From Blumeriella jaapii (Eukaryota; Ascomycota; Leotiomycetes; Helotiales; Drepanopezizaceae): a stretch of DNA of 64,000 nt. How positions within the stretch are numbered: the stretch's first letter is position 1; each line of letters starts with the position of its first letter. Positions 1 to 64,000 of the stretch are shown piece after piece. The notes under the pieces are model-generated. The model was not told where the DNA came from and made no database searches. It saw only the letters and a list, made by a program, of their open reading frames with translations. Made by a program: the position numbers and the translations under genes. The DNA is taken from the NCBI GenBank assembly GCA_009599575.1, contig VWND01000008.1, positions 930,001-994,000 of the forward strand. Direction: 5' to 3'.

Positions 1-36
1 GACAGGAAAGTTGCTGTCAAAATTAGTTGTGAGCCA

Positions 37-1295
37 CTACGGATGAAAAGAATACTTGCATTGCAGCTCAGCCCAGGCGAGTTTTCGGTAGACTCGTATA
101 ATTTCTGTGATGAAAGTCGTGAAACTATCAAGACTTCCTTTATAGGTGTACGGTTGGATTGCGATATCCTCACGAGAGAGACGTTCCGAGCGTGAAAAAT
201 GGCTGCATCGAAACCCTTATTTGGTTAGCGCCAGAACGAACATGAATGCGATGGGAATTGGCTCACCACAAGAAATCTACCTGGAATCGCTGACTGTCCG
301 ACTCTGAGAAGGTAGGTATGATTGTATGCCGTGAAGAAAGAGCCCCATTTTTCATGTTCGCGGAACCCGTAATGGACGTAGACTGGAGTTGGCAGGTTAT
401 TGAGAAGCAGATTGGCCTCAGCCAATGAGCTAGGGAAAGGGAACATCGTAGAATCGTCAAAGTACACAGTTGACCAGCCTATCGAGGCGGATGTGTAAGC
501 TGCAGGGGTTAGCAAGTTATGTTACCACCAAACGAAGCAGAGGATGTGTTTGGGATTGGCCAGTGATCTGAGAGATATTCTGGGAGACACGTACCTATCC
601 AGAGTCTTTCTGTAGGACTTCTCTTCGATTCGTCCAAGACACGCCTAAGATCGCGTTAATGAAGGTTCGCTCCTAGGCGACGCAGATCGATCGGGGCAAA
701 GGGGCAGGGACTTACTTCAAGTAGAGACGAAATCTGTTGCAGTCGACCACTGCTGTTGCGCCTCGAAGGGACGGATACGACAAGTCTTGTATGACTCGAA
801 CCTCAGGTGCGGCGGGAAGAATCCACCAGTTTTCCGCGCTGTCGCGTCGGATGATGGGCTGGTATGGGATGATATCGTTCACGAGGATGTCTGACAAGCT
901 TTGCGTAGACTGGCGTAGGGCGCGCTCTGGGTCGTAGGAGTCGTCAGAAGAGCCAGACGGATCTTCCAGATCGGTATGCTCGCGAGGAACGTTCCGAATC
1001 GCGGGAGGAGGTTGGAAGTCACGAGCGATGGCCTCTCGTACAAGATGGCACAACGCGTCGAGCTGGTCTTGCGACGGAAGCGGGACGTTTGAAAAGTCCT
1101 TGTGGACCTGAGATCAGTGATTGACCACCGGAAAAGAAGGATGGGAGAAGGGAGGAGGGAGTTGGAGGCTGGAGGTTGAAGGTTGGGGAGATGGTGAGAG
1201 AGAGGAAGGCAGAGACGGTTCGTGGGGAAAAGAGAAGGTAGGTGGCAGCTGCCTGGAAAATGAGGCCATCGCAGGGGAGGGAGTGTATTTACCAT
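37..1295 (-). CDS. unrecognised spliced gene; start and last junction uncertain
   Basis: I do not recognise the product. The best-supported exons are 1107-716, 644-595 and 499-281, joined by good GT..AG introns; the one before 499 has a GCTAAC branch point and CTGCAG acceptor, and phases agree across these three. The first exon may be only an ATG at 1295-1293 followed directly by GTAAAT, which is in phase but unproven. A last exon at 202-37 reads as coding in a frame that ends at a TAG (39-37), yet it is one base out of phase with the donor at 280. The other phase is also open and would run off the left edge. The protein starts hydrophilic (Asp/Ser-rich stretch near residue 45) and becomes aromatic-rich (Trp, Tyr, Phe) in exon 3. 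No transmembrane segment or known catalytic motif was seen. Confidence 0.45.
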
Positions 1296-3086
1296 CGTGA
1301 GGTCGAAGCCTCGTGAGAGACGTGGCTGTGCTGTGTTCGAATGTCTGTGTTGATGTTGGGTATGTTGATGGTCGAGGGTTGTGAGGTGTCAAGGTCGGTC
1401 GAGTAAATCAAAATAGTCTAATTCTTGCGTACCTGTCGAAGCGAGAACGCTAGTGCGTTTTGTCCCCGTGACTTCCCACCTGGAAAAGGCCGAGCTTGAT
1501 GCCCATCTTGACTATTTCATTCAGTTTGAGGTGTTGAACAACATCATTGAGCTGATTATTGGAATTGTTGTGATTAAATGATCTGCTCCGGAGCAAAAGA
1601 GCTTAGCTTCTCCGAAGGGAGTATGATCAGAGTAAGACGCAAGTGTCTGCAACTCAGTGTAAGATATTTATTGCATCCATATTGCCAGATGCACAGGACT
1701 TTTTTTGGGATGTGGTAAAACAGCATTATCTCACAAAGACGCATTTCTTGCAAAAAAAAAAGAAAAAACATGCTAAAAATCTGTCCTTTAGCAACAGACC
1801 ACGGTAATCAAAATAAGCCTATAATTGAGGAATCTTCCACAGCAAAAAGTCACAGCAATTTTAATATGCAGATGCTTGATTTGCTTAGAACGTATGGTAT
1901 CTGGATTGTTGTCTGAATCATCAGACATTGCTGTAGCGAGGATGTGATGTATGAAAGCTTACCTGCTTAGGCTCGCAGGGTTAAGACGACAAAGGCACAG
2001 GCAAACATATATACAAGCAAGCAAGCATGTGCTGGATATAAGCAGGAAGAGGAACAAATTCATTGGCCCTATACAGGGTTAGAACGACAAGTCAAGGAAG
2101 CAGAGAGAAAAACCAAAAGCAGGCGTAAACCAAGCTGGAGAATGTGCTATAATAGAGAAATCCACCACATTAAAGCCTGTGAGCTGATATTTGAAAATTG
2201 GGAAACAAACGCAGGACGCAAATTCAGGACATAAATATATCAGAAACAGCAACACATTATACCTACCTAGCCTTATCAACATAAGGCTTAACAACTCTGG
2301 ATTCGATCTGGGGCTGTCTAGTCAAAGCATCGGATTAAATTGAAGATCGAAGATGAAGAGAAGGCTCAACGACTAATGCATAGCTAAGTATGTTAATGGA
2401 AACCAAATCTCCGTGGGAACATAAGCAAGCAAGGTGTCAGTCAGTATTAGGAGGTCTCATGATGTGGCCGAAATCGATACCATTCTGGCCACGTTCAGCA
2501 CCAGAACAGAGTATCACTATAATGATTACACAACCATGCTGACAGAAGAGAACCATTGTTGAAGCGTTTCTCAAGAAGAGAGTAGTAAGGGAACGTGAAT
2601 GATACCTGAGAGGCAGGAGAGGTAAAGGTGGGCAGAAAGATGCAGCAGAATCATCAATCAACGTTGAAGAATTTCTTTCGTGGCGGCTGCTTGGCGCTTA
2701 GCTCTTGGCAGAGGGCGGAGAGCGGAGGGCAGAGGGCGGAGGGCAGAGGGCAGAGGGCGGAGGGCGGAGGGCAGAGGGCAGAGGGCGGAGGGCAGAGGGC
2801 GGAGGGCGGAGGGCGGTCTGATTAGATGCGCCGCTAAGCCTTGTTCGGGGCTAGTTCGAAATACATGGTCAACGGTCGCAGAGCTCGAGCTTGAACTTCT
2901 TTGAACAGAACACAACCTCGAACTAGGCTCGACTCCAATACTCATCATTGGACACTATTACTTGCAACTCGATCAACTTGGCTCTTGGGTGCCGTCCTCG
3001 AAAAAGTTTACACGCATTTCCTCCTACCGCCGAATCTCCTACCGCCGAATACCCTCCTTTGTGCGCAGAAGCACTATTCCGCCGTC
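1296..3086. other. gene-poor interval
   Basis: No convincing coding region on either strand; reading frames are short and show no splice-linked continuity. It holds an AT-richer stretch around 1560-2440 and the heptamer minisatellite at 2708-2816. The last few hundred bases are the likely promoter and leader of the KH-domain gene. Confidence 0.6.
2708..2816. repeat. 7-bp minisatellite, units GCGGAGG / GCAGAGG
   Basis: About 15 head-to-tail heptamers alternate irregularly between two forms differing by one A/G. The tract is open in several frames on both strands only because 7-mers cycle through frames. I do not regard those frames as genes. Confidence 0.9.
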
Positions 3087-4951
3087 ATGGGCGATCAACA
3101 GCCCAGCATCACCGCGATTCTCGCTGCTCTTGGTAATTGATTGTAGTTGTTCTACCTTTTGTAACGATACTGACTTTCTGCAGCGGCGCAAAGACCAAAT
3201 GCACCTCCTGCGCAGACCCAGCAACCCGCTTACCAACAGCCTCTTCCTCAGCAACAAGCCCAACCGCCGCATTATGCGCATCAGGGAGCTCAAGGAGGAT
3301 ACGCCTTGCCGCAACCCTCGAACTCGGGCAGCGTCGACCTCAGCAACATCAAGCCAGTAAACTCAGGAACCGTCAGCCTCTCGGATGCGATCGCAAAGGC
3401 TAAGGCCATAGCCGCGCAGAAAGGTGTCTCGTACGAGCGACCTCCTTCCTCCTACGGTGCTTCGGCTCCCCACCAGGCTGGAGGTAGACCATATCAAACA
3501 CCACGATCCCGATCGCGCTCCCCTCCTGCTCGTCGAGAGGTTTTCCGCGACAACATGAACCCATATCGAGATGAGAGACGTGGCGAGAGAGCACCCGTTG
3601 CCAGAGACTACCGTGAGCGCTCATTCTCCCCTGGCCCGAGAGGCAGAGGAGGCCCTCAAGGTGCTTTCCCTCCTGCCAATGTCAGCGGCGGTTACCCACG
3701 CGATCGTTCTCCACCACGAGGCGCTGAGGACAACACGGCCGAGTCGATGAACATCGAGTCGAATCTGGTTGGCTTGATCATCGGAAGACAGGGAGAGAAC
3801 CTGCGCCGTGTTGAGTCGGAGACCTGCTGTCGAGTGCAGTTCGTAACTGGTCAAGACGAGAGCGGCCCCTACCGAGAGTGCAAGATCTCCGGATCGCGCG
3901 CAAACCGTGCCAAAGCTAAGGCTGAGATCAATCGAATCATTGACGATAGTGGAATGGCTGCGAATGCTCGCGCGGCAGCAGAGAGAGCCCGAGAGGCTCC
4001 ACCTGTTCGCGGCTCGTCACATCAGCCTACTCTGAGAGATGGTGAGGACAGCATGCAGATCATGGTACCTGATCGGACCGTCGGTCTTATTATTGGTCGA
4101 GGAGGCGAAACAATCAGAGATTTGCAAGAGCGGAGCGGCTGTCACGTCAATATTGTTGGCGAGCAAAAGAGTGTCAATGGTCTCCGACCCGTGAACCTAA
4201 TTGGTTCTCGAGAGGCGGCAGCTCGTGCGAAGGACATGATCATGGAAATCGTTGAGAGTGACAGCAAGTCGGGCAATAAGGAGCAAATACCACCTGCCAG
4301 AGGTACCGGCGGTCGAGATGCTGGATACGGCGGCGGCTACGGTGGAGCTTCAGGAGGTGGTGGAGGCGGAGACTCAGGGAACGATTCGATCTTCGTGCCT
4401 TCTGAAGCTGTTGGTATGATTATTGGCAAAGGCGGAGAAACCATCAAGGAGATTCAAAGCTCTACCGGTTGCAAGATCAATGTCTCGCCAAAGCAGCCAG
4501 GAGAAACCGAGCGCGAAATTGGACTAGTTGGATCCCGTGATGCAATCGCAGCTGCGAAGAGAGCCATCGAGGACAAAGTCGAGGCAGTTGTAAGTTCATT
4601 GACTTCATTCCGAGACTCTATCAAGTACTAACTCCCGCAGGCCGCAAAGAGTGGTCGTGGAGGAGGCGGAGGTCGCCAGAATGACTACGGCGCTGATCGA
4701 TACTCCCAACAATCCTCGTACTCGCAGCCACAAGGCCAATCCGTCCATCAAGCATCCCAGGTGGCAACTGCTCCTGGTGGTGAGGACCCTTATGCCGCAT
4801 GTAAGCATCGTATCCGTTTCCTGTAGGATTCTTCTAACAAGTGACAGATGGTGGGTATCAGAACTACGTTGCTCTGTGGTATCAGGCACTTGCGCAGCAA
4901 GGTGGTCAACAGCCTCAAGGAGACCCCTCGAAACCTCCTGGGACTAACTGA
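3087..4951 (+). CDS. triple KH-domain RNA-binding protein (FUBP/KSRP-like)
   Basis: Exons 3087-3132, 3184-4589, 4641-4800 and 4848-4951 splice in phase to 571 residues. Three KH domains are visible at roughly residues 200-270, 303-375 and 413-480, each with the RNA-contacting GxxG loop (GRQG, GRGG, GKGG) inside an I-I-G core. The N-terminus is Gln/Pro-rich, followed by an Arg/Ser-rich stretch (RSRSRSP). The C-terminus has Gly-rich patches and the tail YGGYQNYVALWYQALAQ, which resembles the Tyr-rich tail motif of far-upstream-element binding proteins. Family members bind single-stranded nucleic acid and act in mRNA splicing, stability or transcription; the target here is unknown. The ATG at 3087 was chosen because exon 1 then gives MGDQQPSITAILAAL and joins exon 2 in phase. 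The first intron has GTAATT and TCTGCAG ends. Confidence 0.92.
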
Positions 4952-5956
4952 CGTCTTGCAATGACCCCCACCCCGGACTTACGACACTATTGACCACATG
5001 ACTCGCATGACTTTACATGAACCCTTGCTTGAGGTTGCACAGAGACTATGGTGAAGATACCCCTGGATCGATCTGACATGTCTGCATGCACTTGACGAGT
5101 ACCTGACATCGACATGGGATTTCATTATGCAGGTTGATTGCACATACCTTCAACATGGCCGTTTGGCCCTTGCCCTGATGCCAGACCTCGCTGACATGCT
5201 GCCGCTGGCGAGACTGATCTCTGGAATCTTGCTGAGTGCTTGTCTCCGTGCATTTCTTTCCTGACCCTGCCTGACCTGATTCCTACATGGCCACATGACT
5301 TGCAGATCTCGGTCATTCGCCTTCTTGGATCCATTGCAGACTCTAGGTACATGCGCGAGTATGCCCAGCATCTCCTAGAATCCTTCTGGGCCTACTATCG
5401 ATCTTTCCTCCTCAGTGCCAAAAGCATGATTTGCAACGCCGAAAGTGCGCATGCCACGGTAATTTCAAGGCGTTGTTTCTGCCTTGTCCTCTTGATATTG
5501 CACTTACTGGACAGGATGCATTTCTGGGGGCCTTGGATGGATGGATGGATCGTACGTGCATGGAACAATGTGTGTAAGATAGCTAGTTTATAGCAAAGAT
5601 TCGTGAACGCTCAGCATTTCCTTGTGATTTCGGTATCCGGTGATCTCAGCGTGACCTGTATCTTCTTCTCCGACCTCCACTGCTCCTCTGCTTACAGGAA
5701 GTCCTTACTGTACACACATCACAAACCACGGCCGACTGTCATCCAGCTCTTTGCCCTCGGGTCACGTGGTCGCATCGACTGTCGCGAACGGGCCGGTCTC
5801 TTTTTTCCTCCATCGCGTGCATCGTTGCGGAGAACGCGCATCTTCCTGTGGCTCATGACTGTCGACGTGTTGTGCAATCGCCGTTTTCTCAACACCTAAT
5901 CCCGCAAGCCCTCTCATCAAGATCTCCTCTCACCAAGCACTCAGCGTACAGGAACC
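4952..5956. other. intergenic interval between KH gene and rvb1
   Basis: About 1 kb with no supportable coding region. It probably holds the 3' UTR of the KH gene and the promoter and leader of rvb1. Pyrimidine-rich stretches near 5800-5950 are typical of a fungal promoter. Confidence 0.6.
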
Positions 5957-7445
<1,489 letters not shown>

Positions 7446-8054
7446 ACGAACGAGCTGGCGGGAACATGCTTTTTGTATGGCTGCAAGTCTTGGTTCCTCG
7501 GGTCTGCACGGTATTTGGCGTTGAGGAATGTCTCGGAGCGTTTGTCTGCCAGCTTTGGTATGCGGGGGGGCTTGCCGAAAGCAGCCCTCTTAGCGAGCCG
7601 CCCCCTAGAAGAATGTACGAATATCAAAAAGTTGAAGTTAATTGATCGATTTTGGCGACTCAGCATTTCTATTGGCATTCCTCACGGGGCTGGTTTCATT
7701 TCCCATGAACTCAGCAGCATGAGGGTGGGCTAATAACAACGTGTTACTGCTCCTGCGAACGGACAGCGTCGACAAAGAGAATCCGCCTGCGAATCTGCGT
7801 CTCCAGACGGCTCTCCCGAGACAACAAAGGCACTATGCCTGCAATAATGGCCCAGCCAACTCTTGAGTGCTGTGGATGCTTGACGGTGCAAGATCATTGT
7901 TTTCCTGTTTCTCAATGGGCATCGCATACAAAGAATCTCCTCAACAAGAGGGCTATTCATACCTTTCTCAGGCTTCATTCTTCTACCCCCTCCAACCCAG
8001 ATCCAGTATCTCGGCGCCTTCTCCCAACGAGATCCTCCGGAATACCAGGGGATC
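7446..8054. other. intergenic, rvb1 to HMG-box gene
   Basis: About 600 bases with 3' UTR and promoter only. An untranslated first exon or an upstream start for the HMG-box gene cannot be excluded. No other coding signal is seen. Confidence 0.5.
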
Positions 8055-10277
8055 ATGATTTCTGCTACCATGGAGGCCCGCCATCCGAACCTGAATGCTC
8101 CGCGGTCGCCAGCGAGCATCTCGACCGGTTCAAGTCGCCGCGGGTCTCTGACCCAGGTTCCTTCAGAGCACACCGAGCCACCGACCCCAATTTCGCCGCG
8201 CACCCGTTTGACACGAAAGAGAGCGGCGTCCCTGAATACTGACAGGGCGAACGAGCCCAGAATAGGCGACCTTGCTCTCAATAGTGCCAGCACCAGTGGA
8301 CCTTTCACGTCGGATTTGACGAGAGAGCAAGTGTGCCTTTGTCAACCTGATCCCAAGATCCCTAGACCTCGGAATGGTACGTTAGCAATATATTCTTTCA
8401 GTTTGGCCTGGTGTAGCGCGTTATCCGGCGAACTTATATCGGCCAATCCTTTGTGGGGTTGCCGAAAAAGCCTTTGACCCAGACTCGGTAGCTGACTTCT
8501 TTGTAGCCTTCATTCTTTATCGTCAACATTACCAAGCCCAAGTCGTGGCCCAGCACCCTGGACTTGCAAATCCCGAGATATCCAAGATCATCGGTGAGCA
8601 GTGGCGAGAACAGGCACCAGAAGTCAAGAGTGATTGGAAGAGATTAGCTGAAGTATGAAACTATCTTGTGTATTTGGATGTGTAGTCTACTAACATCAGT
8701 TCAACAAACAGGAAGAGAAGCAACGGCATCAGAGGCAATATCCTGGATATCGTTACCAACCTCGACGGGCTGGAAAAGTCAGTGGTATTCGTCCAATCTC
8801 GTCATCCTCCTCTACCGACGATCCTATACGATGTCCAAAGTGTAACGGTCGGTACATATCAACCCCAAGTACACCCTTGACACCCTTCACTCCAGCCTTT
8901 GGGGCTGCTCCACGAAACGACCGCACCCTACCTCCTTTTACACAGCTCCAAACCAACGAGCTTGAAAGATCCCGTTGCTCGACACAGATGCAGAACACGA
9001 GGATGGATGCCCCTCGAGCCGTTCCCACCCATCAACAATCCCTCCGCAGACCCCAATACCCACCCTCACAATCTTTCCAAACGCACCATGATCGAGACGA
9101 TGATCTGGATCTACCGAGCCCATCTCCAAGTTTGAAGCGGAGGAGATTCAACGAGGAGAACCAACGGGGCTATGTCACCAGTTCTCCTTTGTCATATTCC
9201 GCTCCTCAGCCCTTCTCACGGCAAGGCGCACCACCAATGTCAGCCGTTTACAGGCAACAACTCCCTGGGCCAGGCGTCATCACCCGCCATGGGTCAATGG
9301 GACCTCCACCCTCCCAGTCCCCCATAGGGCAGCAACCGCGACATCATTACCCAACCCGCTCAAACTTTGACGAATCTCTCCGTTTACCCCCCCTTCAAAC
9401 CCAGATGGGAAGCTCCGCACCATCCACCGCCCAAAGACCAGACTCCAGGTTGGAAGCCCGCGAGGTCTACGCTAGGAGTGTGGAAGCTATGGTCATGACC
9501 ATCCCATACGTCAGCAAGATCAAAGTCCTCACCAAGATCTCCCCACCTCTAGCACCACCCGGCCCTCAAAGTCCCGCTCAAGAGATCCGCGGCGCGGTCG
9601 TCGCCGTCGAAGGCCCGGATAAAGCACTCCTCGCTGAAATCAGTGCTTTCATCAACGATTCCCTCAGCAAAGACCCAACGTTCGCCCTCACTGCCTGGAG
9701 CACATCATCACCACAACCACAATCTGCAAAACTCACCCCGCCCGAGATCTCCGACGCCCAATTAACGGACAAGCCCGCATCCGAGCCTCAAGAGCGCGAC
9801 CCGTTTGTCGAATACCTGTCTATCATCTCCGAATGGCACAAAAAGTCCGTGGAGATGGTAAAGTACATCACGACCGCGCCCTCCTCCTCGCCGTCCACTG
9901 ACTCCACAGCCGTCCTCGCCGCGACTGCCAAAGTCTTACCCGTGGCTCTCGTGCCCGGCGGCTTCTCGCTGAGCACGTCGGACGCGTACGCGCTCCGCAT
10001 CCCGATCAACGATGCCTACGCCCCTGTCGATCACTGGCAGTGGATGGCCACGCTGTGGCGCGGCATTGTCGGCCCAGACCTCACTGTCTACGTCAGCCGC
10101 GTCGGCAGGGACGAGCTCAGCAAGTACGGTGGTGTCGAGGTACGCAGCGACTGCCCCTGCATCGTGGTCCGGGTCCCGGAGGGTTCGGCGAGGATGGATG
10201 AGAAGACGGCGAGAAGGTTGGGGTTCGAGGTGGTGGAGTTTGTGAGGAATGTGGAGGCTGGATTTGGGAGATCATGA
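8055..10277 (+). CDS. HMG-box transcription factor (Ste11/FMF-1/Rfg1-like)
   Basis: Exons 8055-8376, 8507-8652 and 8712-10277 give 677 residues. The HMG box begins at PRPRNAFILYRQHY (about residue 104), which is split exactly by intron 1, and ends near YPGYRYQPRR (about residue 172). The motif EISKIIGEQW is typical of the MATA_HMG/Ste11-like class, which binds the DNA minor groove sequence-specifically. A single Cys-x2-Cys (RCPKCNGRY) follows the box. The middle is Pro/Ser-rich and disordered. A second conserved-looking block at about residues 500-670 (YLSIISEWH, HWQWMATLWRGIVGPD) is of unknown function. Such proteins often regulate mating or morphogenesis; the target here is unknown. The ATG at 8055 is the first suitable start; a second ATG lies 15 bases further in. 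Confidence 0.88.
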
Positions 10278-11252
10278 GAAAAGAAGTGAGAGTTACAAGG
10301 GGCAGGAGCGGGTATTGAGGTGAGTGATGAACCGGAGCTGCCTTTCTTTGTTTTTAATTCGAGCATCGCAATTTGTGTACGTAGTCAATAGTCTTGGAGG
10401 AATCTATTGAATAGCTCGCGTCCCGTTGCAGCAAAGGTCAACACGCTTTTACATTGTGATATGGTCCTAAGGGTTGATGAGGTGTGTTAGGGAGCCGGAA
10501 TCCACGAAGCTCCCATCCCTCACGGTTATTCAGAGGCTGGATCAGACAAACTTGCAGCACTTCGCCAAACTAGCTACTGTACTGCACATTCTGCACACCA
10601 TTAACTTGAACCCTAAAACATACTGATAGAATGCCCTCTATAAATCCTCTCGACCATCGCAGGCACTACTAGAGGGAGGGAGAAAATCATCTCCTAATAT
10701 CATCCTGGCGACCGAAGAATCTGTTCTCTCATTCCTACCGCGTTCCCGGGTTTGTTTACATGCAGGGGTTGCATCTCGGTTACGATAGCCAAGCTCGTCC
10801 CCGCATCTTCCATCCAATCCCGTATCCGATGCCACTTACTGTCCTGTACGGAGTACCTTTAACGTGTACGCTTGTTACCTGTGATGAATGTACCGTACAG
10901 TACAATGAGAAGCCGCCTTCGCAGATTTGAAAGCCGAATAAAAGCTGTTGGTACCACAAAGGGTGATACCATGTAAGATTCGCCTCGCTACCATGTGATA
11001 TACACGTGACCCTACCACCACGGAGTGTGGCGTTCCTGTGTAATCGGCCTCGGCCCAGTGATCTACCCTTTCTCTCCACACGCACTGTACTGTACAGTAA
11101 CTGTATATGGCGGGGTACAGACTTAGATCTGCATCGATCGACCGAGGCCCACCACTTGCGATGAATTGGTAACGACAAACTTCGATATAGTAACAGTGAT
11201 CCCAGGTTTTGGAGGAGCTGCATGTACAGTTCTGTACAGTATCACGATCAAG
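10278..11252. other. intergenic, with GTAC-rich palindromic stretch
   Basis: No coding region supported. Between 10850 and 11245 there are repeated GTACAGTAC-type sequences (for example 11084-11104), part of a motif that recurs in intergenic DNA across the window. Confidence 0.6.
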
Positions 11253-13773
11253 ATGACAACGGCCTCGCTCAAAGTCATTGCGCCCCTCGAGGCAGCTTTG
11301 CCCGATCCCCCGGCAGGCAACTGTGAGTGGGGGCGAGGATTCTCGCCGAGCTATTCTAGAGAGACGAACTGCGTCCTAACTTCTGGATCATACAGACTTC
11401 ACGGATGTGCAATGGGCAACTCTTATGGCTCTGATGGACACGGTCATCCCGTCTGTGAAAAGAGAGTCGGTCGCCACGAGCAAATCACGCTTGGACGAAG
11501 AGCTGATCCCAGATACCATCTACAACACAGCCGTCCACCATCTCAGACGGAACGTGGTCAACGCTCCAAGTGAAGTCCAGCTCGATGAGTACCTGGCCGA
11601 GAAACCCAGCGATAGCCCGGAGTTCCATGAGCTGGTGAAGAGAACCCTGATCCAGTTCAGTCGAGAAGACTCCAGGAAGGGATTCGCGTTTCTGCTGAGC
11701 GCTTTGAAGTAGGTAGCGTTCAACTCTTAGAGAAGTCCCCTGGTTTTGACATGAGGTGCAGCACGCGGGTTGGATCTCTGTTGTTCACTTCGTCCATTAC
11801 CCCGTTCCATCAGCAGCCGATCACGACAAGGACTCAGATTCTTGCATCTTGGAGGACATCTAATCTCCCAGCGCTTCAAGCGGCTTACAAGCAAGTCACC
11901 TTCGTGGCCAAAAATCTCTGGATCAAGACTTCGCCCAGCTTCTATCCAATATCTGGATTTCCCAAGGTCCCCGATCATTATCAGCCGGGTGCGCATTTCG
12001 AGTACCGGTTCGAGCAATTCGGCCACCAGGGATTTGAAGCCGGGAGAGGTGGCAAAGAGGGAGAGTCGGAAGTATATGAGACGGAAGTCCTGATCGTGGG
12101 TTCTGGCTGTGGAGGAGCTGTGTGTGCCAAGAACCTCGCAGAAGCTGGCCATCAAGTCTTGGTGGTGGACAAGTCGTATTACTTTACTCCCAGCCAACTG
12201 CCAATGTCCGAGAAAGATGCCGGTGTTCATCTTTACGTCGACGGCGGAGTTGTATCGTCGGATGATGCTTCCATGTATGAGAAGCCCCTTCAGTACAGTC
12301 TGAACCATTGCTGATATCGACCAGGACCGTCATCGCGGGAAGCAACTGGGGAGGTGGTGGAACCATCAACTGGAGCGCCTCACTTCAACCACAATCATTC
12401 GTCCGGAACGAATGGTCTAAAGATCGTGGCCTCCCTCTTTTCACCTCTCAGGATTTTCAAGAATCGCTGGACCGAGTCTGTGACCGTATGGGCGTCAGCG
12501 ACAAGCATATCCGTCACAACCACGGTAACCAGGTTTTGATGGAAGGAGCAAGACGCCTTGGCATGACCTACAAAGCAGTGCCACAGAATACGGGAGGCAG
12601 TGAGCATTTCTGTGGCCATTGCACACTTGGTTGTGGTGCCGCCGAGAAACAGGGCCCTGTCGTCTCTTGGCTACCCGATGCCCAGCGAGCTGGGGCAAAA
12701 TTCGCCGAGGGTTTCACTGTCGAGAGAGTGCTTTTTGAGAATATTGGCGGTAAGAAAACTGCTGTGGGCGCAAAAGGAACTTGGGTATCTCGAAACAAGA
12801 ACGGAGGAGTGGATGGCCCAGATACTGACCGCACGACTGCTTCGGTCATCATCAAAGCCAAGCGAGTGATCATTTCGGCGGGAACGCTATGGTCCCCAGT
12901 TATTCTTCAGAACAGTGGCTTGACAGTGAGTTATTTGTCCCGTATGCTGCCTTCTATGGCTGACGTAGCAACAGAACAAACACATTGGTAGAAACTTGTA
13001 CCTGCATCCTGTCAATATCGTTACGGCGGTCTTTCCGGAAGACGTCAAAACCGTGGGAAGGCGGTATTCTCACCTCCGTGGTTGGCTCTCTGGAGAATCT
13101 AGACCAACATGGTCATGGAGCTAAGCTGGAGACGACTTGCATGATGCCTTCTTGGTGCCTGACTTTTTTGAATTGGAACAACGGCCTAGACTGGAAGCTC
13201 CAAGCACTCAAATATCGACACATGAACTCTTTCATTTCGATCGTCCGGGACCGAGACTCCGGACGTGTATACAGAGATCCTGACACTGGCTTCCCAAGAA
13301 TGGACTACACTCCCAGTGCCTTCGACCGAGCCCATGCGCTAGAAGGTGTGATGGCTCTCGGGAAAATCAACTTCATCATGGGCGCCAGCGAGGTGCACGT
13401 TGCTATCGCCGGGACACCACCATTCGTCCGCGAAACTCCTGGGAAAGAAGAGACGCCAGAAGAAACAGCAGCTCGATTCGACAGCTGGCTTCAAGATGTG
13501 AAAAAGAGAGGCAACAAGCCGCCATCTGGTATCTTTGCCTCAGCCCACCAGATGGGAACTTGCCGCATGAGTAGGAGGGCCAACATGGGCGTCGTTGACA
13601 TGCGAGGGAAGGTCTGGGACACAGAGGGACTATATGTCTCTGACGCGTCTGTGTTTCCGTCCGCATCTGGAGTTAATCCGATGATCACGAACATGGCGAT
13701 AAGCGATTGGATAAGTAGGCAAATGAGTAGAAACATTGCGAAGGAGAAGACGCCTGCTATGGCTAGGTTGTAG
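11253..13773 (+). CDS. long-chain fatty alcohol oxidase (GMC family), one-base frameshift
   Basis: Exons 11253-11322, 11396-11708, 11762-12292, 12325-12925 and 12975-13773 code for about 770 residues, the usual length. The FAD-binding Rossmann motif is GSGCGGAVCAKNLAEAGH. The family signatures SNWGGGGTINWSAS, CGHCTLGC and, at the C-terminus, HQMGTCRM and VSDASVFPSASGVNPM are present. The family oxidises long-chain alcohols to aldehydes with release of H2O2, feeding omega-oxidation and lipid use; a membrane or peroxisomal location is typical. In exon 5 the frame breaks at the AAAA run 13047-13050: the conserved segment ends at FPEDVK in one frame and resumes at PWEGGILTS in the next, so one base is extra. 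No GT..AG intron can repair it. The gene is either an assembly error or a recent pseudogene; the rest of the frame is intact. Confidence 0.85.
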
Positions 13774-14240
13774 GGTCTTGTAGGTGAATGATGGAAAGGA
13801 TGGAACGATGTAACGGACATTATACCAACATTAGCATTTGAGCACTGGAGATGTATATGACAGAAGGAAGCACATAACTGAGAACTCGTACAAATGGATG
13901 AGTATTTGAGAACCTTGAGTTGGAGTTGGGACACACGGTTGTATGAGTCTGCTTTTAGACTTATCCTCTTTTGCTTCGATTACTGGGAATGATACGCATG
14001 CGGGCTTTGAGGCTGACATAAATTTGGAAATGCAATTGACGGCTTTTCGTTGTTTGGCTATACATCTGTGCTCGTGAGTACCCAGATGTCAGGATCGTGT
14101 ACAATAGGCACGACGAAGCTCACACACGTCACGTGATTCGATATCCTACCCGCTCTGGCTCGGTTACAAATTCATCGCAACGTCCTCCTTGAACATACAA
14201 ACCTCCCCCAGCCGCTCTTTGGAGCGCCAGTCTCTCCCGA
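13774..14240. other. intergenic, oxidase to AAA ATPase gene
   Basis: 3' UTR and promoter; no coding signal. The final 100 bases are pyrimidine-rich, as expected before a fungal start codon. Confidence 0.5.
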
Positions 14241-17239
14241 ATGCATGCGGCAGCACTTCACGCTCTTCGGACGGCGCAGAGACCCATAACGAGACGCGCA
14301 TGTCGAATTGTCGCCGGGTCCAGACATCCTCTCCCTTATCGTAACTTCCATCGCTCCCCCATCTCGCGCCAGATTCCCGAAGATCCAGCCGCTGGGCCAG
14401 CCGCAGACACAGGGGAGGAAGGCCGGCCTCCCAGGGACCTCAACCTCGCGGCGAACGAGGCCAAGTTCGAGAATGTCGCGGCAGAGGACTCGACGACATT
14501 ACCAGAGGTGGGCAGTCCCGCTCCGGCCTCCAGGGCGAGGTATAGAACAAGCGGGCGCTTACGCGGTGTTCCACGCCAGAAACTGGAGGGCCTGCCACAA
14601 GTTGTCCTGCCGGAATGGTTCTACGAGAACAATATCAAACGCGTGGGGAGCTCGAAGGCTTTGAGCGGATCTCTTGCCGTCTACAGCGGAGCTCCGTCTG
14701 GCGGTGTTCAGGACGACGACGATACAGCCAATTTCAATGCGGAAATCGCACGGCAGTTTACAGATATCTCGGCATGCGGCTTGGAGAATAAGGAAATCGC
14801 CAAATACTCGATACAGGTTGATGTGTATAGAGAAATTTTGGCGACGTTGAAGGCTGGCTTAGCTTTGCGGCCTCCGAAGAGTTTTGGGGTCTCATCATCC
14901 CCGAAAAGGAATGTCACCGTGCTGCAATGTCCGAAGGTCGGCGGATCCTATTATCTAGATTCCATCGTCGAGACAGTAGCCTCGAAGCTGGATGCGAACT
15001 TGGTGCGGTTAGATGTCCAAGACCTTGCGCAAATTGTTGGATCGTATGTAGAGGGCAACCTAGCAGTACGTGAAAATTTCTACTTTATCTTCCTTGTTCG
15101 GTTAGCCCAAAGTGTTGGATGTAGAAAATCGAGCTATGGCGTTGTACACGGAATGTAGTACTGACTTACAAACAGTACCATCCGTCTTGGATCGGCAAGT
15201 TGGCCTATGAAGCCCACAAAGTTGCAGGAAGACTAGAGCAATATGACAGGAAGCAGGAAATAGAAAAGGACGAGTTCGCCAATGAAGAGGACGATGAAAC
15301 TCCAAAGCTAGAGATGGTCAAGTTCAGCGAGATCCTGAGAGGCAAAATTGGAAATCTTCCTACGGATGCCGATGGCAGACGTTTGAATATATTCTCACTA
15401 CCGGCTGCCTTCAAAGGCCCACCACCATCGCCAAGATCTTCGGCCGAACAGTGGAATGACCTGAAGTTGGCAGCTGTACTCGAATCTTTAATCAGTGCCG
15501 CCGATTTCGATTTCCTAGTGTCAAAATCCGGTGTCGAGGCGAAAGAAAACACACCAGAGAATGAATTTCGGCCACTTATTGTGCAAGTCAGAGATTACAA
15601 AGAGATGCTTGAGGTATCAGAAGGACAGGATCTTATCCAGAAAATCCGAAAGGTCGTCGACAAGAAATGGCAGGATGGGAGAGACATTATCCTTGTGGGA
15701 ACGACTGAATACTCGGATGAGCAAGGGCTCTCTAGACCCGACATACAGCGCCTCCAATCGGATATGGCGACCCGAACAATTTTCGTGCCTCCTGAACGTC
15801 GAGAACATCAAGATACCGCTCTGGAGAAAGACGAAAAGACTCGTTTACGCAGGATCAACATTCGGAACATCGAAGACATGATTCTGCAGCTTACCGAAGG
15901 CTGTAAACATGTGGTCTCCGAGCTTGACATCGAGAAAGATCTCGATAGCGCCACGGTCTTCTCTGCGGGCTTGGAAGAAGCAGTATGGACCTACGAGAGA
16001 GTCCATCGCACTGCAATTACTGTTCTGGGATCTCTTGAGAAGCCATCAAGTGCAGTTGACGGGACTGCTTTCAGCAAAGCCTTGACAGTTCTTTCCACTA
16101 GTGACAACCACAAGTTTGCTTGGGGAACTGCCGAACTGAAAGAAGAGGAGGGCGAGGAGGTAGTGGCGTTGGAAGAGAGCGAGGCTGTGACAACCAAGAA
16201 GAAGGCAAAAGCTAAGCTGAAGGAGCTCCGAAAGAAGTGCAATCCACAAGAGTCTAAGCTTCTTAACGGGGTGGTCCTCCCTTCTGAAATTCGTACCACC
16301 TTTGCGGACATTCGAGCCCCTCTAGAAACAGTGGAAGCTCTCAAGACACTCACTAGTCTGTCACTTCTTCGCCCGGAAGCGTTTTCATACGGCGTTCTCG
16401 CAACCGATAAAATTCCAGGGGTACTTCTTTACGGACCTCCTGGAACAGGCAAGACACTTCTTGCAAAAGCAGTTGCAAAGGAGAGCGGAGCCACAGTCCT
16501 AGAAGTCACAGCTGCCGATCTCAACGACATGTTTGTTGGCCAGGGCGAGAAGAACGTCCGGGCAGTCTTCACATTAGCCAAGAAACTCTCTCCCTGCGTG
16601 GTTTTCATCGACGAGGCAGACGCCATCTTCTCCGCCCGCGGTGAACACAATCGCAATGCACACCGCGAAATGATCAACCAGTTCCTACGCGAATGGGACG
16701 GCATGAACGACTTCTCCGCATTCATCATGGTAGCCACCAACCGTCCCTTCGACCTCGATGAAGCCGTTCTCCGCCGCCTCCCTCGCCGGCTGCTGGTCGA
16801 TCTCCCCGTCGAGAAAGACCGCGAGGCAATCCTCCAAATCCACCTCAAAGACGAGCATCTCGACGACTCCGTCTCCCTCGCCAAGCTGGCAGCCGACACC
16901 CCCTACTACTCCGGCTCAGACCTGAAGAACCTCTCCGTCGCAGCGGCGCTCGCCTGCGTGCGCGAGGAGAACGCCGAAGCGGCCAAGCACACCGGCGACG
17001 AGCAGTACGTCTACCCCGCGAAGCGCACCTTGACCAAGACGCACTTCGAGAAGGCGAGCGAGGAGATCAGCGCGTCTATCAGCGAGGACATGTCGACCCT
17101 GACGGCGATCCGCAAGTTTGACGAGAAGTACGGCGATCGGAAGGGCAGGAAGAAGAAGGGCCCTGGCCTGGGCTTCGGGGGCACGAAACTGGAGGAGAAG
17201 GACTCCGAGTCTGCGAGGGTGCGAAAGATGGGCGTGTAA
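14241..17239 (+). CDS. AAA+ ATPase, probably mitochondrial
   Basis: Two exons, 14241-15065 and 15176-17239, give 962 residues. The N-terminus MHAAALHALRTAQRPITRRA is rich in Arg, Ala and Leu without acids, as expected of a mitochondrial presequence. A single AAA module lies near the C-terminus: Walker A YGPPGTGKTLLAKA at about residue 692, Walker B VVFIDEADAIFSARG at about 749, sensor 1 ATNRPFDLDEAVLRR and a second Arg stretch. The pattern is closest to the Msp1/spastin-like (meiotic clade) AAA proteins. The preceding 600 residues contain acidic, Lys-rich and probably coiled segments. The related Msp1 extracts mislocalised membrane proteins; the function of this longer fungal form is not clear to me. 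The C-terminus is basic (DRKGRKKKGPG). Confidence 0.9.
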
Positions 17240-17761
17240 CGAGGGAGAACTACTAACTACCCAGACAGGCGTTCGATGGGCGGGCGCACGGTACCGGCAT
17301 TTTAGTCTTGCGGAGCTGAGCTGGGCTGAGCTGAGTTGGCTTGGCTTTGCTTCTGGGGCAGCGGTATTCTTGTATATCACTGTAATAGTAGTAAGAATAC
17401 AGCCCACGATGAAATTCCCTCCGAACGGGTATAGAGCACTGTTCACCAGCATCTCGGCATTCGAATCGAGGCCGAGGCCGTCATGCTCAGGATGCAAACA
17501 GAACGTTGCACTACCTTTCAAAGCTTCTGAACAATGAATGCCCACCGCTCTGTTCCAATGATGCATTCATCGCCTGACCGTGTTCTTCGGCCATGGCACA
17601 GTACATGATAGTCGAGACCAAGAAGTGCGAAGCAGAGCCTCAGTAGCACATTATTCCTACCTTCCAAATTTGACTGTCCGTCTTATTTTCACTTCCGAAC
17701 CCTACTCAATATGTTTCCCGAATTCTAGGCAGTGAACGCACTACGAAGAGCTCTCCCTGCA
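17240..17761. other. convergent 3' interval
   Basis: Lies between the ends of the AAA ATPase and Mus7 genes, which converge. It holds a short GCTGAGCTGAG-type repeat (about 17312-17345) and nothing else recognisable. Confidence 0.5.
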
Positions 17762-20700
17762 CTAGAGATACAGATTTTCCAAAAACCCATTCCTCCTCGC
17801 CGGCAAAACCCGTCCCTGCTTGTCCGGAAACACAGCCTCGTAAACTTCAAGATCGACCTCAAGCACTTGCTTCAATGTTTCTCCGTACATCTGCACAGCA
17901 CTGCATTCATTTGCCCTCCCCCTGACGACCACACTGAACCCCTCTGGATCCTTGAACTCCCACGAGTCTCTGATTTCCTGTGCGAGAGCCGCTACGAATT
18001 TGTCTGTGTGCTTGGCGGGGTGTTCGTCGAATTGACCAGCTGGCAGCGAGATGTGGGAAGAGCCAACGTGGAAGCTGTGGATCGCGTTGTAGACGAAGGT
18101 GCTGAAAGCATCGGAGACCTCTTCTAGAGCAGCTTCTTGGGAGTGCCGAGTCGCGTATTGGCGCATGGGAAGCGCAACCGCGAACCAGAATTTGAAAGTC
18201 ACGGCGAGAATACCGCGGTGGCAGGGGTGCACGCCCGTGAAATTGCCGTCATGCCGCTGAGCTAGGATGCTGGTGCTGTTCATGATCATTTTGAGAATGT
18301 TAAGTAGTTTCTCGAAGACCCATTCAGACTTTGAGTCAGCGTTTTCGAGGAGCAGGACGACCTGGTTGCTGATTGCGGGAAGGAAGGCTGAGCACATTAG
18401 CCAGCCTGAAAACCTGAATCCTGTAGTGATGAGGGCTGGGATCAGGTCGGCTAGCATGAATTTGGTAAATTCCCACCGTTTCATTCCCTTGCGAATGCAG
18501 CCGATGTAGCCGCGCATACGATTGGAAACCAGGGAGGTTTTCCACCCATTTGTGAGGTAGTAGAATAGTCCCATTGTAGTCTTGTCAGGTTGGCGTGCTA
18601 GGCGCAGACAGTACGAGATGAGGCCAGCACCATACATGGCCGGGTCGTCATAATGCGGCCAGTAGTGAGCAGACTCTTTGAGGAAGAAGTCCGGTACTGT
18701 GCTAAAATCGCTGGCATAACTCCGGATATCTGAGATCACCACTCGAGCGACCTGTAGGTGGTAGTTGTGGAGATTCGAGCCAGGTGTCAAGGACTCGAGC
18801 AGGCGCTGCATTGAACTCGTCACCACACCAAGCATGTCCGAGAAGAGACGTTGCGCCTGTTTCAGTGGAAGTCCGACTTCCGCATCTGTCACATCATCCA
18901 TTAAGGTCGAGCTCATCTTGCGGATGACAGCTGTATAGCGTCAGTACTAGGAAGTCTTACGAAAGCTAGGAAATCTACCTCGCATCATTTGTATCTGACT
19001 TAGGTTCCTAGCGTCGATCGTTTTAGTTAGAAAGTAGCCGCTCTTTTGCAACTCCATGGTCAATGACCTTGCGGGCTCTGTGATGGCCTGACATTTAATC
19101 AAACTCAGTAACCACTCCGACCCAATGGCAAAGCCGGGAAGCTAGAGCGGTAGTCAGTGCCGTTATGGTCGTCAACACTTTATCACTAACCTGAAAATCA
19201 GACAGTGTTTTGCCGTTTTTGAGCAAGCTCGCAAGGAATAGCGGCCAATACAGGTCCGCAACTTTGCATGTTCGTCGATTCTCAAAGATTGCGAACTGAC
19301 TGCGGGCAAGGAAGGAATTGAGAGGCTATTCGATTGTTAGCTCAGCCGAGGTGATAAGTGTAAACTTCTGACGTACAATTCCACCTTCTTCAGATACAAG
19401 CGAAACAATACGCGCCCAGCAGGAAACGAGGCGGGTCATTAATGCTTCATCTTGGCCCCCGTCGATTTCACTTTCCATGTACCTTCTTGTCAATGCGCAC
19501 AATTTGTCCAGGATTTTATGCCGGAGAGGCTTTACATGTTAGCAAAAACGTTTGGTAAAGGAAGTACGACTCACAAGTACCATTTCCACGCGCTCCCAGT
19601 CCCCAAGCATGTCCAGACTATCCTGGCTTTCACTTTCGTTATTTAAAGCACGGTGGAGTCGAGCTTCGCAGGTGGATGAAACAACTTGATCTGATTCATG
19701 TAATTGCAAAGCGACGTGATGCAGTCGCTCAATAAGGGCTTAGACAGAGTTCCGTCAAAATGGACTGCTGGATCCAAGGCTTTCGGAAGCAGTTCTAAAA
19801 AATCGTTAAAAGAGAATTTCAAAAGGGGAGCTAAACTCACCACAATTGAAAGCTTCTCTGGCCATGATCGAGGACTTGGCAGCTTTGATAGCGTTCCCCA
19901 TCGCTGTGATAGACCTACAAATAGGAACCATGATACTTCGCCGATTCGCTAGTATCGTGTCCGCGATCGTTGATTCTGACATCGCTTGACCGCGTTTCTC
20001 CACCTGCTCTGCTTGTTTTCTTACGTCTTTCTCGGCATCGAGGTATTGTTGGTAGAGACCGGAGAAAAACGCACTCTGCCATAGCGCGAAAGGTTTGTAT
20101 GCCTCGCGGTCCATTGTTTTCGTTACAATAAAGCGCGTCAGGTTTTCCCAGGCTCTGATGTTGATGAGACAAGCTTCGTTGTGGGAGCGCTCGGCAATGA
20201 CAAGCTCTTGTATCAGGGATAGAGGCCGTCTCTGATCAGGTGGCGACGCCCAAAAGAGCGTGCAAAGAAGGTCATGGTGATTGCGTAATGCCGAGAGCTC
20301 TCGGTGATGGATGGGTTCTTCTTTTGGATACTGCCTGTCGTGGTTTGGCAGGAGCCGAGCGACGAGGTTTCTAATGCCCTTGAAGTCTCCAGTTTTGGAT
20401 AAATGTTGGATACCGAGTGCGATGATCTTGAGAAGTATGTGGAAACAGCGGTCTTCAGCCTCGATTTCAAGGCTTGGTTCGGTATCAAGTTGCTCCAGAA
20501 ATTGCGGCGAGGCATAAACCTCTTCGTTTCGCAAGTTGGCCAGATCATGAGAAGTGAAGAAGTCGAACAAAGCTCCAATTATGGGAGAGCACTTCCACCA
20601 GCCCCATTGTGTCATTAAGTAATGACAACGATGGAAGAGAGCTCTGCAGTAATCATTGAAACCCGGTGGCTGTCTTTGGTTTGACTTGTATAACGAGAAA

Positions 20701-23700
20701 ACTTGCTTCAAGAGATGTTGAGGCAGAAACCAATTGTCAAACTTGGATGACTGGCGTAGTCCAGGGACAACAACCCCATACTCATCAAATTCGCAAAGTG
20801 GAAGCAGGGTATACATAGAATACCAGAGTTTTTCCATGGCTGGAGCATCTATAACACCCTCGATCGGAAAATGCAGCAAATGAGCATTAGCAAGGTCCCA
20901 GAAAGAGCCCCTTGAAATCTCTGCAGCACCCAGAATCTTAACCAGTGTTACCCATGCGTTGGCAACGTATTGCTCCCCCCCGATGCCTCTCTCTCGGAAA
21001 GACAGGTACTGGAGATCGTCATATAGTTTCCGAATAGGTTCGAGCCCCTGGGCAAGGAGCAATTCAATGCAATGACTTGCGGTTGACTTGAGCAAATCTT
21101 CGACATCATAGCTGGAGGTATCTGGCACTGGCTGAGCTCGAGTTGTATTAAGCAAATGTAGAACAATCAGATTGCACGTAGAGAGCACTTCGATATTGCG
21201 TCTCGCCTGGGCTTGCTGAAATGCTGTCTTCACGTTGACACGATTTGAAAAGTCTCGCAGAACCTCCACCATTCTTGCAACAAAATCGTCCCGGTCGAGA
21301 CCACCATCGAAACTTGCAGTATGTTGAACGTAGTCCAGTACAAATGCTACGACTTCATTGGCGTCTGCTGTCGAAGGGCTTGATACTTGCTGAACCTGAA
21401 ACTGATCAAGAAGCCAGTCAAACAAGACACCCACTTCAGAAGAGACATTTTCATCCCATTTTGTCCAGGTGAATACCTTGTCTGCAAATTTCAATGACGG
21501 AAATTGCGAACCTGATTGAGTCGAGCAATTCGAATTCTTGCCGTGAAGGGCCTCTGACAACCGGCGGCTTCCTATGAGTGTTTTCTCGTGAAAAAAAATT
21601 CCAGGCTGCAAGGGAAGGATATCGAAATGGTAAGGGTAGATCGTGCCAAACTTCCCCAATCCTAGGAGTTTGCTGTTGTCATTGGCAACATTGCGTCCGT
21701 CTACTGGAGTAAAGAAGTCCAAAATTAATGGGTCCGCCGGTTGCCGATAGTCCGCAGCACCTGCATCAAGTCGCTGAGGTGTCTGCTTTCTGCGCCTGTT
21801 GGGTTTCGTTGGCAGCTGAACAACGTCGACCTCACCATCTGACGCTTCTGAAATGTTGGCATCCGAAACGGTCTCAACTGAAGGCCGCACAATATCATCA
21901 TCTGCAAGAAAACGGTTCAGCTGAAAATTGGCCTGTGGCACACGGCGTCGGATCGTGTGTCTGTATAGGGTATCAAGTGTCCTCTTCCTACTCTTAAAAG
22001 ACGAAGCGTTGAATCGATCAGAATATGGGATTTCAGTCGACTCGAGTTGTGCAGGGCGGGCTGAGTGGTGTCCGTTGCTGGCTCTGTTCGCATGACCCGA
22101 ATTAGTGCTGTGTCTTCGAGAACGAATAGCTGCCCGAGGAGCCACTTGCTTATTCGTTAGATAGTCGTTCATCGAGGGCTGGCGTCTGGAAACAACAAGC
22201 TTCCGTTTCGAAGATGAACCATGAGTATTTGGTCGTTGCTCATTTCTACCGTTAGCTGGTGGAATTGTGGCTCGTCCATTCACAGTAACCTCATGAAGTA
22301 CCCGTCTCTGTAGCCCTGCGGTTATGCTTGGATGAGGTTCAAGAGCCTTCTGAGGAATCCTGCCTTGCTTCCATTGCTGCAATACCGATTGAACTTCTTG
22401 AGTGTCCTCACGGTTATCCAGCCGGATAGACTTTGTAAATGGATCTTGTCGACCCTGACCTACCCGACCCCTTGCAGTTCGGGCAGCAACTCTGATGAAC
22501 TGCGGCAAACCACTATTGCCTTTTCCTATGTCATCTACAACATCCAGAATGCTGAGCTTCGGAGCCGTGTATTTTCGGGGGCGCGACAAGCCTTTGCCAT
22601 TTCTCCTTGATTTGCGTTGAGTGGGCTTTGATTGACGTATGAATGTGCTAGCAGAGTCGTGATGCCTGGGTACTGTGAGATGATCGGTAATTCGAGATTG
22701 CTCGCTATGTGATCCAGTCCCCGTGTGCTGTCCCACACCAGATCCACTCGCCCTTTTCTTTCGAGGTCCATATGAAATAGTTGACGTTCGTTTCTTAGAT
22801 GGTAACATAGCATCAACCCTATCATCCTCTTGGGCGAAACCCCGTCTGGACTGATCAAACAAGTTTTCAAAGTCAGTGGGATAGTCTTCCGTAACGGAGT
22901 TGTACGACTCATTTTCATCGCCTTCTTCCGAATCTCCTGAATCCGAAAATAATGCTGATCTTGCAACAGCCAGAATTGGTAGGGTTTGCGAGCCTGGGCG
23001 TATTCGGGGTATAGCAACACCACGCCGAGCTGCGTCTTTGACAGGAGACGTGATGTTATGCTGCCGGTGAGCATGAATGGTCGATGTCGAAGGCTTTTTC
23101 TGGTCCAGCCGAAGGTATGAGGCAGGTAGCACACCTCGGATCTTCCTACTTTTTCGACGAATCTTCTCTGACTCGTCGGACGAAGATGAAGGGGAAAGTG
23201 AACTTTGAACATCGAAAGCAATCGGACCGTTGTTTTCTTCTATGTCCGAGTCTATTAGAATATGGACTGGTTTGACGGCACTCGTAGCTGGAGTTGGAAG
23301 ATCGTCGGGTTGTGGATCTGGGCCTTGATCCAATGCAGCGCTTGGCGTCGGCTCCTTGGGAGTTGATTCAGCACGAGGTAGGGGAGCTCGTCCACGGCGT
23401 GAGGTAGCTGTAAACGGAGAGCTTGTTGCCGGAGGCGATGGGGGGATATCGAAAATCTTCATAGCAGAGGCCGCAGATTGAGTTTGAAGCCTGAATTTAG
23501 TCCCGTAAGTCTTGAGTCGATGCTTTCGCACATGCTTCTTGGGTCGTGGCGGTCCTGTCAACAATTCGTTCAACGTGGGGAATTCTTCGTCTTCATCTTC
23601 GTCTTCGTCATTATTATCGTCCCTAAAAGGAGCATCTGTCATGGCTTCTCCGCCCTGAGAGGTCTCTGCTGCTAGCCGTACCGGGGAAGAGGAAGGCGGA

Positions 23701-24611
23701 TTCCAATCCATATCCTGTTGGATTTCACCCTCACCAAATACCGTGTCTTGCGAATCTAGCTCCTGTGATTCTATGTTCGGTGACGAGCTATGCTCATGTC
23801 GTCGACCTGTTTCCCCTTGGGACGACGCCAATCTCATGGGTGCAATGCCCCCTGCTTTCATTACTTTTCGGTACTTTTCCTGTTCCACAATGTAAGGATG
23901 AAGCTGGATAGCATTTCGTTGTCGAAGGAGGCGCCTTGCCGTGCTTGCTGGCTGATCTTGCACTGGCTCGAACTGACCATTCCCAGTGAGATGTTGGGCA
24001 TTCGCAGGAAGAATTGGCTGCGGGCTCGGAGACATTGAGGGAGATCTCCGAGTATTCGAATTTCTATGCGGAGGTAGGCTTAGTTCGCTGCTCGGAGGAG
24101 AAGAAAGTCCGCTCGAAATAGGAGACGTGATTTGGACGTAACTCCTGGAAATTTCGTCCTCTGCAGGTACTGCACTGCCGGGTCGTGAGAATGGCACATC
24201 GTCCCGAGATTGAAAAGCATCGTCTTCGTCTAGGTTCCTATCTGGTAGTGGATTTTCGAAGACCTTTGGTGGGCTCGAGATAGGTGCTGAAACTTCGGCC
24301 CCATCCTGAACCTGGACAAGTTGCTCGTAGAAATGATCGAGTATCTCCTCTGGTGTACTGAGTTGCAATAGGTCTTGTTCGGCGGTGGCATCCGGCTCCT
24401 CCAGTACAGCTTCTAGAGCCAATCGATCAGTGTTGCTGGATTCTCCACGTCCATCCGGTTCGTACGCAATTCCAGCATCAACCTCAGTCTTCGAAACATC
24501 GTCAAATGGTGCCTCGTTGTCAGCGCCCTCTAAGCCTGCAGTGCTTTGACTGTCTAGCCCATCTTCGTCGTCGGAGTCTGGTACCACCCCTTTCTCCTTC
24601 CAAGTGGCCAT
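17762..24611 (-). CDS. mus7: Mus7/Mms22 family DNA-repair protein
   Basis: A large gene of six exons: 24611-19841, then an exon ending at 19575, 19529-19377, 19325-19191, 19141-18979 and 18930-17762. All introns are short with clear branch points. The protein is about 2184 residues. The N-terminus reads WKEKGVVPDSDDED, the usual start of this family. It is followed by some 900 residues of acidic, Ser/Arg-rich disorder, then a long helical, Leu-rich C-terminal half corresponding to the Mus7/Mms22 domain. The family works with the Rtt101-type cullin ligase to support replication forks and homologous recombination after damage. The second exon is ambiguous. Starting it at 19738 keeps the frame, but a coding-like stretch just upstream (19794-19739, ELLPKALDP) would then be intronic; starting at 19794 needs one extra base near 19738. 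Confidence 0.9.
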
Positions 24612-24849
24612 AGGATTCGTTTGGCATAATCAAAACATGTCGGAAGGTGTTTTGGTTACCAGCTTGGAGTTTGGTGGATGTGAAGAATGATGGGAATTGA
24701 ATGCCTCGACGCGTCCGGTGTTGAAAGACGTGTGTCTTAGTCAGCAGCCAATTTAGCCGCTGAATTGAGCTCTGAGCCATCGTGGCGGGTCTCTGGCGCA
24801 AAGCGACAATTCCAACACAGTCTAACCGCGCAGCGATCACCGCGTGAGG

Positions 24850-25318
24850 ATGAGCAGAGCTCGTGGTTTGGTTCCAATCATCTTAGCTGGCGGGCTTGGA
24901 ATTGGTAACGGTCGGTACATCGCTGCTCCATTCCCCTGTACCGTCCTCATCGTCACTAGGACTCTGGGTATTTGGTCCAGAAATCACAAAGCAGCTTGAG
25001 GAAAAGAAAAAGCAGGAGAAGTATGGGTCACTGAAAAATCTACCGATACATTATGCTGACAGCCCTGGTAGCAAAGCGTTGGAGGTTGCGAAGCAGGTCG
25101 AGAATGGATCCGTCGAGTCTTTGCAAAGGGCGGAAGCAGCAGCGAGTCGGACCATCGCCACCAACGCCGCATTGGAGCCAGAGAAGACGAGATCTTGGTG
25201 GCCGGGAACGGCCTTTCAGGAGAAACCGGTGAACAAACCGCCGTTATCTGAAGCCCAGGAAGAGGCGCAGGACGAGGTCGCCAACGGTGCTCGCAAACCG
25301 CCGAAGACCACGCCGTGA
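24850..25318 (+). CDS. small membrane-anchored protein, probably mitochondrial
   Basis: Exons 24850-24904 and 24960-25318 give 137 residues. The N-terminus MSRARGLVPIILAGGLGIGL, continuing into WVFGPE, forms one transmembrane or signal-anchor segment preceded by two Arg residues; an intron splits it in phase. The rest is a Lys/Glu-rich helical stretch (KQLEEKKKQEKYG) and a Pro-rich tail. I recognise the general look of small fungal mitochondrial inner-membrane proteins but no named family. The start lies 238 bases from the Mus7 start on the other strand, so both probably use one divergent promoter. Confidence 0.75.
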
Positions 25319-26137
25319 TGACGACTTGATAAACATAATACGCACAACTGTGGCAAGGAGGAGAACCTGGTACCAGACCATGGATCAGGGGGAAAACACT
25401 GGACCGTGAACCCGTTCTGTCCAAGACACTCTGCGTGATCGTTCTTTGCGGCTTCCAGGCCGTGGATGCTACACCGAACGGGTCTACAGTACTTGACCCA
25501 GTCGAATCTTATCAGGACAGCACACAAACATCGACAGGAGAGCATGAGGCAGGCAGGAAGTTCGAAGACCGCGTAGATGCCATGCGTGTCAATTTGGTGG
25601 AACTGTTAGGGTGTCACTGCACGCCTACTTAATCTGTTGTCAAAAGTTATGGACACCTGCATTCCCAGCCTTCATAATACTGTTCAAGAGTTGTCTCCAA
25701 GATACTGGCTCTATTTTGTTCTTCTGTACAGTATATGCCTAGGTGCATGGGCATGTGCCGTAGCTCAGTAGTTCCATTCGAGTCCATGTGTTTACAGGAG
25801 ACACCCGTCATATATCTTATTCTTTCTGTTCTCATTTATATCGAACATATTTCTCTCTGAGAGCTTCGCATGGCTCACTGTCGTCTAGGTATCTGCGTAT
25901 CACTGTCTGGCTTTCGAGACTCAACTCACAGGAGCACTTTACAGCATAGTTTCCGTCGGCTTTCCAACGATCACGTGACAGCGCGGATTTATCAATTGCA
26001 CGAGCCAGAAAGCGATCCGAGGCTTGGTGCCGTCACACAACGTCATAGAGTGTCTATCTACAGTACACAAGCACTTTATAAGGTCAACAACATCGCGGGG
26101 TGCATTTCCAAAAGTCAACCCACAACAACAGCACAAA
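25319..26137. other. intergenic interval
   Basis: No supported gene. The short frames show no family resemblance and no splice continuity. Promoter of the DUF726 gene at the right end. Confidence 0.5.
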
Positions 26138-28330
26138 ATGGCGACACAAGAAAGGGATTCCGGGTCTTCGCCAGACCATGAACAGGGCCTCAGCTCTATT
26201 CTCTCGACAGAAGAAAGAGTCGAATTAACACTTTTGCTGGCCAACATCACCGAGATCATGCGAAAGCAAATCACGGATACATTCGACGCGTCGGTGGCGA
26301 GCGCCAAAACACCTCAGAGTAAAGTGAGTGTCACTGACGAGGATCCGAATGTCGACGAATCAGAGAAGGGAAAAGAGTCTGAAGAGGAACAGAAGGCGAG
26401 AAAATTACAACAAGAGAGGGAGAAAGAGCTGTCTGCTCCCAAGATGTTGGAGTTGAAGGAGGCTTCGCTGAAATATTTCGATGCTTGGAGGGAATCTGTG
26501 ATCATGCGGGTTGGGACTGCAGTCAACACTTCGAAGGAGGTCATTGAGAAGCAGAAGGACGAAGCTACGGTTGAAGCGACGCCCGAAGCAGCATCGAAGG
26601 AGCCAGCCGCGGAGCCAAAAGTTATCAGTAAGTTCTGAGTCCAAAAAAAAGAAAAAGAAAAAAAGATCTTGCTCTAATACATAAAAGGCAAGAAAACCAA
26701 TGTAGAAGAAGCCGACGCAGCCCTTGTTGAGCTCTATCCACCTACCTCAACATCCCTCTACTCCCTTTCAAAAGACAAGCGCATTCTCCTCCTCAACGCA
26801 ATGCTCTTACTTCTACTCTCCCTCGAACACTACTATGCTCCTTCGCGAGTACTACTCTTACACATATCATCCTCCCTCCACCTTCCCCTTCACATCCTCG
26901 TCGAGCACGAAGTGAAGGTAGCCCAAGGCCTCCTCGAAGCAGCGAAGCACATGTCTGGCTCCGAAGAGATCCAAAAACGCAGCGACGAGAACAAGTTCGC
27001 CCGCAGGTGGAAAGTAGGACTCGCCGGCGTAGCAGGTGCAGCCGTTATCGGCATCACGGGTGGACTCGCCGCGCCACTCGTCGCAGGAGCTTTAGGAACG
27101 ATCTTTGGTGGCCTAGGACTTGGAGCCACTGCAGCAGCTGGCCTGCTGGGCACTCTCGCTGAAAGCGGTGTCATCGTTGGAAGTCTGTTCGGTGCATACG
27201 GTGCTAGCATGACCGGCAAGATGATGGACTCCTACGCAAAAGAAGTCCAAGATTTCGCTTTCCTCCCTCTCAAGGGTAGTAAGCACCACGAGCCCAAGCA
27301 AGAAGACCGGCGTCTCCGCGTTACAATTGGTGTAAGCGGATGGATCACCCAGCGTGAGGACATAATCATCCCGTGGCGTGCCCTAGGCCGAGAAAGCGAG
27401 ATCTTTGCTCTCCGCTGGGAACTCGAAGCCCTGTCTAAGCTCGGCTCCTCCCTTGAGACCGTCATCAAAAGCGCAGCATGGTCCGTTGCGAAGAAAGAGA
27501 TCATCTCTCGCACGATCTTCGCGTCGCTCATGACCGCCCTCTGGCCCCTCGGTCTACTACAAATATCGAAAATCATAGACAATCCCTTCTCTGTTGCCAA
27601 AAACCGCGCGGACAAAGCCGGGCTGGTCCTGGCGGACGCGATTATCAACAAAGCTCAAGGCGAGCGCCCAGTCACTCTCATCGGGTACTCGGTCGGCGCA
27701 AGGCTTATTTACTCCTGCCTGATGTCACTCGCACAACGCAGAGCCTTTGGACTCGTCGAATCGGCCGTCCTGATCGGAACGCCAGCGCCTTCAGACGCAG
27801 CCGTCTGGCGAGCGATGCGCAGCGTCGTTTCCGGCCGCCTCGTCAATGTCTACTCGGAGAACGATCACATCCTCGCCTTTCTATACCGCACCTCCAGCAT
27901 ACAATATGGCGTCGCGGGCTTGCAGGAGGCGCAGGACGTGACCGGGATCGAAAATGTGAACGTGAGCGGCATGGTGAGCGGGCATCTGCGCTACCAGTAC
28001 CTGGTCGGCAGTATCCTGGAGAAGATCGGGTGGGAGGACATTGATAAGGAGGAGGTGGCGAGGGAGGAGGAGACGCTGGCGCTGCTCGAAGAAGAGGATA
28101 AGAAGGATGAGGCGAGAAAGGCGCAGGAGAAAGTCGACCCAGAGGAGGAGAAGAGGCAGATGGAAAAGGACGTCGATAGGAAGGTCGAGCAGACCTATTT
28201 CCAGAAGGCGAGGGAGACTCAGGAGAAAGTCGACCCAGAGGAGGAGAAGAGGCAGATGGAAAAGGACGTCGATAGGAAGGTCGAGCAGACCTATTTCCAG
28301 AAGGCGAAGGAGACTCTGCGTTTGGGCTGA
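26138..28330 (+). CDS. DUF726 membrane protein, alpha/beta-hydrolase-like (TMCO4/Mil1-like)
   Basis: Exons 26138-26627 and 26688-28330 give 710 residues. An acidic N-terminal region (about 1-160) precedes a hydrophobic core. A Gly/Ala-rich transmembrane segment lies near residues 285-360 (LAGVAGAAVIGITGGLAAPL and the stretch after it). The alpha/beta-hydrolase part has the nucleophile-elbow-like motif GYSVGARLIY and a later VLIGTPAPSD. This matches the DUF726 family, whose yeast member Mil1 (YFL034W) interacts with the clathrin adaptor AP-1 and looks like a lipase. Ser in GYSVG is the probable nucleophile, but activity is inference. The C-terminus carries two near-identical 32-residue units (DNA 28124-28219 and 28220-28315), very charged and probably coiled coil. 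The ATG at 26138 is the first in frame after the leader. Confidence 0.88.
28124..28315 (+). repeat. 96-bp tandem duplication inside the DUF726 gene
   Basis: Two head-to-tail copies of 96 bases differ at very few sites (for example AGG versus AAG near the end of the unit). Each codes for 32 charged residues starting QEKVDPEEEKRQMEKDVDRK. The near identity suggests a recent duplication; it keeps the frame. Confidence 0.92.
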
Positions 28331-28732
28331 GGCTCGGTGGACACGCTATCTTGTGCTGAACGAAGAAATGTCTGATATGCCTAATGAATTATGCCACCCT
28401 TTTTTGTTTCAAAGGAATGCCTTCTCGTGGTCTGGAACGGACCTGTAAACCTCACATGACGAGCAGTGCAGCGATTCTACCGAGTACGTGGCTCAAAATG
28501 TCCAATTCTTCCTCCATCTGACCTGCTGCAAAGTGCCACCCACGAGTCCCATATTGCTCGAGCCATAAATGCAACAACAGTCCTGCAAATCCCCTCCTAC
28601 AATGCACGGTTGGAGATCTCGCCCGTTGATTCCCAATACCAGACCCAGCCGTATCCCAAAAGCAAATCAACGCCGCATGCACCCATCTGTCAGTCTACAT
28701 TTCCCGCTCGCCCCGCCCTCGATACCTAACAT
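28331..28732. other. convergent 3' interval
   Basis: Space between the ends of the DUF726 gene and sec17, with no coding signal; both 3' UTRs are expected here. Confidence 0.5.
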
Positions 28733-29808
28733 CTACGAAAAGTCCTCCCCCTTCTCCTCGATCGCATTCTTGATCCTCAACAAGATAACCGTCTTCCACT
28801 TATCCAGCTTGCTCATCTGATCATACTGGAACAGCTTATCCGCGAAGGCCTCCTGGTCGCCGGCCTCGACGGCCTCGTACAGGTCCACCAGCAGCTGGTG
28901 CTCCCGCTGGCTCATGAAGGTCGGGTCCATGTCGCGGTACTTCTCCAAAGCACGGTTCGTGGCAACCTGGTCGCCAGACGCGAGGTGGCACAGCCCAGCC
29001 TTGAGGAAGTAGTCCTTGACGGACCACTTCATGAGGTTGTTGGACACCGACGACGCAGCGACCTTCTCGTAGTGCCCGATCGCCTTGTAGTAGTCGGATT
29101 CGAGGGCCGCAATGTCAGCGACTTTGAGGTAGAGTTTGTTTGCTAAGCTGTGCCGGAATCATAAATGTTAGCGTTTTGCGTTGTTTTCTGTGGAGGGTTG
29201 GGGAAGGGGAGGGTGCCTTACGCTTCCGCGTTGTCGTTCTCGAACCAACTGGCTGCCAACTCATAGCTCTCAATCGCCTTCTTCTGGTCCCCGATTTCCG
29301 TCTCGTACACCTCTGCCAGATTCTGCTTGTGCGTCGCGGCCCTCCGGAAGTTGCCCTTCATCGTATAGTGGTTGATCGCGACATCGAGACAGCGCGCGGC
29401 GTCTAGCGGGTCCGTCTTCCGGTACACTTTGAAGGCCTCGGTTAGGGTATTCGCAGCGTCGTCTGGCTCCTTCAGGTTATTCGTTTGGATGACCGCAGCT
29501 TTCTCGAAGGCTTGTCCGGCTTCTTTATCTGCAATGGAGGCTGTCTTAGCGATGCTGGTGCACATGGGCCCGCGAGGAGGAACGCACTGAGTTTCTGCAT
29601 GCGAAACGCATTCGCGGCTTGTGTATACAGATCTGCTGCGTTTTCCCACTTCTCTTGCCTGCCACCAAATAGACTGAATCCTCCCACAGCGCCAGCTGCG
29701 GCTTTGTCTGCCTGTGGAAAGTGTTAGAGGGCCTGGCCGAGGTATTGGATGGCGGGGTAATTCTTGGGGACGCACCTTTTGCAACAAGGCTCTGGGATCT
29801 TGGGCCAT
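28733..29808 (-). CDS. sec17: alpha-SNAP (Sec17), SNARE disassembly adaptor
   Basis: Exons 29808-29776, 29711-29588, 29528-29222 and 29147-28733 give 292 residues, the length of yeast Sec17. The sequence shows the family's TPR-like helices: FGGRQEKWENAADLYTQAAN, AGQAFEKAA, NFRRAATHKQNLAEVYE and AIESYELAASWFENDNAEAL. The C-terminal helix ends DKWKTVILLRIKNAIEEK, which includes the conserved Leu-Leu that activates the NSF/Sec18 ATPase. The protein recruits Sec18 to cis-SNARE complexes for membrane fusion along the secretory pathway. For exon 4 the acceptor CACAG at 29148 is required; the nearer CTTAG is out of phase. The start codon lies 418 bases from that of the Gta3-like gene on the other strand. 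Confidence 0.96.
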
Positions 29809-30226
29809 GATTGTGAAGGTTCCTGATATCGAGGGTAGTGAGTTGAGCGTTTTTGAAATCACAGCGTTTGTAAGGGGATTTCGAGGGAACTGTAAGTTCG
29901 TTTGCTCTGACGAGGTCGCCTTCAAGTATGCCACTTAGCGTGATGCGTGGAAGCTGGGCTTGAGGCTTGGCAAGGCTACCCTTTTTACATACATCATCTT
30001 GAACAGAAGGCTACCACACCAGTTGTGTCCACAGCAGCTAATACTCTGCCAGCCAGATGTACGCCCGACAACACGACCTATATGGATCATGTAATAGAAT
30101 AAGGCCGTGACAGACAATCGGCACATTCTACAACTATTCATCGTTGCCAGCTTGGTACGTTTCATCCTTCCCCCTTCTCAGTCCAGTTTGTAACCCGAGA
30201 AAAAGCTATATCAAGTCCTTGCAAAA
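29809..30226. promoter_or_regulatory. divergent promoter, sec17 / Gta3-like gene
   Basis: 418 bases between two start codons pointing apart, with no coding signal. It must hold both promoters. No specific site is claimed. Confidence 0.55.
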
Positions 30227-30868
30227 ATGGCGAGTTCGATAAGCAAAAGCTGTAGAGCTTGCCTTCTCAGCAAATCTCGAGCTCGAAAATACCTCGTTTC
30301 CTACCTACGGAAGTACAGCTCTGCAGAAGCACCGCCCCCGAAGCCCAAAGCCTCCCTCGACATCGCCGCCCTCCTCTCCAAACCAACCTGGTCCGTCCGC
30401 TCTCTGGTCCCCGGCAAACCTTCCGAATCCACCGAAATCACCCCTCAGAAGCTGCACCACCTCCTCCGGCTCTCCGCCCTCCCGCTCCCAAAGACGCCCG
30501 AGGAAGAAGCCTCCATGCTCGCCACGCTGCATGCCCAACTGCACTTCGTGCGGGACATCCAGAATGTGGACACCGAGGGCGTGGAGCCTTTGCAGAGTAT
30601 CAGAGATGAGACGGAGGAGGGGATCAGGGAAGTGACGATTGGTTTGGATCAGCTGAAGGAGGCGCTGGCAAAGGAGGATGTCGTGGGAAGGAATCGGAGG
30701 CCGAGGAGGAGGAGGACAGAGAAAGTTGACGCGAAAGATGTGGAGGATTGGGATGTGCTAGGGACGGCGGGAGATAAGGTTGAGACGCCCGGTGGGAAGT
30801 ATTTTGTGGTTAGGAGTGGGAAGGATAAGGATGGAAAGACGGAGGATGATGGAACTAGATCAATTTGA
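30227..30868 (+). CDS. Gta3/GatC-like subunit of glutamyl-tRNA(Gln) amidotransferase, mitochondrial
   Basis: Single exon, 213 residues. The N-terminus is rich in Ser, Lys and Arg (MASSISKSCRACLLSKSRAR), consistent with mitochondrial import. The core has LDIAALLSKPTWSVRSLVP and LHHLLRLSALPLP, the signature of fungal GatC-like (Gta3) proteins, followed by a helical pair LHAQLHFVRDIQNVDTEGV resembling bacterial GatC. The complex amidates Glu-tRNA(Gln) to Gln-tRNA(Gln) in mitochondria. The C-terminal third is Arg/Lys/Glu-rich. Assignment rests on these motifs by eye. Confidence 0.82.
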   Translation: MASSISKSCRACLLSKSRARKYLVSYLRKYSSAEAPPPKPKASLDIAALLSKPTWSVRSLVPGKPSESTEITPQKLHHLLRLSALPLPKTPEEEASMLATLHAQLHFVRDIQNVDTEGVEPLQSIRDETEEGIREVTIGLDQLKEALAKEDVVGRNRRPRRRRTEKVDAKDVEDWDVLGTAGDKVETPGGKYFVVRSGKDKDGKTEDDGTRSI

Positions 30869-31611
30869 AATTCTGTTCAAGTTCAGTGTGATTGCCCTGA
30901 ATGAGAGTAGTCACCCTGAAAATGGCACTGTGTAAGAAAGATTACCCCTTGATTCATGGCAACTCTAGTCCCAACATCTCACCGGCTGCTTACGAAAGGA
31001 GAGATAGACTTCAATCAATAACATAATCCAATAGCACCTTATTTGCACCATGCAGCCCGTTTAAAAGCTACTTCCAAGTAAGACGAAATCATCTCTTGCC
31101 ATTCACCTCCCTTCTGAACAATTCCTCTTCTCTATAAATCCAGCCTTTCGTCGTCCCCTACCTACGAAAAGAGAAGAACACTAGTCTACTGCTCGCCTTT
31201 GTCAAGCCAAGGAACGCCTTTGTCAAGCCAAGGAATGCTTTGCTCCGGACGGTAGGCGATCTTATTCAGACTGTGTTGCTTAACAATTTTTAATTTATTT
31301 TCTTTTGCAAGAGTGTCTAGAGACATGGATGTAGTATATAAATGATACCACATTTTTTTTACTAACGTGTACCAAAAGCGAGCCGAGGTGTCTATCGATC
31401 CCGCTCGCGCGCCCTGGATAAAGGAGAACTTGTAGAGCTGAAAGATTTCGATGCTCATAGTTCCATCATCACAAACCCTCTACTGGGGGGAAATGGAAGT
31501 GAAGAGGTGCTGACTGCAGAACAGAGGGGAGGAAAGGATCCAGCTATTGCATTTGCTAATGTAGATCGCGTCTTCCATCAAGGAGCTGTCAGTAGTGCCC
31601 ACCGTCAAGAA
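30869..31611. other. intergenic interval with 21-bp direct repeat
   Basis: Mostly non-coding. Two adjacent copies of a unit resembling CCTTTGTCAAGCCAAGGAAYG lie at about 31196-31237. They form the end of a 90-codon open frame on the minus strand (31458-31186, ATG start) with no recognisable family and no splice partner. I do not call it a gene. Confidence 0.4.
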
Positions 31612-32685
31612 TCACTTTAGCTCGTCCAAGCCAGCAGTTGGCACTGGTCCGCCTCTGGCCTTGCTGACCGCCGCAGCTCCGCTACCTCTCCACGCACTCG
31701 CAATAAGGCCGACAATGTGGTCGACTCCGACGTTCTTCTTGACCTGGGCGAAGATCGTCGGCCCGCCCTCGCGCATCTTCCTCGCGTCCCGATCCATCAC
31801 ATCCAGGTCGGCGCCCACAGCCTCGGCCAGGTCGGTCTTGTTCACAATCAAGAGATCACTCTGCGTGATTCCGGGACCGCCCTTGCGAGGGATCTTGTCA
31901 CCGCCACTGACATCAATGACATAGATGATGTAATCGGCCAGCTCGCGCGAGTAGTTGGCTGCTAAGTTGTCGCCCCCGGACTCGATGAGGAGAAGGTCGG
32001 ACTGGAACTCTCGGTGGAGGTCTTCTAGAGCCGCGAGGTTGGCGGAGATGTCTTCTCGGACGGCCGCGTGGGGACAGCCGCCGGTCTCGATGGCGCGGAT
32101 CCGGGAGGCGGGTAGGGCTTTGTTCTTGGTGAGAAACTCGGCATCTTCGCGGGTGAAGATATCATTGGTGACGGCTGCGATGGAGTATTTCTCTCGAAGG
32201 GCCAGGCAGAGCGCTAGCATCAGAGCAGTCTTGCCCGAGCCAACGGGTCTGCAGAGCCGTCAGCATCGGTGCAGAGAAAACAATAGATGTTCTTGTGCCC
32301 ACTCCCAAAGGCCTTCATGAACACAAGTTTTCCCCCGGGTTGGCTCGGTTCACACAATACATCCCGACGCAGCTGGCTCAGCTCCAGGGAGAACGAGCTG
32401 CGGCCACTTGATATACACGTGATGATCAACACCCCGCGGCGACGCCGCCATCACTGCATGTATTGATAGACGTGTGAAGTGCCAAATAGCGCAGAGAAGA
32501 GCCACATACCCTCCGATACCGATGGTGAAAGCTCGTTCCGACCAGTCTCGCCCCTCGATAATGGGCATCTCTCTTCCCATGTAGCTGCCCGGTCCATCGA
32601 GAATCTCGTGTGTGTGTCCGTGATCCGGAGCGCCGTGGTCGTGAGAGTGTGCATGATCGTGGTCGTGTGAGTGATTGTGAGCCAT
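31612..32685 (-). CDS. ureG: urease accessory GTPase UreG
   Basis: Exons 32685-32510 and 32248-31612 give 270 residues. The first 30 residues are His/Asp-rich ([14 protein letters not shown]), a nickel-binding region typical of eukaryotic and many bacterial UreG proteins. The P-loop [11 protein letters not shown] is split by the intron and restored in phase. The family motifs [31 protein letters not shown] (with the Cys-Pro-His nickel site), [11 protein letters not shown] and the guanine-specificity VNKTDLA are present. UreG hydrolyses GTP to insert nickel into urease together with UreD and UreF homologues. No other urease gene lies in this window. The intron (32509-32249) is long for this region at 261 bases. 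Confidence 0.95.
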
Positions 32686-34184
32686 TGCTGCGGTCGAATC
32701 TTGAACAGGACGCACACTTTTGAAATCGTCTTGTAGTTTGTCTGGAAAAGCGAACAAGGAGATTTTGATATATCGTACAGCACAGTAGCTCGGTTAGGTA
32801 ACAGCGGCCTAACTCCGCTGTAGAACGCTTGCTTGGCGTGAAGTCTCCACTTCAACCTTGACTTGACTTCTATACTTTACCCCTATTCATCACAAGTAAA
32901 AGTTCTCTTGAAAAGTACGCTCGAAACTTTCAGGGAGAATGATGTGACAGAACCTGTTGTTCTGAGGTTTTTTGGCCTCAAAACGCGACAGACGGCGATG
33001 TAGATGACGGTCGGCATTCTGCTCTCAAGACTTGTCAGCTCATTGGTGCGATTTGTCTATTGGATGGGCGACGCGTTGTTGAGCATTGAGTTAATTGAAC
33101 TACTCTTCCGAAAGAGCCGTATCGAGTAGTTGATTGATATGCTTACTCATGGCACATCTATCTCTCTACTACGAATAAGCAGGTTCGCAGTGGACTTCAC
33201 CAACCAAAGAGCTTCTCTGACGATTAAAGTACCAACTGAATATTCCGTCCAGAGTCGCGATACTCAACCCTTTTGTAGCCGCCTAAGCGGACAATTTCTC
33301 CTAGAAGTTCGCGCAGGTACATTTCATGCTGACCCAGCTCGCTTGTGTACGCCCTCTCTCTCTCTAAGAGTTTTCTCTGTCTGAATGACGATTACAATTG
33401 TAGGGTAGTGCATAAATTGCCATAAGAATTATCGCATGCTCTGTGAGATCAAACTGCGGCTTCTTCTCTCCTCTCGTGTAGCTTATAAGTAATTCAGATT
33501 GCCAGTTTCTTGCTCTTGAGAGGAGACGTGAAGGCGACAGATGGGGAGAGGATGTGGCCGACTGGGGCGAGACTGCTTGTTGATTTTCTCAAGAATGCTC
33601 AGAGGAGCAGCGGGTTGTGCTTCTAGGTATTGGTAACGAGGGGGTCACGCCTGGTAGCTTCGAGCTGATGAGCTTTGCGAAAAGTATTAGAGGCTGACAA
33701 GTGATGAAAAACATGGTGACGGTATCTGATGCTTCGTAGGCAGTGCACATTACAATCATGTATCATATTCTATTTTATGATTAAAGTTAAAAACAACTGC
33801 TTGTAAACTGGCAAAGGATAATCTGACTTCGTATGGGAAGCTTAGCGAGGTTTCGGCTTGTCGCTAAGACGTCTCTTAGTGATAGAGCAATCGTACTGAA
33901 AGTTGTCCGCCAATTCTTGCGTTGGTTCAGTTCGCTGTCCAAAATCATCATGAGTTGGGATCTTTTTCTGATATTTGGAACTCTTTTTGAAAATCTAACA
34001 TGGACTGACCTTCTGAAGCACCTGACCATCAATGTTGAATTCCGAGGGAGTGTGAAAATCAAGCACTGCACCCTTAACCACCAGAAGACCGAAAGGGAGC
34101 ATTTTCATCACACTCAAGAGAGCATGGGATTTCCAATCTATGGTTTTGTGGACATTAAAATTGCATTATAGGTACTGCACCCCT
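32686..34184. other. 1.5-kb intergenic interval
   Basis: No supported coding region on either strand. The right half is AT-richer. The short frames have random composition. Left end is the ureG promoter; right end is the 3' side of the SET gene. Confidence 0.5.
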
Positions 34185-35504
34185 TCATCTGATGTTCCAA
34201 CTCCAATGATGCCTTGCATCCTCCAACAGCTCCATCTCCAAGTAATTAGCCTCTTTCTCTCCAAATACCATCATCACCGCGTCGATCGCAAGCCTGGCGT
34301 GCTTATGCGCTGCCGCCATATCGGCGTCGCCACTGTACGCCAGCGCGGCAAACATGTGTCCGGTCCCGCGGGCAGCGTGCACTCCCTCCTCTTCATACAG
34401 CGCCAGCAGTTCCTCCGCCAGCCTGGGCGATCCTATAGACTCAGACGACCAGTCCGAGAGGAACTCTTGCAGCTCCTGGATGCGACGGATGCGGTTGTCT
34501 GATGCTCGCACCTCGGCGGAGCTCGCCGAGCACAAGGAGCACTGGCATTCAAACCCCCACATGGCGTTCAGTGAGCTCTGTCGCTCGGCCCGGGTCTCTA
34601 GCATGTCGGTATCTACCTGTTTTTAGTCGCGAGGGTTCGCGGAGCGGAATGCGTGGCTTACATGTTATGGTTATCTCCTCGCCCACCTCGATCGTGCGAG
34701 AGGCAAAGAAGGACCGAATCAGAGTTGTCGGATCACGGTGGTGTACAGCACTAGAACTGTCAGATTCCCACTCCCGGAAATGGAGCTGCGTACGTACTTT
34801 GGCCGACAATCATGGTTGAGCTTCTACAAGCATGCGTTAGACGTTGTGCCTCCCGATGTTGGGAAAGTATGGGGAGAACAAACTGCCGCTTCGGGATACA
34901 GTAAGAAGTGCTGCTCCCCCTCGAACGTCCCCGCAAACGCATTCGTTTCAACCCTCGCCATGATCGAATCCCCAGGGCCGTTTGCTGCCATCTTCACGAC
35001 CTTCGCCCTCGTCTTCCTCGGCAACTGGTGGAACGCTTGGTGCAGGTACTTGTATCCCTGCGGCCAGTCCGGGAAGAACGCATCGTGGTGGAAGATGCCT
35101 ACCGGGGTACTGGACAGGATCTCGTCGCCGCGGTGGAGTTTCCGCGTGGCGAAGAGCCCATTGCCCCGGCCGGGTACGTTGACAATCTCCCAAGGGGGGT
35201 TGGTGTAGTTGTTGACGTGGGCGTGGACGTGGGGTTGGGTGAATGCTGGAAGAGTGAGGATGCCAGAGGCAATACGAGGGGTAGTGAAGAGGGAGATGCC
35301 GCGGTCCGATGCAAAGTTGGTGTTCGTGTAGACGCAGAATTCTTCGTTGGTGTTTTTGTCGCTCAGACATTGTGGTTCGCTTGTCCAGGGATGGAACCTG
35401 TTTGGTGGCTCCTGTTCAGGCGCGTGTTTCTCTCGGATGACCTGGTCTTCCTGGGTCGATTCTAGTTGGTAAAGCGAGGAAACGCGAAGTTGTGAAATGC
35501 GCAT
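34185..35504 (-). CDS. SET-domain protein (fungal SET/TPR-like lysine methyltransferase)
   Basis: Exons 35504-34884, 34823-34798, 34756-34662 and 34612-34185 give 389 residues. The SET start is VPGRGNGLFATRKLHRGDEI (about residue 110). The catalytic and SAM-binding motif KLNHDCRPN comes almost whole from the 26-base second exon, and the third exon supplies EVGEEITIT, joined to Tyr. A post-SET Cys cluster (CQCSLC) follows. The last 100 residues are helical. Such proteins methylate lysine in histones or other proteins; the substrate is unknown. The N-terminal 100 residues (including PWTSEPQCLSD and the Cys-Val-Tyr stretch) resemble the fungal extracellular-start SET family, but the start shown lacks a clear signal peptide, so a further upstream exon is possible. 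Confidence 0.85.
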
Positions 35505-36665
35505 TCTTCAGAGATACTACATATGTCAGGCTGGAACGCGCCGTCCAGGGATACTCCAGCATGTGACAAGGAGATGAGTGAAAGCGATGCTGCGATGGTT
35601 GATGAATGCATTATTAGCGTATTCAGGTATTACATGTGGAATGAAAAAGATGAGGATTCGTCTGAGTGGAGGTACAGAATCATCATTTATTGTCCTTGTG
35701 CCACCATACCGCCGTCGTGCCTCCTTGTTTCATTGTGGTATGAAATTCGCTTCAGGCTGGCCTCTACCACACAATCCGTTCAGAGATGAATCTACGGGTT
35801 CCAGGGAGAGATATTCTGTTCTGAGTTTTTGCGATTTTCGGCACACAAGGAAGTATGCGTAGAATTTATGTCCACGAGCAAAGGGCGATATGATGCAGCC
35901 GAGCCACTCTCCCGTTGTTGACAAAGAGGGCCTAAGCTGAGCTAAGCGAAGATGACCTGGTAGACGATCCACCTTTCCCGTCTCTTTTCGCGATCCAAGA
36001 GGTAAGCAACTTGGTAATTATCTCGGACAAGATAGCCAGCGGGTCGCTATGCCCCTCGTGACCTGGTGTCGATCCGGCATATGTCTCTATCGAAGCAGAT
36101 GAGAAGAAGGTTGCGACATGAGTTGTTGTGACGTGGGGACTTTTTCGATGACCAAAGGTCGACGACGACTTATCTAAGATACCTGATTTCCTTGTGGCGG
36201 GCACAACTTATCAACGATTTCTTCATCATGCAGCGCCGGCTAGCCAGATGTGAAGAAGGGGGAGTGTGGAAGGTACGCTAGAAACGCCTCGCTTAGTCCT
36301 AAACGTATGCTAGACGGCCTTTTTAAGTAAACAAGAATCTTCGGCATCACCTGCAAGTACCCTGATCAACCTCCTGATGTCCGAGCCGAGTCATGAGGGC
36401 TTACGGTGCGCAACTTCTTTTCGGCTGATCTTTGTTTCGAGGCTGCAGTCATGCTGATGCTGATGCTGATGCTGCTGATGCTGCTCAGTAGATCACAAGA
36501 TGACGGACGTACTCCCAAAGCCCGGCGCTGAGTCGTCTCTTCTCCAGTCCAGTGCTTCAAGTATCGCTGGTATTTCCACTTGAAATTTTCTCATCGCAAA
36601 AGGTAGGTTGAGTATTTTTGTTGTGTACATACCTTTTTCCACAGCAGGCATATCTGCGACTCACG
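35505..36665. other. intergenic interval with possible gene remnant
   Basis: Holds only the weak minus-strand remnant at 35932-36347 (separate entry), a CTGATG/CTGCTG microsatellite at about 36450-36485, and the promoter of the glycine-zipper gene. Confidence 0.5.
35932..36347 (-). pseudogene. possible disrupted small coding region
   Basis: Read on the minus strand from an ATG at about 36347, a frame begins MPKILVYLKRPSSIRLGLSE, continues for 35 codons to a TAG, and carries on in the same frame as coding-like sequence (PALHDEEIVDKLCPPQGNQ) after it. Further down, another frame is open to 35932 (IETYAGSTPGHEGHSDPLA). Composition looks protein-like, but no intron arrangement that I can find joins the parts, and no family is recognised. 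It could be a decayed gene, or chance. Confidence 0.25.
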
Positions 36666-37523
36666 ATGGCGGCACAAGAATACTACGATAGCTTCAACCC
36701 CAACAGCCAGGGGCGAGCTCCGCATCATCCGCCTCCTCAGTATCAACAGTTTCGTCCAGCGCAGCAACCGAGACATGACGGGAATTCGCATCCAGGCGGA
36801 TCTCAAGGGCCGCCATATCCCGATCCCAAGGCGGGATATCCGGCATCTCCGCATCCACCGGCCATGCCTCAGCATCCTGCACAGAAGCAGCCGCAACACA
36901 ATCCACATCGGCAGCAACATCCACAATCGCAGCACTCCCCGTGGCCTCAATACCAAACGCCACAGTATGCGTCGCAATCGCAACCGCAGCACCAACAGCA
37001 ATATGTCCAGAACCCGCAGATGGACATCCACCCCCAGCAACGCGTAGCCTCGAGTCCCGGCTACGCCCATCTCCGAGCCTCACGGTCGTACTCCGAACCG
37101 CCCTCTTCGCACCACGGCTCTCGTCGTCGCCGCGACGAACGCTCCCCATCGCCTGAGCGATCCTACACACGCTCAAGCTCGAAGCCGGCCCGACGACCTC
37201 GCTCGCGTTCGCGCTCGCGCTCGCACCATCGCTCGGGCCCCCGCAGACGGCGCAGCAGCAGAAAAGAGAAAGACGGGCACCATAGCGGTCGCAACACCTT
37301 CCTGGGAGCTTTCGGAGGGAGCTTGATCGGCGATGCGATATTCCCCGGCCTCGGGACGTTGGGCGGTGCGATTCTGGGCGGGGTGGCGGGAAAAGAGAGC
37401 GCGAAGGAGGGTTCGAGGAAGAGCGCCAGTGCCAGACCGACTTCGAGAAGATGGCGGCACGGGACTGATTATGATCGGATCTATGAGGAAGGCAGGCGGA
37501 GGAGAGGAGAGGAGGTTGATTGA
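36666..37523 (+). CDS. Gln/Pro/His-rich protein with RS stretch and glycine-zipper segment
   Basis: Single exon, 285 residues. Residues 1-140 are low complexity, rich in Gln, Pro and His (QHPAQKQPQHNPHRQQHPQ). Residues 150-215 are Arg/Ser-rich (RSRSRSRSHHRS). Residues 220-260 form a hydrophobic Gly-rich block (FLGAFGGSLIGDAIFPGLGT) with the GxxxG spacing of a glycine zipper. The tail is basic. Many fungi have such proteins; function is unknown. The prion-like front suggests self-assembly, but that is inference. The ATG at 36666 gives MAAQEYYDSFNPN. Confidence 0.78.
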   Translation: MAAQEYYDSFNPNSQGRAPHHPPPQYQQFRPAQQPRHDGNSHPGGSQGPPYPDPKAGYPASPHPPAMPQHPAQKQPQHNPHRQQHPQSQHSPWPQYQTPQYASQSQPQHQQQYVQNPQMDIHPQQRVASSPGYAHLRASRSYSEPPSSHHGSRRRRDERSPSPERSYTRSSSKPARRPRSRSRSRSHHRSGPRRRRSSRKEKDGHHSGRNTFLGAFGGSLIGDAIFPGLGTLGGAILGGVAGKESAKEGSRKSASARPTSRRWRHGTDYDRIYEEGRRRRGEEVD

Positions 37524-38140
37524 GCCCGGGAAAGCTGGCGAGAAGTCTTGGAAAGCCTTGGGTACAGCGAACTATAGACACATGGCGCCTTGGGGATTCG
37601 CATCGGGAGTCGTGTCTGCTTGTTAGGAAAAGATGGAGTGGAAGTGGCAACAGACGTTTGGGATGATACCCCGATCTATTGAACGACTTCGATGGATTTG
37701 CAAAGAGCTCAACCACGAGCGCGAGTGTTTGGCTCAGTCATGAAAATGAAATCAACAAGACAGCTAGCTCCTCCTGTACAGCCTTCTTCATGCGTAACGA
37801 GCTCTTCTGCTGGTGAAATAAAAAGATACTTTTAATTTTGAATCGTTGGATCTTACCTAGGTATTTATACTTGGACAAAGCCGGAACACCCTTCTGGAGT
37901 TAGCTGGGGCTGGCCGAGATTGAAGATGGGTATTCCCACCGCATCCTACAACGTACTACTTAAGGTATGTACTTCGTACAGTACAGTGTAACGGGGAACT
38001 TGAGTTTCTCGATACTATGGTACTTGTGCGAATTTATGTTGGTTTTACGTCCGAGTGATACTCCATCACAACGGGGGTAAAGCAGCGTTGCCACATAAAT
38101 ACAAAGGCAAAGCTCCCCAAGCTCGTTATTGCAACCAACA

Positions 38141-38160
38141 CCCCCCCCCCCCCCCCCCCC
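38141..38160. repeat. 20-base poly-C homopolymer
   Basis: An uninterrupted run of C in an otherwise mixed, non-coding stretch. Its exact length should be treated with caution, as homopolymers of this size are easily misread. Confidence 0.9.
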
Positions 38161-38760
38161 AGGCAGCCAAGGTATATGGAACACAGCCAAGTTACGTTTA
38201 ATGTAAGTAAGCTAAATTTTAACCATTTTAACGTAGCAGGATCTGGCCATTTTCCAAAAGCATTCTGGCCGCTCTGAAATCCGATTTGCACAACATTGTA
38301 TGATACAATTTACAGTACAAAGTTGTATGGTTTAAAATGCCTCGAAGCGGATTATATTCTGCATGGCGTGCGCGAATCGTTGAATTATCTTCTGAAGAAT
38401 GGTTTGCCGGTCGCTTAATGAACAGTATTAAAATTAGAAATCGTTTTTCGTCTGCCATTGTATTGTACATTAAACAAATTGAAGTTTAGCTTGGCTAGAT
38501 TGAATGTAGCTTAATTATATTGCGTTTACCTTGGCTACCTGGGGGTGGTACAGTATTGACCTTGTGGTGGATGCTGTACTGTACTGTACATCCTGTACAT
38601 AGGTACTGTACATGCTTAGGTAGGATCAAGTGCTTTGCGGACGCTCCCATAAGCCAATTTCAGCATGAATTCCCTCATCCTTCAGGATGGCAATGTCCCG
38701 AAGCCGTGTTTGCACTGGCTATAAAGACGCGTTCGCGCTTCTACTCAGCGTATCGTTAGC

Positions 38761-38834
38761 CATCAACTCTCAACCATCAACTCTCAACTATCAACTCTCA
38801 ACCATCAACTCTCAACTCTCAACTCTCAACCATC
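38761..38834. repeat. tandem CATCAACTCTCAAC repeat
   Basis: About five imperfect 14-base units (some shortened to ACTCTCA) directly upstream of the start codon at 38845. They probably lie in the transcribed leader of that gene. Confidence 0.85.
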
Positions 38835-38844
38835 GTTACCCACA

Positions 38845-39908
38845 ATGCATTTCTCGGCCATCATTATGGCTTTTTTTCTCGCAGGCTTTGCTCTGGCGGA
38901 GAATGCTAAACGTACAGGCGCCCGCCTCCGAGTCGCAACATGGAATATCGCCGCGATATAGACGCCCAAGCTCAAGGAGGAAAACCTTGGTGGGAAGACA
39001 GATGCAAACACCGGCTTTTCAAAAGTAGCTGCCGAAAATCTTACGCTATCGACTTATTGGGATTTATGGCCAAAAACACTGCAGCTCCGATTTTTAGCTT
39101 GCAACGAGTCGACTATGCTCAGCTGGATGATATTTTGGACGGGCTCTCTAGAGATTTTGGGTTTGCGGGACAACGAGTTAAAGAACAAAACGACCTCCTG
39201 GAACCAATTGATGGCTATATGGTCGAAGATATGAACCCGATTTTATACCAGACCGATCATCTTGTTCTCTTGGAATCAACTTCGCAATGGCTAAGCGGGA
39301 ATCCCAAACTCGGCGATTGGAAAGATTCTATCAAAGGCGAAAATACAATAACTGTTGCATTATTTAAGGATCTGAGAACCGACCACGTCTTTGTGGTCGC
39401 CAATTCCCGACTTAGCGACGAAAAGGAGAGGAGCACGCAAGAGATCGATATAGCGTTTGAAATTATTGACAATTTTCGAGCCACGGCAAATAAAGGACGA
39501 AATCACAATGCGAGTGTGATTTTTACCTGTACCAAATCGGGGTCGTTTTTCAATCTTGAATCAAGCAAGGCAGCGAGAGAAGCAGGTTTCAAGAATGCAA
39601 ATGGCTTTGATGGTTCGCTTACCAAGCAAGGCCCTGACCACACGTGTACTACTTGGAAAGATTATGATAGAAAACACTCGGAGGACGAAATATGGGTGGG
39701 CCACAACCACGATCTGAGAAAACCAACGCTAGAAGACAAAAGGCGACAAGGCAAAAAGTATCGACCTTATTGGTTCATGCGGCCGTTGCATGCTCGGATT
39801 TGGTACAGCAAACAACGAAAGGGGCCGCTTTTGAGTGACCATAGGCCGTTGCAAGTAGATATCAGGCTGGGATATATGGAAGAACCGGACCATTTGTTAG
39901 GGCCATGA
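38845..39908 (+). pseudogene. degraded secreted endonuclease/exonuclease/phosphatase-family gene
   Basis: The ATG at 38845 gives a good signal peptide (MHFSAIIMAFFLAGFALA) and then RLRVATWNI, the family's first strand. A TAG follows at 38959-38961, 38 codons in. The rest of the family resemblance lies in another frame, open to 39908: DYAQLDDILDGLSRDFGFAG, NPILYQTDHLVLLE and, near the end, LLSDHRPLQVDI with the conserved SDH. The catalytic NTH is replaced by NSR, and the GDFN motif is not found at its expected place (VIFTCTKSG). No GT donor lies between VATWNI and the stop, so splicing cannot rescue it. I read it as a pseudogene or an inactive, diverged paralogue with broken 5' end. Confidence 0.6.
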
Positions 39909-40986
39909 TAGGGCACGGCACAGGTACACCGAGTATATACCGTTTTCTAGGCTTCCAAGCCTATTTAGAAAATACATTCCTTTTCTACCAGATTCCTTAC
40001 TTGGCCCATTTGACTGGCGACTGACGCAGAAAATGCGAAACGGAATTTCGCAATCGTTTCGACGTTCGAAAAACAAGCTGCTCATCGTGGGCTGCCTTCC
40101 CACAGCTATTCTGCGGCACTCGAATCTGGTGGGGGAAAGCAAATGTGCCACTGCATCCAAATGTCCCATTTCTGTAACGATGGTAACGATCTCACTAGTC
40201 GAAAGGCTGAATGAAATCAGTTAATTCAGATCGCTCAGTTTATATACTATAAACAACGAGCCTTTGGTTTTGAAATAAATACATAAAATTCTCTACAGTC
40301 AATAGGATGATAATGATGATGATGATATTATTTAACGTCTGGAGGGGGCAGTGAAACTGCGCAACCTCACGCCTCCCGCAGGGCATTAGAGACGTGCTAA
40401 GCTGGGGATTTTTACATACAAGAGACTTTCGAGAAAGCAGTTATTTAAAAGAAATGTGTGACAAATGGTCCGCTATTTGAGCCCCTCTTCCTTTACAGGC
40501 GGGATGGTTCTCCATTGTGTTCGTGAAGCCACCTTCGAAAAGAAGTGTCAAGGCTGTTGAAGCTGAGTGTTTCTTTGGGTCATACAGACCGTTCAGTCAA
40601 GCCGAAAGGGCGAACAGTTGATAGGTAGACTCACCAGAAGACCAGAAGGCTTGCAATTATGGCTAGTTGCCAGGGAGAGAGAGACACGAAAGGTAAAAGG
40701 GGCAAAAGAGTGAACCGCCACAGAAACAATCGATACGAAACGACTTCGTACAGATACCATTCAATCTCCAAGTCCACCTATCTAGCTAGCACTGAAAAAG
40801 TAGCGATAGATATCACTGTAAAATAGGTACAGTTCTAGTTGAGCTGACCTCTATATACCTATACTGTATGGATATCACCACCCAAGCAAGCCCTGCGCCA
40901 AGGCACGTGCCCGTGCCCTATTTTTGCTTGCGATATATTTTTAAAGAGCAGGGCCAGGTCATCGTTCACGTGAGAAATCACTACAA
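39909..40986. other. intergenic interval
   Basis: No supported gene. Contains a GATGAT microsatellite at about 40307-40328 and AT-rich stretches before the tRNA. Confidence 0.55.
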
Positions 40987-41073
40987 TCTTTGATGGTCTA
41001 ACGGTCATGATTTCCGCTTGTCATCACAGTTGGCAATGCGCGGGAGATCGGGGTTCGACTCCCCGTCAGAGAG
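40987..41073 (+). tRNA. tRNA-Asp(GTC) with 15-base intron
   Basis: Acceptor arms TCTTTGA / TCAGAGA pair with one G-U, and the discriminator base is G. The T arm is CGGGG-TTCGACT-CCCCG. The anticodon stem TCCGC / GCGGG closes a loop TTGTCA..C with anticodon GTC. The intron (TCACAGTTGGCAATG) sits after position 37, the canonical site. A D arm is visible (GTCTAACGGTCATGAT). Confidence 0.93.
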
Positions 41074-41442
41074 ATTCTCTAGAGTTCATGGCCCTGAGCG
41101 TATGCTCGGAAGCCCCAATTATCTTTTCGCAAATTTTTGTCGGCACTTAATTCTTCTGTCCCGAGGATTCTTGTAAGCGAGGTCGTTGTTTTGCGGATTG
41201 AAAGAAAGGTTTTGGGGAGGCGGTACGGGCGGGCGCGTGGATGCTCGGTTAAGGCGAGTTGCATACAGTAAGTAGTGTAGCTGTGGAGAAGATAATTGTA
41301 GAACCAAATACTCGTAATGCCATCATCGTAAATTGATTGCGATCTGCTTCCTATCTATCCGCAAAGTGACATGACTTAACACCAAAAAGCTACCAGTTTT
41401 ATGCCCGAGTCCCTTTCATTCGTTCCCCAAAATTCATCTATA
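41074..41442. other. 3' interval between tRNA-Asp and TSR1
   Basis: No coding signal. Three-prime region of TSR1, which runs on the minus strand. Confidence 0.5.
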
Positions 41443-43958
41443 CTAAAGCACAGCTCCACCCTCTCCCATCTCCATCTCCACATCTCCACCCTCCACAAGC
41501 TGTGGCACGACCTCCTCCTCCTCGTCGTCCTCGCGCCACGCCTTCGCATTCCTCGGCCACATCCGCTTGTACAGACTAACACCCACCGAGTCCTGCGGGT
41601 TGATTTTCCCGTCAAACGTAGCTTTGAAATAACCGTGTGTACCCAGACTCTCCTTGATGAAGCCGCTTCGGCCACGCTTCGTCCATAACTGCAAAGCTTT
41701 GAACCACTCCACATCTTCGCGGTTGAAGAACATGTAGCGAATCGTAACAAGCTTCTTGTGGATCTTGTACGGGTGCCCGGTGAGGATAATGCGCTTGGCG
41801 ATAACACGAGAGGAGGATGGAGCCATCGAGGTACCAGTTCCGATGAGCTTAAAAGAAAGAGGGGACGGGGTTTCCTCGGTGGGAATGTTGCGTTTGAAGA
41901 AGAGGGCTGGTACGGAACCCCACGTCAGGGGGGCGACGAAGCTTGCGATGGTAGATTGCCCGGGGTGGAGGAAACGGTCGAACTTGTGGACGTCGTTGGA
42001 TGTGTTGCCACCCTGGGAGAAGATAGGGTTGATGATGAAGCGGCGGGGGCCACATTGCATGATCATCTCTTCTTTGGACCGGACGGATTTCGTGTAGTCA
42101 GAGCTGAGGGTGAGGTTGAAGTTGAGGACGGCGCGCTTTTGCTCGTGGCGGAGGAGAGAGAAGAGGTTGAGTGGACGAGATGGGTGGTAAGTTGCTTGCA
42201 AGGAAGTAGGGACGTTGCGAAGGTGGACGTGGACACGAGTGCCGGCTGCGACACCGCCAACCAAGGCTTCGCGGGTGACCTGACTCCTGGCCTTCTTGTA
42301 CTCGGGCACTTGGAGGAGTCGTCTCCAGTTCTCGGGCTCGTAAGCTCTATCCTCTGCTTCTTCCCAGTGACTTGTTCGCAAACTCTTCAGTCCACGGTAT
42401 TTGAGCAGACGTTCTCTTGCAAGTACATGAGGATGAAGCTCAATCTCGTCTGGAAACTCGCGGTCGTCTTCTGCTTCGTCAACCTTTCGGTTGCGGAAAG
42501 CAGCCAGCTGCTCCGCCTCAGCTTCGTCGTCTGGTGTCGGGTCGAGGAACATTTCAGATTTGGCGTATTCTGTAGGCGCAATTTCGGTTGGCTCTCTGGG
42601 TGCAAAGCCTTCAATTCCGTCTTGGGGAAGAGCTGGGGCGCCCATCGACACATCTCCTTGATCATCTACATCTTCGATGTCGGATCCAGAATCGGAGAAG
42701 GTGTCGCCCAAGTACCACGCGGCTTGATAATTCGAAGTTCCCTTTGGTAATCGCTTTGGCTTCGCAGGCAAATGAGTTTCATCGTCTGAGAAATAATGGT
42801 GATCGTCCAAAAGCACTCCTCGCTTGTCCGTCGTTGCCACTGACATGGTAGCATCGATATCATCGTCCATCATGACTTCTTCAGGCGCTAAATCGGCCGT
42901 ATCGTCCCGATCTTCAGTCGGGGTTGCGAGAACGTTCTCCACATCGCGTTCGTCAATTGTCATCTCGTCTTGTCGCCTCTTCTTCGATGCCAAGGGCGCA
43001 GCAGTGATCTTTTCTATCTGAAAGTCACCCCAATCGCCTACTTGAACCAATCTATCCGGCTGCAAGCTGGTGCCCCTGATGACGCCAGTTAAAACAACAA
43101 GTCCCTGCTCATTCTCTGGCCATTTGACATCATCAACAAGCATCCAACTTCTTTCCTCCCTCCATCTGACACCCTTTGGCGTAGTTGTACACAATGATCG
43201 CATGAGATTGGCGCATTCTTGTCTCGAGTCCAGGTTGTGTACTTTTTCCTGCTCGGGATGGAAATGCGTAATGTACGACTTCAGAGATGCCAGAACCTGG
43301 GGTCTCCTCTTGGGTGGTTCGACCTTATCCAGACCCTGAACAACAGTCAAGAGCGTGGAGAGACCTTGACTCTCGACACTCCTGATGATGAGCTCGCCCA
43401 GCGCATCCACCTCTTGGTCGGGTGACAGGATGAAAATGACAAAGTCTGCCACTCTACCAGCGTCCAAACATGCTATCAAATCCCTCTTGACCATAACATA
43501 TTGCACTTTTTGCTTGAATCGATCGATATCCGTTCGCACGAGCCCCTCCTCTGGTACCTCGGTCTCGATATCCAGACTGCCACTCAGTTGTCGCACTGCC
43601 GCAGCAGCGTCTCCATCTTCGCACAATGGGATAACGGCGACTATTCTCGGTGCTCCATCGCGGCCTGCGAACACACTGGTCTCTCTCAGATGTTCCTTGT
43701 GCTTGGTCTGTTGTTTCTGCCGGGCTTGATTTCGGCGGTCGAATTTAGACATGAGCTGCTGATGGGGCGACTTGCGGTGGCTAAGATCTGCGAGCTTTCC
43801 TTGATCGTCTGTTAGTATATTTTTATCGAGGCAGAATTCGAAGGGGTACCTTTTGCGATTTCCTTCAATGCGCCCTTGGTAGCCTTTCTGGACTTGAACC
43901 CCTTCTGAGTCCCTTTAGTGGTGCTCCTGTGCGAGTGGCCTTGGACGCTTGAAGGCAT
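41443..43958 (-). CDS. TSR1: pre-40S ribosome biogenesis factor Tsr1
   Basis: Exons 43958-43850 and 43799-41443 give 821 residues. The N-terminus MPSSVQGHSHRSTTKGTQKG and the stretch after it is basic, as in Tsr1. It resembles a translational GTPase (Bms1-like fold) that has lost its P-loop: the region starting RIVAVIPLCEDGDAA matches the first strand without a GKS motif. The AARP2CN-type block and the C-terminal region (PLTWGSVPALFFKR, GTGTSMAPSSSRVIAKRIIL, MFFNREDVEWFKALQLWTKR and GLIKESLGTHG-like) are conserved. A long acidic insertion occupies about residues 280-420. Tsr1 binds late cytoplasmic pre-40S particles and blocks premature subunit joining. The intron acceptor is the AG at 43801-43800, nine bases after a perfect TACTAAC branch point. 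Confidence 0.95.
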
Positions 43959-44251
43959 GTTGCCGTTGCCTCCGGCTTTGAATCGGAAGGGAATCGACGC
44001 CAGCTTGTAGGAATTTTCTCTCCAGTGCGGCTTTGTATTTGGTTCAAGTTCAGTCTTGAATGTGGGGGAGAGGGGAGCGAGGGGAGGTTATCGACTTTTT
44101 TTCTGCGCAGGTGTGCGCTTATCGCTTATCGTATAGGAGAATGACTTGGCGCCCAAAAAAATCCATTTCGCTGGGGAACATCCCGACCATTCAACTTCAT
44201 CGTATAGATATCTTGATTCCCGAACCCGCGACTTGACGAGAGATTATCTTC
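43959..44251. promoter_or_regulatory. divergent promoter shared by TSR1 and UTP7
   Basis: 293 bases separate the two start codons, which point apart. Visible features are a direct repeat CGCTTATCGCTTATCG near 44115-44130, a poly-T run near 44093 and a poly-A run near 44154. Both genes serve small-subunit assembly, so co-regulation from here is a reasonable inference. Confidence 0.65.
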
Positions 44252-46029
44252 ATGATGTCTACAATGGCGCAGGACCGTCCGGCTGTCGATAATAGTGTCA
44301 AGCAGCATTTCAATGGCGCAGTCCCGATTAAACGCGCCCGGATGGATTTGACGACGACTCCGGATGCAGCATTGATTCAGAAACAGAAAGAGGCCAACAA
44401 GCAATACGGGCGAGGAAGAAAAATCCCGCGTGGGTAGCTGCCATGGGGATCTCTAAGCAGTGGAGTTGACTTGGAATAGTAAAAGGAATCAAGGACAAAA
44501 AGCTGCGAGCCAACCTGAAAGCGCAAGAGTCGAAGTACCAGACGGCCATTTTGCGAGCGAAAGATGCCGAAATCCTGCACGAGAATACTGAGGGGTTTCT
44601 GGAGCCGGAAACCGAGTTAGAGCGGACGTACAAGGTCAAGCAACGAGACATTCGAAATGATGTTGCGATTGAGACGGCGAAGAAAGGATTCGAGCTGAAG
44701 CTGGATGCGTTAGGACCTTACGTGTGCGATTATACCCGCAATGGAAGGGATCTTTTGCTGGCGGGCAGGAAAGGTCACATTGCTACGATGGATTGGCGAG
44801 ATGGAAAGCTGGGCTGCGAGTTGCACTAGGAGAGACCGTGAGAGATGCGAAATGGCTGCGAAATAACCAGAGCTTCGCCGTGGCTCAGAAGAAGTACGTC
44901 TACATTTACGATCAAGTAGGTGTGGAGATACATTGCTTGAAAAAGCATATCGAGGTCACCAATATGGAATATCTGCCGTACCACCAGCTGCTTGCCACAG
45001 TGGTATGTTCAAGTCACTGCAAAGCTTCTACACTCGTGCTGATCCCGTGAACAGGGAAATGCAGGTTACCTGAAATACTTGGATGTATCCACAGGCCAAA
45101 TGGTCGTCGAAACCCCAACGAAACTAGGATCACCGACGGCCTTGACACAGAACCCGCAGAATGCCATCCTCCACATGGGTCACCAGAATGGGACTGTCAC
45201 ACTCTGGTCGCCGAATTCTCCAACTCCACTAGTCAAGCTCCTTGCTCATCGAGGTCCTGTCCGGGCCATGTCAGTCGACCGGGAGGGTAGATACATGGTC
45301 TCAACTGGCCAAGACATGAAGATGTCAGTCTGGGATATCAGGATGTTCAAAGACGTTAATAGCTACTTCACACGGCAGCCTGCATCTTCCGTGGCCATCT
45401 CGGACCGAGGTTTGACAGCCGTGGGATGGGGAACCCAAACATCTATCTGGCGAGGCTTATTCACCAAGCACTCCTTAGACCAGGAAAAAATCCAAAGTCC
45501 GTACATGGCGTGGGGCGGCGAAGGAAAGAGGATAGAGCGGGTGAGATGGTGCCCATTCGAGGATGTGTTGGGTGTATCCCACGATGCCGGGTTCTCGTCT
45601 ATCATCGTACCAGGAGCCGGAGAGCCCAACTTTGACGCACAGGAGACCAACCCGTACGAGACCACCAAGCAACGACAAGAGGCCGAGGTCAGATCGCTCC
45701 TGAACAAGCTGCAGCCGGAGATGATTTCCCTGAACCCCGAGTTCATTGGGAACCTGGATCTCCTGACTGCGGAACAGCGGAAGGCCGAGAAAGACCTGGA
45801 CAAGAAGCCTGCGGATCCGGTCGCCGACATCAAGAATCGTGGCCGGGGGAAGAACAGTTCGCTGAGAAAGCACCTGCGCAAGAAGGGAGGGAGGAACATC
45901 ATTGATGAGCGCAGATTAAAGATCGAGGAGATGAAGAAGGCGCAATCGGAGAAGCACCAGAAGCGTTTGAAGGAGTCTCAGCAAGAGCTGGGGCCTGCTC
46001 TGAGTCGCTTTGCTTCGAAACGAACTTGA
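44252..46029 (+). CDS. UTP7: SSU processome WD40 protein Utp7, one-base frame break
   Basis: Exons 44252-44429, 44480-45002 and 45055-46029 give about 558 residues once one missing base is allowed for. WD40 blades are seen ([52 protein letters not shown]). The C-terminal BING4-type region follows ([37 protein letters not shown]), with a basic tail ([19 protein letters not shown]). Utp7 is a nucleolar component of the small-subunit processome that cleaves and folds 18S pre-rRNA, and is essential in yeast. At 44821-44830 the frame breaks: CEL is followed by CA and then by LGETVRD in the next frame, where one base is missing; no intron can explain it. As the gene should be essential, an assembly error is more likely than a null allele. 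Exon 1 ends before GTGGGT, restoring KIPLKGIKDK. Confidence 0.9.
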
Positions 46030-46162
46030 GTGTTGATACAAGTACGTCACTAGATTTGTAGCAATAGTTGATACCCGTTCTGATTGCCAGCATTCTCCAC
46101 AGAGTAGTAGGCTCGCCAAGATGATTCTTCGTCAAAAGATGTCCCAAAAACCCACTCTATCG

Positions 46163-46920
46163 TTAAGCTTTCAATGACCGCTCTTCCCGCAGATCGTGCT
46201 CGATGACCATCTTCAGACAGAACGAGAGCGATGCGACACTGATAAATCCGGCTGCTTTTTTCTGTGCTGCCGGAAGCGACCAAGCCATGCCGGCCAGGAC
46301 GTGCAGGCTCTGGTAGACAATGGGCGTTGCTTCGGAGCCAGCTCAGGGCGCCGGGGACGGGGGTTGTTTTTTTGACGGCCCCGCGCCGCGCGCTGGCTTG
46401 TCTGACGACGGCGAGTGGCTTGACGGCACTCGCTGTTTCGTGCGCGGGTGGTGTCGAGACCGAATCATATTTCCCGGGGAAGGGAAGTAGTTGGTGGTGC
46501 TGGTAACCGTGGATCCCGGGAGCTCATCCGCATTCAAGGAAGAGGTCGGTTGCGACGACGTCGAGCCTTGTTTTGTCATGGATCTTGAGACAGGAGCCCA
46601 GAATCCGGACGGAGATTGCTCGCGGCCACCAGTTTCTTGCGGTGTCTCATGGCCAGGGATGTCCAGCAGACTATCAAGTTATCTGTATCCTGTACATAGC
46701 AACAGAGAAAAGGGTCATTTCCTAGCTGGAGAAGCTGTGAACGCGGGTCGTTGCAGATGAGGGCTGTTGATCGGCAAGAGAGACACTGGGCTGTAAAGAG
46801 AGATAATATGGTACCTCTTTAGCTTTCCTGTGGAGAAGAATATCAGGTTTAGCAGACGTGGATTCTTGAGTTGGTGAGCTGGTCGCAGGTTGATGATAAG
46901 GTTGAGGGCACATGTGGAAG
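46163..46920 (-). CDS. probable hypothetical protein, exon structure uncertain
   Basis: Three coding-like pieces lie in order on the minus strand. The first begins MCPQPYHQPATSSPTQESTS near 46912. The second runs from about 46668 to 46344 in one open frame (SLLDIPGHETPQETGGREQS, SLNADELPGSTVTSTTNYFP) and ends at a TGA. After that TGA the same frame continues as SEATPIVYQSLHVLAGMAWS and then a hydrophobic block AGFISVASLSFCLKMVIEHD, ending at a TAA (46165-46163). The first two pieces need an intron ending near 46669. The TGA must be spliced out or is an error; a run of seven A lies just before it. The picture is a Ser/Pro-rich protein with a C-terminal membrane-associated helix. I do not recognise a family. 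Confidence 0.4.
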
Positions 46921-47469
46921 TTATCAGATCGCGCTAACTAAGCGATGCTTACTCTCGCGCCCTCACCTGTCAGCACAGTACTGTACTTAAAGGCAGTGTT
47001 GCTTCCAAACACACGATTGACTGCGAAAGCTGTAAGACGTCTAATTTATCCCTTGCTTTCCGTTCCTAAAAGTTATAGCTGAGTGTATAGCTATGCGTGT
47101 CTGTTCATCATGATGAAATCAGCACGTGACTACGACCCCGTGACCTCCTCCCTCCCGGTATCATCCTCCCGCTCCTCCGCTCCTTTCCTATGGACACACT
47201 CGTTCCTCAAATACAGTACACCCACCAGGTACGTACAGTAGCTTTCTATCGATAGCTTCCACTAGGTACTGTACTGTACTATGCTGTACAGTACAAGGTA
47301 CTCCAGGTTCGCCATCGAGACTCGGCTCTATCCCCTGGCCAGTTCTAGCTTTTCAGGGATCAGAAAAGGTCACAGCACACATAATCAATCCCCTGTAAAC
47401 TTTTTTTTTTAAAAAATCGAAAATTGCCTTCTTGTTTCCTCTGCCCTATCACGCAGACATATTGTCAAT
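46921..47469. other. intergenic interval, GTAC-rich
   Basis: No coding region. Dense in GTACAGTAC/TACTGTAC palindromes (46975-46986 and 47210-47302) and a poly-T/poly-A switch at about 47400-47417. Confidence 0.6.
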
Positions 47470-47700
47470 ATGGCTATTTGTCCTTATCAACAAGCGAACT
47501 GTTCGCGTCCTTGCAAGGGTGTTGGTCGAGTCGAGGCTGTGTTGGAAGCGCGCGCTGATTTCGGAGAGAGGGTTCCGACGATTGCGGAGGTAGAGATCGT
47601 GATACGAGAACATGGTGAGTATCAAAAGCTGAAATGTGGTTTTGGGTACCTGTTTTATAAAGAGGCACGCCGTAATTGTTGGAGTTTAGAGAGGTGTTGA
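47470..47700 (+). CDS. possible short two-exon protein
   Basis: An ATG at 47470 opens MAICPYQQANCSRPCKGVGR. A GTGAGT donor follows at 47615. With an acceptor TTTAG at 47689, the protein would end REHERC after 51 residues. Read through without splicing it would be 76 residues to the same TGA. Four Cys lie in the first exon or at the end, but there is no signal peptide and no family is recognised. It may be chance. Confidence 0.28.
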   Translation: MAICPYQQANCSRPCKGVGRVEAVLEARADFGERVPTIAEVEIVIREHGEYQKLKCGFGYLFYKEARRNCWSLERC

Positions 47701-48209
47701 TCTGGGTAGCGAGCGAGATTTTGCTTTAGGTACAGTACAGTACCTGCAGGACTGTGGACGAGGCCGCCAGACGGATAAGTGCAAGTGTAAAGCAGGAAGT
47801 ACAGTACAATCGACGCTTTTCGTCCAGTAGGGGCAAGGATATGTATTTTCCTTTTAGAGCAGTTGGCATATTTCCTACATTACCAACCTAGGTAGCCAAC
47901 GTATGTACTGTAAGTAGGGAGGGAACTTCAGCCGAGCGATGAATCAGCACTTGAGTCAACAACAGAACATTCACGGATGAATTGAATGCCCAGGTAATCT
48001 TGAGTAGTCTTTTGTTTTTTTATCCTCTACCCAGTCGTTATATTATTATTTGGTCGCTGCAAGATGGATGGAACCTGCCTGTCCGTATCGTAACGCCATA
48101 CCGCTCTATCCGGACTGGGTATCTCTAATGCGACTCCGCACGCCTCCAACACAATTTCAGCTTAAGACTTCTCAACCTTCTCCCGGTTGATTGGCGTCAA
48201 AACTGAGGC
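47701..48209. other. intergenic interval
   Basis: No gene. More GTACAGTAC palindromes at 47733-47750 and 47798-47808. Confidence 0.55.
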
Positions 48210-48840
48210 TTAACGAGAGGTTTGACCTATGCTTGATTTGTCCAACTCGGCGTAAGGTCCCATCTCCATGTCACCCTTCTCTGTCATCGCCATCTTGTGA
48301 GCCTTAGCAGCTCGGAAGATCTTGATCGACACCACGGCTGCAAACACATTCACAAGACTATTCAATTCTCGATCAGCTCACGTGCTTCGTGAAGAGCGTG
48401 GGCATCCAATCTCGGAAAAGCACTTACCAGTTGACAGCACCCAAGCCCGAAACCGTCCAGCCCAGAGTGCACTGGATCCCATTGCACGATTGCAAGTGCG
48501 ATTGAACGCCCATGAAGACCACAGCAGCCCAGAAGAGAACCTCGAGGCAGTTGAGGATGGCGTTAGCCTTGAGGGAATACCACTTGTTGAACTTCTTGCT
48601 GAATACTTGGTAGGCAATAATGACGAGTGATTTTGCACTCTGCGAGTCTGGGTTAGCGTCTATGATGGAGTAGAGACTGCGGACAGAAGGCGAGAGGAAA
48701 CTTACCACACCGAAGACCATCATGCCTGTTCGTCCGACCGGCGGATTGGCAATGACAAATTTCGATATGGCCGCCACTCCAACCACTTGCAGAATGAGCG
48801 CGACTTGGGCAATGTGGATCCACGCAACGAGGGACGGCAT
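48210..48840 (-). CDS. four-TM (MARVEL-like) membrane protein
   Basis: Exons 48840-48706, 48639-48428 and 48357-48210 give 164 residues. Four hydrophobic segments are visible: IAQVALILQVVGVAAISKF, MMVFGV joined to SAKSLVIIAYQVF, ILNCLEVLFWAAVVFMGV and LVNVFAAVVSIKIFRAAKA. The tail is short and polar (MAMTEKGDMEMGPYAELDK). Size and layout match fungal MARVEL-type proteins of unknown role. Intron 1 has GTAAGT, GCTAAC and CGCAG and is a multiple of three, so retention would insert 22 residues without a stop. For the last intron the acceptor ATAG before 48357 keeps the hydrophobic fourth segment; the alternative TTTGCAG lies further on and gives a short tail. Confidence 0.75.
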
Positions 48841-49273
48841 CTTGGCTGATGGTTTGGAGGAAAGCTTGGCTGAAGAGGTCGAGGGTTCTTCGAATGGAGA
48901 AGCTGAGGTCTGGTAGAAGGGTTGACTTTGAGAGACGGAGTGGAGAGTGCTAATGAGATAGTGAACTGCAGAATATGACCCGAACTGTGAGGGACATTGT
49001 GTTGTACATATACTATGCCAGCGCGTCTCATAAATCCGCCCAGCCCTGGGTGTGATGCAGAGGCGGGAGATTATCTATTGCTTGCATGGCTTGGATGAAG
49101 TGCCCAGCGCATTGAATGCGAGGCCATCAGTCCCAAACGGTCGCGAAGGTTCAACCTCGTACCGGCTTGGATGGGAAACCAGCCCCTTTTCGTTTTAAGC
49201 GAAGGCTTGAAACCGGGCCTGAGCCCTGAAGCGCTCGTATGGCTGGGGCAATATTTATAGATTGATGGAGGCA

Positions 49274-49327
49274 GATTCGCAAGATTCGCAAGACTCGCAA
49301 GACTCGCAAGATTCGCAAGATTCGCGA
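49274..49327. repeat. 9-bp tandem repeat, GATTCGCAA / GACTCGCAA
   Basis: Six head-to-tail 9-base units, differing mainly by T/C at the third position. Confidence 0.9.
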
Positions 49328-49434
49328 GCTCGCATCTCTGAGCTTTGCGAGTAAAATTGCCCGTCTCGTATTGACGCAGTATCGCGTAGATGGTGTGTTG
49401 CTTCGTGCGACGGGTGGAATCGATCTTGTTGTTT

Positions 49435-49553
49435 TTGAGCTGCTTCTGCTTGTTGTTCTTCTGCTTCTGCTTGTTGTCTTCTGCTTCTGCTTATTTTCTG
49501 CTTCTGCTTGTTTTTCTGCTTCTTCTTCTGCTTCTGCTTTTTCTTCTGCATTT
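49435..49553. repeat. CTT/CTG-type microsatellite-like tract
   Basis: Pyrimidine-rich tract built of TTCTGCTTCTGCTTGTT-like units. It is open in several frames on both strands only through composition. Confidence 0.88.
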
Positions 49554-49554
49554 T

Positions 49555-49646
49555 GCAACTCCGCCAATGCCAGATGGCGTTCGAACATGAAGCCGTGGAT
49601 GCAACTTCGCCAATGCCAGATGGCGTTCGAGCATGAAGCTGTTGAT
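49555..49646. repeat. 46-bp tandem duplication
   Basis: Two adjacent 46-base copies (49555-49600 and 49601-49646) begin GCAACTYCGCCAATGCCAGA and differ at about five positions. The unit has an internal CCAGATGGCGTTCGA stretch. It is not part of a recognised gene. Confidence 0.9.
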
Positions 49647-49920
49647 GAGACTCGGATCCGACTTTTGTTGCATTTCGCAAAAATCACGGCCCTGAAGTTC
49701 AGGCACGACGGCAGAATGCCGGCACCGTTGAGGCCTGAGGCCTGAGGCAGCCCAAAAAAAAGAAAAACAGTGACGCTGGACTAACTCACACTGGCCCAAC
49801 GCTTGTCGACGACGATACGACATGTACACTACACGACTTACTGTATGTACATGTCCACCTTCACCATCACCATCATCGACGCCGACATAGGCCTTGGACC
49901 TCTTTCCACCACGCGATACA

Positions 49921-50719
49921 ATGGCTGACCGCTCACCGCCGACCACGTTAGCGATCATCATCAGCACCGCGCTCATCGCCGGCCTCAGCGGCTACCTGCT
50001 GGGCATCGGCGCGTCGCTGGGCCTCCTGCCGAATCCCTTCGTCGCCAAAAAGCCGGCCAAGAGAGGAATCGAGAATTACGACGACGAAGAGGAGAGCGAG
50101 GAGGAGGACATCGATGCGTCCATACTCGACCATGCGCCGAACTGGGCGAATGGCTTCGAGGCAGACAAGAGGGATGGCTTGAGAGCAACAGCTGCGGCGA
50201 CGAAGAAGCAGCCCAAGGTCAAGACGGAGTCGGAATGGGAAGATGTGGAGGTCAAAGTCGAGCATCCCCGGGAAAAAGCTGCAAAGCCGGAGTGGGAGAA
50301 TAGCAACGAGGAGTGCAAGCTTGTCCTGGTTGTGCGGACGGATCTAGGGATGACGAAGGGTATGTTTTTGGTATGATGGGGTTGGAGGTACGACCGCTGA
50401 TGAAATGGCAGGCAAGATTGCCGCGCAATGCGGACACGCGACCTTGGCTTGCTACAAGCACTTCCTGCAGCGCGATCCGACATCGAGGATATTGCGAAGA
50501 TGGGAGCGGCAAGGACAAGCCAAGATCGCGCTACAGGTGCAAGGCGAGGACGAGCTGGACACGCTGCAGGCGACTGCGATCAGTTTGGGTCTGGTGGCGG
50601 AAGTCATTGCGGATGCTGGGCGGACACAGATCGCGAGCGGGAGCCACACCGTGTTGGGCATTGGTCCTGCGCCGAAAAGTGTCGTTGATCAGGTCACCGG
50701 GCATCTGAAGCTACTCTGA
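49921..50719 (+). CDS. PTH2: peptidyl-tRNA hydrolase 2
   Basis: Exons 49921-50359 and 50412-50719 give 248 residues. An N-terminal transmembrane anchor (LAIIISTALIAGLSGYLLGI, residues 9-28) precedes an acidic linker (YDDEEESEEEDID) and the Pth2 domain from about residue 133 to the end. The family motifs CKLVLVVRTDLGMTKGKIAA, QCGHATLACY, GQAKIALQV, AGRTQIASGSHTVLGIGPAP and DQVTGHLKLL are present. The enzyme releases peptide from peptidyl-tRNA that drops off the ribosome. The anchor suggests outer mitochondrial membrane placement, as for human Bit1 and yeast Pth2. The intron splits the codon for the Gly in MTKGK. Confidence 0.95.
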
Positions 50720-53108
50720 TCTCGAAAGAATCCGCTGAGCATTTGTGGCGCTGGTCAAAAGCTGCATATGGGCCACACACGATGAATGTGTGGAGTTCTG
50801 GAGTTCGTGAACATCTAAATGTGCTTCAGACAAGTCCCGAGAGTCTTTCTTGGGCACAGGAACCAAAGTCTGCGTCTACTTCTGCAAAGTGATTGAAGTT
50901 GCGAAGATTTCTCGCATGTTTCGTGGCATCTACTCTGCGTCAAGTCTCTCGCGTTTGTCAGAGAGATCTTTTTTTTTTTTTTTTTGTGTTTTTCTTCTTC
51001 ACACTTCTCTGATCTCCTTCGTACACCAGACGGCTGGCTGATCAGATCCAATTGGGATAACAAAAGTCTTCACAGAGACGAAAAGGAAGGCCATCAAGCT
51101 GCGCGAAGTATCCAGCCGAAAATCCGAGCTTGGGCAGAATCACCACCAGCTTCATCGGTACGTGGCCGCATACTGATCCTGGGCATCATGTTATTTTCTT
51201 TTACTTTATTGTTAACGGAGGACCTTCCTTCCCCGGAGCCTGGCTTCGTAGAAGGTTGAATTCCACCCCACAGTTAGATACAGTGCCGTAGCCGAACCCT
51301 GAAAATGTCGAAATGTCGTGCCTGGGGAGCAGCACCACCCTGGATTCCTTAGCCCCCTGCGAGTAATCGGGGGATCGGAGACGATCCAGGGGGGCACAGC
51401 AAGAATGCAAAACATGGCAAAGCTTTGCCGGAAAGGGGTCATCTTCGATGCCCCCAATAGGTTATCATGCCACGGATAAGCAATTGGGTCAAGATGTGAC
51501 CTCTATTCTCCTTTCTCACCAAAGAAGCACTGAGACAGGAGGTCCAAATGCGAGCAAGCACCTTGAAGGGCTAGATATCTGGGCCGGGGAGATAGCGATC
51601 CATGAATGTCGCGATGCCGCTGTATCCGGGTTGGTGGGAGTGTGCAAGTGGTCATGGCGCGAGGAATTTCAATCCCTGTACAGTACTTGTAGGTCTACGT
51701 GATTCTCTTTTATTAAGTGTTAGCCGTTGCTCCTTTAAAGTTTGGGATATGGGCTGGATTTGCACACGGAATCTAAAACGGATGTCTTTTATCGGAGACA
51801 TTTCTCCGGACTACATGCTGCAAATGGTTTCTTGTTGTTGTGATACAAACAAGGCGTATCTATCCGCGAAGCAAAAGGGATATTACTGCTTGTAAGCTGA
51901 TGGTTAACTAGCGCGAGCATCTCTGGCAAGAACTCGAGTCTCAAAGTATCACTCGATCAAAATCCAGAGCCTCGAACAGTCGTGATCAAAGCATTCGTCA
52001 AGTCATGAAGCTGTGCAAAAGGTCCACTTTGGGTCAGGCTTTGGGTCAGGATTCGCTGAAATCTGGAGGCGGCGCTCCGGATTCCTGCACCCAAGTACTG
52101 CCTAGATGGTAATCACCATCTTAGACTAGGTATCTATCTACTGTTGGCTCAGAGCACGCCGAGAGCTTGAATCGGGTCCTGGATTAGGCAGATACGCCTG
52201 ACTTGCTGTATTACACTACTTACTCGCGGCGCGATCCACCGCTACGATGCCCCCTTCGTCATTCGACAACATTCTCAACTCCGGTTCTTCTCACTCATAT
52301 ATTTATAAGCCCCAAGACGCTTGACGCAGAACCGATAGAAGCTACCTACCTACTGCATAGGCTGTTGATGTGTTGTTGTTATTGCAATAGCCTCGCTGAG
52401 ATGTCCCACCTTGCCGAGAGGAGGAGGAAGGAAGGCAGGAATAAGGATCAACTCGTCCAGGAAGCCGTAACGCCACCAATAAGATGAACGGATTACGGAG
52501 GTAACTATTTCAGTTGAAAACGAAAGCTCACGTGTCTATGTACCTGCCGGGTTGGGCTACTCGTGCCGTCGCAGCCTGAACCTAGAAACCTCGATTTCCA
52601 CATTTACTAGCACCTGCATCCAACATTCCCTTATAAGCTCGTGAAGTATCGACGTGTAGTCTGAGATTCATCCATGGCGCCGCTCCTCCCGCCCACGCAG
52701 TAAAGCCGAGCATTGAGGTAGGGTCCAGGTTGCTCTTTACACCATGGCTGAGGATCTTTCAGACTCGGTTGTACCAGCAGGCTCGTACCGGCAGAGTCAC
52801 ACTTAGCGGTGGTGCAACCTCCTTAAATGGACCTCCTCACAGACGGGACTTCAGGGTGTCTCCATCCAAGCCGGTGGGGAAGTTTCCTACTTACATAACC
52901 TGATAGTACTTTACTTTATCACTCGGTCTGCTGGGCCATTGAGACGAGTCGCTGCCTCCGTCCGTGTGCGCATCCGCCGGAACCAGAATGACTTATCTCT
53001 TCGTCGAGCACGAGGTCGAATACTGTAACAATCCTCCAGATGACCATTCTCACCACTCCTAATCTTACGTCGTAGTGTAGTTCTCTCTGAGACTCGACCA
53101 AGAGAATC
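50720..53108. other. 2.4-kb gene-poor interval
   Basis: I see no supportable gene on either strand. It holds a 17-base poly-T at 50969-50985, scattered short frames of random composition, and the sugar-transporter promoter at the right end. Long undetected multi-exon genes are unlikely, as no frame resembles a protein family. Confidence 0.5.
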
Positions 53109-55163
53109 ATGATGTCGGACGACAAGCCTTCCCCAGAAGCTTCAACTGTCCATATCGCGTCAGTATACCAAGCCGGGTTGGAACCATATGGACCCTCAGG
53201 TAAGCTATCAACAAAATTCGCAAGGGCCACAATGCTTGACTAACAAATGAGCAGGCTTTCGGGGTATCATCTCCTCCCGATATGTGGTGCTTTGCGCTGC
53301 CTTCTCTGCCATCGGGGGCTTGCTATTTGGCTACGAGTATGCATGCGCATCTTGTTATCATCCCCTCCGTCACTGCTGGCTAACAGATCGTGTAGTCAGG
53401 GAGTGATTTCCGTCACCCTTGTCATGCCGCAGTTCGTAGAACGATTCCCAGAAGTGTCAAAGACGGCGGCCGGAGGGGGCTTCTACAAGGGACTAATGAC
53501 TGGGATGATTGAACTTGGAGCACTCATCGGTGAGTAGCGAATTCGTCGGATGCGAGACACCGCTGACTAGGACCTAAGGCGCGCTCAACCAGGGCTGGAT
53601 TGCAGACAAGATATCCCGTCGGTACTCCATCATCGTGGCAGTGTTAGTGTTTATCCTGGGATCCACACTGCAAACCACCTCGATCAACTATTCGATGCTC
53701 GTCGCCGCTCGCTTCGTGGGAGGACTGGGTATCGGGATGTAAGTCGTTCGTCCCAGTAACCTACGATTCTCTAGTCATTGACAGATCCGCCAGGCTTAGC
53801 ATGGTAGTGCCGCTTTACATCTCCGAGATATCCCCCCCTGAGATCCGCGGCTCTCTCCTGGTCTTCGAAGAGTTTAGCATCGTCTTTGGTATCGTGTTAT
53901 CATTCTGGATCACCTACGCGACCAGGTACATCCCGAGCAGCACGTCGTGGCAACTCCCGTTTGCTCTTCAGATGGTCCCTGGGCTTTTGCTAGGAGTTGG
54001 TGCGTTCTTCTTCTTGCCATTCTCGCCTCGCTGGCTTGCCTCGAAGGGACGAGAAAATGAGGCGTTGGTCATCCTCGCCAAGTTAAGGAGACTTCCTGAA
54101 TCTGATGCGAGAGTACGACGAGAATGGGTGGACATAATAGCCGAGTCGGAATTCCAAAGACAGATTCTCGAAGAGAGACATCCAAGTCTCGTCGCCAGGA
54201 CACAGAAGAATAGATTGAAGCTTGAGGTGCACTCGTGGACGGATTGCCTGAAGCCTGGGTGTTGGAGACGGACCCATGTCGGAGCTGGCTTGATGTTCTT
54301 CCAACAGGTCAACACGCCCCTATTTCCGAGCCATGGCAACAAGTTACTAACAGCTTCAGTTTGTTGGTATCAATGCACTGATATACTACTCCCCCACGTT
54401 ATTCGAGTAAGTCAACTCGGCATTTTTTCGACTTTCCCTAATGATCCACAGAATGATGGGCCTGAACGACTCCATGCAACTCATCATGTCCGGCATACTC
54501 AATATCACTCAACTTTTTGGCGTGATCTCAAGCTTATGGACGCTTGATCGTTTTGGGCGCAAGTCGATCTTACTTTGGGGCAGTGTAGGCATGTTCATAT
54601 CCCACTTAATAATCGCAATCCTCGTTGGGGCATTCTCTTCCGACTGGCCGAATCATCGTACCGAGGGCTGGACCAGTGTTGCATTCCTACTTCTGTATAT
54701 GATCTCTTTCGGGGCCAGCTGGGGGCCGGTACCCTGGGCCATGCCATCCGAGATCTTCCCGTCGTCTCTGAGAGCGAAGGGTGTAGCCATCTCGACCTGT
54801 TCCAGTAAGTGGCCTCCCCATCCACCCGTTGCTGCTGAGATGCTCACGTTTTGTCTCGACAGACTGGTTCAACAACTTCATCATAGTAGGAGATCCTCCT
54901 CGAGCGCATCTCTGTCACTTGCTAACCACACGCAGGGTCTCATAACCCCTCCACTAGTGCAGAACACGGGATTTGGCGCGTACATTTTCTTCGCAGTCTT
55001 TTGTCTTGGATCGTTCGTTTGGACCTACCTCTTCGTCCCAGAAACCAGCGGCAAGACGTTGGAACAGATGGACGAGGTCTTCAAAGACAGAGGGAACGTA
55101 GCTGACGAGGAGAAGAAGGACGCCATATTAACCGAGACAATGAGGAGATTGGAGATTCTGTAG
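53109..55163 (+). CDS. MFS sugar transporter
   Basis: Nine exons (53109-53199, 53255-53336, 53396-53529, 53579-53738, 53794-54307, 54360-54406, 54452-54804, 54863-54885, 54936-55163), all in phase, give 543 residues. Family signatures are all present: GGLLFGYDQGVIS in TM1, the loop DKISRRYS, RFVGGLGIGM, PLYISEISPPEIRGSL, then QQFVGINALIYYSPTLFE in TM7, LDRFGRKSIL, PWAMPSEIFPSSLRAKGVAI and the C-terminal VPETSGKTLEQMDEVF. Twelve TM segments are expected. It imports a hexose or related polyol/acid by proton symport at the plasma membrane; the substrate cannot be told from sequence. The very intron-rich structure includes exons of 23 and 47 bases. A second ATG follows the first directly. Confidence 0.93.
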
Positions 55164-56924
55164 CCCCAATGCCCTCCTTCTCAGGTAATTGGACTCTATC
55201 ATGTCCAATAGGGGTCAATAGGTCTGCCTCGATCTAGAGCGTTGCTAGCTATGTGATTTGTTATCCTGACGAAAGGTCGAGTGCGGGAATCGTCGTCGAT
55301 ATCGCTCACTACAATTGAAAAATTGGCTATTCCTGTACGCCGTCCAGGTACACACTTCTTAAATAGATAGGACCCCTTTGTGGCTCACTTCATGCCTGAC
55401 TCCAGGCTTGGAATTTCCTTGACTCGGTATCGTGATCGTTCTTGTGGTTTAGTTAACCTGATCTTCCGCAACCTTGCCCTTCTCTGTGTTCCCTCTCACA
55501 GCTTATACCTGCCTTTCCCAATGCCGCTGTCGCTTCATCTCGTAAACACATCCTCGTGAGCTAGACATGGCAGTATTTAACTCGCCGCTACGCTGCGATC
55601 TCCTCGCCACGCTGTCCACCAGGTCTGGACGACGATTCCAATACAACATACAGTAAGCTTGGGTCAAGGGGTTTGGGCTAGAGGATGCCACCACTTGCTG
55701 TCAGTAGCATGCCTGGACAGTCAACGAAAACCAGATCGAGGCCACGATGGATTCTGCATTGTGCTTCCGCCCCGGCCTCTCTGAGCCACACGACAAGACA
55801 AATGGGCAGGGAGACGTGGAAGGCATGAAAACTGGGGTTTGTTGTCCCATCACGATTGAATACCCCCATCCACGGACTGTGCTCACCCAACATAGAGCTC
55901 AGCACATGGTACCTTCGACAAGCCAGAGCAGCACCCGGTGTGCCGGGTAGACAAGACACATGGACTTCGTCTCTGCCCACTGCTGCCCGGCGCCACCCAC
56001 CCGGAGAACTCCAGCTGCGAGAAATGGTAGATCTATGGCTTTATGGGTTGCTCCGAAACAGCCCCTTTCTGCTCGATGCGGTGCTGCAGTATTCCTGGGC
56101 TTCTAGTGCAGTACCTCCGTGAGCAACAGAAGCTCGCGTAATTGTTTGGATACGTGATAGCGCAGATTTGATCCGATTTGGCGTGTAGGCCATGACAGAG
56201 GGCTTGTTTTCGGTTCTGGATATATCGAATGCACTGAACGTGATTTGGATGTGAAGAGAGCTTCCGGGTGCTCGACTCTATTCTTCGGATCGGTGAATAG
56301 CGATGGCCATTTGTGATCTTCACTTGCATTCTGAACGACTTTAACTTATCCTATCTATCCAACCAAGAAGTTGAGAATGTCTGCCGGTTGTGTTGTAGGT
56401 AGGTATTCATACTCTTTCATTGCGGTTCCGCTAGCACTCCAAGACTAATTCGCGTGCATGGCTTTTACATACTTGTGTCGTTGATCTTTGAAATTATGAT
56501 TACATTAGATATTAGTTCTATCATTACATTACATATTAAGTATTGTCATGACCCGGATTACTCCTCTAATGCAATCGGCCTCGCCGTCGTATCATCCGTC
56601 GTCGACCTCGCGCCGAACTCTCAGAAAAGAAAACCCCCACCCCTTGAATTGCTCCACGATGGGATGCCGACGGCATTGTCCCGACCGGGAGGTGCTATCT
56701 TACGCACGTTACGCTGTCTTCGAAAAACATCCGCGGGTGACTATACTCCATGAAGTGGGCCGCTACAGACAAGCATTAGTCCTCTGGGTTTCTAACAATC
56801 ATGGAGCAACATTTGCGCATCGAGTCTTTGCGTAGCATTGTCACTGGGACGTCTCCAACTTGCGGGCCTCTGCTTCTCGCTCGAGCTAATAAAGGGGACT
56901 TGCTTACCTGTCTTTCGGCCTTCG
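55164..56924. other. 1.8-kb gene-poor interval
   Basis: No independent gene is supported. The right end (about 56780-56924) may belong to the STAND-type gene, if that gene continues past its present stop (see that entry). Confidence 0.45.
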
Positions 56925-58161
56925 TCAAGAGCTCACCGGCGTTTCCTTCGACGGGTTCTTCGGGGCCTGGTCATGGACTCGCGGCTGTGGACTTTGGCCC
57001 ACGAAAAGTTCATCGTCCTTAGCTCTGGTCGCAGGCGGGTGGCTTCTGAGCCCTCGAAAGAATGTGGAATGACGACGTTTAGGGGCGTTCATCTTCGGCG
57101 CCGTGGCGTACGAGTCGGAAGCAGCTCGCACCGGCATCTTGCTTGGTGATAAAGTCTCCTGCGTCTGGGTGGTGGATTCGACAGCTTCGAGCTCTGGGAT
57201 GCTTGGATCTGGAACCGACGAGTAGCGGTACGGACCTGGGGATGCTGGAGTCGAGAAGGGGGACGATGTATGGGAATTTTGCGGAGATGGCACAGAAGAG
57301 GACAAGTCTCCATATGACTTCCACACTGACAGGTGCACATCGAGCGAGAGCCGGAAGTTCCTCTGCTCATCGGCGACCAAGCTCTTCACCCACGCAGACC
57401 CTCTCCTCAGTCTCAACCCGTCGCCATCTTGCATCGGATCTTGCCCTTTGGCCATGGGCTTGGATTCTCGAGGACGCGCCGCTAGACCCAGACTCGGTCT
57501 CCGAGACATGGTGTTCACAGGTGTCGAGATTCGTCGGACCCCGGCCACTTTGTCTTCAAGGTGTTCGAGCGTGGCGATGGTTGATTGCCGCGTGATCTTG
57601 AGACCGTCTGTTATCACTGCAGCGAAGGCCTCTGCATCTAACAGCTCCGCAGTCGTCATTCTGAACTGATATCAGCTCAAGCATCTTAGCACAAGACGTG
57701 GTGACTTAATTTCTTGTTGAGAGACAGCGAGCAACCTCCAAGTTGTGCAGCAGAATATGCAGCGTGATCGTGCATGCTTCAACCATCTTCCGGAGAATCT
57801 GGCAATGAGAGCGTCCGAAGACCGAATCCGCTTTGGCTAAGAAGCCTTCGTCGTGGTTCCCGTCCGGTCCGAGCCAGTCTACGATCTGGTCGAGACTCGT
57901 GAACACCTTCTGGCAGCGCCTGACGATCTTTTGGACCAGCACTCTGGAGCCAACCGAGTACTTTGTCATGCCAGAGTTGGCCACCGCCAAGTGAACTTGC
58001 TTCAGTACCGAGCAGAAGAGAGAGATGTCTGCTCCCAGATGGCGAATGTTGGGGGCCATTGATCCTGCTGTCTTGGCCGAGCCGAGAAGAGTGCTGGAAA
58101 GCTGTAGACCTTGTGCAATAAGATCGTAAGAGAACCCAATGCCGTTGCTGTGGTCTGCCAT
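56925..58161 (-). CDS. fungal STAND-type N-terminal domain protein, 3' end uncertain
   Basis: Exons 58161-57736 and 57665-56925 give 388 residues as read. Residues 1-140 (DLIAQGLQLSSTLLGSAKTA, IRHLGADISLFCSVLKQ) match the helical fungal N-terminal domain found on STAND/NACHT and other signalling proteins. The rest is Ser/Pro-rich and disordered. No NACHT or repeat domain follows. The intron donor is GTTGCT, which is unusual. Near the end, frame +1 becomes more protein-like after the CCCC run at 56962-56965 (EEPVEGNAGELLTKAERQ, then a GTAAGC donor at 56907). So the annotated stop may follow a lost base, and the gene may extend further left. Confidence 0.6.
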
Positions 58162-60298
58162 CTTGTGTATCGATTGAAGATGTTTACTTCGACTGGAACT
58201 GCTGTACATTAAGCGAAAATGCTGTAAATTAGCTGAAGATGGGAGTAGTGTGTGGGATAGATGATTCATTTATGAATGATGTATCTTGGGCTCGTGCCCG
58301 ACTCCCCGACGTTGCTGTTGCTGATGATGATGAAGGTAATTTTCTTCCCAGCGGCATCCCGTCCGAGGGAATACTCGCACGGCCGACAATGTTACACAAC
58401 AAGGGCCACCATAGCCAAATCGCGGACCAGATTCCAAAGGCGGGGTGAGTTCGAGCCGCGATCACGATAGATTTGATTGCAAATCAAATAGTGAGATAAA
58501 GTTATGAGGTGGTTGAAGGGATCTTGCTGGCCTGAAGTCAGCGTGTAGGTTAAGCCTCTGTGGGAAAAGCCATAGAGGCAGTAATTTTGGTTTTGTCTAT
58601 CTCGCAAGAGATAGCAATACACAGTAGAGTGAAGAAAATCACTGGTCTTGAATACTTTTGCTTCGATCCATTGTTGGCAATGCTTCCTAGCAACGCAAGG
58701 ACGTGAAGCCAACAGAGACTTGGGAGAAGGCCTTTGGTCTCATCAACTGCCTCGCCAGCAAACGGAAACCGTTCGGGGTACGGTCAGTTGTTTACTATGG
58801 TAGTTTACTTTTTGGATATACGTAAACTTGATAAGGAGAGCAGGAATCCAGAAAAGCTACAGAACCTGGTAAAGCTTGAAAAGGCCATCCATCACAGACC
58901 AGTTAGTCAACATCACATTCGTAAACTGATTATACTTTTTATGAATCTTGATGATCTTGGGCCCAAACTCTGTAAGAAACTTTAGAGTAATTGACAGTTA
59001 CCGATCCTTGTCAATCCCGTTCAACTTCTTTTCTCTGGTGGCAAATGACGCGCGCCAGCTCGAGCGGAGATGCGACAGCAGGAGAACAACGGCAAGGGTG
59101 CAGCTCCGAACAGAATTGGATTCGAAGATTAACTTTCTGTTCGGAAAGAACAAATCCACACACGCTAGAAGGATAGTATCACTAGCTAGACGTCCAGCAT
59201 GACTCGCGTTTATGATCTACGTCCTTGATCCCCGACTTCCATCTCTTGATCCACGACTTTCTCTGCATTACCTGTGGAATGACTTGGGAACAGGAGAGGT
59301 CTGTGGAGACCGGAAGACGTTTTTTTGGTGAACTTAGGAGCGCTTGGACACTTTCACTTTAGTAATTAGAGTAGCATGTAGAATAGCGTGTAGAATAACA
59401 TGTAGAATAGCATGTAGAACAGCATGTAGAATAGCGTGTAGAATAACATGTAGAATAGCATGTAGAATAGCATGTAGATTAACATGTAGAATAGCTTGTA
59501 TAATAGCATGTAGAACAACTTGTAGAATAACATGTAGAATAGCATGTAGAACAGCATGTGGAATAGCATGTAGAACAACTTGTTCAAAAGATAAGCAGAT
59601 TTCGGATCATACCAATCAAAATCTCAACGGCATCGATTAGTTATTCTGTGAGTGATTCAGTAGACTAGTGACAGCAAAAGTCCGCCGAGCGTGCGACCAC
59701 TGGCCAGTGAGAATGTATACAAGACTTACATACTGTACTGTGCAAATACAGTACTGCACAGTACATACATACAAAGTCGTACAGTTCCAAGCATCATGCA
59801 AGTACCATTGTGCCTTCGGCGACTTAGTTTAAGCTCTGTGTCTAGCTAGTTCTTATCAGCTGCATTCCGTACACTTGCTACCATTAGAGTTTCGACGGTC
59901 CAAGTACAGTAATATCCCACGGCTTCGAAAGTTCCAAATCCAAAATGCAGTGATCAATGCGACAGAAGTGCCAAAGGATGGTAGCAGCCACCTAGCTTGG
60001 TTGATGTGATCCGTTCTGGCGTACCGGGAGATCGGCTCAAATGTCTTGGTCTTTGAAGTCTAAAGTCTAAAGTCTCGGTGATACAGTACAAGATACTCTT
60101 ATGTCAAAACACACTTGTTTTCTAGAATCGATGCGTGATGCTTCGAAGCCATTTCCGAACTCATGTCAGGTCACTAGCCCGGCTCGGCCGCGTCAGCCCC
60201 ACCGAAATGTCAACAACAGGCTCGTCTCTCTTCGAACCTCACAACCTCGCAACATCGCCAACAACCTCACTTCTACCATCTTTTCGCCCAGCCAGGAG
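58162..60298. other. 2.1-kb gene-poor interval with minisatellite
   Basis: Contains the 12-bp minisatellite at 59373-59584 and GTAC palindromes near 59730-59765. The remaining frames are short and unconvincing. Confidence 0.55.
59373..59584. repeat. 12-bp minisatellite, unit AGCATGTAGAAT
   Basis: About 17.5 units in tandem with variants at fixed positions (AGC/AAC, ATG/GTG/TTG, AAT/AAC). As 12 is a multiple of three, the array is open in frame on both strands and spells a Cys-Arg tetrapeptide or a Leu-Phe-Tyr-Met tetrapeptide. No start context, introns or flanking domain support a gene. Confidence 0.92.
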
Positions 60299-61426
60299 AT
60301 GCTCCCTCCCATAGAAGAGTCGGTTCTCCAAGCCAACCCCAAGTTCGCCGCCCTCCACACCGTGCTTGCCCAGCAGATCCTCAATCCAGACGGCTCGACA
60401 AAATCCCACCCCGCACAAAAAGCGCGAGATGGGGTCTCGGAGGTACTGATAGATGCTCGCGGACGTCCTCTCATGCTTCTACTGATGCTAATACAAGACC
60501 AGGCCTTGAACACGTCGCGCATCCGCAGCGCCAAATCCCAAATCCTCAAGTCTGCCTTGCGAAACCTGGACCTTTCCTCCCCCGACGCCTCAACCACGTC
60601 CACATCGAAGCCCATTCGACAATCGCAATCCCAATCGCAAGCAAAGCCACGCGCGAGCCTCCCTCCCGAGCTCCTCGAGCTGATCCTGCTCCTCTCCTCC
60701 TGCCTCTCATCTCCTCAGGCACTACCACACTCGCACTCCGCGCTCCTAGCAAGCACACCCCAATGGACCTCCCTACACACCCACCTCCCTCAAATCAGCG
60801 GCCTCCTCTCCACGCACCTCCAGACCCAAACCCTCGCCCTCTGCAAGATCCTCACGCCCAGCACGAACCCGTCCTTTCTGCACCGCGCCATCCCGAAACT
60901 GCTCCCCGCCGCCACGAGCCTACGAGACAGCAACGCCCACCAGCGGGCCGCGCTCGCACAGCGGCGCGCCGCGCTGGTGGGCAATGCCACGACGCTGCTG
61001 ACGCTGCACCACCTCGCCGCGAGCCTCGTGATTCGCATCCTCGAGCAGACGACGCATGGGGCGCTGGCACGCCACCTGCGGGCGCGGACGGAGTTTCTGG
61101 CGCTGAAGGCGCAGCAGGTCGCGTGCGAGGCGGCCGAGAAGCAGGCCAAGGGCGAGCGTATCGTGTATTCGGAGGAGGTGAGCGGTGCGCTCGAGAACTA
61201 CGTGAGAGGGCTGAGGGATGGGAGGGAGAGGGGGAGGGAACGGAAGCGGATGGCGGAGAGGACGCTGTGGGGTTATGGGGTTGGGCGCGGGGAGGGCGAG
61301 GGCGAGGGCGAGGGCGAGGACGGAGAGAAGGCGAGGGTGTTGAGGAGCGTGGCGAAGGCGTATGGAGAACTGCTTAGAGAGATTGAGGAGGTGGGGAGGG
61401 ATGTTCAGAGGTTGAAGGGCCGGTAG
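60299..61426 (+). CDS. conserved fungal hypothetical protein
   Basis: Exons 60299-60442 and 60503-61426 give 355 residues. The start MLPPIEESVLQANPKFAALH resembles a conserved fungal protein of unknown function known to me only by this N-terminus. The protein is helical, with a Ser/Gln linker (residues 75-100), a Leu-rich segment and a charged C-terminal coiled coil (ENYVRGLRDGRERGRERKR). A short Gly-Glu repeat lies at about 61294-61322. The 60-base intron has a GCTAAT branch point and is a multiple of three, so retention would not shift frame. An upstream in-frame ATG at 60101 exists, but the extra 66 residues look random. No function is proposed. Confidence 0.75.
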   Translation: MLPPIEESVLQANPKFAALHTVLAQQILNPDGSTKSHPAQKARDGVSEVLIDARGRPLMLLLMLIQDQALNTSRIRSAKSQILKSALRNLDLSSPDASTTSTSKPIRQSQSQSQAKPRASLPPELLELILLLSSCLSSPQALPHSHSALLASTPQWTSLHTHLPQISGLLSTHLQTQTLALCKILTPSTNPSFLHRAIPKLLPAATSLRDSNAHQRAALAQRRAALVGNATTLLTLHHLAASLVIRILEQTTHGALARHLRARTEFLALKAQQVACEAAEKQAKGERIVYSEEVSGALENYVRGLRDGRERGRERKRMAERTLWGYGVGRGEGEGEGEGEDGEKARVLRSVAKAYGELLREIEEVGRDVQRLKGR

Positions 61427-62052
61427 GGGTGTAGGCTACTGAAGGAATGAGCCAAAAGATGGGCCATGGCCTTACACCGATCGATATCTTGTCGTACATC
61501 GCACCGGCTGTCGGCACGTCATTTCGCGACTCGAAACTTTGATCAAGTTACGAGGACATTTGTCACATAGGCTTAAGGCAAAAAGACGCCGATTGAGCAT
61601 TGGGCGCCAACCGCAGCATAGTGCCGTAGTCAGTGAGAAGCTCCCATTACCTACCTAGGTATCTTACTTTTGGAAACTCCACTTGCATATCGCACTCAGC
61701 TAATTCCCGCTTCGGACATTCAAGACAAGTTCGTAGGCAAAGCAGGACGATAGGAACATTGTGTTCTGAGCGACAAGCTCGCCAAAGCCATTGCTCTGAC
61801 CAGCCAGCGACTGCTTTCACTAATAAATCACTAGTGATTAGACGATGTTTTCGTATTTCATTGATCGGAGCATCTATAGCCAAGAGAGATGATACATCAT
61901 GAATCAGATGCATTGTCGCTACCGCGACTGTTGGTACACTTGGAAAAATGTCTATAGGCATGGATGGCCCTTCCTGTGCTCGCCATCTTCTAATTGGGTC
62001 CATCCAAATCAACATCGGCAAACATCATCGTTTCACACATTGCTATATCCTA
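61427..62052. other. convergent 3' interval
   Basis: Between two gene ends. No coding signal seen. Confidence 0.5.
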
Positions 62053-63597
62053 TCAAGGCTTGACAGCGTGGATCGCAGCAGCAAGTCTCTTGACGTTCCC
62101 AGTTGTGATGCCAGCGACCGATATTCTGCCGTCCTTGGTCGCGTAGACCGAATGCTCCTTGGCCAACTTATCCATCTGCTCGGGGGTCAGTCCAGTGTAT
62201 GCGAACATGCCGATCTGGCTGGTGATGTGGCTCCAGTCGTGCTTTGATCCCAGCGCCTCGAGTTCCTTCTTCAGCAGCGCGCGCATCGTGATGATGCGGT
62301 CGGCCATTCCCTTGACTTCACCGAGCCATTGCTTGTTCAGAGACTGGTCGCTCAAGATCTCGGCGGCGACGCGAGCGCCGTGGACCGGCGGATTCGAGTA
62401 CATCGGTCTGACAAGGATCTTAATTTGCGAATCGACACGCTTAGCTTCTTCCGCAGAGGCGGTGACGATGGAGAAGGCGCCGACACGCTCGCCGTAGAGA
62501 CCCTATTCTTTCATTAGTATAAGATTTGGCTCACCAGAGCGGACGATCGTACCATGTTCTTGGCAAAAGATTGGGCAAGGCAGATGTTGTGGCCCTCAGC
62601 AACGAAGTGGCGGATTGGGAAAGCGTCCTTGTCGGTGTCTCCGGATGCGAAGCCTTGGTATGCCATATCGAAGAACGCGTAGTGGTTACCAGCCTTGACC
62701 GCATTGCTGATCTCCTTCCATTGCTCAATCGTAGGGTCGACACCAGTCGGGTTGTGTGCGCATGCGTGGAGCAAGAAGATGCTTCCCTCTGGCGCGCCCT
62801 TGATATCCGCAAGCATACCCTCGAAATCAAGACCAATGGTGTCCTTGTTGTAATATCTGTACTTCGCGAGTTCCAGTCCCGAGTCCTTGAAGACAGCTCC
62901 GTGGTTGGCCCATGATGGTGTTGGGATGTAGATCTTCTTTGCGCCCGGGTAGTGACGCTCCAGGAAAGCTCCACCGATTCTGAGGGCCCCGGTTCCTGAG
63001 ATGGATTGTGTGATGGCGAGACGGTTGAGAGCGCTAGAGCCGGCGCCGTACGCGAGGACAGCAGCGGCCTTGGTGAACTCGGGGACGCCGGTGATACCAG
63101 CGTACTCTTTGTTCAATTTTGCGGCGACGACTTTGTCTTCAGCGGTTCGTACGGATGGGAGGACGTATGGCTTCCCTTGGTCGTCACGGTATGCGCCAAC
63201 ACCTGCCAGCTGTGGTCAACACGAGTACTCGCATGCGCAAAAGACTTCCTTACCCAGATTGATCTTCTCCTGAAAGCTGTCGGCCTTGAAAGCCTCGGTG
63301 ATACCTGCGCCGCTGTTAGAGAAGCATTTGCCTTCCTTCTGTCCAGTTTGAGCATACCCAAGATGGCCTTTGTAGAGACTCTCGTTAGCAATTGGAGCTA
63401 TATAGAAGCCGTATGAGGTACTTACATCCTGTTATCAATTTAGCAGCAATTCAACGAGAATTCGCACAGAGTCGAGGACTTACAGGAGGGCCCATTGGCA
63501 CCTTGGCCCATGTAGAAGCTTGGCAGGCAGCAGCAGAGCGTCTGATGACGTTGCGAGAGACCGCCGTGCGGCTGGCGACGCGGACTGAGGACAGCAT
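62053..63597 (-). CDS. AAT1: mitochondrial aspartate aminotransferase
   Basis: Six exons: 63597-63484, 63428-63426, 63367-63358, 63304-63254, 63202-62553 and 62502-62053, giving 425 residues, the usual mitochondrial length. The N-terminus [20 protein letters not shown] is a mitochondrial presequence. The mature part starts near [14 protein letters not shown] and [16 protein letters not shown]. Motifs of the fold-type I PLP enzyme follow: [37 protein letters not shown], the lysine region [16 protein letters not shown] with the PLP-binding Lys, and [14 protein letters not shown]. It exchanges amino groups between aspartate and 2-oxoglutarate in the malate-aspartate shuttle. The single Asp in GPPDAIL comes from a 3-base exon flanked by consensus splice sites, followed by a 10-base exon. 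Without them the conserved Asp-Ala-Ile-Leu is lost. Confidence 0.95.
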
Positions 63598-64000
63598 GAG
63601 GATTGGATTGAGGAGATGAATCGAAGAGATACTGGTAAGGGTGAAGGCGAGGTGCGGTTGCGGTGAAAGTGAGATTGTGAAGGAAGATAGAGTTGCAAGT
63701 TCCGAGAATATTTCGGGAGGACGGAAAATCCTGCTCCGATCCGTCACTAGCGCATCTGGGGAAAATGCCTCGGGATTTGATGTTAGCGTCTCGAGGAAGT
63801 ATATCTTCACATTCAGCAGCAACAACACTGCTCAGATTGAAGTCATCACTTTTTGCGACTACCCAAAGATCTCTTTTTCGGAGTTTCATTACACTACTCC
63901 ACCCTCTCCGGGACCTGAATTTGCCCATAGTAAGTCGGTGCTTGAACTACGTACAGTAAGTCTGCTTCAATTGCAGCGCGTTTGGCGCTATAACCAAGGT
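63598..64000. other. promoter side of AAT1; right edge
   Basis: No supported gene start. An open frame at 63693-63959 on the plus strand lacks family resemblance and begins inside the divergent region. The rest may be promoter for AAT1 and perhaps for a gene beyond the edge. Confidence 0.45.

Follow-up and report, generated by a model that had tools for sequence, protein, structure and literature searches.

Very small exons have been described in plants, animals, and fungi. Arabidopsis APC11 contains a single-nucleotide exon, for which passages of PMC4674806 propose that intron definition acts together with recursive removal, one intron after another. According to the 2015 abstract of the same paper, the smallest exons known before this case were 6 nt long if constitutive and 3 nt long if alternative. 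Plant microexons of 1 nt are reported for both APC11 and VPS55 in the sections of PMC8831610 on such exons. In Drosophila, homothorax has a 3-bp micro-exon that is evolutionarily conserved (PMC7392893). The filamentous ascomycete Trichoderma has a glucose-dependent 20-nt microexon in Xlr2, and the relevant passages of this 2024 paper (PMC11121469) state that functional microexons had previously been undescribed in filamentous fungi and that fungal microexons had earlier been tested solely in Schizosaccharomyces pombe. One passage of PMC4194422 deals with a short 3'-terminal exon and holds nothing relevant here, and term searches within PMC13149111 (without the term 'fung'), PMC3898260, and PMC9801653 returned no relevant text. 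Among the papers listed in searches of one literature library, no title or abstract opening describes the aspartate aminotransferase exon analyzed here or any fungal 3-nt exon.

The gene that contains this exon lies on the minus strand of the window, the 64-kb stretch of Blumeriella jaapii DNA that was analyzed (bases 930001 to 994000 of contig 8; the genome has 47.4 Mb in 91 contigs). It is a nuclear gene encoding mitochondrial aspartate aminotransferase (AspAT), a member of PF00155. The encoded protein matches this Pfam family with 303.3 bits against a curated cut-off of 19.7, and the six best matches in the PDB are AspATs, the top four of them named mitochondrial. In a protein search the twelve best matches are 84-89% identical, and the named ones include Stipitochalara, Botrytis, Acephala, and Calycina, which we take to be Leotiomycetes. 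The predicted gene has exons of 114, 3, 10, 51, 650, and 450 nt (stop counted) and encodes 425 amino acids. Its features are as follows, in window coordinates.

63484..63597, minus strand: exon 1, 114 nt, with the ATG, the presequence, and ...KVPMGPP, ending GGGCCCTCCT; the tblastn match of protein P0001 stops at GPP
63429..63483, minus strand: intron 1, 55 nt, GTAAGT...TAACAG
63426..63428, minus strand: exon 2, 3 nt, GAT (Asp39), placed by the sole chain in an exhaustive search and by homologues
63368..63425, minus strand: intron 2, 58 nt, GTAAGT...ACAAAG, with a branch-like CTAAC
63358..63367, minus strand: exon 3, 10 nt, GCCATCTTGG (Ala-Ile-Leu-G)
63305..63357, minus strand: intron 3, 53 nt, GTATGC...GCGCAG, with a branch-like CTAAC
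63254..63304, minus strand: exon 4, 51 nt
63203..63253, minus strand: intron 4, 51 nt
62553..63202, minus strand: exon 5, 650 nt, 90% identity to P0001
62503..62552, minus strand: intron 5, 50 nt
62053..62502, minus strand: exon 6, stop TGA included, 89% identity to P0001

The gene ends in tandem stops, TGA TAG, at 62050-62055, and farther downstream, at 61283-61337, there is an imperfect array of 9.5 copies of the hexamer GGGCGA.

An exhaustive enumeration of splicing chains leads to a single solution for the N-terminal region. Every GT-AG or GC-AG chain whose introns reach 20 nt or more was considered, and the conserved 22-residue N-terminal peptide was the required product. The earlier note on this DNA had proposed GAT at 63428-63426 as the only source it saw for the Asp between GPP and AILG, and one chain, the one containing this GAT, was obtained. 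The rest of the proposal also holds: introns of 55 and 58 nt flank GAT and a 10-nt exon follows, and the phases agree along the whole chain from 63597 to 62053, giving the 425-residue product. With AACAG before it and GTAAGT after it, GAT is an internal exon of no more than 15 nt with canonical AG and GT bounds. Three other open chains use alternative splice sites for intron 4 or intron 5, and they insert residues that are absent from 16 aligned relatives. Since the other three introns measure 53, 51, and 50 nt, sizes of 55 and 58 nt are typical for this gene, while a merged intron of 116 nt would be an outlier. Overall it appears, with a probability of about 93%, that a real 3-nt exon, included constitutively, supplies the codon of the conserved N-terminal Asp; the GT-AG introns on its two sides are short and ordinary, and the next exon has 10 nt.

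The exon signature rarely arises by chance. When the 116-nt block was shuffled 100,000 times with its dinucleotides preserved, AG-GAY-GT with at least 40 nt on both sides was seen 204 times, with a GTRDGY donor in addition 8 times, and 6 times when a loosely defined branch site was also required. The window has 1,651 overlapping GTRNG...AG segments between 100 and 130 nt long; with the real site left in, 14 of them contain AG-GAY-GT, and three contain it with a strong donor. The string AGGA[CT]GTAAGT occurs once on the two strands of the 64-kb window, at the GAT exon.

Introns 1 and 2 each have their own donor, acceptor, and branch-like site. For intron 1 the branch-like candidates are TTGAA, CTAAA, and TTGAT, and none of them is a perfect CTAAC. 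An acceptor and a donor separated by only 3 nt within a larger intervening stretch recall the nested introns of fungi described in PMC6616335, and the 116-nt block could be read as such a stwintron, or GAT as a recursive splice site that is present in an intermediate and finally removed. This is extremely unlikely, because the GTAAGT donor and the AACAG acceptor at GAT are uninterrupted, both introns are complete, and loss of GAT would remove a conserved residue. No internal intron splits a donor, branch site, or acceptor, so the block falls outside the definition of a stwintron.

The Asp is conserved well beyond the fungi. It is found in all 80 bacterial relatives examined, which are the best 80 of 114 relatives in genome contigs, have bacterial titles throughout, and served solely to gauge conservation of the Asp. 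One of the two peptide patterns behind this set, DAILGITE, includes the Asp, so the loci found with it carry the residue by construction, and at least 33 of the 80 local alignments start at the Asp itself. The 69 pattern stretches in viral contigs include no relative. All five PDB alignments shown have the residue, and the cytosolic AspAT paralogue of the same genome has it too, in a single uninterrupted frame encoding VPQAPEDPLFG. All 16 fungal proteins in alignment A1 have it, a count that is not independent since the set was chosen as Asp-bearing. A structure prediction of P0001 based on 16 sequences has pLDDT below 50 over residues 1-64 and is uninformative on the role of the Asp.

Loss of the Asp is confined to annotated gene models among the homologues surveyed. 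Three protein searches, one with an Asp-bearing query and two with Asp-less queries, were run against a database clustered at 90%, and the best 120 of 7991, 1582, and 1849 matches gave 257 different proteins. The two Asp-less queries enrich the sample in Asp-less models, and the Asp-bearing search is the fairer sample. By source label, 181 of the proteins are NCBI/UniRef entries and were treated as gene models, while the other 76 are labelled jgi, lgn, ena, or merc only; those with both kinds were entered as NCBI/UniRef, and the labels were typed by hand. Among the matches listed, 87 of the 181 models have the Asp, which in these models may come from a 3-nt exon or from a larger one; another 68 read GPPAILG, and the remaining 26 show other alterations. 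Of the 76 non-annotation proteins among the matches listed, 74 have the Asp, and the other two begin downstream. P0191 (GPPDGILG) was taken as altered in one tally and as Asp-bearing in the others, and P0251 (GPADAILG), assigned by script to the class 'other', was counted as Asp-bearing.

The search with the Asp-bearing query gives a similar picture. The matches listed for it include 85 models, of which 46 have the Asp, 15 lack exactly this residue, and 24 have other readings, and 35 non-annotation proteins, of which 33 have the Asp and two begin downstream. The site is thus abnormal in 39 of 85 models versus none of 33 non-annotation proteins (Fisher P 1.3e-7, ignoring relatedness and for the best 120 of a longer list), with P0029 and P0109, which begin downstream of the site, omitted from the test. 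The prediction that gene finders would produce a wrong N-terminal region is thereby borne out, with exact loss of the Asp in 15 of the 39 models.

Most of the short non-annotation contigs appear to be transcript or metatranscriptome assemblies, since contigs of 1.4-2 kb have little room for more than an open frame of about 425 codons, and they would therefore be free of introns. P0109, encoded on a 79-kb jgi contig, starts within what is intron sequence in our gene, as would be expected of a prokaryote-style caller, which supports the transcript reading of the short contigs. Only two contigs, those of P0100 and P0196, are shorter than the open reading frame plus 116 nt. Room for less than 267 nt, the sum of the five introns, is found on 17 non-annotation contigs, including some with partial proteins such as P0163. 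P0029, a protein of 384 residues on a 1424-nt contig, is 99.7% identical to P0007 and starts just before GITEAF; translation may begin with a TTG at the Leu of AILG, in a message that retains an upstream intron, or the contig may be truncated.

The same survey bears on the suggestion that an isoform without the Asp is made. If inclusion of GAT were regulated, as for a cassette exon, two kinds of message, one with it and one without, would encode two forms of the enzyme; skipping would preserve the frame, and regulated microexons are described elsewhere, in passages on Trichoderma Xlr2 (PMC11121469) and Drosophila hth (PMC7392893). However, among the matches listed none of the 74 non-annotation sequences that cover the site lacks the Asp, despite the Asp-less queries, and the residue is nearly invariant, in the bacterial relatives and the cytosolic paralogue as well. 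Rare skipped forms may be hidden by the 90% clustering and the best-120 lists. The suggested isoform thus finds no support, and regulated skipping is unlikely.

The GPPAILG models constrain where the Asp codon can lie. Joining CCN to GCC requires GT (or GC) immediately behind CCN and AG immediately ahead of GCC. The sequence CCN-GAY-GCC contains neither GT nor AG: a GAY adjoining CCN would make the intron open with GA, and a GAY adjoining GCC would make it close with AY. In a gene whose GT-AG model joins GPP to AILG, the Asp codon therefore either touches neither neighboring exon or is absent. This argument is drawn from protein models and presumes that they are GT-AG or GC-AG models on sound assemblies. 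For the relatives, shared exon boundaries are suggested by a protein signature, GPPAILG in 68 of the 181 models and GPP-D-V-R or GPP-D-V-S in three (P0034, P0039, and P0087), among the matches listed. The latter readings are expected if a gene finder entered the GAY exon and then read through its GTN donor.

Matched pairs of sequences suggest that the residue is lost in annotation. The Asp-less model P0076 (Erysiphe neolycopersici) is identical at 423 of 423 aligned residues to P0047, from a 1604-nt contig, the Asp being their sole difference, and P0131 (Parascedosporium putredinis), also Asp-less, agrees with P0105 at 408 of 408, although P0131 also lacks an 18-residue stretch elsewhere. For Asp-less P0147 (Sarocladium strictum) against P0085 and P0151 (Cytospora chrysosperma) against P0088, identity is 423/424 and 416/421, and the sole gap in each pair is one residue at the site. 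Two annotated Pseudogymnoascus models, P0035 without the Asp and P0021 with it, are 97.9% identical. The pairs with non-annotation sequences weigh against the reading in which the Asp is truly absent, with a single 116-nt intron joining GPP to AILG, and GAT and its splice sites are accidental. Such a structure preserves the frame and is what the 68 GPPAILG models have, but otherwise identical sequences carry the Asp, every bacterial relative examined keeps it, and accidental sites with a GTRDGY donor are as rare as the shuffles indicate. True absence is very unlikely. The preferred reading, a constitutive GAT exon, would account for the models if gene finders that disallow so small an exon join GPP directly to AILG and lose one residue.

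The distribution of GPPAILG models suggests that the 3-nt exon is old. One species with this signature was looked up per class, and ten Pezizomycotina classes are represented: Pezizomycetes, Arthoniomycetes, Coniocybomycetes, Sareomycetes, Lecanoromycetes, Xylobotryomycetes, Dothideomycetes, Leotiomycetes, Sordariomycetes, and Orbiliomycetes. Five of the species looked up are labelled MAG (Alyxoria, Chaenotheca, Sarea, Villophora, and Cirrosporium). Judged by names, no Eurotiomycetes are found among the 68 GPPAILG models in the matches listed, and the Asp is present in Ascosphaera apis. Some long contigs that have no gene-model label, among them that of P0238 (54 kb), also contain Asp-bearing open frames, which suggests that the flanking introns have been lost in some lineages. 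The arrangement would then date from early Pezizomycotina, with later loss of these introns in places; parallel intron gain is the alternative to an ancestral 3-nt exon. In the most far-reaching reading, a constitutive 3-nt exon has probably been kept in this gene since the Pezizomycotina, with Orbiliomycetes and Pezizomycetes among them, last shared an ancestor; it would require strictly sequential splicing, may be the smallest yet described in fungi, and is lost or garbled in nearly half of the models, 39 of 85, among the matches listed for the Asp-bearing query.

Annotated relatives also vary at the neighboring 10-nt exon (63358-63367). AILG is lost or replaced in P0006, P0014, P0041, P0045, P0064, and P0069, and likewise in the annotated models P0086, P0087, P0091, P0108, and P0249, so the 10-nt exon is probably another conserved one that annotation misses. 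P0031 (Lachnellula subtilissima) reads GPPKQDAILG at the site, which fits a misplaced acceptor together with either an Asp joined to AILG by loss of intron 2 or a predicted 9-nt exon.

The small size of the GAT exon should have consequences for splicing. Splicing factors bound at an acceptor and a donor 3 nt apart should clash, which makes sequential removal by intron definition the most likely route, as proposed for the APC11 exon (PMC4674806). Introns 1 and 2 would be removed one after the other, in either order, and the message would contain the exon constitutively even though gene finders often pass over it. The AspAT exon would thus be a natural, apparently constitutive substrate for studying how the spliceosome of short-intron fungi deals with an exon too small for simultaneous use of its splice sites. 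In many fungal protein sets, a central enzyme would lack one residue at a conserved position or be more severely altered there, and inspecting the GPP/AILG junction is a simple test for such annotation errors.

Microexons, including those of 3 nt and 1 nt, were already known, and the AspAT case is notable for its smallness combined with its probable age. It would provide a deeply conserved fungal example of a class that is known mainly from plants and animals in the papers cited. The exons of APC11 and VPS55 are, as the AspAT exon appears to be, extremely small, conserved, and absent from reference annotations, but they are found in plants and in other genes, measure 1 nt rather than 3 nt, and are supported by RNA evidence, whereas the AspAT exon is deduced from DNA and protein sequences. 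The homothorax micro-exon is likewise 3 bp long and is conserved, as the AspAT exon probably is, but it is alternatively spliced from a 48-bp exon and the isoforms have partly distinct roles, while no alternative form was found for AspAT among the sequences surveyed. Xlr2 is the counterpart from a filamentous ascomycete, and its microexon is missing from the JGI gene model; it is 20 nt long and glucose-dependent, in contrast to the 3-nt, apparently constitutive exon of a core metabolic enzyme. Fungal stwintrons (PMC6616335) resemble the AspAT block in having two adjacent intron units that would need consecutive splicing. In a stwintron, however, one intron breaks a splice element of the other, while in the AspAT gene three exonic bases part two complete introns.
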